NCBI GenBank assembly: GCA_903813345.2 | Contig: CAIIXF020000008.1 | Coordinates: 31,086,867 to 31,150,866, forward strand | Length of the DNA stretch: 64,000 nt | Reading direction: 5' to 3' | DNA from: Owenia fusiformis | Lineage: Eukaryota > Annelida > Polychaeta > Sabellida > Oweniidae | Shown here: in pieces, positions 1-64,000 of the stretch | How the letters are laid out: every line of letters begins with the position of its first letter | How positions within the stretch are numbered: the stretch's first letter is position 1 | The notes under the pieces: generated by a model | Database searches by the model: none | Seen by the model: the letters and a program-made list of their open reading frames with translations, nothing else | Told to the model about the DNA's origin: nothing | Program-made: the position numbers and the translations under genes

Positions 1-114
1 TATATTGTTTTTACCGAGGGATATACCCTGTATCAAAAATCGAGCATTTAATAACTAATTTATCCTATACTTTTTTTATATAATACAAATTACAAATAAC
101 ATAACCAGAACCAG

Positions 115-255
115 ATTTATCCTATACTTAGTAGATTTTGAAGAAATTTCCGGGAATTGTTGAGCGGGTGATATATATATATATCCCGCTCACCTCAGAT
201 ATCAATTATATCCCCGCATGTTATTTACCTATAACACTACTAAGTATGGGATAAA
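115..255. repeat. Short inverted-repeat (MITE-like) element
   Basis: About 20 bp at 115-134 (ATTTATCCTATACTTAGTAG) is repeated in inverted, slightly diverged form at 237-255. A second palindrome with an AT-rich centre (GAGCGGG...CCCGCTC) lies inside at 162-191. The arms resemble those of the MITE at 38846-39103, so both may belong to one family. No clear target duplication was found. Confidence 0.5.
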
Positions 256-499
256 ACAAAGTAATACAGATAGTACAATAGTAATTACATTTTGAAAAAC
301 GGGGATATTAAACAAGTTATTTACATTTGCCATACATAAAAATTTATTAACATGTGTACATTTTGCGTATTCGCTTTTTTCATTTTAAATATTTAAAATG
401 CATGTCAATGTTGTAAAGGGATTTGGCACATTCTATTGTGAACATGTCAAATATATCGTTATCACTAATGCTAAAATCAATTCTACTTCCTAAAATTGT

Positions 500-1293
500 T
501 TGCAGTAGAATGTGTCCATCGGGTCTTAAGAGTTTGACCCCATCCTCAATGGGTAAGATATCTATTAGGCTTTCATGAAATGCTTTTCTTTCTTTAGAAA
601 ATGGGAGACAATATTGTTACATACATAATAACAATGCTTACATATGAATCTTTTATATCCGGGTGTAGTAGTATAGCAAGCTTTAGTAGATGACCTATTG
701 CCCACAAAAAGTTTGGGAATTTCTTGCCAATGGTCCATGCAAAGCATCGTTCAAGCGAGCATTGTATGTTTTTAAAGAGTATATAGTAAAAGATCATCAT
801 TTGCGCCAAGGCGAGTTTGCTATGCTTTTTCTTCAAATGGCGTATTTCTATCTTGGTCGCTTTTTGAAAATGTTTTTTTTGGAAGGAGATTCCTAGAACT
901 TACAACGTTTCTAAATTGTTTCCTTATGAAAGAGTAGTCCAAAGACATGATAGATATTGATGATTGATATGATATAGATATTACTCCTAAAGTGGATAAA
1001 ACTACGTCTGATGATACACGATTTTCAAATCCTTGCGCGACTCTGAAGATTTTACGCTTTGCAATATTAAAGAGTTTCCGGTCATTTGAAGACAAGCCAT
1101 ACCACAGCTCGCAACCAAAAAGGCAGATGGCATAATAATAGTTTGCCATATGTTTTAGAAAAATTAAGGGGTTGGCGCCATTTTGATGCATTCCTAGAGT
1201 TCTCTTCAAAGAGTAAACTCTATTGCGGAGTTTCTTTTCGGATTTCTGCAATGTCTCATTAGCAAAGCCAGTAAAATGGCACATGCATTTCAC
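500..1293 (-). mobile_element. Degenerate LINE fragment (C-terminal end of reverse transcriptase ORF)
   Basis: The minus strand has a 157-codon open stretch (820-1293) with the look of the region downstream of a LINE reverse transcriptase: YAICLFGCELWYGLS, followed by a basic segment NIAKRKIFRVAQGF. A second frame (565-747) then carries ICKHC...VSHFL, like the C-x2-C...H zinc motif near the end of CR1/Jockey-type ORF2 proteins. A frame change near 820-836 and the missing catalytic core mark it as a dead, 5'-truncated copy. The clade cannot be set by eye. It lies downstream of the FSP1 stop and is not part of that gene. Confidence 0.55.
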
Positions 1294-1915
1294 AAAACAT
1301 TTTTTTGAACTTCACTTTAATTGTGAATGTGGTATGTATGGCCATCTTGAATATATTTTCGATTTACAAAATACAATTTTGTTATTGATGTACGAGTTCA
1401 TTTTGAACCCAACTGGTTTAAAATAATAAAAACATGGAGTGTAGTTAACGATCGTTAAAGTCGAAAATGTTCACTTTTCGCAAATTAGTTTTTTATATCC
1501 ATTCTTGGTAAGAGAACCCCGCACTTGGTCGGAATGGGAAAACATTTCAACAAAACGTTCTTATGTAAAGATCTCTAGAACAAGAATATATAAATCTTGT
1601 ATACATAGTGACGATTGTTAGAAATAATCTTTCCTTAACACCAATCGCATGTCCATACAATATCTTAAAGTCAAATCTATTTTTTTATTCAAATTATTCT
1701 TTTGCAGATATACATAGTTATACAAAAACACATATAAATATACTAATCTAATCTTGTTCTACACTGTCATCTATTGACACATTTCAAATGTTTAGTTCAA
1801 ATGCAAAATATAAACTTGGTGCTGATGTAACAAACTAACAGTCATGGTATCGTGTAGAATACCATAGGATTATTACGTCACTGGTGGTATTTCCCTATCA
1901 CCTGTAAGGCTCGTG
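1294..1915. other. 3' flank of the FSP1 gene, nothing else recognised
   Basis: AT-rich, no long open frame. On the minus strand an AATAAA hexamer near 1682-1690 (TTTATT on plus) lies about 230 bp beyond the FSP1 stop and is a candidate polyadenylation signal. That role is inference. Confidence 0.3.
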
Positions 1916-4900
1916 TTATTTTGGCTGCTTTAATCCAAAATCTGACCAAGTCTTGCCAGTCATCAAATCTCTTGATTTCAACATTTTAATAATAAAACCA
2001 GGAATTGTCGAAGACGTTCCTTTTTGGCCAAATCCAACATTTCTTCCAATTGAGATTCCCATCATGATAAAACCTGAAAAATGCATAAACTTTGTGATCA
2101 TTATCTGGTGTGGGTATAATTACGAGGTTTGCAACTTCCTATTTATAAGGATAGTCAGCTATGTTATGTTATTGTTAGTTCTCTACAACGCGTAAATTGT
2201 TCAGGGCTCATTCAACCTATTTCACGGGTTTTCATCGAAAGATTTGACCGACTTGGGGAGCACGCTATTTTTCATAAAAACACTAAGAAAACTACAAAAA
2301 TTTACGAAATAACGAAATATTAGCACGAAATAGTGACATGACAATATTTACATTATGTTCTCAGCATAACTCTGAAGATATTAATGAGATGTACATGCAT
2401 CGGGTCTTTTTTGGTTTTTCTTTTTGTTTACGTTTCTTTTTTATAAAAATAATGTAAATTTTTTGTTCCGACTTGAGGGAGAAGTTTTGTATTTCACGAT
2501 TTGATGACAACCCGTGTACATGGACAATTTCTGAGCTCGCATTCTCTTCTAAACTTTGAAACCACATGTTGAGTGCATTTTTCTCATAAGCAAAAGGACA
2601 AGCTCATATAAACAGCATGATGTGCTATGCTCATTTCAAAACGCATTCAAATACTCAATATCAATATTGTAAATAATTAAACAGATGTAGATATTGTATG
2701 TCTATTATGCAACATAGTCATTTGAATCATATTATTTTATAATGATTAATCCCCATTCGTCTAACAGTTTTACACATTAACAGGCCCCTTCATTTCTTTA
2801 CATTAGTATATGTTTTAATCCCGTTGTTTTCTAGTCTTTTATATGTGTTTTACTATTTAGTTTCACAATCTATTGTTTAAACCAGTTTTGTTATTTTTCC
2901 TTGCTGTGTTTCTTTTTATAATGCTTTGTGTCCTATCTATGGTAATCACATTCACTTAGTTGAGTTTGGGTTTTGGCCCAGTGGCAGAAGTCGTTGTTGC
3001 AGAGATACATGTTTTTTGATACAGTACAGAATTTTATGCTTGAATTTTGAAATAGACTTATTTTATCATATTTTATATTGGAGTTTGAGTTACTTTTATT
3101 TGCCACCCACGGGGCTTCCATCGCCCGTTTACAATTATAACAGATTTCTTGATACAATCGTATGTTTGCAAACCTTCTTAAATGTAATGCAATATAGATA
3201 GACAAAGATGTTGACTACGAACCTGCATTGTATTTTTTCAGTGGCTTCCCAGATGTTTTGTTTGCAAAATTTGCTACAATACATTTAGCATGTTCCATTC
3301 CATTCAGAGCCATTTTGGGTTCGTCGGTATTACAGCAATCACCAATAGCAAATACGTCTTCGCAACCAATTACATTAAAATATTCGTCCACCTTGAGTCT
3401 TCCAAAACTATCCATTTTATCACCTAAAACATGTGGTTGTTTTATCACAAAGAGTTTATAAAGGATGTCCATGTACAAGAGTGTTGTAAAACACGTGGTT
3501 TTTGCTTTCAATCTTTAATATGAGGTAAAACCTGCTTTATATTTAAGGGGGTTCCACCCCTGAACTTAATATTTTTTCTTAAAAGAATTGAGACGAACTC
3601 TATCTTAGATCAGTAAAGCTGGCATCGTACCCTACTATCACACCAAACTAGTTCTCACTACGTTCTCGAAAACGGGCTTAAACTGTGCACGAACGGATTT
3701 GACGTACTAGGAACCAACTAAGAACCGTTTGGGATCTGTTTACAAACTTCATGAAACTACTAGAACGAGTAGGTCCTCCACAACTTAGAGCATGCTCAAA
3801 ATTTTCTGGTGATCGTCAAAACGTTGCCGAATCGGTTTTAAACTGTGTGCGAACTGAATGAACGTAGCTACAACGTTCTACGGTCTGTTTACGAACTTCA
3901 TGGACTTTCCCGGACGGGGAATGTGATTTAGAATTTTGAATCGATTCAAAATTCGATGGCGACCATGCCGTTCTGTTATCAGGTCATGATGACCTTCTAG
4001 ACTAAGGGACGGTTTACACTACGTTGCACTCCGACTTGGTGCGACCTGAACGAACTGCGAATGAGATGGACGTATTGAAGACTGTTTATGAACGAAGTAG
4101 CTAATTATTTTAGACATATATCCCGACCGCAGCCAGATTGAGCCCGTTTTACGACATTTTCGTAGGACTGGCAAGAACGGGTAAGAACTAGTTTGGTGTG
4201 ATAGGGGGGTTACCAAGAGAGGATTCGTAGGCATCTCGTCTTGTTGTTAAACCGATGCAAGGTATCACTAAATCGGTTGGTATCTGTTTGCCGCCAGATG
4301 TCTCCACTGTTGTAGCGCCATCTTTATTTAATTGTTCAAGATTTGTCACTTTGTCACCTTTAACAATATCAAAAGAAACCAATTTTGATGACAGCGAATA
4401 ATAATCTACATGAGATATATTGCATTAATCTGAATTTAACCAGCGTTTACAATAAGCAAGGGTGAACCTACCCAAAATTACAGTAACTCCCATTTGTTCA
4501 AGAATCTTCTGGACATCTTTTCTATTTTTGGCAGTGTAGTGAGGACTGACGAGATTATCATTCGCGTGAATGAGTGTAATACTTTTATCTTTGAAGTCCG
4601 TACCAAGTTCGCCAGCCATTTCAACCCCGACTGGACCCCCTCCTACAATGACTATGTTCCTTGCCGCAGCAACCTAAAATAATAATGAAAATATTGTAGA
4701 TTTTGTTACTCAATTTGTCCTCTTTAAATACTTCTAGCGATTAATCCTTTTGAAAGGGTCACCAAGGGTCACAGCAGCCCCCACATGACATCAGTTCCAT
4801 TATGATAGCAGTCCCAATAAAATGCTAACCTGTATATTGATCACTTTAGCTTGACTGCACTGATTCTTGAATTGAGGTGAACTTTGGCTACGCCAAATAC

Positions 4901-7900
4901 CTAGAATAAATATGTACCTTTGACTTTGAGATGACCTTGGCCCATAAACATTGACTTTGTCCTCAGGCCACCTAACCATGAGTCGCCAAGGACCATAGTA
5001 TCATTCAAGTGCTTTGATATTGACCTTTGACCTTGGAATGACCTTGTCAGATAAATGACCTTGACCCCAGGCCACTCAATCAAGGGTCACCAAGGGTCAT
5101 AACAGCCCACGGGATCTTGGAATGCCAAATACTTAGACATTGACCTTTGACCTCTGAATTACCTTGACTTCAGGTCACCTAATCATGGGTCGCCAAGGGT
5201 CACAGTAGCACTCAAGGTCCTTAAAATGCCCAAAACTTAGATATTCACTATTGACCTTAAAATGACCTTGAGCCATAAACATTCACCCACCTTGACCTCG
5301 GGTCACCTAATCATGGGTTGCCATGGGTCACAACAGCCCAAAAGTCCTTAAATCACCAAATACCTAGATGATGACCTTCGACCTAGGGATGACCTTGACC
5401 CCACTCACCTAATCATGGTCGCCAAGGGTCAAAGCAGCAGCCCCAAAATGCATCTAGAAGCTAAATACCAAGATATTGACTTTTGACCTTCGAATGACCT
5501 TGACCCCAAAATTTGACTTTGACCTCAGGTCACCAAATAATTGGTCATCGAGGGTCACATCACATCCAAATACCTAGATACTGAACTTTAACATTGGAAT
5601 GACCTCTGACCTTCATAGAATGCCAAGCATGAGGACCCAAGGTCAAGCGGTCTAGGAGGAGACAGATTGACAAACAGACCACCGTACGTGTTTTATAGTA
5701 AGAAGACGATGGAGTCAGTCTGCATCCTTACTATTACATTGTTCATCACATTTAATATTTCTGATGGAGTGTTTTGATTTCTGTTTTGATGCTGGTCTTA
5801 AGTTGTTCTAGGTCTCTTAGCTTGGGTTTAGCATAAAAATGGTCCTTCAAATAGCCTCAGAGAAAAAAGTGTGGTCCGTCAAATATGGTGAATAGGGAGG
5901 CCCTCACAATGTCTTATAGCCCCCCTATACAGAGAGGTCAGAGGTTCAAGAAACTGCATTGATTGGGAATTTAGTGTAGCCTTTGTTGTGTGTATCAATT
6001 TGAGACCACTGTGTTTTCATTTGGATATCCTTTGGTCTCCAGGCTAGCCTGCCTAACTCTGGAAGGTTACTCCTGAATCATTTGCCGATAATTGATCTGA
6101 TTATCTGTGTTTGTTCTGCCATTGTCATCCTCAAACATCTTTCTCTGTGCCTCTTTGAAGGAGTGTTTTAATGCTCATTCCAAGCAAAAAGACCTAGAAC
6201 AACTTAAGGGCGACATCCAAAGAGAAATCCAAAACATTCCACAGGAATTATTATCAAATGTGATGAACAATGTAGCAGTAAGGATACAGGCTGTCATCGA
6301 AATATAACGTTACATCGATTATGTGGTGTAAAAGGTAAAGGGTTAAAGCATAAAAAAGACAAGATTGAAATAAAAATGGTGTATTGGGGAGAAACCTTTC
6401 ATGTTTTGGCTGCATGACCATGCAAAAAATGTCTGAAAATATTGATTGGTTTATCTGTGCCCTTGATATACTTCTGGGTACAATTTTTGAGACACCCTGT
6501 ATAATATCAACATTTTGTTTTGTCAACCTCACCTTGTCTACGTAAGTATCATACACAGTATGGACCTCCTCTGGTGTTGTCTTAGGCTCTGTTTGACACG
6601 GGAGAACGCCATTAGACCCCGTCGCCAGGACCAAAACATCATATTTGACAGATTCACCATTTTCAAGGCTAATAGTTTTTGTATTCGTATCAATACCCGT
6701 GACTTTTCCAACCTTTAGTTTGTCCCCAAAGATATCTTTAAGGGGAATCGTGATTTTCTTTGCAAAACCTGAAAAGAATGAATGAAAATATAATAGGAAA
6801 CGAATAACGCTAAATACACGTTGGATAAGAGTATTTAACTTACCGTCAACCTGAAATGGAAGCACATTGGCGATCATGATACCGTGTTACTTCTGTCATC
6901 CTCATACATATTAGTTGTGCTCAGAAAGCTGTGAAAAGTGGTGAACACTTGAGACTCAATAACATATACAATATACATGTAACATATACCCATTATTACT
7001 TCATACGAGAGTGTAGTAATTCAGATACGATAAGTTTAACATTCTGATACTCATCAACTTCCTACCTTAAGCTTCAACTCGAAATTCTAGAAAGAAGCTG
7101 ATAAAAGGCAGTGATTTCATATAATAGGAATTTAAGCTTTTCGTACGTGTGCAATTGTGGTCAAATAGGAGTACATTCCCTACGTTATATGTCGTATTTG
7201 CTCGATTGAGTATAAAAGTAAAAGTAGAGTTAGTCCCTGGAAAATTAGTTGGATAATATAATAATCTCTTTGTGCCTTTATCTTACACGTACATATGCAC
7301 AAGTTCTATTATTTTAAAATGTATATGGCAGCTTATCTTCCTTAAGATTGTTATTGGCGTAATGAATTCCGGTGTGACTCCCATGACCGCCCTGCAACCT
7401 CACCATCATTTGAATGAATTGCGAGAAGAGGAATTGTTTTACAGGACTCGCGATTTGAACGGACTGTTGACGAACAGAATTAATCAAAAAATACATAGAA
7501 ATGGAAAAATTATTAATATTAGTTCACGATCCACGAACTTAAAGTGCTTAAAATTATGTTGCTGAAGGATTTATTCGACCCAAAGAATAATCACTCATTT
7601 TAACCAAACTTTGCCGTGCAGTTGACATACGAGTCAAATTATGAATATATCAAGTCTATATATAATATTTGTATTAGATGCACTTTGAATCGAGTCTAAT
7701 GAGGTTGTAAAATGTAGATATAAGCAGATATAAACACATGTAATGGTACAATCGTACATAAATACTAGACAGGTTCCAATTTCAGAATATCTCAAGGGAA
7801 AGGGTTTTTGAGGCATTTTTTAGAAAAAGCAACAGACCTATTTTTTCTGGATCAGTTTTTCATGCTGATAAAGATATTAGAAGATGACAGCTCAACGGGG

Positions 7901-10900
7901 TGGTCACGACACTGAATTTTAGCGTTTTTACCCCCCTAGGAAATTATTTTAGGGGGTACTATAATATTAGTTCATAACTCAAACGATATATAAACTATTG
8001 TTCTGAGTTCTACAGCATACATAGTTAGTACAGAGATGAATACTATCCTAAAGTTATAGGTTGATATCTTTGTTGGTTTCTTAAAAATACAATTAATTAG
8101 AAAAAAATATGCAATTTTGTCATATTTTTCTTGCTTATTTTATATTTGAAGCTTCAAGCAAAATGTTCTAACTTAAACAGCTCAAAGTAGTACTCTAACA
8201 ACATCCCCAAGCTATGTGTGATATTGTAATACATCTATTATAGTGATGAAGTACTATTTTGTAATTTTAATATGACTTTATAGTGCCCAACCCCTGGTAA
8301 ATAGAAGAAAGTTGGTGTGGTTTTCTTCTGGTTTTAACATTTTATGGTCTTCTTAGTTGAAGATACAATCCATTCTGTCAGTTAACCATGAGTAGCTTTA
8401 CAATGGTTAACTATTCCCATGAATAGAGGGTTGGGACCTCAAAAATACCAGAACTGTTAAGTAGCATCCTTGGGCAACACTCTTCAGAGCATTTCCTTAT
8501 ACTCCGATAATCTGCAGGGGATACTATAAGAAACCTATATATTTAAGATACTAATGAAGATACTGAATTAAAATTTTCAGGATTTGGTCCTGGTATGATA
8601 GGTAATCTGTATGACAAAAATGACAAAACGAAAAAACTCTGTTGCCATAGTAACAAGAATACCACACTATTTATTTCCTAAGAAATGTGTTTTAAGAGGT
8701 TCTGTCATTCTCTTCATATTTTCAATTCTAAATATGTCTACAATGTTGGATGATTAAAATTATGGTGAAGTAATCTTTTCTATTGTTCTATTGTTCTCTA
8801 AAACAAAAGTTGCTATGGCGACACATAGATCATAGAAAAAATCCTGGGATGATCGCTCTATTTGTCAGGAAATTAAAATGGAAACTGAAAAATGAGTTTC
8901 TTCCTACTGAACAGCAATTTGGTAGACCATGGCTGACACGTATAAGAGAAAACGTTTATCAGTTCTATGTCATTTTGTTGTTATTTTTTTTATTTATCGT
9001 GCTCTGGGACTTATGCCGAATCTTCTCCAACTGCAAAGGAAGGCAAGATTTTAATAATGAACATGCATATATCTCAACAAATATGGCCTAAGATTTGGAC
9101 AATGATGAGGAAACTCTGGGGGAAAATTACCCCAAAATTTTGACAATTGTCGAAAAGTGGCAAACAACATTCATTATTGATAGTACCTCAGTGTAAATAC
9201 TCGCATCTGATTGGTCAATTAGCGGTCAACATTTTTGCCTGTACCTCACTTGTGCATCATGGGATATCATATTATTGACCGCGTATGTTACTGTACTACA
9301 CTTGTGAATTATGGGAAATATGACGTCACAATGTTTACAGAAAAAACATGGTAGTCGGACATTTTGTACACGTTGATGAAAGTGATATTTTGACTTTTCT
9401 ACACGACGAGTATAGCAACAATACAAATAGAAACGCAAAATTAACATTAATTTACTAGCGAGTACGCAGTTATGTGCCGAAAACAGAGAGTTTAGCTTCC
9501 ACTGTCTTCAGATTTTCTTAAAAATTATTGCTGGCGTGCAGGTTCGTAGAAAAGATTGTGAAAAGAAGCCATGATTGATGACTGTCGTATATATGAGTAT
9601 TATTAGTTTCTTCTGACTAACAAAACAATTGTAGACCTCTCCATTCGGTCAACCGTCGAAATCATATACCTCGACTGTAAAACTTGCAACACTGTTGACC
9701 TCGATCTTCGGTCTCTGTCAACAGTAGTTTCTCGGTTTACAGTCTCGGTATACAATTTTGCCGGTTGACCTCTGGAGAGGTCAACAATTGTATAAAGTTC
9801 AATATGGCTATTTCGCTTCTATGTCATAAAGATATGGTACGATCTCAGGTCAATCAATAAATTTCACAAGTGGCACTCTATCTTATGAAGAAAATACTAT
9901 CGTATTTGAAGACATGTCAAAAATTTGGTGGAAATTTTGTCACTCCTGATTTGACCTGGAAAGGTTCAGGTAAGTTATCACAAACAATTTCAGACAGTTG
10001 TATCTTTGATTATGACTATTTTCTGACCATGTAGACAGGTATACAGGGATAATAAAATCAATCGGACTCGGAGAACTAGCAATCAACCCATCAATATATT
10101 TTATCAAAGTTGTTGACCTCATTTTCACCAAAAATGCAATCATTTTAACAATGTTAAATGCATTACTATTCTTTATTTTAATGTATCAAATAGCTCTTGA
10201 AAAGAAAACTGAATTCCCCTAAGATTAGTGTTCCCCATGTTATTTCCCCTTTGAAAAAAATCATGCTATCCATTGGTTTCAGTTCATTTTGGTCATCCAA
10301 ATTCAGTGTTTCAAAGTCCCTGGAGCAATCCACTTTTCCTCTTAGGAAATAGAACATGTCCCAAAGCATATTCTAATTATGCATTCAACAATATAATTAA
10401 AGGTTGCATCTTTGGTAAAAATTAGGTCAACATTTTTAGTAAAAAGTATGTTGATCGGGCCATTCCCTTTAATATCACTTAGGTCTGATTAATCATTATA
10501 TTTACTTTTCTTGAAGATAATGAATAGATCTAAAGGATATACCCATGTTCATGGTCAGAAAATATTCATAATTCAAGTTAGAATTGTCTGAAGTTGTTTG
10601 CGATAATTACCTACATGCTCCTTTATAACATTATTATGTAAATACTATCAAATGCTTTAGTCATGACAGTTGAAGTAAACTGAAGTTATGGTATTTAAAT
10701 GCAGAATCAGATCTATAAAGAGTAAACAAAATTGAAAGCAACATGTACAGTTGACCTACCAATGTATTTCTTACAATCTCAAATATAATATCTCCCAAAA
10801 GATCCACAATATATTATTAATTGGTAATGTTATTTAAAATTCAAAGTGTAAAAAGGGGGAAATGTGCAAATTCTCTCAAATAATAATAAATAAGTTACAC

Positions 10901-13900
10901 TAAGTTATACAAGTGAGGCACCATCGGTGGGAAAGTCATCTTTGGTTAATAAAAAAGATTCTTAGCTACTTTTCTAACATCTGGCTGTGATATATGCATC
11001 ATGGCTTAATGAGGACTCTGCTATATGGTCATATGATGAGAACTAACAGTTTTACGGAACTTTTGCCATGTTTTTCACATTGTAAATGACCCTTCTGAAT
11101 GGGTTGTAAAGGTATATACCAGGAGGTATACGTATATGGCTCAAATGACTCGTGCCCTAGTACATGGGGACACTGTAGTACATTACTTGTGCATGATGAC
11201 CACCATAGTCTAGTTGCTCAAATGAGATCAATTGATGATTATAATGTTTAGACTTTATGTCAATGTCCAGACTGTTTGCCAACCTCTCTAGTATGTGATT
11301 ACACTAGATTTCATTATGATACATGTACTAAATTGAAAACTTACATATAAAATATCTTAAGTCCCATATTCTAGTAATAAATGAATTAGAATGCCACCTA
11401 ACATTTGATGATGGTATGAATTAATTTATTTGGTGTCTATCAATACATGTTTCTAATTTAATGCTGCGAAATGATAAAATTCACCACATCCACTTTCTTC
11501 AATTTTCCAGGGGTAGGGCACTATAAAGTCATATTAAAATTACACAATAGTACTTCATAACTAAATAGATGTATTACAATACCGCACATAGCTTGGAAAT
11601 GTTTTTAGAATACTACTATAAGCTGTTAAAGCTGTCATATTTTGCTTGAAGCTACAAATATAAAATTGGCAAGACAAAAATTGCGTATCTTTTTCCTGTT
11701 TATTGTATTTTTTCTGAGACCAATGAGGGTATCAACCTATAAATTTAGGACAGTATTCATATTTGTACTAGCAATGTATGGTGTACAACTCAGAACAATA
11801 GCTCATATATCCTTTGAGTTATGAACTAGTTTCATAGTACCCCCTAGAATATTTTCCAAGGGGGGTAAAAATGCCAAAATTCAGTGTCGTGACCACCCCG
11901 TTGAGCTGTCATCTTTTAATATCTTTTTCAGCATGAAAAACTGATCTAGTAAGAATAGGTCTGTTGCTTTTTCTAAAAAATGCCTCAAAAACTTGAATTA
12001 TTTGAATTGGAACCTGTCTATACACCATCTGCACCATGAAGTAAAATTCTAAAAATATTTTCAAGATCACTCACTTTCAATGGTTGAATTAATTTTAGAA
12101 TATTTTATATGCATACAGATATTGCGTTATGTTATGCAATATCCTAAATATACAAGTCAAACTGTCCCACGGTTAAAAAATAATCTCATCTTATAGCTTA
12201 CATACGCCAATACAAATGTACTTTGAAGTATAGCAGAAGCTGTATATCTTAACCTTTTTCTACAGAGGCGCGCAACGCTGCCAGGCTGTGAAAGAAATAC
12301 GGCGTATCCGAGATTATCGTGATGTCAGCTCTGTCTTTCAATTTGTACGCCAAATTTGCACCCGCGTAGCCTCCACCGACGACCACGATGTGACCGCAGT
12401 TAATCCTAGTTTGGCTATAGCTAGTTCCCATGTTTTGCACAATATTATACATGTAATACATATAATCGAATATGTATTCAAATAAGCCCATCTTGTATCA
12501 CAGACTATTTACAGCGGTGTGATAAAGTAGCGACTAGTGTACAGATGTACAGTTCGTCTAAGCTATTTGCACTTATCTCATATAAGTATACAGTTTTGTT
12601 TTGGACCTTTATCACTCACAACAAGTTTAAATTATTTTAATTATTAGCTCAAGTCAATTAATATAAATATCTCATGATTTTACTCCACTTAACTATTTTC
12701 AGAAAAATGAAGTTAAGGATGGGGATATTTTTCATATTGATAGAAATTGGTAGAATTTATGGTAAGACAAAAACATGTACACACATATAGCTAGGCAAGG
12801 TGTGTCCAATTCCAGCCAATCCGAACAGAGTATTCACATAATGAACAGTGTGTGAAATATCAATAACACATGCAAGATCACTAGTTGTCATGGTGATGAA
12901 TGGACTTTTCACATTGGATTTGATGACTTGCCAACTTAACCCTTGCAAAAAAACATTGAAAATGCGTTATTTTAGTGATTTCGTTCCTTTTAGATGATTT
13001 TATAGAAAAAATAACAATGTTTTAAAAGAATTTAAACCTAAGACTCAATGCATTGTAGCTGTTTCATCCCACCCAGGCGTTGTTTCCTAAACTTTGGATT
13101 CCAGCTGCGCGGTCATGCAAAGGTTTGGAAACGACACCTTCATGGTATGATTCAGCAAACAATGCAATGAGTTCAGGGCTTAAATCCTTTAACAACACAC
13201 GCCTTGTCCCAATCAACATTTTGAATTAAATTGGAAAGTTTCACATTGCACATTTTGATATATGAATTAGGCTTGGACTATAATATAAGCCAAAGTGGTT
13301 TAAACTTTATATGGGGCCTTGAAGTATATCATACTGTATTATTCATTGCATGCTTTTTGACATTTTGTAGGTATTATGTTAACAGTATGAGACTGTAATA
13401 AATATTTTACTAACCAGATACTTCAACTATAGTACCGCCTCACTTTTAACCTCGTTATTTTTTATATCGGTAAGCTTTATATCTCATTATTGGTTTTTTG
13501 CCAGCTTTTGTAAATCACAACTGAACGTATAGTGTCCTAAATTACATGCTGATTTTAAGTCAGAGCGATGACTTGCATTTTTTGTATTTTGTGATATTAG
13601 GCGATCAGCCTGGGGGGTTGGTCGGTACCAAATCAGGGGAATAATGGCCATGGTGATTTTTGGGAAGGTGTACACCCCTAGAGCAAGAAAATATGTGATA
13701 GCATTGCAGAAGTGGCAGCTAAAGGGGTGTTATCACCCATTTTTCAAAATGGCCGCCGGTATGCTTGCTACCAAATGAAAGAAGTTATATCGAAGCATAC
13801 TGAGAGGCAAAATCAGTATTTTTAGGGTCTAATTCTGGGTTTTAGGGGTTTATGGGATTTATGCCTAAATTCAAGTCATCAAAACAAAAAAATTCATATG

Positions 13901-16894
13901 AAAATCCAAGATGGCCACCAACTTTGGTTCAAAAACAAATATGTAACTAATGATACAAGCTAAAACGTTTCAAAATGATTTTGAAGAGTTTTAGAAGAGG
14001 TTTTCAAGTCTAAGGATTTTATTCATGTCTAAATCTATGTCATCAAAGGATTAACTTATATGTAAATCCAAGATGGCCGCCAAAATAAGTGCCAAAAGGA
14101 ATATGTAACTACATGTATTAATACATGCTCAAAGAACAGAGAAAAAGCAATTTTATAGATCATGAAAGGGTTTAGAGGTTAATGATTTCACTTATGCTTC
14201 ATTTTAGTCTAAGTAATCAAATAATTACTTTTCATAGAAAACCAAAATGGCCACCAATATGGGTGCCGAAACGAACATGTAAGTATTATGTAAGCTCAAA
14301 AATAGCTAAAATGTAGTTTTGTAGATCATGAAAGGGTTTGGGGATCAATGATTTTATTGTCTTAGTTTTCAAAGAATAACTCGATGTGGAAATCCAAGAT
14401 GGCTGTCAAAATGAATAAGTTACCATTAATACAAGCTCAATGAGCAATTACAAAGTGATTTTGGAGACCATGTCTAGGTTTCAATGGTCGAGAATTTTAA
14501 GTCAATGGCTAGGTTTCAATGGTTGAGAACTTTAATGGCTAGGTTTCAATGGTTGAGAGCTTTAAGTCATCAAATAATTATTTTATTTGGATATTCAGGA
14601 TGGCAACCAAAATGGCTGCCAAAATGAATAATTAATTTTGGAACATATTCATTTGGATATCAAAGATGGCCCTGATGTGATGTACCATCTCAATTGTACT
14701 CTCTTCATCAAAACGATGAACTGGTTTATGAAAGCAGAAGAGTCCTAATATGGAGGTCTCAAAGGGAATGATGATACAAGACATCCTTCTTGCCAAACCT
14801 TTATGGACATCATTATTAATGTTATGACCTAGTCATTCCCTGGAGCATAACGGATTTTAAGCTTCTTGGAGAAGATGAGATGTATGTATTGCAATCCCAG
14901 GAATTTTTTCAACTGAGTGGCATACAAAGGAATATCCTTTGCATTAATTCGATTTCGCTTCTGAAAAGAGAGCTTCATCTCTAGATTAACCAGACTCTGT
15001 GAGCAAAATAAAAAATGAAGCTAATGTGAAATTTTTCACACTATCCATGATGAGAGAATTGAATATATTTTGACAACATATTTTGATGGGTCCCAACAAC
15101 AGCATCTGTGAGAACTAGAAAAGTGGATGAAAGCTATTGACCTTAGCAATGTAGGGAGTTGGTACATAGAGATTATCCTATATGAGGTTCAGGATATTGG
15201 GATTATCCCAAGGCCAATATAATATATCTGCCCGAGGTCTGTAAAGAAAGGACAAACTCAATCCAAGTCTACAAGACCTCATTGACAAAGTAAGGTGTAA
15301 AGGGTGGAAGGTGAGACACTTTCCAGTGCATGTAGGCTTTAAAGGCTTCCAATGTTCTTCTCGGAACATCATGTTGAGAGAACTATAGGTCTGCGGCCTG
15401 TGAACTTAAATATGGCAATAAAGGAACTAGGTTAGATGGTTGTGTCATGCTCCATGTGAATGTGGTAATTTATTTTGGCAGCCAGTTTGGTGACCATTTC
15501 GGATTTTAATATGAGGAAAGGTTAAGATAACTTAAGTAAAGGCTAGTAAATTGAAACCATTTTCTCCTGAAACCCAGTCTCAGATTTCTATAAAATGACT
15601 ATTCTAATTTTTCTATGTGCTTATAAATTCATTTTTGCAGCCATCTTGACAGCCATTTTAGATTTCTATATAAAGGTATTCTTTAATCACTTCAATTTAC
15701 ACATGAATGGAATCCTTAACCTCTAAAACCTTACCATGGTCTGCAAAAGCAACCGTTTTTTGAGTTTACATAAATAGTTACGTATTCATTCTGACATCCA
15801 TTTTGGTGGCCATTTTGGATTTCTATGTAAAGTTTTTTTTTGATTACTTAGATTTAGAGACAAATAAAATCCCTAGCCTCTAAAACCTTTTCATGGTCTC
15901 CAAAGTCACTTTTAACAGTTCTTTTAGCATTTTGAACTTATATTAATAGTGACATATTTGTTTTGACATCCATTTTGGGGGCCATCTTGGATTTCCAATT
16001 CTTTGATGACTTAGATTTTGACTTAAATGAAATCCATGACCCCTAAAAGCCTTAAATAGACCTCAAAATCACTGTTTTTGTCTCTCAGTATGCTTAGATA
16101 TAACTTCTTTTATTTGGTAGTAAGTGCACCGGCGGCCATTTTGAAAAATGGGTGATAACACCCATTTAGCTGCCACTCCTGCAATGCTATCATATAATTT
16201 CTTACTCTAGAGGTATTTAACTTGCCAAAAATCACAATGAGGCTTATTCCCCTAACTTGGTACCGATAACCTAAATTTTGGGGTGAACCTGATGGCCTAT
16301 ATCGTGAAAACTATATGGTCTAATACATATTGCCTACAATATCAATTGGTGTTAATATTCACCATGTTGTGGCTTGTATATCTCATTAATATCAATATTG
16401 TCCAGAAGATGGCAGCAAGAATCATAATTGCACATTGTTAAATGTATTGAGTTAAATCGAAATATATTATAGTAGGACTGGCTTGTTAAGGGCAGTCTGT
16501 ACTTTGATAAAATTTCATGACCGTGTGCTATTTTCAGAACTCATTCCACACATGGTCTACACCTTTTATTTTTGCACAAAATGTGCATTAGATTATACCT
16601 AGCTTATTAATTGAGGGTTGATAATTCTTTAGAATGTATGAATAACTAAAAATTGAGCTGTCTTTCTTTCAAAATTGCAAAAAAATCTCACCACGCAGAT
16701 CTGCCTTAACCTCGCAACTTACCTTTTTCTACAGAGGCACGTAATGCTGCCAATTTGTGAAAGAAATACGAAGTATCCGATATAATCGTGATGTCAGCTC
16801 TGTCTTTCAGTTGGTACGCTAAATTTGCACCCGCGTATCCCCCACCCACGATCACGATGTGACCGCAGTCAATTCTAGATGGACTACTTCCCAT
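1916..16894 (-). CDS. AIFM2: Ferroptosis suppressor protein 1 (AIFM2/FSP1), NAD(P)H:quinone oxidoreductase
   Basis: Spliced gene; coding exons in transcript order: 16723-16894 (or alternative 12254-12431), 6533-6768, 4472-4673, 4214-4405, 3223-3423, 1916-2073. Every junction is GT/AG and phases match (1, 0, 1, 1, 1), giving 386 aa, or 388 aa with the alternative first exon; human FSP1 is 373 aa. The N-terminus MGSSPS fits N-myristoylation, as in human MGSQVS. Next come IVIVGGGYAG (FAD fold), LVLATGSNG, IVIVGGGPVGVEMAGEL (NAD(P)H fold), LVIPCIG, and VFAIGDC, the C-terminal FAD motif of this family. The end, IIKMLKSRDL, matches the FSP1 tail. The known family role is to reduce ubiquinone or vitamin K at membranes and so stop lipid peroxidation. 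No break is seen, so the gene looks functional. The exon 5 donor (G|GTTCGT) is weak. Introns are loaded with transposons. Confidence 0.93.
3635..4204. mobile_element. MITE with CTATCACACC termini, in FSP1 intron
   Basis: The ends are an inverted repeat of about 20 bp: CTATCACACCAAACTAGTTC at 3635 and its complement ending at 4204. The interior is rich in short inverted motifs around GAACG and has a perfect 24-bp palindrome at 3931-3954. A second, reverse-oriented copy lies at 19431-20628. There is no coding capacity, so it is non-autonomous. Its right end stops nine bases from the splice donor of FSP1 exon 4 (donor GT at 4213-4212 on the minus strand). No convincing target duplication was found. 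Confidence 0.75.
4745..5660. repeat. Degenerate minisatellite rich in AGGTCA/TGACCT
   Basis: About eight diverged units of roughly 110 bp, each with variants of GGTCACCAAGGGTCAC, TTGACCTTTGACCTTGG, AATGACCTTGACCCCAGG and TCACCTAATCATGGG. It fills much of the intron between FSP1 exons 2 and 3. The tail (near 5645-5700) has GGAGACAGATTGACAAACAG, a motif I associate with dispersed mollusc repeats. Confidence 0.75.
7766..12020. mobile_element. Large foldback element with ~540-bp terminal inverted repeats
   Basis: The left arm (7766 to about 8310) matches the right arm (about 11505 to 12020) in inverted orientation. It starts TAGACAGGTTCCAATT and includes CAACGGGGTGGTCACGAC. Its inner end has AGTGCCCAACCCCTGG on the left and CCAGGGGTAGGGCACT on the right. 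The 3.2-kb middle has no convincing transposase; its longest open stretch is 102 codons (8783-9091) with one hydrophobic segment. A possible 3-bp TAC duplication flanks it. It sits between FSP1 exon 1b and exon 2, with its right end about 230 bp from exon 1b. Confidence 0.7.
9626..9790. repeat. Hairpin inside the foldback element
   Basis: An inverted repeat of about 28 bp: CAATTGTAGACCTCTCC at 9626 and, on the other side, GGAGAGGTCAACAATTG ending at 9790. The loop carries further GTTGACCTCGA / CTGTCAACAG pairs, so the stretch can fold into a branched structure. It may be a small nested MITE. No coding content. Confidence 0.55.
12254..12431 (-). CDS. AIFM2: FSP1 alternative first coding exon 1b (downstream copy)
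   Basis: A second copy of the first coding exon: ATG at 12431-12429, MGTSYSQ, then the same FAD fold with GGGYAG, ending LRASVEKG in the same phase 1. It has no inactivating change, and most protein differences are conservative, which argues for selection. The donor is weaker (AAAAAG|GTTAAG). The frame stays open upstream to a possible ATG at 12491 (MGLFEY), but the inner start gives the expected Met-Gly-x-x-x-Ser myristoylation signal. Exons 1a and 1b use the same acceptor phase and each supplies its own start, so they are best read as alternative first exons from separate promoters. Confidence 0.82.
13583..16311. mobile_element. Giant imperfect palindrome element with AAGATGGCCGCC-type internal repeats
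   Basis: Terminal arms of about 250 bp are inverted copies: AATCAGGGGAATAATGG on the left and its relative CCTAACTTGGTACCGAT on the right, each followed inward by AAAATGGCCGCCGG / CCGGCGGCCATTTTG. Inside, each arm has several diverged units of about 120-180 bp with CAAGATGGCC(G/A)CCAA; the right arm carries them inverted. The central 14700-15440 is not palindromic and shows only broken short frames that could be a decayed coding remnant. It fills most of the intron between FSP1 exons 1a and 1b. Confidence 0.7.
16723..16894 (-). CDS. AIFM2: FSP1 alternative first coding exon 1a (upstream copy)
   Basis: Starts at ATG 16894-16892 and encodes 57 residues plus one base: MGSSPSR, the FAD-binding GGGYAG, and the end LRASVEKG. 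The donor is strong (AAAAAG|GTAAGT). It joins in phase 1 to the exon at 6533-6768, giving SVEKG-FAKK. Gly2 and Ser6 fit an N-myristoylation signal. It is close to 90% identical in protein to exon 1b. Confidence 0.88.
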
Positions 16895-17154
16895 GGCGAT
16901 TACAAGTTATCTGTAAATGTACGTATACCCTATGAAATTTATGATGCGTATCAAGAGTGTACGCGCTTTCATTGATTACCATGTTAGTTCATGGTATGAA
17001 ATCTCTAGGACGTCTAATAAGGGAGCTGGTAGCACACGATAGCGCATCGATAATTGACCTTATATTAGCATACCTACATAGTATTATACCTTATCATTTT
17101 TATCATATCCGTTCAATATACTTCCGGTGTGACAGTTTCACATGTCCACGCTAA

Positions 17155-17345
17155 ATTATGTCCGATGGACTTATTTTCCTAGGAATGCAGGTCCGTCGGA
17201 CTCTAAGTCCTAGGAAAATAAGTTCAGGGACTTGCATACCTAGGAAAATAAGTCCATCGGACATATTTTCCTTAGGACTGTATGTCCTATGCCTAGGATG
17301 AGTAGTCCGAGGCGGACTTGTATTCCTGGATGCCCGTCAGAAATT
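17155..17345. repeat. GGAC/GTCC palindromic repeat cluster, left copy
   Basis: Repeated blocks of AAGTCCATCGGAC, TCCTAGGAAAATAAGT and variants, many of them self-complementary. A similar cluster lies at 21235-21430, on the other side of the transposon pile. They may be the ends of one older element or two members of a family. Confidence 0.5.
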
Positions 17346-17574
17346 TAAGTCCATGTAAACTATTTTACCTTAACATGTCAACCTTTCAATTCAAGTTTCC
17401 ATAAAATTAACTATAAAACATCCAACCCATAAATATTGCATGTAATTTTTTTTATTCACGGGCAAAATATGACAATACAATTTGAATTGGTTAACTGCAT
17501 GTATAAAATGTCTGAAAATATCTCGGAATTCTAATATATTTACTCACCACACTTACCAAATCAAAAATATGTGT

Positions 17575-19427
17575 TGGTTTATTGTTCACGCCTAGCCATC
17601 GATAACGTATAGTGACAAAATATACCGTCGTACACTTTAGATGAACTGTGTCACCATTAACTGATTTGAAACAAAAACTATGATGTAGGTTTGTTGTACG
17701 TCTTAAAAATCTAATCTGAGGAATATATAAAGGATTTCATTTTTAATTTCTTGTGTATTTGCTTCGAAAGATCGACTTTTATCTTTCTAATTACGTTAAA
17801 AGATTCTCTTTTTTGGTTACTTAAATCTACCCACAAAATTTATCGGTTGGAAAAGGTTGGTTTTTTCACATTTCCTTCTATAATTTTTCCCCTGACGCAC
17901 TGAGTATCATTTAAGGTAAATGGTACATGGTGTATTCCTATTTTGGGTGAAAAATCACTAGGAGAGAATATAAATTGCAAAAATAGATAATAGAGCCAAC
18001 GGTCCAGAAATTCATGATCACCCTTCGCACACGTCAATGGCAGCCATTTTTCAAAATGGCCGTCTACTTGCCAAAATGTCAGAAGAGAGTGTGCTATGCT
18101 TATGAGTATTCACGTATCAAATATGAACATAATCGCCCTATTACTTTTTGAGTTATAGTGAAAAAGGTAAAAAACACACGTAAAAATGGTGGTCATTTTT
18201 CAAAATGGCCGCCTACTCCCGAAATGTCAATAGACAATTAGCCATGCTTATAGTATTCACATATCAAATGTGAAAAAAATTGTTCCACTACTTTTCGAGT
18301 GATAGTAAAAAACGTTAAAATGTCTACCAAAATTGTCTTTAGACAATGTACCTCGCTTATAGTATTCACATACCAAATATGAAAACATCGCTCCACTACT
18401 TTTCAAGTTTCAGCAAGAATCATAAAATAGCGTGTAAAGGCCGCCATTTTTCGAGATGGCTGCAATATGCTTCTTCGATATCTACATTTCTATTTTTATT
18501 AATATCCTTTATGTTTTCTAAATCTAAAACATATTGCTATTACAGTTTTACATGTTGTGCCTAATGTAAAATCGGCACTAAAATGGCCGCCGTTTTGAAT
18601 GAGCGGCCATTTTGAAAATTGGCTTTCGAGCAGAATTTCTACCCCCATATGGTATATGTGTACAAAATATCAACAAATCGGGCCAATGGCATTTGGGTTA
18701 TTGCACTTTAGATGTACGGTGTCACTATTAACTGATTTGAAGCAAAACCCGATGGACGGACGGACGGACGTACGGATGGATGAAAAGACGGTGGCGTTCC
18801 CTATATCCCTCCGAACTTCGATTGGATAATAAAATTATTGCATTGTTTAATATACATCTCATGAATTTCAATAACACTGACACCGTACAGTGGGATTGAC
18901 AACGTACATTTAAGATTTTTTAATTATACCCGATACATAATATTTATCAAATATTCGACCATCCTGAATTGTGTAGTTTTATGTTATGTTTATGTTTCTT
19001 TATTTCCACCTTTAAGATGAGTACATAAATTATTTTAGATTTTAAAAATTGTATTTGAGACAAACATATTCTCATAAAAATCATCTACACTTTCTGGCGA
19101 CACGGGAAAACATTATCAAAGGAAATGTGAAAAAACAAACATTTTCTAACCGATAAGTTTTTGGGGGTAGATTTACTCCGAAAAAAAATTACTGCTCGAA
19201 AATCTTTCAACGTAATCAGCAAAGCTAAAAGTCTATCGAAGCGAATACGCACGAAATTGAAAATAAAAACCTTTTGTTTTCCTCAAATTAATCTTAAAAC
19301 GCACATCAAACCTACATCATAGGATTTGCTTCAAATCAGTTAACAGTGACACAGTACATCTAAAATGCACGACGGTATATTGAATGTGTCACTATGCGTT
19401 ATCAATGTTGTTGCGTGAATATTAACC
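17575..19427. mobile_element. Inverted-repeat element with CAAAATGGCCGCC tandem units
   Basis: The left arm (about 17575-17900) and right arm (about 19110-19427) are inverted copies, sharing GATAACG(T/C)ATAGTGACA, ATACCGTCGT and TAACTGATTTGAA. Inside, near 18040-18330, a unit of about 150 bp with ATTTTTCAAAATGGCCG is repeated in tandem. A third piece of the arm (18700-18745) is followed by a GGACGGACGGACG run. No transposase was seen. The right end abuts the MITE that starts at 19431. Confidence 0.65.
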
Positions 19428-19430
19428 CCC

Positions 19431-20628
19431 CTATCACACCAAACTAGTTCTTACCCGTTCTTGCCAGTCCTACGAAAAAGTCGTAAAACGGACTCAATCT
19501 GGCTGTGGTAGGGAAATATGTCTAAAATAATTAGCTACTTCGTTCATAAACAGTCTTCAATACGTCCATTTCATTCGCAGTTCGTTCAGGTCGCACCAGG
19601 TTATGGCTGGCCAAATGGTACAATGTCACGTCGTTATGTTTACGACCATATGGTCGTTCAACACGGTCGTAAGGTCGTAAATTTACGTCAGTAAGGTCGT
19701 AAATTTAAGTCAGTAAGGTCGTATAACACGGTCGTAAGGTCGTAAATTTACGTCAGTAAGGTCGTAATAACACGGTTGTAAGGTCGTAAATTTACGTCAG
19801 TAAGGTCGTATAACACGCTCGTAAGGTCGTAAATTTACGTCAGTAAGGTCGTAATAACACGGTCGGAAGGTCGTAAATTTACGTCAGTAAGGTCGTATAA
19901 CACGGTTGTTTTGTAAGGTCGTAAATTTACGTCAGTAAGTTTTCACAATATTGACGTTATTGAGGTCGTACATTTACGACCTTACGATCGTAAACATTAC
20001 GACTATGAGGTCGTTTATTTACGTTCTTGGAACCGATAATAACGACCTTAAGGACGTAAATTAACTACCTCATGGTCGTATATTTACGTTCTTGCGGTCG
20101 TTTATTTACAACCTTACAGTCGTAAACATTACGACTATGAGGTCGTTAATTTACGTTCTTGGAACCGATAATAACGACCTTAAGGACGTAAATTAACGAC
20201 CTCATGGTCTTACATTTACGTTCTTGCGGTCGTTTATTTACGTTCTTGGAACCGATAATAACAACCTTAAGGACGTAAATTAACTACCTTATGGTCGTAT
20301 ATTTACGTTCTTGCGGTCGTAAATTTACGACCTTAGGGTCGTTAACATAACGGCGTAACTTTGTACCACTTGGCCAGCCATACCAGGTCGGTGTGCAACG
20401 TCGTATAACGCGTCCCTTAGTCTAGAAGGTCATCATGACCTGATCACAGAACGGTATGGTCGCCATCGAATTTTGAATCGATTCAAAATTCTAAAATCAC
20501 CTTCCCGTCTGAGAACGTTCATGAAGTTCGTAAATAGACCTTAGAAAGTTGCAGCTACGTTCATTCCGTTCGCACACAGTTTAAAACCAGTTCTGAAGAA
20601 CGCAGTGGCAACTGGTTTGGTGTGATAT
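19431..20628. mobile_element. Second copy of the CTATCACACC MITE, split by a nested element
   Basis: It starts CTATCACACCAAACTAGTTC at 19431 and ends TTTGGTGTGATA near 20627. It is a reverse-oriented relative of the copy at 3635-4204 and shares the 24-bp palindrome (20468-20491). It is interrupted at 19602-20381 by another element, with ACCAGGT on both sides of the interruption. Confidence 0.7.
19602..20381. mobile_element. Nested foldback MITE with TATGGCTGGCC ends and a minisatellite core
   Basis: The ends are inverted: TATGGCTGGCCAAATGGTAC and GTACCACTTGGCCAGCCAT(A). A 7-bp ACCAGGT copy flanks each side (19595-19601 and 20382-20388), and the host MITE sequence is continuous across the gap, so this is a true insertion. 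The core is tandem GGTCGTAAATTTACGTCAGT units of about 37 bp on the left and inverted relatives on the right, so the whole element can fold back on itself. Non-coding. Confidence 0.8.
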
Positions 20629-21013
20629 CTATATTTTTGCTAACTCGTTCATAAGCAGTCTTAAATACGTTCTTAAACAGTTTAAACCCGTTTGCAATTA
20701 ATCTACCTCGTTCTCAATACGTCCTCAGACATTTCAACTCGTTGTTAAAACGTCCATAGTAGAATTGAAGTACGACGGTTCCGTTCATAGTACGTCCAGC
20801 TCGTCGTTAGTACGTTGTCACTCGTTCTAATTGTAGAACGTATCGACCACGAGAACATTTTGAGCATGTTCTAAGTTCTAGGGGACCTACCCGTTCGAGA
20901 ACGTTCGATGAAGTTTGTAAATAGACCTCAAACAGTTCTAAGTACGTCCAGTCCGTTCGTACACAGTTGAAGCCCGTTTTCGAGAACGTAGTGAAAACTA
21001 GTTTGGTGTGATA
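20629..21013. mobile_element. Partial third copy related to the CTATCACACC MITE
   Basis: A stretch dense in ACGTTC/GAACGT motifs that ends GAAAACTAGTTTGGTGTGAT at about 21013, the same terminus as the two other copies. The left terminus is not recognisable, so it is a fragment or a diverged tandem member. Confidence 0.55.
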
Positions 21014-21089
21014 TTAGGGTAAAGCTTAAAATAAGTCCGACCTTCCCAAAATAAAATTAAATGAAAAAAATATAAAAAAGAAATGGGAA

Positions 21090-21186
21090 ACCAAGGGGAG
21101 TCGAACAAGGGTACTACTAGTACTTCTTACTAGATTATAAATATCTGTTACTACCAAACGCTCTACTCAGTGAGCTATCATGGATG
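21090..21186 (-). other. tRNA-derived sequence (SINE head or tRNA pseudogene)
   Basis: On the minus strand TAGCTCACTGAGTAGAGCG (about 21156-21174) is a near-perfect tRNA D-arm/A box, and TTGTTCGACTCCCC (about 21095-21108) fits the T-arm/B box. The space between them is longer than in a normal tRNA, and acceptor pairing is poor. A SINE head, a tRNA pseudogene or a diverged intron-containing tRNA would all fit; the first two are likelier. Confidence 0.5.
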
Positions 21187-21234
21187 GATGGACAAATACG
21201 TTTTTCTTGGTATATTTATGCACAGACTAACTAT

Positions 21235-21430
21235 TTAGCAGGAATCCAAGTCCGTCAGGAAAATACGTCCGTAGGAATTTTTCATATATATTATAGCTTG
21301 GAATATATGTCCGACTAGGACAACGTGTACTAGGATCGGAGGTCCGTAGGACCTCCGGTCCTAGGAACGTAGGTCCTACGGACTTGTTTTCCAAAGGGAC
21401 TTTTACTCCTGTTACAGGCTTATAGTCTGG
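21235..21430. repeat. GGAC/GTCC palindromic repeat cluster, right copy
   Basis: Short self-complementary blocks (GGTCCGTAGGACC, TCCGGTCCTAGGAACG, AGTCCGTCAGGAAAATACG) resembling those at 17155-17345. A 76-codon minus-strand open frame here follows from the repeat structure and is not a gene. Confidence 0.5.
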
Positions 21431-21439
21431 ATTATGCCT

Positions 21440-22928
21440 GTCATTAGCATAGGTCAAAAAATTGCCAAAAACTAGAATTACCTCTTTTCATGATCACAAT
21501 TTAGAGTGCGCAATGCGACAGGAAATAATATAAAATGATTCAAAATATATGATTTAGGTTTTAAGCTATAAATTTGAGGTTTTGTTTCTCATCATATATA
21601 ATCAGTGCATCGACGTTTTGTATTGTCTCTCAGATATTAATTAGATAAATGGTACAAATGAATCACTTTTATTTTAGAATGACAGATGCTTAAATTATGC
21701 TAGTTTTTCGCAAAATGGGTGTCAATATACGTATTGAGATATGGACTGATATAAAGAAGGGCACGTTCCCTGACTTATTGCGACTTGTTCAGTTGTTTAA
21801 AAAACAACCATCAAGACTTGGTCGAATTCATGAATCATTGAAGAAAATTGTTTTCATTATCTTCAAAAAATTGATGATATCCAGTTGAAGGTCAAAAAAG
21901 AAAAAAACTATGATAGCCACAAGTAACGTCGAGGAAGAATATTGAGGCGTTCGATTGCATATGACTCAAATCGATTATTAGGCATACCCTTGAGTATATA
22001 CTATAGTGAACATTCCAATACCTTAACATTTAATCAGATATACTGTAAATCTTACCTATTTTTATTGTATTATGTTTTATAAAACATGAACAATATTTTT
22101 TTGTTTGACCCCTTGCGATAATATTGATAAATTCTGGTAATAAAACGTTTTAAATGATAAGAAAACTAAGATATTAGCAGTAACATTTTAGTAAATTTTT
22201 ACATTATGATAATTCATTTTTTGTCCGTATGCTTAGAATAACGGCCTGTGTTTTATAAAATGTATAAAAGTTGAATCAAAATATTTACGTTTTCGACCCC
22301 TTGTGATGAAGCATTTTCGACCGGAAAGCCTGAAGTTTTTAAATGGTATTTAAAAAAATCAAGACATATGCACTTCCTTAAATATTGCTTCAAATGTAGC
22401 TGCGCTATCGTGTGCTAAGGAACCTTCATATTCGGAAGACATACCATGGACTAATGTATCCAGTAAGTTCTACTCTCACAAAGATGTGTGGTACAAAATA
22501 AATAGCCAATGAGGTACTACATCAGTTATGTAACTATGATGAGAAATATTGCCATCATTTTTATCCACGGTCGAGCTATATAAGACAACATCACAATAAG
22601 TGATGTGTTGTATTTTTTTTTATTTTGTATTTATTGGCGATTCAGTAATTTAATATGAAAAAATAACACTAGAGCTAAATTACTGTTTCAAGCATTTTAC
22701 ATTATGCTAAAAGAATCATAGGGTGTAGACTACCATGATCTTCATCGTTGAGAAGAGCTATATATATTTTATTCACTTTTCTAATCCCAAGCACACCCGT
22801 AATACTGATCCGTTCATCTACGTCTTTTGCAACACTGCGAACGTTGATTTTGCAAAGAAGGGCGAGTTGTTTGTAGAATGAATCGGGGGATTTTTTTCAT
22901 GAATTTCGCTTATGTTTCTCATCCAAAA
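21440..22928. other. Gene-free AT-rich stretch
   Basis: No supported gene. A 63-codon open frame at 21697-21888 has no recognisable motif. TGCGCTATCGTGTGCTA near 22400 also occurs inverted near 17030-17050, upstream of FSP1 exon 1a, which suggests a dispersed repeat. Confidence 0.3.
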
Positions 22929-25304
22929 AACATCAATACACTTTAAAACATTTTGTTTACTTTAAGATTACACCATGTAATCCAAAAATATATTTCTCGT
23001 TTTAAAAGATAATCCATGGATTAACACCCAGGTATTTTTATTTTCCAATCTTCAGAGGGCTGGGAATCATCCATAATATTTCATGCATCAGGTATTAAGG
23101 CTTAGGGGATTAACTTTTACACATAAACTGAACTGACAGATGTGTATGCTTACATGTACAACTTCCAGGATTGTAAGAATTCAAAGCTTGTTGATAGCCA
23201 TATTTTCCTGAATGTGACATCGAGATATTATGGCATTTATGAGTGGTAAAACATGAAAAAAGCATTTTCATTTAAAATTAGCATATGATTTGAATTGATG
23301 CCAAGAAATGTATTAGTTAACTGTATCTGTTTTACATCCATTGCAGTTGGCTACATTATAAGACAAGGCATTCACATGCAAAATGTCAACACCTGCCATT
23401 TGTTACAGACACCAACTGCCAAACACCAACTGCCAAATGATAAACACCAACCACTGAACACCGTCCACAAAAAAGTTTGAGACCATAACAATATGTCACC
23501 ACTTGTGGTGGTGACATAAAAATGATCATGGAAAATTGTATTTTTTTTAAAAAGTAGGAACTTCTAAGGTTATTAGAAAATTGGAAGACAAGGAAGGATT
23601 CTGGCTTTAAGATATTAGGGTTATAAATTGCAATAAAACTAAAACAAAACATTATTTTTCTCAACTATCACAGTGTATATTCAAATCACAAATACGATAT
23701 CATACAATTACAATAAGGGTCTAGTGCACTTTCCATTATGATATCCCCATGAACAAAATGAATCATTTTTAGGTGTAACATAAAGAATACAATGTCACAT
23801 AATACTGTGGAAAATATTTGAGCGTTTGGACCCACATGGGCTGAGGTTGAAGTCATTTAGTTCAGCAAGGGTGTATTGACTTGCCATTGAATGGGCTCCA
23901 TTGACTTAACATGTGGATATCATCAATTCCAATAGAGGCCATTGGTTTCTATTGATTTTCACAAAAATACCTAAAATACACTATGACCTGAATCGATTGC
24001 AAATTAAATAATTTCACAGTATGACACAAATGGTATATCACATCAGATGTGCAAATATAAAGTTTGCAATCGATTCAGGTCATACTTCAAATTAAAAGAT
24101 TATACATTTTTTCCATCATTTTTTTCCTATGAAATGGCTATAGAAATATTGCTTCAAAAGCAACTTTTACACCAATGAAATCCCATACAACTTTGTAAAT
24201 CCAAAGATTATACTGTTATGTTTCATTAATTAATAACATATTTGGATAATATGTTGGGATGTGTACGATGCAAATGGATTTTGACAGACACAAAAAGACT
24301 TCTTGTTTTGGCATCTCTACCCCTGTACACTTTATGATTGAATATTGGCCCTAATAAGTGGCCCATTCATCAACACAGTGCTGAATATAGGTCAACAAGA
24401 TACTAGTGTACATGTAAATGTAATAATACCTATAGCTAGGTCTGAATATTAAACTCCAGCCAAATAGAGCCAGCACAATATTTCAACCTTTGTAACCCTT
24501 GCAAAATGATTTTCTTGCAATAAAAATGTGAAAATAGCTTAGGGTACTTGTAAGCCAATCTGATTTTAAGGTAAATATGTCTCGATATTTTTCACTAATT
24601 TTCATGATTATAAATACCGATAATCAATGAAAGGGACAATATTTTCACATTTGTAATTGTATGTGTATGCATGGTCCATGGTGTATGTTACCATAATTCC
24701 TTATATCCACTTAAAATGTCAAAAATATTGCCCAATTTATAATTATCAGATAATTTATTCATCACCAAAATTAGTAAAAAGTTAACAACATGCAGAACTA
24801 CCTTAAAGAGTTTAATCTCTCACTCAGTCACAATCATGTCAACCAAAACTGTACTTGTATTACATAATATAGGATTATACAACTTACCATACGTGTGCAA
24901 TCTATATAGCATCCACACTGACATCTTTACAGAATCATATATAATTTTTGAATATAAACTAACTCAACCCAATAAGGCGAGTACTAAAGAATTTACTTAC
25001 CTGCCATCTAAAAATCTGCTTGGAACTACCATTGGATTACCATTGGTTTCCTCCAAGAGAATATTCTAGGGATTATGGAATGCATTCAGCTTACATAATT
25101 TGAGAAATTATTGGCATACGTAAAACCTATTTAAAACAGCATTTATCGTATTCAAAAGCGTTGAGCATCCCAGCCCTCTGAAGTTAGAAAAATAAAAATA
25201 CCTGGGTGTTAATCCATGGATTATCTTTGAAAACAAGAAATATATTTTTGGATTACATGGTGTAATCTTAAAGTAAACAAAATGTTTTAAAGTGTATTGA
25301 TGTT
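22929..25304. mobile_element. Non-autonomous element with ~145-bp terminal inverted repeats
   Basis: AACATCAATACACTTTAAAA at 22929 to AGAGGGCTGGGA near 23060 is repeated inverted from TCCCAGCCCTCTGA (about 25167) to the end at 25304. The 2.1-kb interior has no long open frame but contains a perfect 21-bp inverted repeat (23983-24003 with 24063-24083) and a dispersed repeat at 23361-23523. Superfamily unknown. Confidence 0.65.
23361..23523. repeat. Dispersed repeat, copy 1
   Basis: Shares ACAAGGCAT(T/A)(C/A)ACATGC, CATTTGTTACAGACACC, ACACCGTCC and AATATGTCACCACTTG(T)GGTGGTGACATAAAAA with 44866-45008. The 3' part is a hairpin around GTCACCACTTGTGGTGGTGAC. It may be a SINE or MITE; there are no clear tRNA boxes. 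Confidence 0.6.
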
Positions 25305-26191
25305 ATAATTCTTTTAGGTCATTTAATATCTTTTAAGTGATCTTGTATAAAATATTTTGCAATGAAAATAATTTAAGCCCAATTCTCAATGCATTGTGGA
25401 ATGACAATTTCTTTCAGGCATTGCTTCCTAAAATTAAAAATCGATGCGCGGAAAGCAACACCTTCAAGGAATGGCCATTCCACATTGCACTGAGTCCAGG
25501 TCAAAAATCAATTAATAATATCTATCATTTTTGCAAATCATAGAAAAGATGTCACTTGAATATAATAGCCAAATTGTATGTGTCAGTTGCTATTCAAGCA
25601 TATGGATATCATAAGATATAACCATCGCTTATCAATAGCTTTACTCTTCTTTACAATAATCACCATGGTAACCAATCTTCTTCCTTTATAAGTAAAGACT
25701 GCTAAGATGTATTAAATGTGTCAACTGTATAGAATATGAAAATCGTAAATGTACGTATCGGATATCATAGCTCTGCAATGACATAAAGACATAAACAAGT
25801 TTTTTCAAGTGTCCTTATTGTAAGTGTGATTATGATAGATTGTAGTTTTTAACAGACAAATTATGATTAAACATATATAGTCAAGTACAGTTAAATCAAC
25901 TGTGCTTTGTATTTTAGAGGGTGGAGACTTAAATTATTAGCGACTCAAATAATGATAGTACGTGTATGAATCAGATATATTTTGGGATACCAGGGATTAT
26001 CTTTGAGTATATCCATAAATCAGGAGATTATATTAACAAAGTTATTCGGTCCGTAAAACTTAGGGATTTGTACATGTTACTGATATCGCTTTTGGAACAC
26101 ATACGATGCCTAGAATACAAGCAAGATCAGCTACAGGACTACACAAATCACCCGGCCGACGACTAATGTAAACAGTGCGGTGTTACAAATC

Positions 26192-27346
26192 ATGTCTTCC
26201 AAAATTGAGGAATACCTATACCCAACTGATAAGAGACGTCGACGCCCGGTTTCGTTAGCATCAGACGTACGAAAAGAAGCTATTCGTTTGAATATCTTAG
26301 AAGAGAGCTACAAGCTAAAACATAAAAAGCAGATCGAACGGGAGATACGATATTTCACAAATGACTTAACGCATCAGAAAAATGTTTATTCTCTGAAACT
26401 TGATAAACTACAACGACGTAAAACGGAAATCCAAGAGGAACGCAGGGATAAGGGTATGTATCCAACGGCAGCCGAACATGCCAATAATATTCCAAGACCG
26501 TCTCATACTCCACTTGCCGCTAAGTACCGTAACGAACACTCCAGGTCCTCTGACATTACTAAAGTCCCAAAATGTGTAGGAGTACAAAATGGCAAATCGT
26601 CGAAAGATTTTTCAAGGTCAGACGTAATTTGTACATTTTCTGTTCAGGGTGACCGACCGCAGCCATTCGTGGTAAACCCATTTGTCAAGCCACCACATCA
26701 TTTGAAAAAATTAAGCCACAATGGTCTCGGAATACCAAGCCTGCAGATAAACGAGATGAAAGTTTACAGAATTGGCAAACATAAAAATCTCATTAAAGAT
26801 AATGACATGCTGAAACTTGTAAGATCAAAAACACTCGGCAATGACATAATCAACGACAAAGGCTATCGAGAAAATGTTAAAAGAGTCAGCGACACACAAA
26901 ATTCTGAAAAAGGCAAAGCACACATCGAAAGACTGGAATCCATTAACGAAGTGTCAAAGCCAATGAGAAATCTTCCTAGGTCAATGAGTGATCCGACTCA
27001 TAATACGGAGTTTTTTGTACACGATCAATTTAAAAAGAGGCCAACTTTAACTAGGTCAATATCTAGCCAATCAGATGTATCCCAACCTTCAAGACGACTT
27101 TCAATGGTCTATAACTCACTCCCGATATATTTCCGATCGTCGACCGCTGCGGAACAGTTTAGCCGTACAAGCGGTGACATGCCTTCAAATAACATCAGCC
27201 TGGGTGTAGAAGGGAACGGGACTCGAACACAAGAAAGGATGAGACGTCGATCGACAGGGTCATCGACTTTAACTGCCCAAGAATTAATTCAACAGGAGCC
27301 ATACAGGAAGGTTTCTACCTGGCAGAATTTTGTTCATCCAAAATAA
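26192..27346 (+). CDS. Conserved-looking hypothetical protein, 384 aa, basic and coiled coil near the N-terminus
   Basis: An open frame of 385 codons with no transposon-like feature, so probably a real gene. I chose ATG 26192 (MSSKIEEYLYPTDK). The frame is open back to 26114 without an ATG, so a spliced 5' exon is possible. It has a KRRRR patch near residue 17, then a charged helix at about residues 30-90 (many K/E/R, heptad-like) that could form a coiled coil. The rest is low-structure, rich in S, R, N and P, with repeated short RSxS and (R/T)RS(I/M)S motifs (for example RSMSDPT, LTRSISSQSD) that look like basophilic kinase or 14-3-3 sites. I recognise no family. A cytoskeletal or signalling adaptor is only a guess. 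The next feature downstream is a LINE on the opposite strand. Confidence 0.65.
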   Translation: MSSKIEEYLYPTDKRRRRPVSLASDVRKEAIRLNILEESYKLKHKKQIEREIRYFTNDLTHQKNVYSLKLDKLQRRKTEIQEERRDKGMYPTAAEHANNIPRPSHTPLAAKYRNEHSRSSDITKVPKCVGVQNGKSSKDFSRSDVICTFSVQGDRPQPFVVNPFVKPPHHLKKLSHNGLGIPSLQINEMKVYRIGKHKNLIKDNDMLKLVRSKTLGNDIINDKGYRENVKRVSDTQNSEKGKAHIERLESINEVSKPMRNLPRSMSDPTHNTEFFVHDQFKKRPTLTRSISSQSDVSQPSRRLSMVYNSLPIYFRSSTAAEQFSRTSGDMPSNNISLGVEGNGTRTQERMRRRSTGSSTLTAQELIQQEPYRKVSTWQNFVHPK

Positions 27347-27671
27347 TTCAATAGTGTAACATATAATATGCCTAAAGTGCCGTGTTAATGTACTGTGCCT
27401 TGGAACCTGCATCACCCATCCCTGTCCCCGCGTTGCTATAGCAACCATTTGAAGAAACACTTCAATTGCAATATACATACAAATCTATAGAATGTTAGAA
27501 GAATATTCAAGAATTACTGTTAGAGCAAAAATGTCAAGACTTTTTGGATAATCCTCGTATATATAATCATGTCATATGAATGACATATTAGTCACTACAG
27601 TGTACAAACATCTACAAACTTACTACGACTACATACGAAACTACTTGACATCAGTTTCATATGTTATAGAT

Positions 27672-29800
27672 TGTATTGTATTGTATATTTATTGCCTCAT
27701 TTATATTTGAGAATACATTTTAGTATAAATATGGTTTACATATAAAATATAATATACAAGGATAAAATTAAATTATGTGATAAAAAAGTTGTTGTTTTGG
27801 AAAACATAAAATAAAGTGATAGAGAAATTATGTGTCAAGCAGAGCCTGCGATTGTACATTTTGTGTACAAATGATGATACATTTATTAACGTCTCACATG
27901 AAACATCTGAAAGACCTAAAACTTTCTTCATAATAACATTCATACTGTCACCACGACAGCCAAGGGCTTCAAATATGTTATGCCTATATGACTCATACAT
28001 AGGGCATCTTAATATAAAATGTTCAATTGTTTCAGTTTCACAGAGGTTACACAATATACATCGTTTTGAACCATTGAGGTTGTTCGTATTTAATACATGG
28101 GCGTTACATATCAATTGCATCATAGTTTTACACTGGCTTGGACATTTGGGATATTTCTGACAAATCAACCACCATATGCAAGGTTTTAAGTGTGTGACAT
28201 AGTCACGTAGGTATAAAAGTTTGCCATAACATGAGCATTGCAAGAAAAATTGCCTGACCTCTACGGATCTTACAGCATTGAAAATTTGCAGTCTCCATGA
28301 CCTCTTCGACGGAAGATATCCAGAGTCCAGCGCATTTTTAACCAGATTTTCGATTCCTAGCATTTTAATTGGTAAAAGGAAAATGCACCGGATAGGAGAG
28401 AAAACATCGGCATGGTTGTCATAAGTGACATGAAACATCTCTACTAACCGTGTTATAGTTATATCCCTGTAAATATTATTAAACCTAAGTAAACTCCAGA
28501 GATACATCATCTGCAACACTGTAATATAGCCGTCTACTGACAACCATCCCAACGGCATCGTTGCACTAGGATTGGCCGTCGTTTTGGGGAAAAATTGGAT
28601 AGGTTTGCCAATCTCCGATCCCTATGAGTCATTTCAAGCTTTTCAACATCTGACGCTTGGTAATTTATAACTGGTACACCAAACAGCATGGTTGGAATAG
28701 AAAAGGCCCAGTACAGTTTTGATACTGTTAAGGGTGACAAACCACCTGATTTGTGCCCCAGTCCCAAAAGTGAGCAGAATTTTCGCTTACCACTAGTGCA
28801 GCGATCATTAACATATTGTGAGATATCATTTTTACTAGAAATTGGAATACCAACATGAACAGTGAAATTGACCTTTGGAATTCTCGTGTCACCTATTTTG
28901 AGGACGACATGACCTTTAACACTTGTATCAGTGACCATATCATTAAATGTCAGAAAGTTACATTTCGCTGGATGGATTTCATATCGCCATCTTCTACTAT
29001 GTTCAAAGGCAGTGTTTAACATAAGTTGCATATCCTTTTGATTTATGACAATAATGGTCATGTCATCCGCATAAGAAGGACATACACAATTTACATCATC
29101 AATGTGGCCACCTATATTCATTTCACATAGATCCTGAATAAGGTCAGCCATGTACAACTGATAAAATAGCATAGATAGAACACCCCCTTGGTGGATGCCC
29201 TGCATGACATTAAAAGGTTTAGAAAGTGTATTTGAACTTCCTACACGAACGGCACATTCATATTTATGGTAATTATCATAAAGCATACGCCACAGTTTGC
29301 CATGGATACCAAGTTTATGTAGTTTAACCATCAATCCATCTAACCAAACGGTGCTTTTCTTATATCTAATGTGGCTAATATTACATTTCTATGCTTTTCG
29401 ACATTGTGAGCAATGGTTTCCTGAACTAAAAGGGAAGTATGAACAGCAGAGCAATGACTCTGAGAAGCACCTTGTAAGTTAGGCTTAATATTTTTTGCAA
29501 GGGATCCAATTCTTTTTAACACCATATGATCGTACCCTTTACGCAACATGTTCATCAGAGTGATGCCTCTGGAATTGTCTTTATTACAAGGATCTTTATT
29601 TCCTGCCTTTTGTATAGGTATCAGTATACCAGACCTAAAATTCATGGGAGTGTATTCGTTTAACATGGTTGCATTAAAAAGGGTACATATGATCGAAATT
29701 ACAGTGTCATTACTATATTTTAAATGTTCAGCACATATCGTATCCGATCCACATTCCACATGCACGATTATTATGCAACCGTGATATGGCATTACTCACT
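27672..29800 (-). mobile_element. 5'-truncated, broken LINE (non-LTR retrotransposon)
   Basis: Minus strand, three open stretches in different frames. 29340-29792 has SDTICAEHLKYS and LATLDIRKA (early reverse transcriptase). 28534-29334 has GIHQGGVLS, PSYADDMTII (the catalytic A/YADD core) and the thumb. 27773-28558 has the C-terminal zinc-like CILCNLCETETIEHFI. Frameshifts lie near 29335 (just after DIRKA) and near 28590. No endonuclease was found, so the copy is 5'-truncated. The 3' end runs into ATACAATACAATACAATC near 27672, a short tandem tail as seen in CR1/Jockey-like LINEs. Clade uncertain. Confidence 0.85.
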
Positions 29801-31267
29801 TCACTATCCTGAAATGGTTCATCAAAAAAAGTATTATCTTCAAAATATGATGTTTGAGTATAATAACAAAATATCAGTGTGGTGTATCCATAATACATGT
29901 TTTTTAAGAATTGTGTACATTAGACTGTGGACCACTCTGATAATTGTAACTTCTTCCTGTCATGGAAAGCCACACATTCCAACATATTTCAAACAGTCTG
30001 TATGATATGCACTTTTGGGGTAGTTGGACTTCATGTAGGGATGGCAGACGGCCCTCGGGCCAATTCATACCCCCACCCAATAAAACCACCTAATAAAAAG
30101 AATACTAATGCATGTCATACTTTCATAGTTTTATAGTAGGCAGGGCATATGGTTAGTCAGTGCCAGAAATTTCCAATATCTAACTTATATGGTTACCGTG
30201 GAAACAGTATTTATATCTCAAAATCTTCTCAATTTGACCTCCTCCCAAATATGTCCCTTAGCCCTCAAAGTGAAAAATTTGCAAATTTGTTTGGATTTTG
30301 TGGCTACCACTTTGTCAAAAGGTGTATAAATATGTATATATTCACACTAAAGCACTAAAAAGTTGATATAATGCTCCAATAAATCAATAATATTTATCAA
30401 ATATAGTCACACACAACTACTTTTAGGGAAAGGTGGGCGTGGCACTTTTTTGGTACTTGTGTAATTGTTGCAGCATTAAGCGAAAAATACATATTTTAAG
30501 CCATTTTTAAGTGATGTCTCAGCTGTAAGAAGACCAATTTCATCCTGGTTAGTCACTTTGGATTATAATGAGAAAACTCACGTAACATTGCATTAAGTTC
30601 ATTAATATGAAACGCAATAACAAAAACACTACATTGTCGGTTTTCACGTCGTAACATCATGTTTGATTTCTCAGTTGTTAAAAAAGTAAACCGGTAAAAA
30701 TTACATTCAATATGACAAATCAATATGACAAATCATTTTTATTTCGAAATTGTACGTTAGATTTCACTAAAAATTAGGATAGATTCCCGTAAAAACGATA
30801 GGTTGGTTAATGGTAGGTCAGGAACCCAAAGCAGGACAATTAAATCGAGAGGAGACGGTCGATTTGTTTGCTTGCCTTTCGTTGAAAGGAACAAAATCGT
30901 GGCCTTCAATTGACATTCAAAATCGAATTATTAATATTTTAAGGCTACAAATATGGTTGGTCGTTTACATGATATGGTCGGTCTTTTACACATTTTCTTC
31001 AAATATTGTTTTGAGGCTACCAGTGGAAAACACCGACCGGTCGGTGGTCGGTAGGGTCAGCCTTTTTCGTAAACCCAAAGTTGATGATTCTCTCATCTGG
31101 AGAGTATGGAACTTGGGACAGCTTTTCCATTTATTTTGCGATTTATTTGTGATGGTTTCTTGCACAATAGTAGCAGGGTGAGCAGGGTGGCCGGGTGCAT
31201 TTTCCTGGTGGAAAAAATTAGATTTTGGCTGAATGGTTAAATTTTATCAACTTACCATAGCATAATA
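29801..31267. other. No supported gene
   Basis: Scattered short open frames only. A 123-codon frame at 30810-31181 shows no motif, and the region has GGTCGGT-type repeats near 30950-31065. I see nothing firm here. Confidence 0.3.
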
Positions 31268-32532
31268 CCATAGTCACGCCCTGTGATCGTACAAATGGGA
31301 TGGAGGGGGATTAGGCGATTTCTTCAAGAAAACACAACTTTGGAAGATTTATTTTTTCAAGAGAAAATTTGTAAACTGGATATCCAAATAAATAGGCGCA
31401 GTGCATGGCAAAATATGTTTGGTCATCTAGTATTTTTTGAACTGATACTCTTCTAAGAAATGAGATCTATTAAAAAATATCCATCCCAAATTAATTTATT
31501 TCGATTAATTTTTGTATAACCCATGGAAACTCACTTTAAAAAGTGAGCAATATCATAAGTATTGTGATAATAACGTCCCTTATGTTACGCGGTATATGGC
31601 ATACATTCATGGTTGCGCGGTATTTGTGACACGGGTGAATATGCCATACTCACCTGCGGTATATGGCATATTCCGCAGGTGAGTATGCGATATTCCGCAG
31701 TGAATATGCGATACATTGATTTCAGTGAATACCCGATACTCACCTGCGGAATATGTCATACTCACTTGCGGAATATGCCATATACCGCAGGTGAATATGA
31801 CATATACCGCAGGTGAAAACGTGATACAGAAAGCCTTGATTTGATTGGTTGCGAGAATCGACTCTAAATGTAAAACTACGCTGTATTACCATTATAGTTA
31901 GTGCGTCGAGTACTAATATATGAATCCTGGATTGATTGAGTAAGTTTATTACGCGAGATTGGTGACTGATACTTCTGCTAAGGTAATATATTCGATACAC
32001 AGTACTGTTGATTCAGTAATCATTACAATAATTAATAACGTTTTACTATTTCGTTCAATCGATGCAATTGACAATTGCGTACTTCCGTATCACGTTCTCA
32101 TTGGTTAGTTTGTATGCCATATACCGCAGGTGAATCTGTCATACAACGCAAGTGAATATGCCATATTCGTTGCGGAATATGACATATTTTTGTATCGTGT
32201 TTACCGCGTAACACCTTATACATATTTATTATAGGTCGTGTAGACCATTGTTGCCCGATTTATAGCAAAAACATTGAGTTTTGCAATAATAGTTTTGGTG
32301 ATGATGCGCCTTTTTAATAGATCTCATATCTTAAAAGGGTATCGGTTCAAAAAAATACTAGATGACCTAACATATTTTGCCATGCACTGAGCCTATTTAT
32401 TTGGCAATTCAGTTTTAAGTTTTCTCTTGAAAAAATAAATCTTCCGAATTTGTTGTGTTTTCTTGCAGAAATCGCCTAATCCCCCCCCCCCCCTCCATCT
32501 CATTTGTACGATCACCGGGCGTGATAGTAACC
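31268..32532. mobile_element. Element with ~220-bp terminal inverted repeats, split by a nested element
   Basis: The left arm 31268-31490 (GATCGTACAAATGGGATGGA, ATTAGGCGATTTCTTC, GCATGGCAAAATATGTT) is inverted at about 32310-32532 (AACATATTTTGCCATGC, GAAATCGCCTAATCCCC, CATTTGTACGATCACCGGGC). A C homopolymer run lies near 32481. The middle holds the separate element at 31583-32213. No coding capacity. Confidence 0.7.
31583..32213. mobile_element. Palindromic element with TGTTACGCGG termini and CCTTA target duplication
   Basis: It starts TGTTACGCGGTATATGGC and ends TTACCGCGTAACA. CCTTA flanks both ends (31578-31582 and 32214-32218). The ends are made of many alternating-orientation copies of a roughly 30-bp motif (ATATGCCATA, CACCTGCGGTATATGGCATA). 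A unique middle lies at about 31830-32090. The TG...CA ends with a 5-bp duplication would also fit a solo LTR, but the dense internal palindromes favour a foldback MITE. Relatives lie at 58394-59112. Confidence 0.75.
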
Positions 32533-33650
32533 ATTAATTTTGACCAATCAAATAAGAGATGCTGATAGTTTAAGAATCAATATAAAGAAAGTATTTTTTA
32601 CATATTGTGTTGCCAAAATGAGAGCATTTCCTTGAACTTATTGATCGATGTGTACTTTAACTGTTTTGAAGGAAAGAATGGCTCGTGATTGTGTTCTCAA
32701 TGGTATTTATTTGTACGATAATCACGGGTAGGTTTCGTGATTGATGTAATCGACCATACTCACAGGTATCATCCATGCCTAGATTTTATCCGATCATACA
32801 TCGGTCATGCGTTTCTCTCCAAAACTTGATTTTCTTCAATTTTTGAGAAATTGACAGAAAAAGTTATTATTCACTTTTAACCCCTATTCCCCACGTAAAA
32901 CCAATCATCGCAATAAAATGCGTAACGAATTATATTTCCACATTTATTAACTAATGTACAACTCAAATGGAATTGTATTCATTTATGTGACATTTCATCT
33001 ATCGATGAAGCCATGCAAAGCAAAGAATTGTACATTAAAGTATAGATTATCTATTTTGTAAGCTTTCTATTTGTTGATATTATGCATTGATTTGTCTTTG
33101 TTGCGTATTAACTCATCATTTGATGACTCATCACTCGGCGATTATTGCGACTGGAATTGCCTCGGTTCAGTTTAGATGCCACGAAGTGAGATGATCAAAA
33201 GAACGTGAAAATATGAATTTTAAAATGTAAATATCTGCCGAATAAACAAATATGTTTGCCAAATAAATTTATTTAGCAAAAAATGGGAAATAAACTGTAT
33301 ATCATACCAGTGTAGCAAAAAAGTGTATATTGGACTATTGTTTTTGCGTTACATTATATCATGAAACATATAACATGAAATAATCTCTCATTATCTAGTA
33401 ATTCACCACTTGTGGCTTCTGGTGGATTAAGGGAATGATTAATGGTAAGTGAAGAACTTATCCAGATTAACCAAGAATGTCTTCAATATTGGGGAGTAAG
33501 TCCACGTATTGGACCGTGGCGAAAGCGAATGTGTTGATTGGCTGAAAACTGACAATATGCGAACGCTTTATCGGTGAATTTACGACCGTGGGAGCGTTTC
33601 TGATAGTGCGTTCGCCATTGGACTAAACTAAACTACAATAAACCACCACG
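32533..33650. other. Intergenic and GPCR upstream region
   Basis: AT-rich, no long open frame. The bases before the GPCR start (ACCACCACG-ATG) give a usable initiation context. No core promoter element can be called with confidence. Confidence 0.3.
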
Positions 33651-34601
33651 ATGACAAATGCAACGGGTGCCGCACCAATATCAGTTTTAGTTCCATTTTC
33701 AGTATTAAACAGCGTCATCATCACTATAGGTATAATTAGCAACGTTATTGTAATAACTTCTATTTTGGCGTTTAAAAAACTTAGGAATGGTCCGAACATA
33801 TTTGTTGTTAGTCTCTGTGTGGCAGATCTGCTTTTGGTGATATCCGGTACAACTGCAGTGCACAATAGACTCAATGGGCGACTTATGTTTAACGAGTTTG
33901 GATGCGGCTTTAGTGCTGTTCTTGGACAAGTTTGCTTCGCATCAATTCTTATTAACATTGGCACGGTGGCATTGAATAGATGGATCACGATCAAACATAG
34001 CATGGGGAGATTGCGATTCATGTTATCTCCAAAAGCCATAGCGGTACAGCTTGTGATTATATGGACTTTCGTTTTTGGTATTTACACGCCAATCATTCAA
34101 CCCAGCATGCACCATTATAGTCCGAGATTTTTCTTTTGTGTCCTAAAAACGAAAGACAATGAAATATATTCCTTCGTCGCAGGAATTGGAGTGTCATTGA
34201 TCTTTAATACTCTAACCATTGTCTGCTATGCCGATATCTTTCTCCTTGTCAGGAAAAGTAGAAAACAAACGAAAACAGATACTCAACTTGTGCAAACAAA
34301 AGATATCCAATTATTGAAACAATTCATGGTTATATACATCTCATTTTATGTTTTGTATATTCCAGGTACATTACTTTTCTTTATAGATACTGACGTATAT
34401 CTTATTGATCAGATTTCTATGATACTAACTGCCTTGACCTTTGTGGTTAACCCGTTGATCTATGTGTACTATAACGGCACAGCCAGGGCACTTATAAAGT
34501 CGGCGGTGTGCGGCGTTTGCCCATGTGTCTCTGATCAAAATAGGGTAATCACCATAGAAGTAAGCCAGACTCAGACCAATACTGTTGATATACGTGGCTA
34601 A
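33651..34601 (+). CDS. Class A (rhodopsin-like) orphan G-protein coupled receptor, single exon
   Basis: 316 codons, intronless, start ATG 33651. The N-terminus has one N-glycosylation site (NAT at residue 3). The seven membrane segments are at about residues 12-36 (with SNVIV, the TM1 Asn), 48-72 (SLCVADLLL, the TM2 Asp), 80-106, 128-148 (TM4 Trp), 173-200, 221-243 and 250-273. TM3 ends in NRW where most of the family has DRY. TM7 has NPLIY (NPxxY). Cys residues at the top of TM3 (FGCGF) and in loop 2 (FFFCVL) can form the usual disulfide. TM6 has FYVLYIPG and lacks the CWxP toggle. Tail cysteines (CGVCPCVS) could be palmitoylated. The short 316-aa length and small loops suggest a peptide- or amine-like orphan; the ligand is unknown. 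It resembles moody/melatonin-like invertebrate receptors only in general outline. Confidence 0.88.
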   Translation: MTNATGAAPISVLVPFSVLNSVIITIGIISNVIVITSILAFKKLRNGPNIFVVSLCVADLLLVISGTTAVHNRLNGRLMFNEFGCGFSAVLGQVCFASILINIGTVALNRWITIKHSMGRLRFMLSPKAIAVQLVIIWTFVFGIYTPIIQPSMHHYSPRFFFCVLKTKDNEIYSFVAGIGVSLIFNTLTIVCYADIFLLVRKSRKQTKTDTQLVQTKDIQLLKQFMVIYISFYVLYIPGTLLFFIDTDVYLIDQISMILTALTFVVNPLIYVYYNGTARALIKSAVCGVCPCVSDQNRVITIEVSQTQTNTVDIRG

Positions 34602-34617
34602 TTTGGTAATTCAATTG

Positions 34618-34780
34618 GCTCAGGTCCGTAGCCAGCTTTTGCCAAAGGGGGTTCATTTTTGACAGCTTTGGCCCAAAAATGGCTAAAATAACTTGAAACG
34701 TGCTCAGAATGGTGAAAAACTGCATGATTTTGAAGGAATTGTTGGCCAAGATGTTCTCTCGAAGCCCCTCCCTTGATTTG
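34618..34780. repeat. Dispersed GTAGCCAG repeat, fragment 1
   Basis: CAGGTCCGTAGCCAGCTTTTGCC followed by GCCCAAAAATGGCTAAAAT and GAAGGAATTGTTGGCCA; the same order of blocks occurs at 61127-61335. It lies directly after the GPCR stop, so it may be part of the GPCR 3' UTR. Another start-only fragment is at 59461-59495. Confidence 0.6.
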
Positions 34781-35700
34781 GGCCTGAAACCTTTTCAACA
34801 CTGCCTGCCACCTTTTGTTGATCAAAGAAGCTATGATGTACTATTGGTGTCATATGTATGGATTTATGATGTCAAATAAGCTTGTCAGTTATGTTCATAA
34901 ACAATAGTTTTCGAAACAAGAGATCATTTAAAAAATGAAGGCTCGTGTGAAGGAGATGTTTGCAGTGTTGTAATGAATTGTATTGATAAATAGAGATGCT
35001 TACTTTTAACGCGGTTGTAATTAACCGAACGGCAAAAGTAGAAAAAATCCGAACATTTTGAACTGATTAAGATCTTTAAATTGTGAAGGTCTGAGTACCT
35101 GGACCTCTTAGAAAACATCCAAACATATCACAAAGTGAAGATTGGTCAATTTGATTCTCGTTCTTCGAAGATATTAATAAAATAGTTAAATGTTCGGAGT
35201 TTTTTAATGCTGTAAATTGTTCACAATTCTAAATCAAGAAGTCGCTCGTATTTCTGTCGTATTTAGGAAATCATGTTGCCGAAAATAAGTGCACAGTGTT
35301 CATGGTGTTGTTGTAAAATTATGTATATGTCGTTTGAAACCCTCTCTAACGCAATTTTATTATAAACTAACACCTTAGGGTTAAACTCTTGCTCGAGGAA
35401 TTAACTCATTTCATCAATAAATATTAACCCATCAGGTTTTCTACTAGTAAACTAACGTTTAAACCTCAGTCCATTGTCGTTATCACTTACTATACTAAAC
35501 TCAAGTGAGATATGGCTCTTGCCTCAGCACGAGCCAATAAGCAACAGGTTAATTCTATTTGGCTTGGAAACATTGATATACCCTTTAACATATCACAAAC
35601 TTGATCATTAAATCCTAGATTCTGATGTAGCAAAGGTAACTGCAAGCTAACCTGGAAAGGTCTTTTAGGACACAGGAAAGCGATTGCGACAAGCTAACTC
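34781..35700. other. GPCR downstream region, nothing recognised
   Basis: No supported gene. AATAAA hexamers at about 35177 and 35418 could serve as poly(A) signals if the GPCR 3' UTR is long. That is inference. Confidence 0.25.
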
Positions 35701-35870
35701 GTTGCTTCCCCTATTGGGGGGGGGTGTATAGGGGGTGTTGGAAATCCATATACAATATTTTTCAGCTCTTTTATACCATCTACAATATTTTTCACCCCTT
35801 TTATACCATATACAATATTTTTCACAGCTCTTATACCATATACGATATTTTACAAACGTTCAGGTGAAAT
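35700..35870. repeat. G-run plus TATACCATATACAATATT minisatellite, left copy
   Basis: A run of nine or ten G is followed by GTGTATAGGGGG and then three to four units of about 35 bp, consensus CTTTTATACCATATACAATATTTTTCAC. The same repeat, ending in an inverted C-run block (TCTATACACCCCC), occurs at 38208-38365. Confidence 0.65.
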
Positions 35871-36450
35871 ACAATATACGATAATTTTGAAACTGCTGTT
35901 GATTAAAGTTTGGATATTTATAAGGAAATAATACTGAGAGAACCAATGACCTACAGTAAATGTATTATCATAAGGCAAATAGACTGCACATACAGACCGC
36001 AAATGATTTCATTTATTGCATTTAATGAATAAGACAACATTCGGGTACATCCGATTATGTTCATAAATTCTGTGATCACATATAATTTTCAGGTATTTAT
36101 GAAATAACATTCATGACTTATTTAGTGATTTCACAACCTACTTTGACCAAAACACTAATGCCATAAAGATATTCAAAATTAGCACAAACGTGCATCATTG
36201 GAATGGGTGGAACTCAGTGTTCGTGTACCTGTTTCTTATGACTTACTTTTAAATGAATTATATAAATGTCAATGGAATCTTTTTATGAGGATTCATCATG
36301 TGTTCTTTGAAAATAAAAGGAAGTAATGCGCTCGCCATTATGATCTGCCGATAAAAAATTAATTCATCTGATATAATTTTCAAAATGAGTATACTGCTTT
36401 TATTGTTACATCTTGTACGCATAACACTATCAGGAGATAGTGATCATTCA

Positions 36451-36778
36451 CAATGAACAATAATTTTGTCACAGTCACCAGGGAAATAATACGTATTAAA
36501 AACAATTTCGGAAACAAAGGACTTCACAAACTTTCATGTATAGATAATTCATTTTTGATTGGACTCAGTCTTTGAAGTAAAGGCAAAATGGGACTTGATT
36601 GTCAAAGACAATGCACAATAATTTTGAAAAACAGTCACCTGGGAAATAATGAGTATTGAAAACAATTTCGGAAACAAAGGACTTCGCAAACTTTCATGTA
36701 TAATTCATTCATTTTTGATTGGACTCGAGTCTTTGAAGTAAAGGCAAAATGAGACTTGATTGTTAAAGACAGTCGAAG
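36451..36778. repeat. Tandem duplication of ~160 bp (two units)
   Basis: Unit 1 at 36451-36608 and unit 2 at 36609-36778 share CAATTTCGGAAACAAAGG, ACTTTCATGTATA and TTTTTGATTGGACTC, with about 10% differences. Non-coding. Confidence 0.75.
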
Positions 36779-36941
36779 TCAAACAAAAGTGTGCCAAAAT
36801 TAATGAAATTTCCATAAAGGTCAAACCACTTGTTTAACCAATGATTTCAAGGCAAAGAAGTATTGATGAAAATGAAAACTACTGTATGTTACTAGAAGTA
36901 ACTTTCTTTTAAAGGACAACGGACAGTTTCGAAAAAGATTT

Positions 36942-37318
36942 CACACAGTCATATGTAGGATTTTTGGCTATTTTCTGTCGATTTGAACAGGTGCATATGT
37001 TAGGCCAATGCATTAAATCCAGGACAAGCAGTCATAAAGATGATAATATAATTTTGACTTTTAGACTGGGAAGGTGCAAACACTCCATCAACATGTCTTT
37101 CTGTAATGTTGTCCTGATTTCACACCTGTTTTTTCAATGTTTGATGCACACTATATTGCGTTTTGAGACAAGGTTAACATCTTAAAAGGAAAATAGGATT
37201 CATTATTAAGCAGTGGTTTTAAAGATGAGTGCTTGATCTCAAATTAATGCATTGGCCTAACATGTGCACCTGTTCAAATCCCCAATAAATAGCTGAAATC
37301 CAACATATGACAGTTTGC
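36942..37318. repeat. Inverted repeat of ~75 bp arms (MITE-like)
   Basis: 36942-37018 (CATATGTAGGATTTTTGG, GATTTGAACAGGTGCATATG, TTAGGCCAATGCATTAA) is inverted at 37243-37318 (TTAATGCATTGGCCTAAC, GTGCACCTGTTCAAATC, CCAACATATGACAG). The spacer is about 225 bp. A 73-codon open frame across it is incidental. Confidence 0.65.
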
Positions 37319-38207
37319 AATCTGTTGTAACACTTTCCGTGGTCCTTTCTATGATTACTATTATGACCAAATGAACACCTTTTGCTATTTTACCATATCT
37401 GGTGATGCTTGTAAAAACACATACGCTGTTTTAACACTTTATACTCAAATATTTTAATGATTTATCCCACTAACCAAGAAACACAAGTAGCCATAGGACC
37501 ATGTTTTTCATCAAAGTTGAGAAGAGTCAATGGCATTTGGCATTCTTATTCATTGAATTTAATGAAAGGGGCACAAAACTCTTAGTTTTAGAGTGATTTT
37601 CTCAAAACTTATTGATCTGGTGTATGGAACCAATTACTTAGATGTAATTAGGTAGTTTCCAGTTTCGCCACCAGGTACCCTGCGTGCAGAGTCTAGTTAA
37701 ACTGAAGACGAAGCTCTCTTTTAAGAATTGAAGTTGAACGAATACAATGAAAGGGTAGCCACCAGGTGGGAAATAGAATAACAGGTTATTACAAAGTTCC
37801 CTTTAACTTCACTGTTTCACTTTTCATATTACTCTTAGGTATCAGATAGTTATATAAATTAGAATATGTTCAGTAAAAGAAAATATGATCTGCCCAACAC
37901 AAGAAAAGATATTTCACTAAGTCACATTTTCAAAGAATATTACATTTTTCAAAGTTGATAAACTCTTTTAAAAGCCCCATTTCCAGATGTTCTTTTACAT
38001 GTAGATTCCAAATATGACATCAGTTTGACTGAATTTTTAATGATGTAAATCAAGATTATTTCTACTCACATCTAGTCTATTAAAGACGGATTTCTTTTCC
38101 ATGAAAATTTAACACAGTTACAGTCAGAGAGTCAGCACAATGGGGAATTTTAGGGTACAATAAGTCTTCTTTAATTCTTTTTTAAACATATATTCAACCT
38201 GCTGGTG

Positions 38208-38365
38208 CCTTGAGATACCATATACCATATTTCCTCTTATACCATATACCATATTTTTTACACCTCTTATACCATATACGATATATTTTGCCCCCTCTTA
38301 TACAATATACAATAAATTTTCACCCTCTTATACGATATACAATATCTCTATACACCCCCCCCCCC
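38208..38365. repeat. TATACCATATAC minisatellite with C-run, right copy
   Basis: Five or so diverged units of CTCTTATACCATATACGATAT, then CTCTATACACCCCCC. Same family and unit orientation as 35700-35870, but the flanking homopolymer block is inverted. Confidence 0.65.
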
Positions 38366-38845
38366 TATTCTGGAGAATATTTGTGGACATCATTCTGATA
38401 CTGAGCATCACAAATTTCTGTCTCGTCATTGGCGGAGAAGATATATGATATGATATGATACGATATGTCATGGTTTATCACGATGACTGACATGGCCCCA
38501 TTATTGTTGTATCAAATGACAAATGGTTCTACTTTAATGACTACAGTAAAATAGATATATGAAATACTATCCATAAACTTGAATACATAAATCGAATTGT
38601 TTCTTATGCAATGGAAAAAACATACATGCCCCATGAAGGACTAGAATTCGGGATATAATTACATAATATGGGGTTACCTTTTCAAAATATTTATAGGATA
38701 TCCTATAACTTTGAGGAATATAATTTTTATCTTCGAGGTGATATCGATATCTGCACCTGACGAGAGAGCAAAGCGAACGAGTGCATATATCAATACCACC
38801 GAGTAGATTAAAATGATATTCTGAAAAAAATCATAGGATGTTCTT

Positions 38846-39103
38846 ATTATCCTACACTTACAAGAAGTGTTCTAAATGCATAATATCATTGCAAAGCCAA
38901 ATAGAGTCAACTTGGCGGGAAATCAAGAAGCGGAGTATATCGTCACAATATCCTCCGCATATTGGGTTTCCGGAGTATATCGTCACGATATCCTCCGCCC
39001 GGAGTATATCAATACGATATCCCCCGGTTATTCATTTTGCCAATAAATATCAAATTTATTTTTTCATGTTATTATACATTTAGTACACTAAGTGTAGGAT
39101 AAT
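38846..39103. mobile_element. MITE, 258 bp, with perfect 15-bp terminal inverted repeats
   Basis: ATTATCCTACACTTA at 38846-38860 and its exact complement TAAGTGTAGGATAAT at 39089-39103. Inside are three tandem blocks that are each imperfect palindromes (CGGAGTATATCGT...ACGATATCCTCCG) at about 38933-39025. No coding capacity. Confidence 0.75.
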
Positions 39104-40349
39104 GTATTGTATGATATGAATTGCTCACAAAAGAAACATGGTTCATTAAAAAGAACATTGGGGGTAAATCTTTTGTAATGTTCCTTTATTCCCTTTCCAA
39201 AATAACAAAAAAAACTTAGTCTCCAACTAAACTATATCAATAAACCACATCCATGCACATGTAACGAATTATAAAGAGTGTTTTAATAAAGATGCAACCA
39301 TTTAGAGAAAATATCGATATTGCTTAAATAATCCATGTCAGTGCGAAGAGTATTGTTTAAATAATTGATATGGTTTTGGTTAACAGACAGAAATTCAATA
39401 TGATGTCACTTTCTTTCAAATGGCTACCTCAATTATACATTATTTGGGATGTTTGTGATTTACTTTCTTATAAACGGTTGAATCTTTCTTTTAACACATT
39501 ATTTTAACACGTTTTGGCATTTTCCCTTAAATTCAACTGTTAAGAGTTCGAGTCCTATACTAATCATAACGCAAATATACAATATGCACCTACATTTGAA
39601 TGATTTGCCATATTAGAGCTCAAAACTTACATATTAACAGAAATGTTAAACTTAAAGCTTACATTTCAACGGCGTGCAGTGTAACGACAATTCTTTATTG
39701 CTTAGCATAAAATCGTAAAATTAACAATTTGCATGTCAAATCACCAAGTACCATGATTTTCCATATAAGCCTGATTACCAACGTAGAGCTCTGAACGAAA
39801 AACAGAGCGAGTATAAGACCAATTCTATAATTGCTTTTGAAGAATAAACAGATCAAATCACATCATCGAATATATATGTATAAGTATAAGTATGAGTATA
39901 AGTATAAGTATGGTTTGATATATGAAAAATGCTCGCTTTACAATTAAGTACTTCTATACATCCACGTTGATAAGCGATGTCATGAGTGTTCTTTAAATCC
40001 TTTGGTAAAAATAATCTTTTTACTTTTCACCTATCGCTCTTTCACTCAACACTATACCTCATACAGAATGTAAAAACATATACATGTGGACAAGATGGAT
40101 ACTATAGACACGCATAAACATGAATATTTGAGTCCAAGCACCTCATTTAGAGAGGAAAGTTCCAACCATTTATTTTATTTCTTTCATTTTATAGAACTTA
40201 AACCTTGCCTCGTTCGTTTAGAATTTTGCTATATAGGCATTTAGTGCTAATGCTTATACAAAGATTTTACAGTCTCTTAAGTTATGACACAATACGACTC
40301 TGCTCTCAAGTCTTGTTTGTTAATAAGTTTATTGTTTCGAAAGTTGGAC
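39104..40349. other. Downstream flank of the CARD-GTPase gene
   Basis: No supported gene. It contains a short TATAAG microsatellite at 39878-39913 and, on the minus strand, possible AATAAA signals near 40172 (TTTATT on plus), about 180 bp beyond the stop. Confidence 0.35.
39878..39913. repeat. (TATAAG)n microsatellite
   Basis: Six imperfect units of TATAAG/TATGAG. Confidence 0.8.
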
Positions 40350-43300
40350 TCACACGGCAGTCCCTTTCCGGCCTTGTTTCTTTTTTGAACCTTTAGGTTT
40401 TCTTCGTAACCCCTTTATTACATTTATCAATTTCGATGGTTTTAGCTTTGACAAAACATTTTCACCTTGTCCCATTATGCATAAAGGGTACTCCTCATCG
40501 ATATTTTCTATTTCCTCTGCTGTTGTTTCGATCGCGAATTTTGCTGTTTCTTTGAGTTTCTCCAAAGTTAGAATCCTTTCGCTGAATCCAGATTTTTGCT
40601 CTTTCTTTTCTGAATCGATAACTCGGTCAATGTAGTCGGAAAATGGATCCTCGCGATTATGAACTGTTTTCACAAATACCTCAACTCTTTCCCTTAGCTT
40701 ATTCAACTCTTGGATGCGTTCCATGTATCCTGGTTTGCATTCGGCCTTCTCCGCCTCAATCATCAGGTCGATGTAGTCTAGTGTTGAAAGTGGGTTAGGT
40801 TTAAGTGCAATTTTATTGATGTACTCGGTTGCACGTCTCATTTCGTCGGTTAGTAACAGTGTGTTGAGTTGATGTTCATTGAAGTCATCTTGTAGACTTT
40901 TGATCAATTTATCAACCGTCAGCTTATCATGCACACCCTTTTGGTAGCGTTCCTTTAACTCCTTTGATGTTTTTGTCACCTTCTTACGTTGGATCGTCAT
41001 AATGAACGGCATGTTTCTGTGACTCTTCCAATGACAATGCTGGGGGCAAACCGTACAATTACCCGTTTCCCGATCCATTACTGTACACTTCCATTTCATT
41101 TCGTCATCCGCTTTCGTGCAAACAACATGGCAGGTTCTATTGCACGTCAAACAGTTGGTTGTGAATTTCCCTGGTTCTGCATCTTTCTTGACAATCTTCT
41201 CTTCCATTACTGTATAGCGAAATTCCTTGTTGGCAGCTATCTCAGCTTCGTATATAGCCACAACCTTCAGTTCGTTCGTCAAGTTTTCTAGCTTGTTCAA
41301 ACCTAGCTTGATATCTTCGCACATTTTTAATAGAAGAAGCTCCAATTGGTGTCTCTCTGTCAGAACCGCCTTTGTCAGTGTCAGACTCTTCGAGTCTAGG
41401 CTTCCAAGAGTATCAAAGAATGATTTGAAACTCTTTTCTCCCATTTCCCAAAACATCTTGTTGAAAGCTTCATTCTCGGCATCATTTCCTTTCTCTGCAA
41501 AAACAGCTGAATTGTTGAACTTCAAGTAGGCTGAATATTCAAACCCAGCCTTTTCTATTCCGCTAAGAACTTGTGGTTTCTGACCATCTGCAAATGTAAG
41601 CAGCATTAAGATGTTATCTTTGATATCCTTTCCGAACAAGGAAAGTATCTTGTCAAAAATGTATATTTGGGTCGGAGTTAATCTGGGTAATGACGACTGG
41701 GTGACGAAACCAACAGCTTCTATGTGATCCAGGCCATCGGCATCAATCGAAGTGAAAAATTCCCGTATCTGTCGTGTAATCTGTTCGTCTCTGCTGTACC
41801 CCTTCGTATCACCAAATCCTGGCGTGTCAATAATTGTGACAGTGTAAGGAACCTTTAGCCCCTTTTGGTGATAGACCGTATATGAGGTTATTGACTTTGT
41901 TTGACTCTCCGATTGATCGCAACCGAGTTTTTCAGGTATAAGTTTTAGCCTTTCTGTGTCTTCCCATTTGATGCCAAACAAGTAGTTGATCATTCCATTA
42001 ATGAGAGTGCTTTTACCAGCTCCTGTAGCGCCTACAATCATAATAACTTTTTCCGACACGGACTCCGATACAAGATTAGGTGCACCATACTGGTACTTTT
42101 TTATCATCCCATCATCACTCTCAAAGGTTGACTCAATCTTGATCTGGTGAACTATTTGGTTTCCTAGACACTCGGATGTAGATGTTTCAAGAACTCTGGC
42201 TTTTACGATTTCATCTGCTGTTGCGCTAATCGTTATTGGATCACTCGCCTTGCTGAAATCTCCCGTTGTATCACCCTCATAATGTGCTATAACGGCAAAT
42301 ATGTAGGTATTATTTGGAGGCACTGCCAATGCTGTCTCTTCGTGCGACGTTGAATCATCTTCAGAGGCAGGAATAGACATTGTCTGCCAGAAGGCTGAAT
42401 TTGAATCTTTCCATCTGAGTGTGTACGAGCAGACTTTAAAAGATGAACGTATTTCCGGTGCTGCCCATTTTAGACCTACTCGGATTGGAGAGACCTTCCA
42501 CACTTCTGGTTTGCCAGGATCTGTACTTGCCGTCACTCCACTACCTTGTGTTTCCATTTGACTAACTTCCATTGACTCAAATTTATCTGTCATATTCTCC
42601 TTTGCCTCTTTTGTTTCTTGTTTTGTAACAGCATCATAAAACATATCCATGTCCTCATCATTTTCGACATGCGTTTGTTTCTGCAATGCTAAAAATTCAG
42701 AAGCTGTAGGAAGAACAACATTTTTAGACAAAGAATCATATACACTGTTTTCAAAACCTGAGCCAGATGGCTTCACATTAACACCACCTAACTCAAAGTC
42801 CATTCCTGTATCATTAAGGTCGTCTTCTGCCATTTTGATGTTAATAGGATCCACACCATGTCCATTAACATCGATCATTTCAGCTGTATTTAACCGACTA
42901 CTAGCTCCCTGGTCATCGTTTTCATTCGAATCTGGCGGTGTTACATCTACACCGGCATCTAGAAATAAATATGATAAATATCATATTAAGTTGATATTTA
43001 CAAACTTTATCGTGTTCATTAATTTAGTGATACGATTTGAAGAACATAAACTAGGAAGCAATACAGGGTAGTCCAAAAAAATGGGACACTCGTATTTCAA
43101 AAATAAACATTGATTTTATTGATAAAAACATGTTATATACCGGTGCATAGGGAATCTAATCATCTTTAATTCGGTATATCATAAGTTTATCACAGTACAT
43201 ATCAAAATGGAGGAAGATTGAACATATGTTTCTGTTGACAAAAAAACTTGGTTTTGGCAAGTTTTTGAATAACCGTTTTTAAATGAACATGACGCCATTT

Positions 43301-45980
43301 GTATTATGGACGCTGGTTGACAGGCATTATAATAAATTTGAACTTATGATATACCAAATTAAAGATAATTAAATTCCCTATCCACTGGTATATAATATAT
43401 GTTTTCATCAATAAAATCAATATTTATTTTTGAAATACGAGTGTCCCATTTTTGGACCACCCTGTTTACAGACGCTGATATTCGTAAACTAAAGTATAGC
43501 AAATTCTCCTTATGTTGTATGCTCTGGATACATGTATGTGATAGTTGACTGGGGTTTGAAGTTCATTCCCTGGCCAATGCGATATGGTGTGTGTGTATGT
43601 GCAATTGTACATTATTGCATGAATTTGGATATGTTGTGTTTTTTTTCTTTACAATGTTATGTTGTATTTTGGAAATATGATAAGCAATGCCCTGAAATAG
43701 GTTATTCGTACTATGACTTTACTCACCTTTAAGCGCTTGTATAAGACTAGCATCTATCGTTAACTTAACATCAATCTCCTTTCCACGATATTTTTCCTTC
43801 ATTTCATCAGTGAGGAGTGCATCCACCAGGGTCTTTGTTAATTCCCCACTGTGGAAATCCTTGATCAGGTTTTTGGCTTTCTCTTTGTCAGTTACATCCA
43901 ACTGAAGAACGATTGAACCTTGTTTGACATTAAATAATGCCATTCCACAACCACTCAGAACTTCTTCCAAGCGCTTCTTGTTCTCTCTCGAGGATTCAAT
44001 TACGTCGATGGCCTCTTTCTCAACGGGTTGCACATTTACTTCAGCCTCAATTGGAGGGTTATCCCCAACTCGCAGTTTAATGTGCATATTCACTGGACCT
44101 TGAGAAAACAGGGAATATCCAATTTACATACTTTTTCCAATACAATTCAATTTCATTCTTTATTGATTAAAATATAATTACAGGTCATACACCCCCTACC
44201 ATAGGTTTGACAACATGTTGACATCTGCTAATGTTTGTCGATATTAAAACATTGATCAATATTTTCATCCGAAATACCACAATGTATGATGTGAACGAAA
44301 TAAAGATTCAAACATTAAGGTTGTCATTTGTAGACTTCCGGTTGCCAAATTTGTTGTTGGGAGTGTAACACCATACAGTATGAACATTGGCATTTTTAAA
44401 TAAAAGAAGGAGTGCATTTTCAAACTTTGCTACTTTGTATATTATCATTAACTACAGTAGTCTTCTGTAAAGCCATAAGCACTGGGGATGCCTGGTATCA
44501 AAATGGCCGCAATGAAAAATGAGCATTGGTAAGATTTTTTTCTGTACTTTTGTCCTTCAAATTACAACGAGAAAATTGATTTGTAAATATCTCAGCAATG
44601 ACGGATTAATTTCTAAGTTGTAATCATATTTTAAAACCAAACCTTACGAACTATTTACCTGCAAAATATCTAGTTGTAATAGATAAAAAGCACGAAAATC
44701 GTGAAAAGGAAAAATGTTGCAAAATGCTCCTTTTCATTCGTGGTCATTTTGATACGAGGCAAAACCTCCCTCGTTTCCAGTTTATCCCCAGTGATAAGCC
44801 CGACGATTAAAGAAGAGTACATCTTTTGATTAACCAAAGTTATAATAAATTATAATGTTAAACAAGGCATAAACATGCGAAATGTCAGAGCCTGTCATTT
44901 GTTGCAGACGCCGAACACCAACCGCCAAACACCAACCGTCAAACACCGTCCGGTATAAAGTTGGAGACTAGCAATATGTCACAACTTCAGGTGGTGACAT
45001 AAAAATTACATAAAATAATCTTTATTTTCAGTACATCTATTTAGATGTATAGAAATAAAGATTATTTTTGGGATACATGGGCGATCATGGGACCTCTTGA
45101 GTCAATTGCAAAATCTCGTGAAGTCGCACGGGATGTTAAATCTTTGGATGTCATACTGTACCCTACTGATGTACGTAGGGCTTATACCAAGGTGGGATGC
45201 AATGTCTACATACCTCTTAAATCTCTGATGTTTATCAGGGACACATTTGGGCTGTAGACTATTTTGTTATCGGATCCAATTTGGACATTTCTGCATTGCT
45301 CCAGGTTATTGGCACATTCTGCTTCTTAAATAAAAAGTAAATAATTACAAAAACAACAAAACCCTCATCTCATTGACAAAACATGCGTGTTTTAATGGTT
45401 AAAATATCATTCTTAAAAATTTGAAATCCGTCAAACGATTTTGTAACCTTTGGTATTTTTACATTCGGCAGTCTAATTCATATTTATTTGTCTACATATA
45501 ACATTGATATAAACTACTAAACTACTTACGATTAGTTTTCGCCTGTTTTTCAGGAACGTTTTCGGGTTCTGGATCCCTAGTTTCCTGTGGACCATCAACG
45601 ACGCGCCCGTTCAATCGTCGTTTCTTTCGATTCATCACCGTTTGGGCAACTTTCGATACATTTTCACAGTGTGTTACAAGTGACTGTTCAAGGAACTCAG
45701 CAATGTGTCCATGATTGATTTTAAGTACGTCCACAAACTTGTCAAAACCCGTACGTCCATTCTCCCCTATTATATCGATCAGCTCACCACATTGATCTTC
45801 TGCAGTTTCCTTTGTGACAATTTTCCTCTCTGATTGTTGTTTTGTGATGACTTCGTAATCTATACATCGCTGAAGTATGTGCCCCATTTCGATAGCTAAT
45901 CCTTCTATGATCATGTTCCTACACGCTCGCAGGACCTCTTTATGGATTACTGACACCTCGACAGTGGTCATCACTAGCAT
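40350..45980 (-). CDS. CARD / TRADD-N-like / FN3 / AIG1-like GTPase multidomain protein (candidate innate immune signalling GTPase)
   Basis: Three coding exons: 45530-45980, 43727-44098 and 40350-42958. Donors C|GTAAGT and G|GTGAGT, acceptors CTCAAG and TTCTAG, all phase 1; 3432 nt including the stop, about 1143 aa, no break. Exon 1 is a CARD (residues about 5-100; helix pattern with ILQRCIDYEVIT and GRTGFDKFVDVL). Exon 2 resembles the TRADD N-terminal-like domain (GSIVLQLDV, SGELTKTLVDALLTDEM). Exon 3 starts with an acidic linker, then FN3 (about 422-521; PEVWKVSPIRVGLKWAAP, YTLRWK), then a GTPase: P-loop GATGAGKST (about 584-592), DTPGFGD (about 652-658) and LTFADG in place of N/TKxD (about 728). 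A Cys/His cluster (about 877-921; CLTCNRTCHVVC, CTVCPQHCH), helices and a polybasic tail (KPKGSKKKQGRK) follow. By family analogy the CARD recruits a partner and the GTPase acts as a switch or oligomer; this is inference. The start could be Met1 or Met4. Confidence 0.88.
43064..43464. mobile_element. mariner-type MITE in intron 2 of the CARD-GTPase gene
   Basis: Inverted ends CAGGGTAGTCCAAAAAAATG and CATTTTTGGACCACCCTG. The inversion extends over about 130 bp on each side (GACACTCGTATTTCAAAAAT, TTATTGATAAAAACATG). TA precedes the left end; the right TA is not intact. The CAGGGTGGTCCAAAA-type terminus is typical of Tc1/mariner relatives. Non-coding. Confidence 0.75.
44480..44793. mobile_element. 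MITE in intron 1 of the CARD-GTPase gene, ATAAG target duplication
   Basis: The ends are CACTGGGGAT and ATCCCCAGTG. ATAAG flanks both sides (44475-44479 and 44794-44798). Sub-terminal blocks CCTGGTATCAAAATGGCCGC and TGGTCATTTTGATACGAGG are also inverted. Non-coding, 314 bp. Confidence 0.75.
44866..45008. repeat. Dispersed repeat, copy 2 (intron 1 of the CARD-GTPase gene)
   Basis: Same family as 23361-23523: ACAAGGCATAAACATGCGAA, CATTTGTTGCAGACGCC, tandem AACACCAACCG(C/T)C units, and the terminal AATATGTCACAACTTCAGG / GTGACATAAAAA block. The short AACACCAACC run varies in unit number between the two copies. Confidence 0.6.
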
Positions 45981-46800
45981 GTGACGTCAAACGCCTTTTT
46001 AAAATCTGGAATTCAAATTAAACGGATTGTATATCATATTATTCTTTTTTGCTACAGTTCAAAGGTAATATATACATTTTAACAACTCTAGTTTCTACAT
46101 TTTTTGTAATGAAATGTTAAATTATATTTCAATTTTTGTCAATGTTAAATATATGAATTGACTATCTTATGTCAATATCCCTATCACGAGATATAGTGAA
46201 CCTATTTCATCTAAATCAAGCATCTGGATTTTAAATAATGCGCCATGCAAACTAATTTTAAGTAATTAACTCAATAGAGATCTAAAATGTATTCTTCCTA
46301 TGTACATTATATATAACTTGTAGTTATTAACATTCCCCGTCTGAGTTGGTTTCATCCACGCCAAATACACAATTTGTATGGCGTACTTTTACATGATCTA
46401 AAAAATATAATATGAGCCTTGGCCAGGATGCCTGTACATCTAGTTAGGCATTACTTATCTCAGGGCAAGATGACACAACGTATCTCAAAACTGCCAATGT
46501 AAAAAATATAAACACTTATCTTGGAGTACTTTACCTCATAGCAAATAAATTATACCTAGTTCATATATATTCTTATCCCCTATATTCTATCGTAAATGTT
46601 TTTTGCACAGACTATACCAAAACACTTGAAGACTTATTTACATGGTCCTAAAATGTTGAATTAATCTAACCAAACATTATAATCCATTTTCCTCGTAGGA
46701 TTTAGATATGTAAGCACCGGTGTCAAAGTAGGCAACCTTACAACTTTAGAGATCACCAGAAAGTTTGTTACCATGACATTGTCCTATGAGACGTGATACT
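45981..46800. other. Upstream region of the CARD-GTPase gene
   Basis: No supported gene. The promoter must lie here or further up if 5' UTR exons exist. I can call no core element with confidence. Confidence 0.25.
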
Positions 46801-47412
46801 GAACATTCTTCTCAAAGACTTGTAACGGAAACTTGTATCATGGGTATTATCTATAGAGACTTGTAACGCGGGCATTATTTTAAGCGAGAAATTAATCCAT
46901 CGTCGTTTTCAAGGGCTTGTGACCATGGCATTGTTCTCAGAGACTTGTAACGTAAGAATTACTCTCAGAGACTTATTACGCGAGTATCATTCTTAGAAAC
47001 TTGTAACTCGAACATTGTTCTTAGAGTCTTGTAACGTGGGCATTGTTCTTAGAGACTTGTAAGAGGGAAATTGTTCTTAGAGACTTGTAACGCGGACATT
47101 GTTCTCAGAGACTTGTAACAAGGGCATTGTTCTCAGAGACTTGTAATGCGGGAATTGATCTGAGAGGCTTGTAACACAGGCGTTGTTCAGAGAGGCTTGT
47201 AACGCGAACAATGATTTCAGAGGCTTGTAACGAGGGCATTGATCATAGAGGCTTGTAACGTGGGCATTATTCATAGAGACTTGTGACATGGGCATTGTTT
47301 TAGAGGCTTGTAACGCGGGCATTATTCATAGAGGCTTGTAACAATAGAGACTTGTAACGTGGGCATTGTTCTTAGAGACTTGTAACAATAGAGACTTGTA
47401 AGGTGGGCATGT
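46800..47412. repeat. Minisatellite, unit ~28-30 bp, about 20 units
   Basis: Units of the form AGAGACTTGTAACGCGGGCATTGTTCTC with point changes. The unit has no stop in one minus-strand frame, which produces an 81-codon open frame that is not a gene. It lies about 0.8-1.4 kb upstream of the CARD-GTPase start. Confidence 0.85.
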
Positions 47413-48868
47413 TGAAGGATACAAGGTGCAAGTCTTGAATGAACCTACTGATCGATGTGACTGCAGTCTGCACCATGAGCAATCTAAATGTTGGCATCAG
47501 ATATATAAATGAAATAAATGATATATAAATGAAGGTTATGCCTTCAAAATATGAACCATTCTACGCTTTGATATTCCAAACTTTAGAACAGTTTTATACT
47601 AATACAATGAAGGTCAAAACGAAAGTATTGTCCTTTCAAATACAACCTGCATTTTAGCGCAAAAATACACCATAATCTAAACAGCCACAAGAATATAAGC
47701 GACTCTGTCCTATGGATGATTGACCATATGAAAATTGTGCACAAATGGATTTATATTACTTACCTTTTGCTAATTTCTGTTCATCGATTACGCACTATTA
47801 CTCGCAAGTGGAATTCCAATATGGTTCTACAAATAGGGGAATCCCCTTGTGTAAGTAATTTCCTATCCATTTAAAGATGGCATCGTCTGTGTAGAATTTC
47901 TAAGCCCTGTTGGGGATTGTACATTTACTGGAAACCTATGACATCAAAACGGTGGTAATCAATTATATTTTAATACAGTAATTTTGCAGTACCTTGCTTA
48001 TGTCGCAACCTTTAAAGATGCTATCTTTTCTAATTTAACCAACACAATGCGTCACTCGTACTCTACAAAGCAAACTAAAGAAATAAGTCGATTTCAACAA
48101 TGGCGTTTAATAAAGATGGCATCAGTAAGCAGTCCTTCAACTGGGGTTCCTAATTAAATATTTCTCAGTCATTCTATGGCGATTATTTCCTTATTTCAAG
48201 GGACACGTAATTTATAACCGAAGTTGGTAAATTATGGAAACATTTAAAACGTATTTTAACATTGTTTTATGTATATTGTTTTATGCATGGTTCATTTTAA
48301 CATTGTTTTATGCATTTTGTTTTATGCATGGTTCATATTAACATTGTTTTATGCATTTTGTTTTATGCATGGCTAGTAACAATAAATCTAAGCGCTGCTG
48401 TGTGAACACATTCTAGGGGATCATCAACTATAGATATAAGCCATTTGCCGTTGGTGAGATATAACATTAACGCTCTTGGGAGGAAAATGGTTGAAGATTA
48501 AACGAATTAGAATGAATCGATAGTCTAAAATGTGGGAAGCAATCGCCTGTTTTCAAATATCAATCCAATATTTACCTACGATCTTAATTTTATTTTCTGA
48601 CAAAATTGAGATATAATCAGTTAAAAAAGTTAATGAAAATTTAAAAATTCATTACAATGTTTTTATCAGATGGGCCTAATTTTTAAATAAATGTTTTTTC
48701 TTGAAAAGGTGGAAATTTTAGAAAATGCGACATGGAATAATGAGAGGAAAAACAATGTCAAATTGTGAAAATATTTCGAAACTTACTACTCTTGCATATC
48801 CCTCCTCTCATCTCTGTAAACCGAAAAGTCTGCTTTTAAGTATGCACTTCTGCGTTTATGTCAGCATC
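47413..48868. other. No supported gene; small tandem repeat at 48254-48373
   Basis: Non-coding. AAAGATG(G)CATC(G)T motifs recur near 47874, 48014 and 48114, and a roughly 48-bp unit is repeated at 48254-48373. Confidence 0.35.
48254..48373. repeat. Tandem repeat, ~48-bp unit, 2.5-3 copies
   Basis: Each unit is TTTTAACATTGTTTTATGCA followed by TTTTGTTTTATGCATGGTTC with small changes. Confidence 0.8.
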
Positions 48869-48872
48869 TGAT

Positions 48873-49726
48873 TGTTACAGTATTATATTCTATTATATTC
48901 ACATTTAGTTTAGTTTATCAATATGCATATACTGTAACTGATCTTCATTAAAGATCTTAGGTCAAGGTCACAATGACATTATATCTTGTAAACAAAACTG
49001 AACTGAATGACTCATTAACCCTTGACCATCCAGATAGTTCTAGAAATTATAACCATTCATTAAAATTTAATCATGTCACTAAAGATGTCCAATCAAGATG
49101 TAGTTCCAGAAGATTCGTTTCTGGATCATTCTTTCACATTATAAAAAGAACAGCACAGTGACTCTCATTAGCAGATAAATTAAGTCATCATAACTGGACA
49201 TCTACTCTGTAGCAGATAATTAAGTAATCATAACTGGACATCTCAAAGGAACTAAATAAAGCAGAATTTCAAAGTTTATCAAAAGGACATCTTCTTAGCA
49301 GATAATTACTGTGGGAACATTTATAACACTACAAACATACAACCTGAGGACTTTATATGGACATATATTACAACATACATTATATACGGATTATCATATA
49401 TATTTGTGGATTATCATAAACATTTGTGGATTATCATCAAACATTATTGGATACGAACATTATAGGATTACAACAAACATTATTGGATTATTACAAACAT
49501 TGGAGAACTATTAACGATTATTGAAACATTTCGTGATCTGGAACATTCTCAAGGATCGTCAACGACATTTATCGACATCAAGAATAAGCCGTATCATTGA
49601 TTGGACATCACATAAGTATTAAATCTCCTTTATATTATTGTTATATTATTTAGTTTTCAAAATATAAATATATTGTTATCATATTTTAATTGCTGTTTTT
49701 ACCTTCTGTTATTTTCGAACGTAACA
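48873..49726 (+). repeat. 5' LTR
   Basis: Begins TGTTACAGT and ends CGAACGTAACA, the usual TG...CA border. Contains AGGTCAAGGTCA at about 48960. A 62-codon and a 67-codon open frame inside also occur identically in the 3' LTR and are incidental. Confidence 0.92.
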
Positions 49727-49731
49727 GAAAT

Positions 49732-49749
49732 TGGGGGCTCGTCCGGGAT
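49732..49749 (+). promoter_or_regulatory. Primer-binding site, tRNA-Pro type
   Basis: TGGGGGCTCGTCCGGGAT, five bases after the 5' LTR. It is the same 18 bases as the murine leukaemia virus site, which pairs with the 3' end of tRNA-Pro (established knowledge). Confidence 0.9.
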
Positions 49750-49830
49750 ACAACTACAACAAGCTAAAATACAAATATTTCAAAATTCGAAATTCACAAT
49801 TTAAATTGTGAAGACAGCAATTAATTGAAA

Positions 49831-52776
49831 ATGAGTTTTGAGGTTGAGACATTTTTAGGATCGCCCTCTTTGGAGGAATTTGACAGTTTAAAGAAAACTG
49901 AACTTCTGGCACTAGCAAAACATGTTGGTTTGGCAGTAAAAACTTCATACCGAAAAGGTGCAATAAAAAATATTCTGGTGCCATATTTGGTAGCGGAAGA
50001 AATATTACCAGAAGAAGCATTAAAGCTTACTGTAGAGCCAACCCAGCATGTTGATCCTACTGAATTTCAACAGCAATTACAAATGAGAGAGCTTGAACTC
50101 AAATTACAAAATGAAATGAGAGAAAAAGAATTAGAATTGCAAAATGAAAAGGAAATAAGATTAAGAGAACAAGAAACAAGATTAAGAGAACAAGAAATTC
50201 AAAAAGAAAAAGAAGTTGAATTAAAACGTCTTGAGATAGAAGCTCAATCCAAAACTGAGGAACATGCTACTATGCATCAACATTTTGAAAATAGGTTTGA
50301 CGCTTCAAAATTTCTCAAATTTGTTCCTAAATTTCAAGAGAAAAATGTTGATAAATACTTTACACATTTTGAAAAGGTTGCTCAGAGCCTAGACTGGCCT
50401 AAATCTGCATGGCCAGTTATGCTCCAGAGTGTATTCATTGGTAAAGCAAGTGAAATATTTGCCTCTCTCTCAGGAGAAGTATGCTCTGATTATGACCTAG
50501 TTAAAAATGCAATTCTTAAAGCTTATGAACTAGTACCAGAAGCTTACAGACAAAAATTTAGAAATGCCCACAAACAGAGTGACCAAACCCATGTTGAGTT
50601 TGCTCGAGAGCAAGAGCAGCTTTTTGACAGGTGGCTTGTCTCTAAGGATGTATCTGAAGAATTTAAAAAGCTCAGAGAGCTTATGCTAATAGAACAATTT
50701 AAAAACTGTGTTCAGTATCACATTAGAACTTACTTAGATGAACACAAGGTAGAAACTTTAAGTCAAGCTGCCACCCTGTCTGATGATTATGCTCTTACTC
50801 ATAAGGGTAGTTTTATCAAGGGCAATCCTAACTTTAGAGGTTATCAAGGTAACAAACCTTCATATGATACAAAATCAAATCAGTCCTCATCATCAAATAC
50901 ATCAAACAAAGCAAAAGACCAGTCTAATTCATCACAGAGCTCTAGCTCAAAATCAGATCAATCAAATTCTTCAGGTCCAAAATCAAATGTCACCTGTAAC
51001 TATTGTAAAAAGCCTGGTCATCTTATTTCTGAATGCTATAGGATTAAGAATAGAAGAGAGATGTCTGGTTCTGCTCATTCAAATGGTTGTGCTACAGTTC
51101 CCATTTCAAGAAAGCCCATTGTTTGGGATTCATATACTCATACTGAGAAATCAACTCATAGTGATATTATGGAGGATTATAAGCCTTTCATGTCGGAAGG
51201 ATCTATGTCACTGTCAAGTGATGGTACCAATTCAAAGCCAATTAAGATTCTTAGAGACACGGGTGCATCTCAGACCTTGTTGTTAGATGGTGTCCTTCCT
51301 TTATCTGAGGAGTCATTCACAGGTACCCATATTTTGATGCAAGGCATTGAATTAAGTTTTACTAAAGTTCCCCTCCATCGTATTCATATCACATCAGAGT
51401 TAGTCAAAGGGCCAGTTATTGTTGGTGTTAGGCCACAACTTCCTGTTGAAGGAGTCGCATTGCTTTTAGGCAATGATTTAGCTGGGGGTAAGGTATCGTT
51501 AGACCCGATTGTCTCAGATCAGCCTTGTTCTATCGAGGATTCTGTCCAAGAGGACTCTGATATATATCCTGCTTGTGCTGTTACTAGGGCTATGGCTAAA
51601 AGGTTAGCTGATAGCGGGGATTCGTCTGTGGGAGATGACTTTGATAGTGGGTTTTTAAGCTCCTTGTTTGATGATGAATGTCACTCACCACTTGTTAAAG
51701 ATGGTCCTTATCCTATTTTAAAGGCAAATTCTTCATTGAAACAGCCTATTGTTCAAGCCAAGCAGCGATCTAATGAGGCATATTCTTCATTGAAAAAGCC
51801 TATTGCCAGGGGTGATTCACCTTCTGAGCAGGATCACTATTTTAATGCGGTTTCGCCCGCTCTTGCTAGTTCTGATGAAGTTTCATCTTCTTCTGCTAGT
51901 GTTCATGAGGTTTCATCCCCTCCTTGTTCTGAGGTTTCATCCTCTTCTAGTTCTGAGGTTTCATCCTCTATTTCTGATAGTGATTCTTTGAAAAATGATC
52001 CTCATTCAAAACACATGTTAATTTATGAACAAGAGCATGATCCATCACTCATTGATCTTCATAAAAGATGTCTTACTATTGATGAAGCTGCCAAGGTCCC
52101 TGTTTGTTTCTACAAAAAGGATGGCATATTAATGCGAAAGTGGAGACCCCCTGAAGCTTCCCCTGAAGATGATTGGACAATTGTACATCAAATTGTTGTC
52201 CCCAAATCGTATCATAAGGAAATATTGAGTCTAGCTCATGATTCTCCCATGGCAGGTCATTTAGGAGTAACTAAAACATACCATAAAATACTCAATCATT
52301 TCTATTGGCCCGAATTAAAACAAGATGTCCAAGAGTATTGTAGGTCATGTCATACATGTCAAATGGTAGGGAAACCTAACCAGAAAATCTCAATTGCTCC
52401 TTTACAACTTATACCTGCATTTGATGAACCATTCAGTAAGGTTCTTATTGACTGTGTTGGTCCATTACCAAAAACAAAATCTGATAATCAATATCTGATC
52501 ACTATTCTGTCTATGGCCACACAGTTTCTAGAAATAAAATCACACCTTATGCTTAGAAATAACAAAACCAAGTATATTGTGAAATCACAAATCAACAATT
52601 CCACATTAGTTGAGCTACCAAAGGAGCTCATATCTGACTTACAATCTAACTCAGTGCTGAATGATTTCATTTGCATTGATAGAACTACTCATGTGAGGTG
52701 TAGAGAGCTACACATGATGAAAAAGTATGTTGAGCGTGATAAAATTTCTTTACTCAACATGAGCTTGTGCTCTTAG
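49831..52776 (+). CDS. Gag-pol-type open frame of the LTR element (fossil)
   Basis: About 981 codons from ATG 49831. Parts in order: a SAP-like N-terminal segment, a long charged coiled coil (RLREQETRLREQ), a capsid/SCAN-like helical region, a CCHC zinc knuckle (CNYCKKPGHLISEC), an aspartic protease motif (DTGAS), a serine-rich spacer, and the H2C2 zinc module plus the start of an integrase core (HLGVTKTYHKI, CRSCHTCQ). This order of parts is that of Ty3/Gypsy elements. It does not hold the whole pol set, so it is a non-autonomous relic. No host function is implied. Confidence 0.85.
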   Translation: MSFEVETFLGSPSLEEFDSLKKTELLALAKHVGLAVKTSYRKGAIKNILVPYLVAEEILPEEALKLTVEPTQHVDPTEFQQQLQMRELELKLQNEMREKELELQNEKEIRLREQETRLREQEIQKEKEVELKRLEIEAQSKTEEHATMHQHFENRFDASKFLKFVPKFQEKNVDKYFTHFEKVAQSLDWPKSAWPVMLQSVFIGKASEIFASLSGEVCSDYDLVKNAILKAYELVPEAYRQKFRNAHKQSDQTHVEFAREQEQLFDRWLVSKDVSEEFKKLRELMLIEQFKNCVQYHIRTYLDEHKVETLSQAATLSDDYALTHKGSFIKGNPNFRGYQGNKPSYDTKSNQSSSSNTSNKAKDQSNSSQSSSSKSDQSNSSGPKSNVTCNYCKKPGHLISECYRIKNRREMSGSAHSNGCATVPISRKPIVWDSYTHTEKSTHSDIMEDYKPFMSEGSMSLSSDGTNSKPIKILRDTGASQTLLLDGVLPLSEESFTGTHILMQGIELSFTKVPLHRIHITSELVKGPVIVGVRPQLPVEGVALLLGNDLAGGKVSLDPIVSDQPCSIEDSVQEDSDIYPACAVTRAMAKRLADSGDSSVGDDFDSGFLSSLFDDECHSPLVKDGPYPILKANSSLKQPIVQAKQRSNEAYSSLKKPIARGDSPSEQDHYFNAVSPALASSDEVSSSSASVHEVSSPPCSEVSSSSSSEVSSSISDSDSLKNDPHSKHMLIYEQEHDPSLIDLHKRCLTIDEAAKVPVCFYKKDGILMRKWRPPEASPEDDWTIVHQIVVPKSYHKEILSLAHDSPMAGHLGVTKTYHKILNHFYWPELKQDVQEYCRSCHTCQMVGKPNQKISIAPLQLIPAFDEPFSKVLIDCVGPLPKTKSDNQYLITILSMATQFLEIKSHLMLRNNKTKYIVKSQINNSTLVELPKELISDLQSNSVLNDFICIDRTTHVRCRELHMMKKYVERDKISLLNMSLCS

Positions 52777-53448
52777 CTCATAGGCCAAACTTGTATGCAA
52801 ATGACAAACTTGTATGTAAATGACAACTACATGTTATTCAAGATTCAAACATTGTAAATTATAATGATAAACTCATGAAGAGTATATTAAATGATAGGCA
52901 AATTGGAGATTTGAGATAACTGTCACTTATATACTGTATATAAAAACATTTGCCTAAACAGTGAAATTGATATTATATGAACTATAAGACTGTATCTAGA
53001 TTATGTGAGCATTATAGGTGATCATTAAATAGTGTCACAAGATCACTAGATAATACGAGATTGTACTATTAGAAATACTTACATAAGATCATGTGATAAT
53101 TTAAAACATTGTACAAGTTAAGTGTTAATCAGACTCATAAATGTATGATATTGTACAAGTTATATGATCTATTGCGTGTATTGTATTAATGACTTGATGC
53201 ATAACTTAGTTTGATACTATTGTAGTATGATACTATTGTAACACATTATTACAGAATATTATATGTTATTAGATTGTACTCACACTGTAACGATAGAAAG
53301 TATTATATACTTGTAAACATACTGCACATAAAAAGACTATTGTAAACAAATATTATGTAAGTCTCAACCTCATCTTTAAAAAAATGTAACCCTCGCTACA
53401 CCAGATATTATTGTAAAAGTTTTTCATTGTATTCAAAACTTTTCTTTT

Positions 53449-53459
53449 AAGGAGGGAGG
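53449..53459 (+). other. Polypurine tract of the LTR element
   Basis: AAGGAGGGAGG directly before the 3' LTR, where plus-strand priming occurs in this class. Confidence 0.85.
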
Positions 53460-54313
53460 TGTTACAGTATTATATTCTATTATATTCACATTTAGTTTAG
53501 TTTATCAATATGCATATACTGTAACTGATCTTCATTAAAGATCTTAGGTCAAGGTCACAATGACATTATATCTTGTAAACAAAACTGAACTGAATGACTC
53601 ATTAACCCTTGACCATCCAGATAGTTCTAGAAATTATAACCATTCATTAAAATTTAATCATGTCACTAAAGATGTCCAATCAAGATGTAGTTCCAGAAGA
53701 TTCGTTTCTGGATCATTCTTTCACATTATAAAAAGAACAGCACAGTGACTCTCATTAGCAGATAAATTAAGTCATCATAACTGGACATCTACTCTGTAGC
53801 AGATAATTAAGTAATCATAACTGGACATCTCAAAGGAACTAAATAAAGCAGAATTTCAAAGTTTATCAAAAGGACATCTTCTTAGCAGATAATTACTGTG
53901 GGAACATTTATAACACTACAAACATACAACCTGAGGACTTTATATGGACATATATTACAACATACATTATATACGGATTATCATATATATTTGTGGATTA
54001 TCATAAACATTTGTGGATTATCATCAAACATTATTGGATACGAACATTATAGGATTACAACAAACATTATTGGATTATTACAAACATTGGAGAACTATTA
54101 ACGATTATTGAAACATTTCGTGATCTGGAACATTCTCAAGGATCGTCAACGACATTTATCGACATCAAGAATAAGCCGTATCATTGATTGGACATCACAT
54201 AAGTATTAAATCTCCTTTATATTATTGTTATATTATTTAGTTTTCAAAATATAAATATATTGTTATCATATTTTAATTGCTGTTTTTACCTTCTGTTATT
54301 TTCGAACGTAACA
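53460..54313 (+). repeat. 3' LTR
   Basis: Same 854-bp length as the 5' LTR and no difference seen by eye. Confidence 0.92.
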
Positions 54314-54429
54314 TGATTTACACAATATATAATAGAATTTGAAAAAAACTTTATTTCTATAGAAACTAAAGCTTGGAAAGCAGTAACGTACATATTGAAA
54401 ATGAATACACATAATTGCACAATAAGGCT

Positions 54430-54630
54430 AAAAATAACATATCTAGGCCTATAATAACATATAAATTACCTGTAACAGCTAGTATATTTCATTTCTAGAC
54501 CTGTTATAACACATAGGCCAACAATAACACTTAGGTCTACAACAGCCTGGTCTACAATAACATTTAGGCCTACAATAAAAAATTAGGCCTTCAATAACAC
54601 CAAGACCTATAATTACATTATGCCTAAATA
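54430..54630. repeat. Degenerate tandem repeat, AATAACA(C/T)(T/A)TAGGCCTAC type
   Basis: About eight diverged units of about 20-25 bp around TAGGCCTACAATAACA. Confidence 0.65.
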
Positions 54631-57322
54631 AAATCTACTCATTTATCGGCCTGTATACTCGTATACATGTACATGTATTCCATCAAAACTTGGTCTTTTC
54701 TAGATATTTTGGAATCATTTTCTCTTATCAATTTTAAAATTTGCAATTATTTATTGTAAAGCCTTACACGGAGAACGTCTCTATGATATAGCTTTCCAGG
54801 AAGTAAAGTGTTTGAAACGGTAAACTGTAACACATTAAACACCTACACTAATTCCCTTTTTAGCTAAATAAAATATTTTGACGTGAACTATATTCCTATC
54901 ATTAAAAATAGGTACCGCGTCTTTGAAAGGCGATGTCGGTTTATCTAATTTACAAAATTGGAAAACCACTAGGACAAAAAAGAATGGCAGCCTGCTGATA
55001 TGCACATTAAAATATATATTATTTTTCCAATAATGATGAAATTTAACCTACTTGTAGCACGCTTTTTCTCAGCTTCTCGTGACCTTTGGTTAGAATATAT
55101 AAATCTGATATCCCATTAAGCGTGAGTGAGTGACGGAGCACCTTCGAGTACAAATCCCAGCGCCCCCGTGAACAACTTCTCTTTTACGTTAACTAAGCTT
55201 TTTTCTTAAAGTACATAAAAAGATAACCACATTTTGGTATCGTTAAAGATAATATTACGTCGTATAACACTTTTACTTGCATTAGGGTGTTGAATTAACA
55301 CCTATTATCATTGATGCTTAAGGGGTTTCCCGCAAACATATAATGTTACCTTCCGATAAAACTTTTGCTGAAATAATTGAGAAATAACTACAAATAATTC
55401 TGTTTGTGATCTGTACTTGGATGTGCAATTATATGACCCTCGGAAATTAGTAAATTCAATTTACTGCACATGTCCCCATGTCAATTGTTGGTTTCAAGGA
55501 CCTATCAATAACTTATTTATACCTTTATGCTCAATCAAATGAGGGGAAAACCTATCCCTAGAGGACAATAATTTTATACGTTCGCATACAAGTTCTCTTT
55601 AAAACGTGTAGCTTGACCTCCCTTTTTGTGAGTGCAGACACTTTTGTGTGGGAGAAAAGTATGAAGTAAAGGATTGAAGATATACTTTATGTCTATTAGG
55701 CATTGTTATTTTGCAAACTTTAAATATTACAGTAGTTAAAAGTATGATTATTAATTAAAGGGTATGATGGTGGTGGAAAATGCCTCACCAAAATACTCAC
55801 AGAAAATTATTCAACCATACATCTTCTTCAAACAAAAGTGAAAGTGAAGTGTTGTAATAGTGTTACTCCACTTTTTACTCAAATTCGCCTCACCAAACAG
55901 CGAGTATATATAATTAGGTGAGGCAAAATGAAGAGGCGAGAAAAATTGAAAAAGCATTACATTGTTTAGACTCCAGTCAATAGTCTTTTCAAGTAATACT
56001 ACCTTTGAACATTTGCACATTTTGACTAGAAAAACACGTCTGAAAATATATTTCTGTAGAATTTTGGTGAAGCAGTTTACTCGCCTGCCTCAAGCCTTGC
56101 TACGTCCATGTAAAGTTAGAATTTTAGAATGTATGATTTTTATTACTTTTAGCCGTAGGTGTTGAGTTCTATTAGTCATTTCGTTCCATGGAGAAGCATT
56201 TTATTTTAGAAATCCCGTATTTTTGATTAATTATAAATAATATGGGATTTGATTTCAGAATTCAGATATCAAAGCTACGGAAGAATTAAAGTTACTCGGT
56301 AGGGAACCCCGGGTAGGGAACATCGACGTATGTTGCTAGTTTGAAAACAAAAAGATATGATGATCGTCGATCGAGTACCTGATTGGGTAGAGACTTACAA
56401 AATCATATCAATTCGATCCTAAATCCGATGCATCAGTTTTGAAGAGAACAAAACGGCAATTCACCTCAACATGAACGAGTTTCGTATGTTTATTTAGAAT
56501 TCAGACGAAGTTGACAATATACATTTATCATGACATCCTATGTTCTTTTACTTCTACCTCGTATATTGATCATTTAATTATAACTCGCTAATTTACGCAT
56601 CACCAGCTTCGAGTATCCACTCTAAAAGAAATAATCCCATCAAATTACAGCCCTCGGAATCCTAAGAGAGCCTTGGATTGGCCTGTGTAGTAATTTCTCT
56701 CTATCGAAGCATCGTAAGATAAAAATGGGCGTGGTCGTTAACGCAGCTACGCGACTCACTCTATTATTACGTGCAATTATTTACCCGAGATGACATATGG
56801 ATACTTTTATCCAAAGCTATAGTATGTTCAGATTATGAGTTGTAAAAATGGATTGATTTAAGTAGATCAAATTAGATCGTATTTAAGCTGTTCATTTTCA
56901 ATCTCGTGGCATAGGGTTGACGATTCAATGTCGAATAAATCATCAGTCAGAGTCGTGATTGTAGGAAATTTTACTATGTAAAAGAAATATACGTATGAAT
57001 CAGAAAATCTCAATCGAATTAATAACTTGGTTTGTTCATTGATGTTTTCTAAGATCTGTGTATCCAATTTTAACGTGCCCGTAGAGATCTATCCTTTTGT
57101 TTCGTGTTGCGCTTTCACCAGCCGCTTATTTTTGTACTATATCACTAAAATAAAAGAATACAATTAGCACTAGTGATATATTTATCTATCCCAGTGGGTG
57201 AAAAAATTATTCATTTTTGAGACAGTAGATACAGGATTTAATAAATGTGTTATTTTCATAATTGTCACGATTACAAATTGTTTTTTCGACACGTTAAAAA
57301 CAGAAGAGGTGTGTTTGCTTAT
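54631..57322. other. No supported gene
   Basis: Only open frames below 70 codons without motifs. A small TGCCTCACC / GGTGAGGCA inverted block near 55870-55930 may be a repeat relic. Confidence 0.3.
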
Positions 57323-58393
57323 ACACGGGTTGTATCCAAAGCCCCGTTATAATTGAGAGGTCGCGAGCAAGTTCCCGCTGAAATCACGAGCAAAGTCCTT
57401 TTTATTTAATTCATCTGGAAATATGGACCAAAAAGGTGAGAATACGCATTACTGTTCTTTGATACTTTAGGTATACTTTCAGAACAGGTATATCTTCACA
57501 AACAATGACATGAAAGATAACTATTTTTACTGGCATGGAAGAAACGGGCGTCAATATGCACGTTTGCATAATTTACTGTTAACATATTACTTTTATGGTT
57601 AAAATAGAGACACGAACTACGATATACATACCTCATTATGAATATTGGACCAACATTGTATGTATTGATAAGTTTGTTTTCAAAAACATCCACTATGGGG
57701 GGTATAATACATCATTGAAGGTGGGCCAGTGGCCCCGCTGAAATTATGAGGAAGCCCCGCTGAAAACATGAGGAGGTCCCGCTGAAAACAGGAGCAGATA
57801 TCACCGTAGTACCCGCTTCGATCACGAGGAAAGCTCATTACTATTACATAAAATATTGAGGTTCTTCAAATAAACGTACACGTAAGACCAAGTTAAGTAT
57901 TTCTAATAATTACTGTATATATACTGTTTCATTCTAGGGCCAGGTTTCTAATGTTTCCATTCCAACTTCAAGCCACCAGAGATTTCGTCAAACATTTTAT
58001 AGAGTTGCATCCATATCAAAATGTATAGGAGAAAGGTGGATATCATTTCAAGAATGAACTTAATTGAAGCCTAAGGTTCAGGGTAATGAGTCTTGTATTA
58101 AACAAAGACACCCCAAGTTGCAAGAAGATGAAATTTAGAGAGAAAGGAGAACCACAAAGTCTCCATGATAATTCAGGTTCTACTTTTATAATTTAACAAT
58201 AACATTCAAGTTTTTGTTTTTAAATATTTATTAAAATAATGATCATTTGTATTCCATACCTGATAATTTTCAGGGACATATCAACCGGGAATTTATTCCA
58301 TATCCGGGCAAATATTTTTCGTATGTCCCGCTCAAACGTGGATCCGGGACATATAAATCGTATGTCCTGCATAAGCCATTTTCCTGGACATAT

Positions 58394-58703
58394 TGTTACG
58401 CAGTAAACACGATACAAATATATGTCATATTCCACAATGAATATGGCATATTCACTTGTGGAGTATGACAGATTCACCTGCGGTATATGGCATACTCACC
58501 TGCGGTGTAAGGTATATTCTGCAAGTGAGTATGACATATTCTGCGAGCATGGGGTATTTACTGAAATCAATGTATCACATATTCAATATGGAATATGCCA
58601 TACTCACCTGCGGAATACGCCATATACCACAGCTGAATATGGCATATACACCCGTATCACAAATACCACGCAACCATGAATATATGCCATATTCCGCGTA
58701 ACA
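58394..58703 (-). mobile_element. Short copy of the TGTTACGCGG element, reverse orientation
   Basis: It starts TGTTACGCAGTAAACACGAT, the complement of the right end of the 31583-32213 element, and ends ATTCCGCGTAACA, the complement of its left end. Filled with ATATGCCATA / CACCTGCGG units. No flanking duplication was found. Confidence 0.65.
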
Positions 58704-58710
58704 GATACGA

Positions 58711-59112
58711 TGTTACGCGGAGTATGGCATACATTTATGGTTGCGTGGTATTTGTGATACGGGTATACAGTATATGCCATACTCACCTGCAGTTTATGGC
58801 ATATTCCGCAGGTGAGTATGCGATATTCCGCCGTGAATATGCGATACATTGATTTCAGTGAATACCTGATAGTCACCTGCAGAATATGTCATACTCACTT
58901 GCCGAATATGTCATATACCACAGGTGAAAATGACACAATGATTACCCGTTTGTTCAATCAATGCAATTGACAATTGCGTACTTCCGTATCGTGTTCTCAT
59001 TGCTTAGTGGGTATGCAATATACTGCAGCTGAATCTGTCATACACCGCAAGTGAATATGCCATATTTATTGCAGAATATGACACATATTTGCATCATGTT
59101 TTCCGCGTAACA
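58711..59112 (+). mobile_element. Copy of the TGTTACGCGG element, forward orientation
   Basis: It starts TGTTACGCGGAGTATGGC and ends TTTTCCGCGTAACA. Parts align in order with 31583-32213, including TTGTGATACGGG, CAATGCAATTGACAATTGCG and the distal units. It is separated from the reverse copy by only GATACGA, so the two form a head-to-head pair. Confidence 0.7.
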
Positions 59113-60139
59113 CGTGCGTTTAACATATCCTACGATTAATTGTTAATGATGAAATTATTTGATTATTATAATTTCGGACTCATAATCGGATGATGTACTC
59201 CTTTGTTACTTACATCTAGCAGTTGATCCATAAATTGCCTTTTCAAACGTGTGCGCCATTGGTGCTGAATCCTCTAAGGTAGTAATATACTGAACTACAG
59301 TATAATGTAACTTCAGTGAAATATAAATATATATTGCATACAAAGAAGAACGAGTTATTTGAAACTTGTCAAAAGTCGTGGAATGGATTTAAATCTTCTC
59401 TTGGTAATTTCTCGATGGAGTCAGGTCGAAATACATTAAGTGAAATGGTTTTATTGGAATCATGCTCGTAGCCAGCTTTTGGTAAGGGGGGAGGGTTGCT
59501 CGAACCGATAATAACAATCACAATGATATATATGTGCTCTGTAGAGTATCAATATATATATTTATGACGTTGGCTACAGTCGTGGCAGATTTGCAAAGTC
59601 AAATCGGTCTTCACTCCATTTTAGAGAGCCACTTGCTCCTGATTTCAGCGGGACCTCCTCATGTTTTCAGCGGGGCCTCCTCATGTTTTCAGCGGGATCT
59701 TTAGTTTATTGCTCATGGTAGAAGCGGGGCCTTAAGGGATATGCTAAATTTGAAATATATAATTTTTTGTGAAACTTAAGGAAGTGAAACTCACAATACC
59801 TTCATTTCATATTACTATGACCATTTCAACTGAAGGGCAATGACCTTCTTCAGCTATAAAATATAGAAATATATAGATAAAGATTCAAGATGATACATTC
59901 TCTCTCCAATTATCGAATAACAAAACTCAGAACATCAGCTCGTGATCCTTTTTTGCAGGAGTTGCTTTTTACTATCAATACCATGTAATAATTGAGTAAA
60001 ATTAAATGAAAACGCTTTTTACAACATACAATTTAAGTAAACAAAAGATAACCCTTCTTTTCTTTTAATTGCTCGCGATTTCAGCGGGTATTTGCTCGCG
60101 ACTTCTAAATCATAGCGGGGCTTTAGATACTACCCGTGT

Positions 60140-61126
60140 TATAGCTTGTGGTATGGGGGTTACAAAAATGCGAGCTGGTAGCCTACATGTACACTGTTGT
60201 GGTAATTAGATAATAATAAGTTTCATAATAACAAGCTAGTGATGTAATACATTATAAAAAGTACGTCAACCATAGTTCAACTTACCCAGGTTTATTGAAA
60301 TTGAACAAACATGTATAATATATTTGCCCTAAGATGAAAACCCTAGGATTGATAGTATTTGGTATCATCCTCAAGCCAATATCACTTTTCATTATAAAAG
60401 TCTAATTATCGTGACAGTGTACATGATGTAACGTCAAACTGTTGAACAGTGATATATGTGTATAAATGAAACGTTCGGCAATCTGATGTAGAATTATCAA
60501 TGTTGATCCGAATAATTAGTTTTTGGAAATAAAGATTGATTGTTGTTAGTTTGATTGCATATTCTGAATAAAGATGCTCGATATGGTGGGTTGTGACTAT
60601 TCCAAGCTCCTGTTAAGGATACGTCCTCTGTACGCTCTCCGTTTGGAGCCAGGGGACTGCTTGATATCTGGTTACAAGCGGCTTATTTGCTATTCTTGAA
60701 ACAATACACCTTACTTCATAAACTCGAACATGTTATTAGTAATTATTAAAATCCTCGTTCTAATAAGGTTTAAATTAGATCTGCGACACCTCTAGTAATA
60801 TGAGAGTAATCTGAACCGTTATTTTAATGACAAGAGTCGGGTTTTGTATTTGGTTTGATTCCAAGCAAGGAGGAATGACTCCCATGGTTACTTCAAGATA
60901 TTTATCAAGGGAGTCCCAAGGGAGGTCTGACGTATCCGAAAGCCATTGTGATTTACCGTCTTAGAGGTGTGTTTCCATCTGAAAATTCTGAATGTATGAT
61001 TAATTAAAAATATAAAGAAAGTACAATTCAACGGGAAAATAATATTTAATATACATACTATGATATAGTGCCATTCGTACATACTCTGATAAACCAGAAT
61101 ATAAAAAGGGGATTGGCATTCATAGC
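60140..61126. other. No supported gene
   Basis: AT-rich with short open frames only. I see nothing firm. Confidence 0.25.
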
Positions 61127-61335
61127 AGGCCCGTAGCCAGGATTTGCCAAGGGGGGTCAGGTTTCAAAAATTTCCAGGGGGTGGTTCACATTTAACAAGT
61201 TTTGCCCAAATATGGCTAAAATCACTTGGGAAGTGCTCAAAATGATGAAAATCTGCATAATTTTGAAAGAATTTTTGGCCAGGGGGAGAGGGGGTTCGCC
61301 CGCACCTTGCGAGCCCCCCAGGCTACGGGCTTGCA
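61127..61335. repeat. Dispersed GTAGCCAG repeat, full-length-looking copy
   Basis: Ends GCCCGTAGCCAGG and CCAGGCTACGGGC are inverted, so this is probably a small MITE of about 205 bp. The interior is G-rich (GGGGGGTCAGG, GGGGGAGAGGGGG) with AAATATGGCTAAAATCA in the middle. Fragments lie at 34618-34780 and 59461-59495. Confidence 0.7.
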
Positions 61336-64000
61336 TAGATTAAATTGTAATCTAAAATACCCTTTTCATATTATTTTTCATGATTGTCATTAGATTTGCA
61401 AAAGGGCATTTATTCAAGATAATTATTGGAGGTTGAATTACAATATTATTTGAATATCACAAGAACTTTTATATCATAAATTGCATGATGATTCAAATAG
61501 AAAAATATGCAACACATATATCAACTTTGATAAGTTATGATATAGAGAAAATACAAATAGTACAATTCAATGTGGAAAATATGAAATGTATAAATTATTT
61601 GTTTCATAAAATATCCAAAATATTGAGTTATTCCACCTGATGACTTTGCGGATTTTGTGTTTTGGTGCATTGTTATTAGTGTTTCAATATAGACACGCGT
61701 ACATAAACATAGACAAATGAAAGTTCTCACAAAAGCAGCTTGGGCAGTAATGAATATTTCAATAGGAATATATTTTTAGTATCACTCTTAATTATCTTTA
61801 ATTACAATAAGCATTTCCGACTGATAAAACCATTTCCAAGTTCTGTATCAGTCTTGGAATAAAATAACATTTTTAATTCTTCGTGTGCCCAAACAAGGTT
61901 GGTAACCGCAAGTCCTTGTTTGCCCCATGTGACCATATTGACCAATTAACGCTCATGTTTAGAACCAAGCACTCGTACACTTGCGCACATCCACATAATG
62001 AAGCAAGAAATGGAGACGGAAGTGTCGTCTGCAAATATCAGCTCGAGGCAACCCACGGGACTTGAGCATAATCTGTAACTAAGCAGTCTACATTAAAGGA
62101 TTTTGTACTAAAAGGTATCATATCAGATCCATTCTGATCCTTCGGAGTCCTTTTTCCTAAGGCTTGTGGGAAACAATAGAGGTGTTGAGCCCATTATTTA
62201 TAGAGTATCAGATCCAATATAAACTGATCTATATTCTTAAAATGATGCATTTTTGTCATAGATTTTCATGAAGATGATTCAATAGACGGCAATCCGTTTG
62301 AATAATGAGTGCGTTTCTGTTGTACACATCACTAGGGTATCACAATTATTAACGTTTTGCAAAATCAAAAGTAACTATTATTTTCTATGAAACTCATATT
62401 TGATTTATTGCATCCTCCTAAGTAGGTGCCCAGAATCCGTACCTCCTTCTTCCCCCTGCTATAACCTCATCGAAGAGTCCGATTTAACTGAATCACGTGA
62501 TCTAATTATGCACAATGACTTATACATGATTTCTGTCGCAGTATTGACTCACTAAAATACGTTTAGTTTTCAAACATGATTAATTTGAAGTATGTAAAAA
62601 TAATAGCTCTGGCACTACGGATTTACAAGATATGTTTTGGATATTTAGATTTAAATCGTGTTGACCAATGACAATATTATTATGATATATTATCATGTCT
62701 TACACTGATGCCTTATGATACATTTGATTTGTAATTGCCTATAAATTTCAATTAGATTGCATGTCATCCCAAAACCATCCTCCATCTAGTCACCTGTTGC
62801 ATAAAACCGAACGGGGGGGTACTTCTTTCACGGGTAGTTCACTTTGTTTAATGTGAGAAGGGGCGGAGCTGAGCTTCACGTCGCCAAATGTGGTGCGAAT
62901 TATCGCACCAGTGGCACGTGTAATTCCAGTACCACCTATGGCTTTAAATGCACAATGTTGTCAATATCTAATTCTCCTCTATATTGGGACTTTGATCACT
63001 ATAAGATGACACCTGCTCATCATAATCATCATTACCTTGGATAAACGTAATCAGAACTAATCGGTGAAGTATATATGGAGTACGAAGAACGCATTGTCTT
63101 ATCCAATTCATACTGATATGTTGTATAAGCTTATGCCTTGTCGGCGACAAATCACATGTACTTGGTCAGAAAAATTGCGCAGACCATATAATGTGACCGT
63201 TGAGTCCGATGGTATAAAAGACCCATCATTTGCAATAAACGAAAAGATGAAACTGTTGTAAAGATCCCGGGGCATAGAGATGGATTAAAAAGATCAAGTG
63301 GTAGACCCGGGGGGGGGGGGGGTTAGACAATGGACATCAGCATAATATCTAATCCTGTAGAATAAATGAGAATTGAAGTCTACAATGTCCAGTTTGTTGT
63401 GTATTTAAGAATTGTGAAATAAGAAAATGAACATACGTGTTGATCTATTTTAATCAATAAGAAATATAAATGCTCATCTTCCGTCCCTCCAAAGAGTCGA
63501 CTTGAGACTAATTATGCCTTGGTAAACATGGTTCATTCATCAAATGTACACCACCGATAAGAGATGTTACAATACTTATCTCATGAGATACTTGTACATG
63601 TGTAGACTTTTCCAAAATTAAAATCGTTACTCATTATTCAATAACATGTTAAGGTATAGTTGACATGCATTCTTGTATATCCCAGTAACCCAAGGAATAA
63701 TTTATCAGGGTTGCTAAAAAGTGAGGCACTATAAAATGTGAGCTTACTGTCGCATTAAAAAATATTTCTGTAAAATGAAAATTGTTGTTAAATTGCAGAA
63801 TCTGATTTTAGATTTTTCATTGAAACTTCATGGCGAATTTTTCAATATAAGGATTTCATGGCAAAATGAAATCGGAAAATCAATTTATTGTAAAATGGAT
63901 ATTTTACAGACACGGAAACGGTGTAACACTACCATAATGTACTGGCACATCTATTAACATGAGATAAAAATGTAATACATGTATATCTTATAAAAAACTT
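61336..64000. other. No supported gene; G-run at 63310-63322
   Basis: Several open frames of 60-70 codons with no family likeness. The frame at 61883-62065 is Cys/His-rich and could be an exon, but no splice or homology support is visible. The CCCGGGGGGG... run near 63310 is low complexity. Confidence 0.3.

Follow-up and report, generated by a model that had tools for sequence, protein, structure and literature searches.

The locus and its gene model

The window, that is, the whole 64,000-nucleotide stretch of annelid DNA analyzed here, carries on its minus strand three exons (Table 1) whose spliced frame encodes 1143 amino acids with zero inner stops. The initial annotation had read these as three in-phase exons of one gene, for a protein combining a CARD, a TRADD-N-like domain, an FN3 domain and an AIG1-like GTPase. 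The coordinates, the phase 1 junctions and the GT/AG borders were all as it had claimed, and profile searches confirmed both the CARD and the GTPase. Other features of the window include a rhodopsin-type GPCR, two frames related to retroelements and a frame weakly similar to oxidoreductases, which we take to be perhaps an AIF/FSP1-like exon. Neither Rfam families nor tRNAs were detected in the window. On contig C6 of the genome, three clustered matches to the erythrocruorin linker family (E 5e-7 to 5e-4, one with an inner stop), a family not known outside annelids, are in keeping with the annelid source.

Table 1. Features discussed in the text. Positions refer to the window unless a contig is named.
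Feature	Position	Strand	Content or basis
Exon 1	45530..45980	-	Start codon, CARD, charged linker; 150 codons + 1 base; phase-1 donor GTAAGT
CARD domain (PF00619)	45681..45938	-	Pfam match, 40.9 bits
Intron 1	44099..45529	-	GT...AG, phase 1
Exon 2	43727..44098	-	TRADD-N-like domain; symmetric phase 1-1; donor G/GTGAGT
Intron 2	42959..43726	-	GT...AG, phase 1; holds terminal-inverted-repeat element
Inverted-repeat element	about 43064-43467		Probably a small DNA transposon
Exon 3	40350..42958	-	Linker, FN3, AIG1/septin-clade GTPase, Cys/His cluster, helical tail, stop codon
FN3-like domain	42207..42530	-	Alignment to paralogues; family matches fn3 and titin FN3
GTPase domain	41571..42044	-	AIG1 (PF04548) match; motifs GATGAGKST, DTPGFGD, TFAD
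Cys/His cluster	41019..41153	-	C602, C605, C609, C634, C637, C641, H646 of exon 3 invariant in 10/10 rows
Polybasic C-terminal tail	40353..40457	-	Net charge +13 over last 35 residues
Rhodopsin-type GPCR	33642-34601	+	7tm_1, 96.3 bits; one open frame
Retrotransposon-like frame	49825-52776	+	SCAN match and integrase zinc-binding domain
Reverse transcriptase fragment	28534-29388	-	RVT_1, 60.5 bits
Pyridine nucleotide-disulphide oxidoreductase	6254-6886	-	Weak match under cut-off
L053 frame	Locus L053 (contig JADGEA010000215.1), 1237-4392	+	1052 codons, intronless

The open frame of exon 1 starts two codons ahead of its ATG and is directly preceded by an in-frame stop, so that the CARD is N-terminal, barring an unseen upstream start. 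One base ahead of the start codon, at 45982-45989, lies the octamer TGACGTCA, which we assume to be CRE/ATF-like and which may be there by chance. GC content stands at 0.43 for exon 1, at 0.42 for exon 2 and at 0.38-0.44 over the linker that opens exon 3, and falls to 0.34 in intron 1 and 0.30 in intron 2; the shift from intron 2 to the linker coincides with the exon 3 acceptor. The arms of the inverted-repeat element in intron 2 measure 63 nt (92%) and 64 nt (88%). We infer, from the sequence, that splicing joins the three exons.

The same DNA may also be read as two neighboring genes: a short CARD-TRADD-N protein ending after exon 2 (...ALKGE-stop) and a single-exon FN3-GTPase protein translated from an ATG inside exon 3. 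A stop does lie directly past exon 2, intron 2 holds poly-A-like signals by which a transcript could end after exon 2, and in six of ten relatives of exon 3 elsewhere in the genome (L011, L013-L017), read by eye, an ATG lies in a single open frame no more than about 30 residues from the FN3. However, all 12 aligned members of the exon-2 family keep a phase-1 donor in frame after the domain (GGT plus AAA, AAG or GAG) while the sequence past that donor is not kept, and the exon 3 acceptor is in the matching phase, at the point where GC content shifts. We regard two separate genes as unlikely and discuss the locus below as one gene.

The CARD and TRADD-N-like exons

Exon 1 exceeds the curated PF00619 cut-off of 23.9 bits and covers profile positions 2-85 of 85. 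Genome-wide, 38 CARD matches are listed, this one included, in searches which covered 498 Mb on 525 contigs. In the same genome, at 16.97-17.02 Mb of contig C3, frames of 665, 758 and 799 aa were observed, each with two tandem CARD matches.

Exon 2 had been named TRADD-N-like, a description that survives at the level of the family but falls short by the score of the window copy: against Pfam TRADD-like_N, exon 2 reached 17.3 bits (E 0.004) where the cut-off is 23.7. That shortfall would also suit some other small alpha/beta adaptor domain with a Death fold on one side and an effector on the other, as would the failure of the family consensus to match either TRADD-like_N or TRADD_N. Yet no other family is matched by as many members as TRADD-like_N, found at E<=1 in five of the 12 aligned (best 5.3e-4, estimated at about 20 bits); TRADD_N was matched by a single member (E 0.15). 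Other weak Pfam matches of exon 2 were to RsmJ and DinI.

An invariant serine, placed by a model in a strand turn, points towards TRADD-N. Ser61 is invariant in all 12 aligned members, preceded by a residue that varies (Gly in five), and a single-sequence model of the exon (pLDDT 76.5, pTM 0.62), which runs two strands, helices, two strands, helices and strand, places it at the turn between strands 52-58 and 61-68. The 'uS' motif of TRADD-N is likewise described in PMC8195603 as a conserved small-Ser motif at the turn that links the middle strands; TRADD-N structures as such have an RRM-like beta-alpha-beta-beta-alpha-beta fold. Foldseek returned no match to this model at E<=0.001 among 468, and no TRADD in the 50 listed, a result that sits as well with a different adaptor fold; the top matches were unrelated, none of them significant.

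A profile of the exon-2 family was also aligned with the TRADD-N of a DEDD2-like locus from the same genome, itself scoring 49.1 bits with TRADD-like_N. The match scored 23.9 with the Gly-Ser motif in register, a value reached by none of 150 shuffles (best 19.1), and six of six unrelated pieces of the window protein scored 14.8 or less. The hhalign probability of this match, however, is 8-10%, a further point for an adaptor domain of another kind. No match was found with same-genome NCOA6, in a piece picked by ORF start which may miss the domain. Both the one PDB match of the family profile (E 0.87) and the weak NCBIfam/PADLOC matches of exons 1 and 2 (best E 0.00068) were taken as chance. On balance exon 2 is likely, though not proven, to be a TRADD-N domain, and a non-TRADD-N adaptor appears to us quite improbable.

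Relatives of exon 2 as possible phase-1 modules

At least 12 relatives of exon 2 occur elsewhere in the genome; the alignment used above comprises the window copy and 11 of them, L028/L042 being excluded as it adjoins a run of N. The members are not all independent, since L047 shares 96% identity with L048, L040 84-88% with both, and L043 85% with L046. Ten of 12 relatives sit on small contigs (C235, C45, C48, C112, C116, C407, C523) and some may therefore be alleles; the group may represent either a repeat-rich immune cluster or allelic copies. Frames resembling integrases, reverse transcriptases or transposases were seen by eye in loci L037, L038 and L047.

Ahead of the domain, a phase-1 AG candidate was present in 11 of the 12 aligned members (L046 is cut short there), but such AGs are common by chance and carry little weight. 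A Death-domain exon lies upstream on the same strand in at least six of 12 fetched loci of about 10 kb each (L037, L039, L040, L043, L045 and L048), which speaks against a non-TRADD-N adaptor. Among the Death exons inspected, four of five start after a phase-1 AG and all five have a phase-1 GT candidate past the domain, some of these weak. A CARD near an exon-2 module was found in the window only, among the matches listed. Given their shared phase-1 splice signals, the TRADD-N exon and the exons with a CARD or a Death domain appear to be phase-1 modules that can stand in for one another.

The FN3-GTPase exon and its family

The GTPase of exon 3 scores above the Pfam cut-offs for AIG1 (37.0 bits, cut-off 27), Septin (32.9 bits, cut-off 26.2) and MMR_HSR1 (28.2 bits, cut-off 21.9). 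Its P-loop, DTPG and TFAD motifs are invariant in all ten aligned family rows, placing it in the AIG1/GIMAP-septin clade; the solved G domains matched by the family at E<=0.01 were septins, with no GIMAP among them. NCBIfam/PADLOC searches of the exon returned weak P-loop or GTPase matches and nothing specific.

For the FN3 domain that the initial annotation had placed ahead of the GTPase, the support comes from paralogues and not from the window copy, which has no Pfam fn3 match at E<=1. The fn3 model matches three of the ten family rows, best at 1.6e-8 on an extra first FN3 of L011, with which the window domain aligns at 31% identity. The family profile, moreover, matches titin FN3 domains, and the FN3 region is occupied in nine of the ten rows.

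Downstream of the GTPase, the Cys/His cluster forms a putative zinc site and is followed by predicted helices, taken from a model of low quality; this single-sequence model of exon 3 (730 residues, pLDDT 35) was otherwise discarded. The last 35 residues carry a net charge of +8 to +13 in six of the ten family rows, the window included, and of +5, +1, -5 and -10 in the other four. At E<=1, Pfam matches included no NACHT in exon 3 and no LRR, WD or ankyrin repeats in any of the three exons.

Exon 3 has at least ten relatives elsewhere in its own genome, at 42-61% identity, one of them with two inner stops and another (L019) lacking the FN3 region. Within 50 kb of any of the ten, no CARD, Death or exon-2 match is listed, and the nearest listed CARD is about 84 kb off and on the opposite strand; the upstream DNA examined came to about 1.5 kb for each relative, plus 4 kb for one. 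Only the window copy, among the matches listed, lies near CARD or Death and exon-2 modules.

This single occurrence of the combination in the genome, together with the transposon-like element in intron 2, might indicate a recent fusion without function, in which the exons are aligned but the joined gene is neither expressed nor selected. Exon 3, however, runs for 868 codons without a stop and keeps the invariant GTPase and Cys/His positions, and the CARD and the splice sites are intact. We consider such a non-functional fusion very improbable.

A relative of exon 3 on a bacterial contig

Among genome contigs, one relative of exon 3 emerged from the 593 pattern matches listed. It lies on a 6585-base contig of a Flavobacteriaceae MAG, which may be mis-binned (L053; Table 1), and over 512 aligned residues its protein is 40% identical to residues 261-770 of exon 3, a span that takes in the GTPase, the Cys/His cluster and the helices. 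Its long N-terminus is without a Pfam match, and the protein has no CARD, TRADD-N or fn3 match. The frame is followed by a second, partial copy, and a PIN-domain gene is nearby.

Among 395 Bacteroidota genomes, with two candidates scored per genome, 62 gave a match at E<=0.001, and 61 of these were short stretches around the P-loop of about 17-22 bits. With a long match in one genome out of 395, the L053 gene is thus not typical of the phylum. No relatives of the GTPase block were found in viral contigs, phages or plasmids. In a tree of ten rows which included the bacterial protein, six of eight inner branches lacked resolution.

A possible mechanism and origin

Tentatively, and at somewhat less than an even chance, we read the locus as one gene whose product is a cytosolic adaptor-GTPase belonging to the 'Death-fold + TRADD-N + effector' class of invertebrates, acting and arising in the manner proposed here. 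What the sequence itself offers is the domain order in line, the intact GTPase motifs, the Cys/His cluster, the polybasic tail and the matching phase-1 signals. For the use of GTP, for assembly, for membrane binding and for partners, we go by analogy with CARD, TRADD, septin and GIMAP proteins.

On infection or damage, the AIG1/septin-type GTPase would bind GTP and assemble with itself, perhaps at a membrane reached via the basic tail, and the FN3 domain may serve as an arm for recognition or for assembly. Once assembled, the GTPase would crowd the N-terminal CARDs and so nucleate a CARD filament, which may recruit CARD partners such as caspases. TRADD is known to bind TRAF MATH domains, and by analogy the TRADD-N-like domain may provide an adaptor surface linking the assembly to NF-kB-type signaling. 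The output would be death or NF-kB-type signaling, started by the clustered CARD and TRADD-N domains.

The initial annotation had envisaged a GTP-regulated platform working like an NLR, its NACHT replaced by a GTPase. A GTP-switched platform is a reasonable supposition, but the likeness to NLRs is limited: like NLR inflammasome proteins, the window protein joins a CARD and a P-loop NTPase in a single chain, yet its GTPase belongs to the AIG1/septin clade and is followed by a Cys/His cluster, predicted helices and a polybasic tail instead of a repeat sensor. In a stricter version, a ligand would relieve autoinhibition of the GTPase and the protein would close into an inflammasome-like wheel. 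That version draws on the N-terminal CARD with its central P-loop NTPase, and on PMC8195603, which states that in bacteria the STAND NTPase of such systems can give way to NTPase domains of other kinds. It is poorly matched by Pfam searches in which neither a NACHT nor a repeat sensor appeared. Members of the AIG1/septin clade, moreover, are known for linear assemblies of paired G domains, not for AAA+ wheels. The NLR-like sensor therefore seems to us an improbable account, and a GTPase assembly that clusters CARDs is the one we retain.

As to origin, the gene most likely stems from the joining of two exons, a phase-1 exon with the CARD and a phase 1-1 exon with the TRADD-N domain, to one member of the dispersed FN3-GTPase family. 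A wider and rather doubtful possibility is that the locus samples a modular defense repertoire, in which Death-fold and TRADD-N domains on symmetric phase-1 exons are shuffled onto effectors. In the window, the effector would be an FN3-GTPase whose family also has a bacterial member. The result would be a self-contained 'GTPase coat plus CARD', able to convert GTP-driven assembly into CARD signaling with no separate adaptor. If real, such a protein would make GTP-driven clustering and CARD signaling testable in a single chain that holds two adaptor modules and an assembling GTPase.

Comparison with known systems

The initial annotation had held that this architecture is not well described. The exact combination of CARD, TRADD-N, FN3 and AIG1 GTPase indeed did not turn up among the open-licence papers listed, but close kin have been published. 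The nearest are the proteins of Kaur et al. 2021 (PMC8195603), whose main text describes Death-like and TRADD-N constant regions followed by variable effectors, AIG-GTPases included, in oysters and other animals. The window protein shares with them an N-terminal Death-fold, a probable TRADD-N and then a variable C-terminus able to hold an AIG-GTPase, as well as a setting of lineage-specific expansion with varied architectures. It differs from the oyster AIG-GTPase proteins, as the main text presents them, in having a CARD where DED is named; those proteins also begin with an extracellular and a membrane segment. A receptor-type protein as in oysters is unlikely here, given the stop just 5' of the ATG and the absence of a membrane segment by eye. 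The terms 'FN3', 'FNIII', 'fibronectin', 'annelid', 'exon' and 'intron' are all absent from that main text; its figures or source data could hold the combination.

A second close parallel is found in the snail Biomphalaria glabrata, for which PMC7053062 reports CARD-AIG1 genes. In Bg8770, for example, a CARD stands ahead of an AIG1 GTPase in one gene, as in the window. These genes differ in having a coiled coil and sometimes an ARM fold, and 'TRADD', 'FN3', 'FNIII' and 'fibronectin' do not occur in the main text of that paper. On the bacterial side, PMC7159879 links TRADD-N to FNIII domains and places AIG-type GTPase effectors in another type of system.

In its G-domain sequence the window protein resembles the GIMAP/AIG1 and septin GTPases, both Pfam models being passed and septins being the nearest solved structures. 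To these it adds the N-terminal CARD, TRADD-N-like and FN3 domains, the Cys/His cluster and the basic tail, and its G4 position reads TFAD.

So far as we have seen, then, the class is already published, in the Death-like, TRADD-N and AIG proteins of oysters and the CARD and AIG1 proteins of the snail, and the present combination is a variant of it. At least part of the architectural variety of the class is attributed to retrotransposition in the main text of PMC8195603; symmetric phase-1 exons would offer a checkable exon-shuffling route to the same variety, and the annelid host adds a phylum to those named there.
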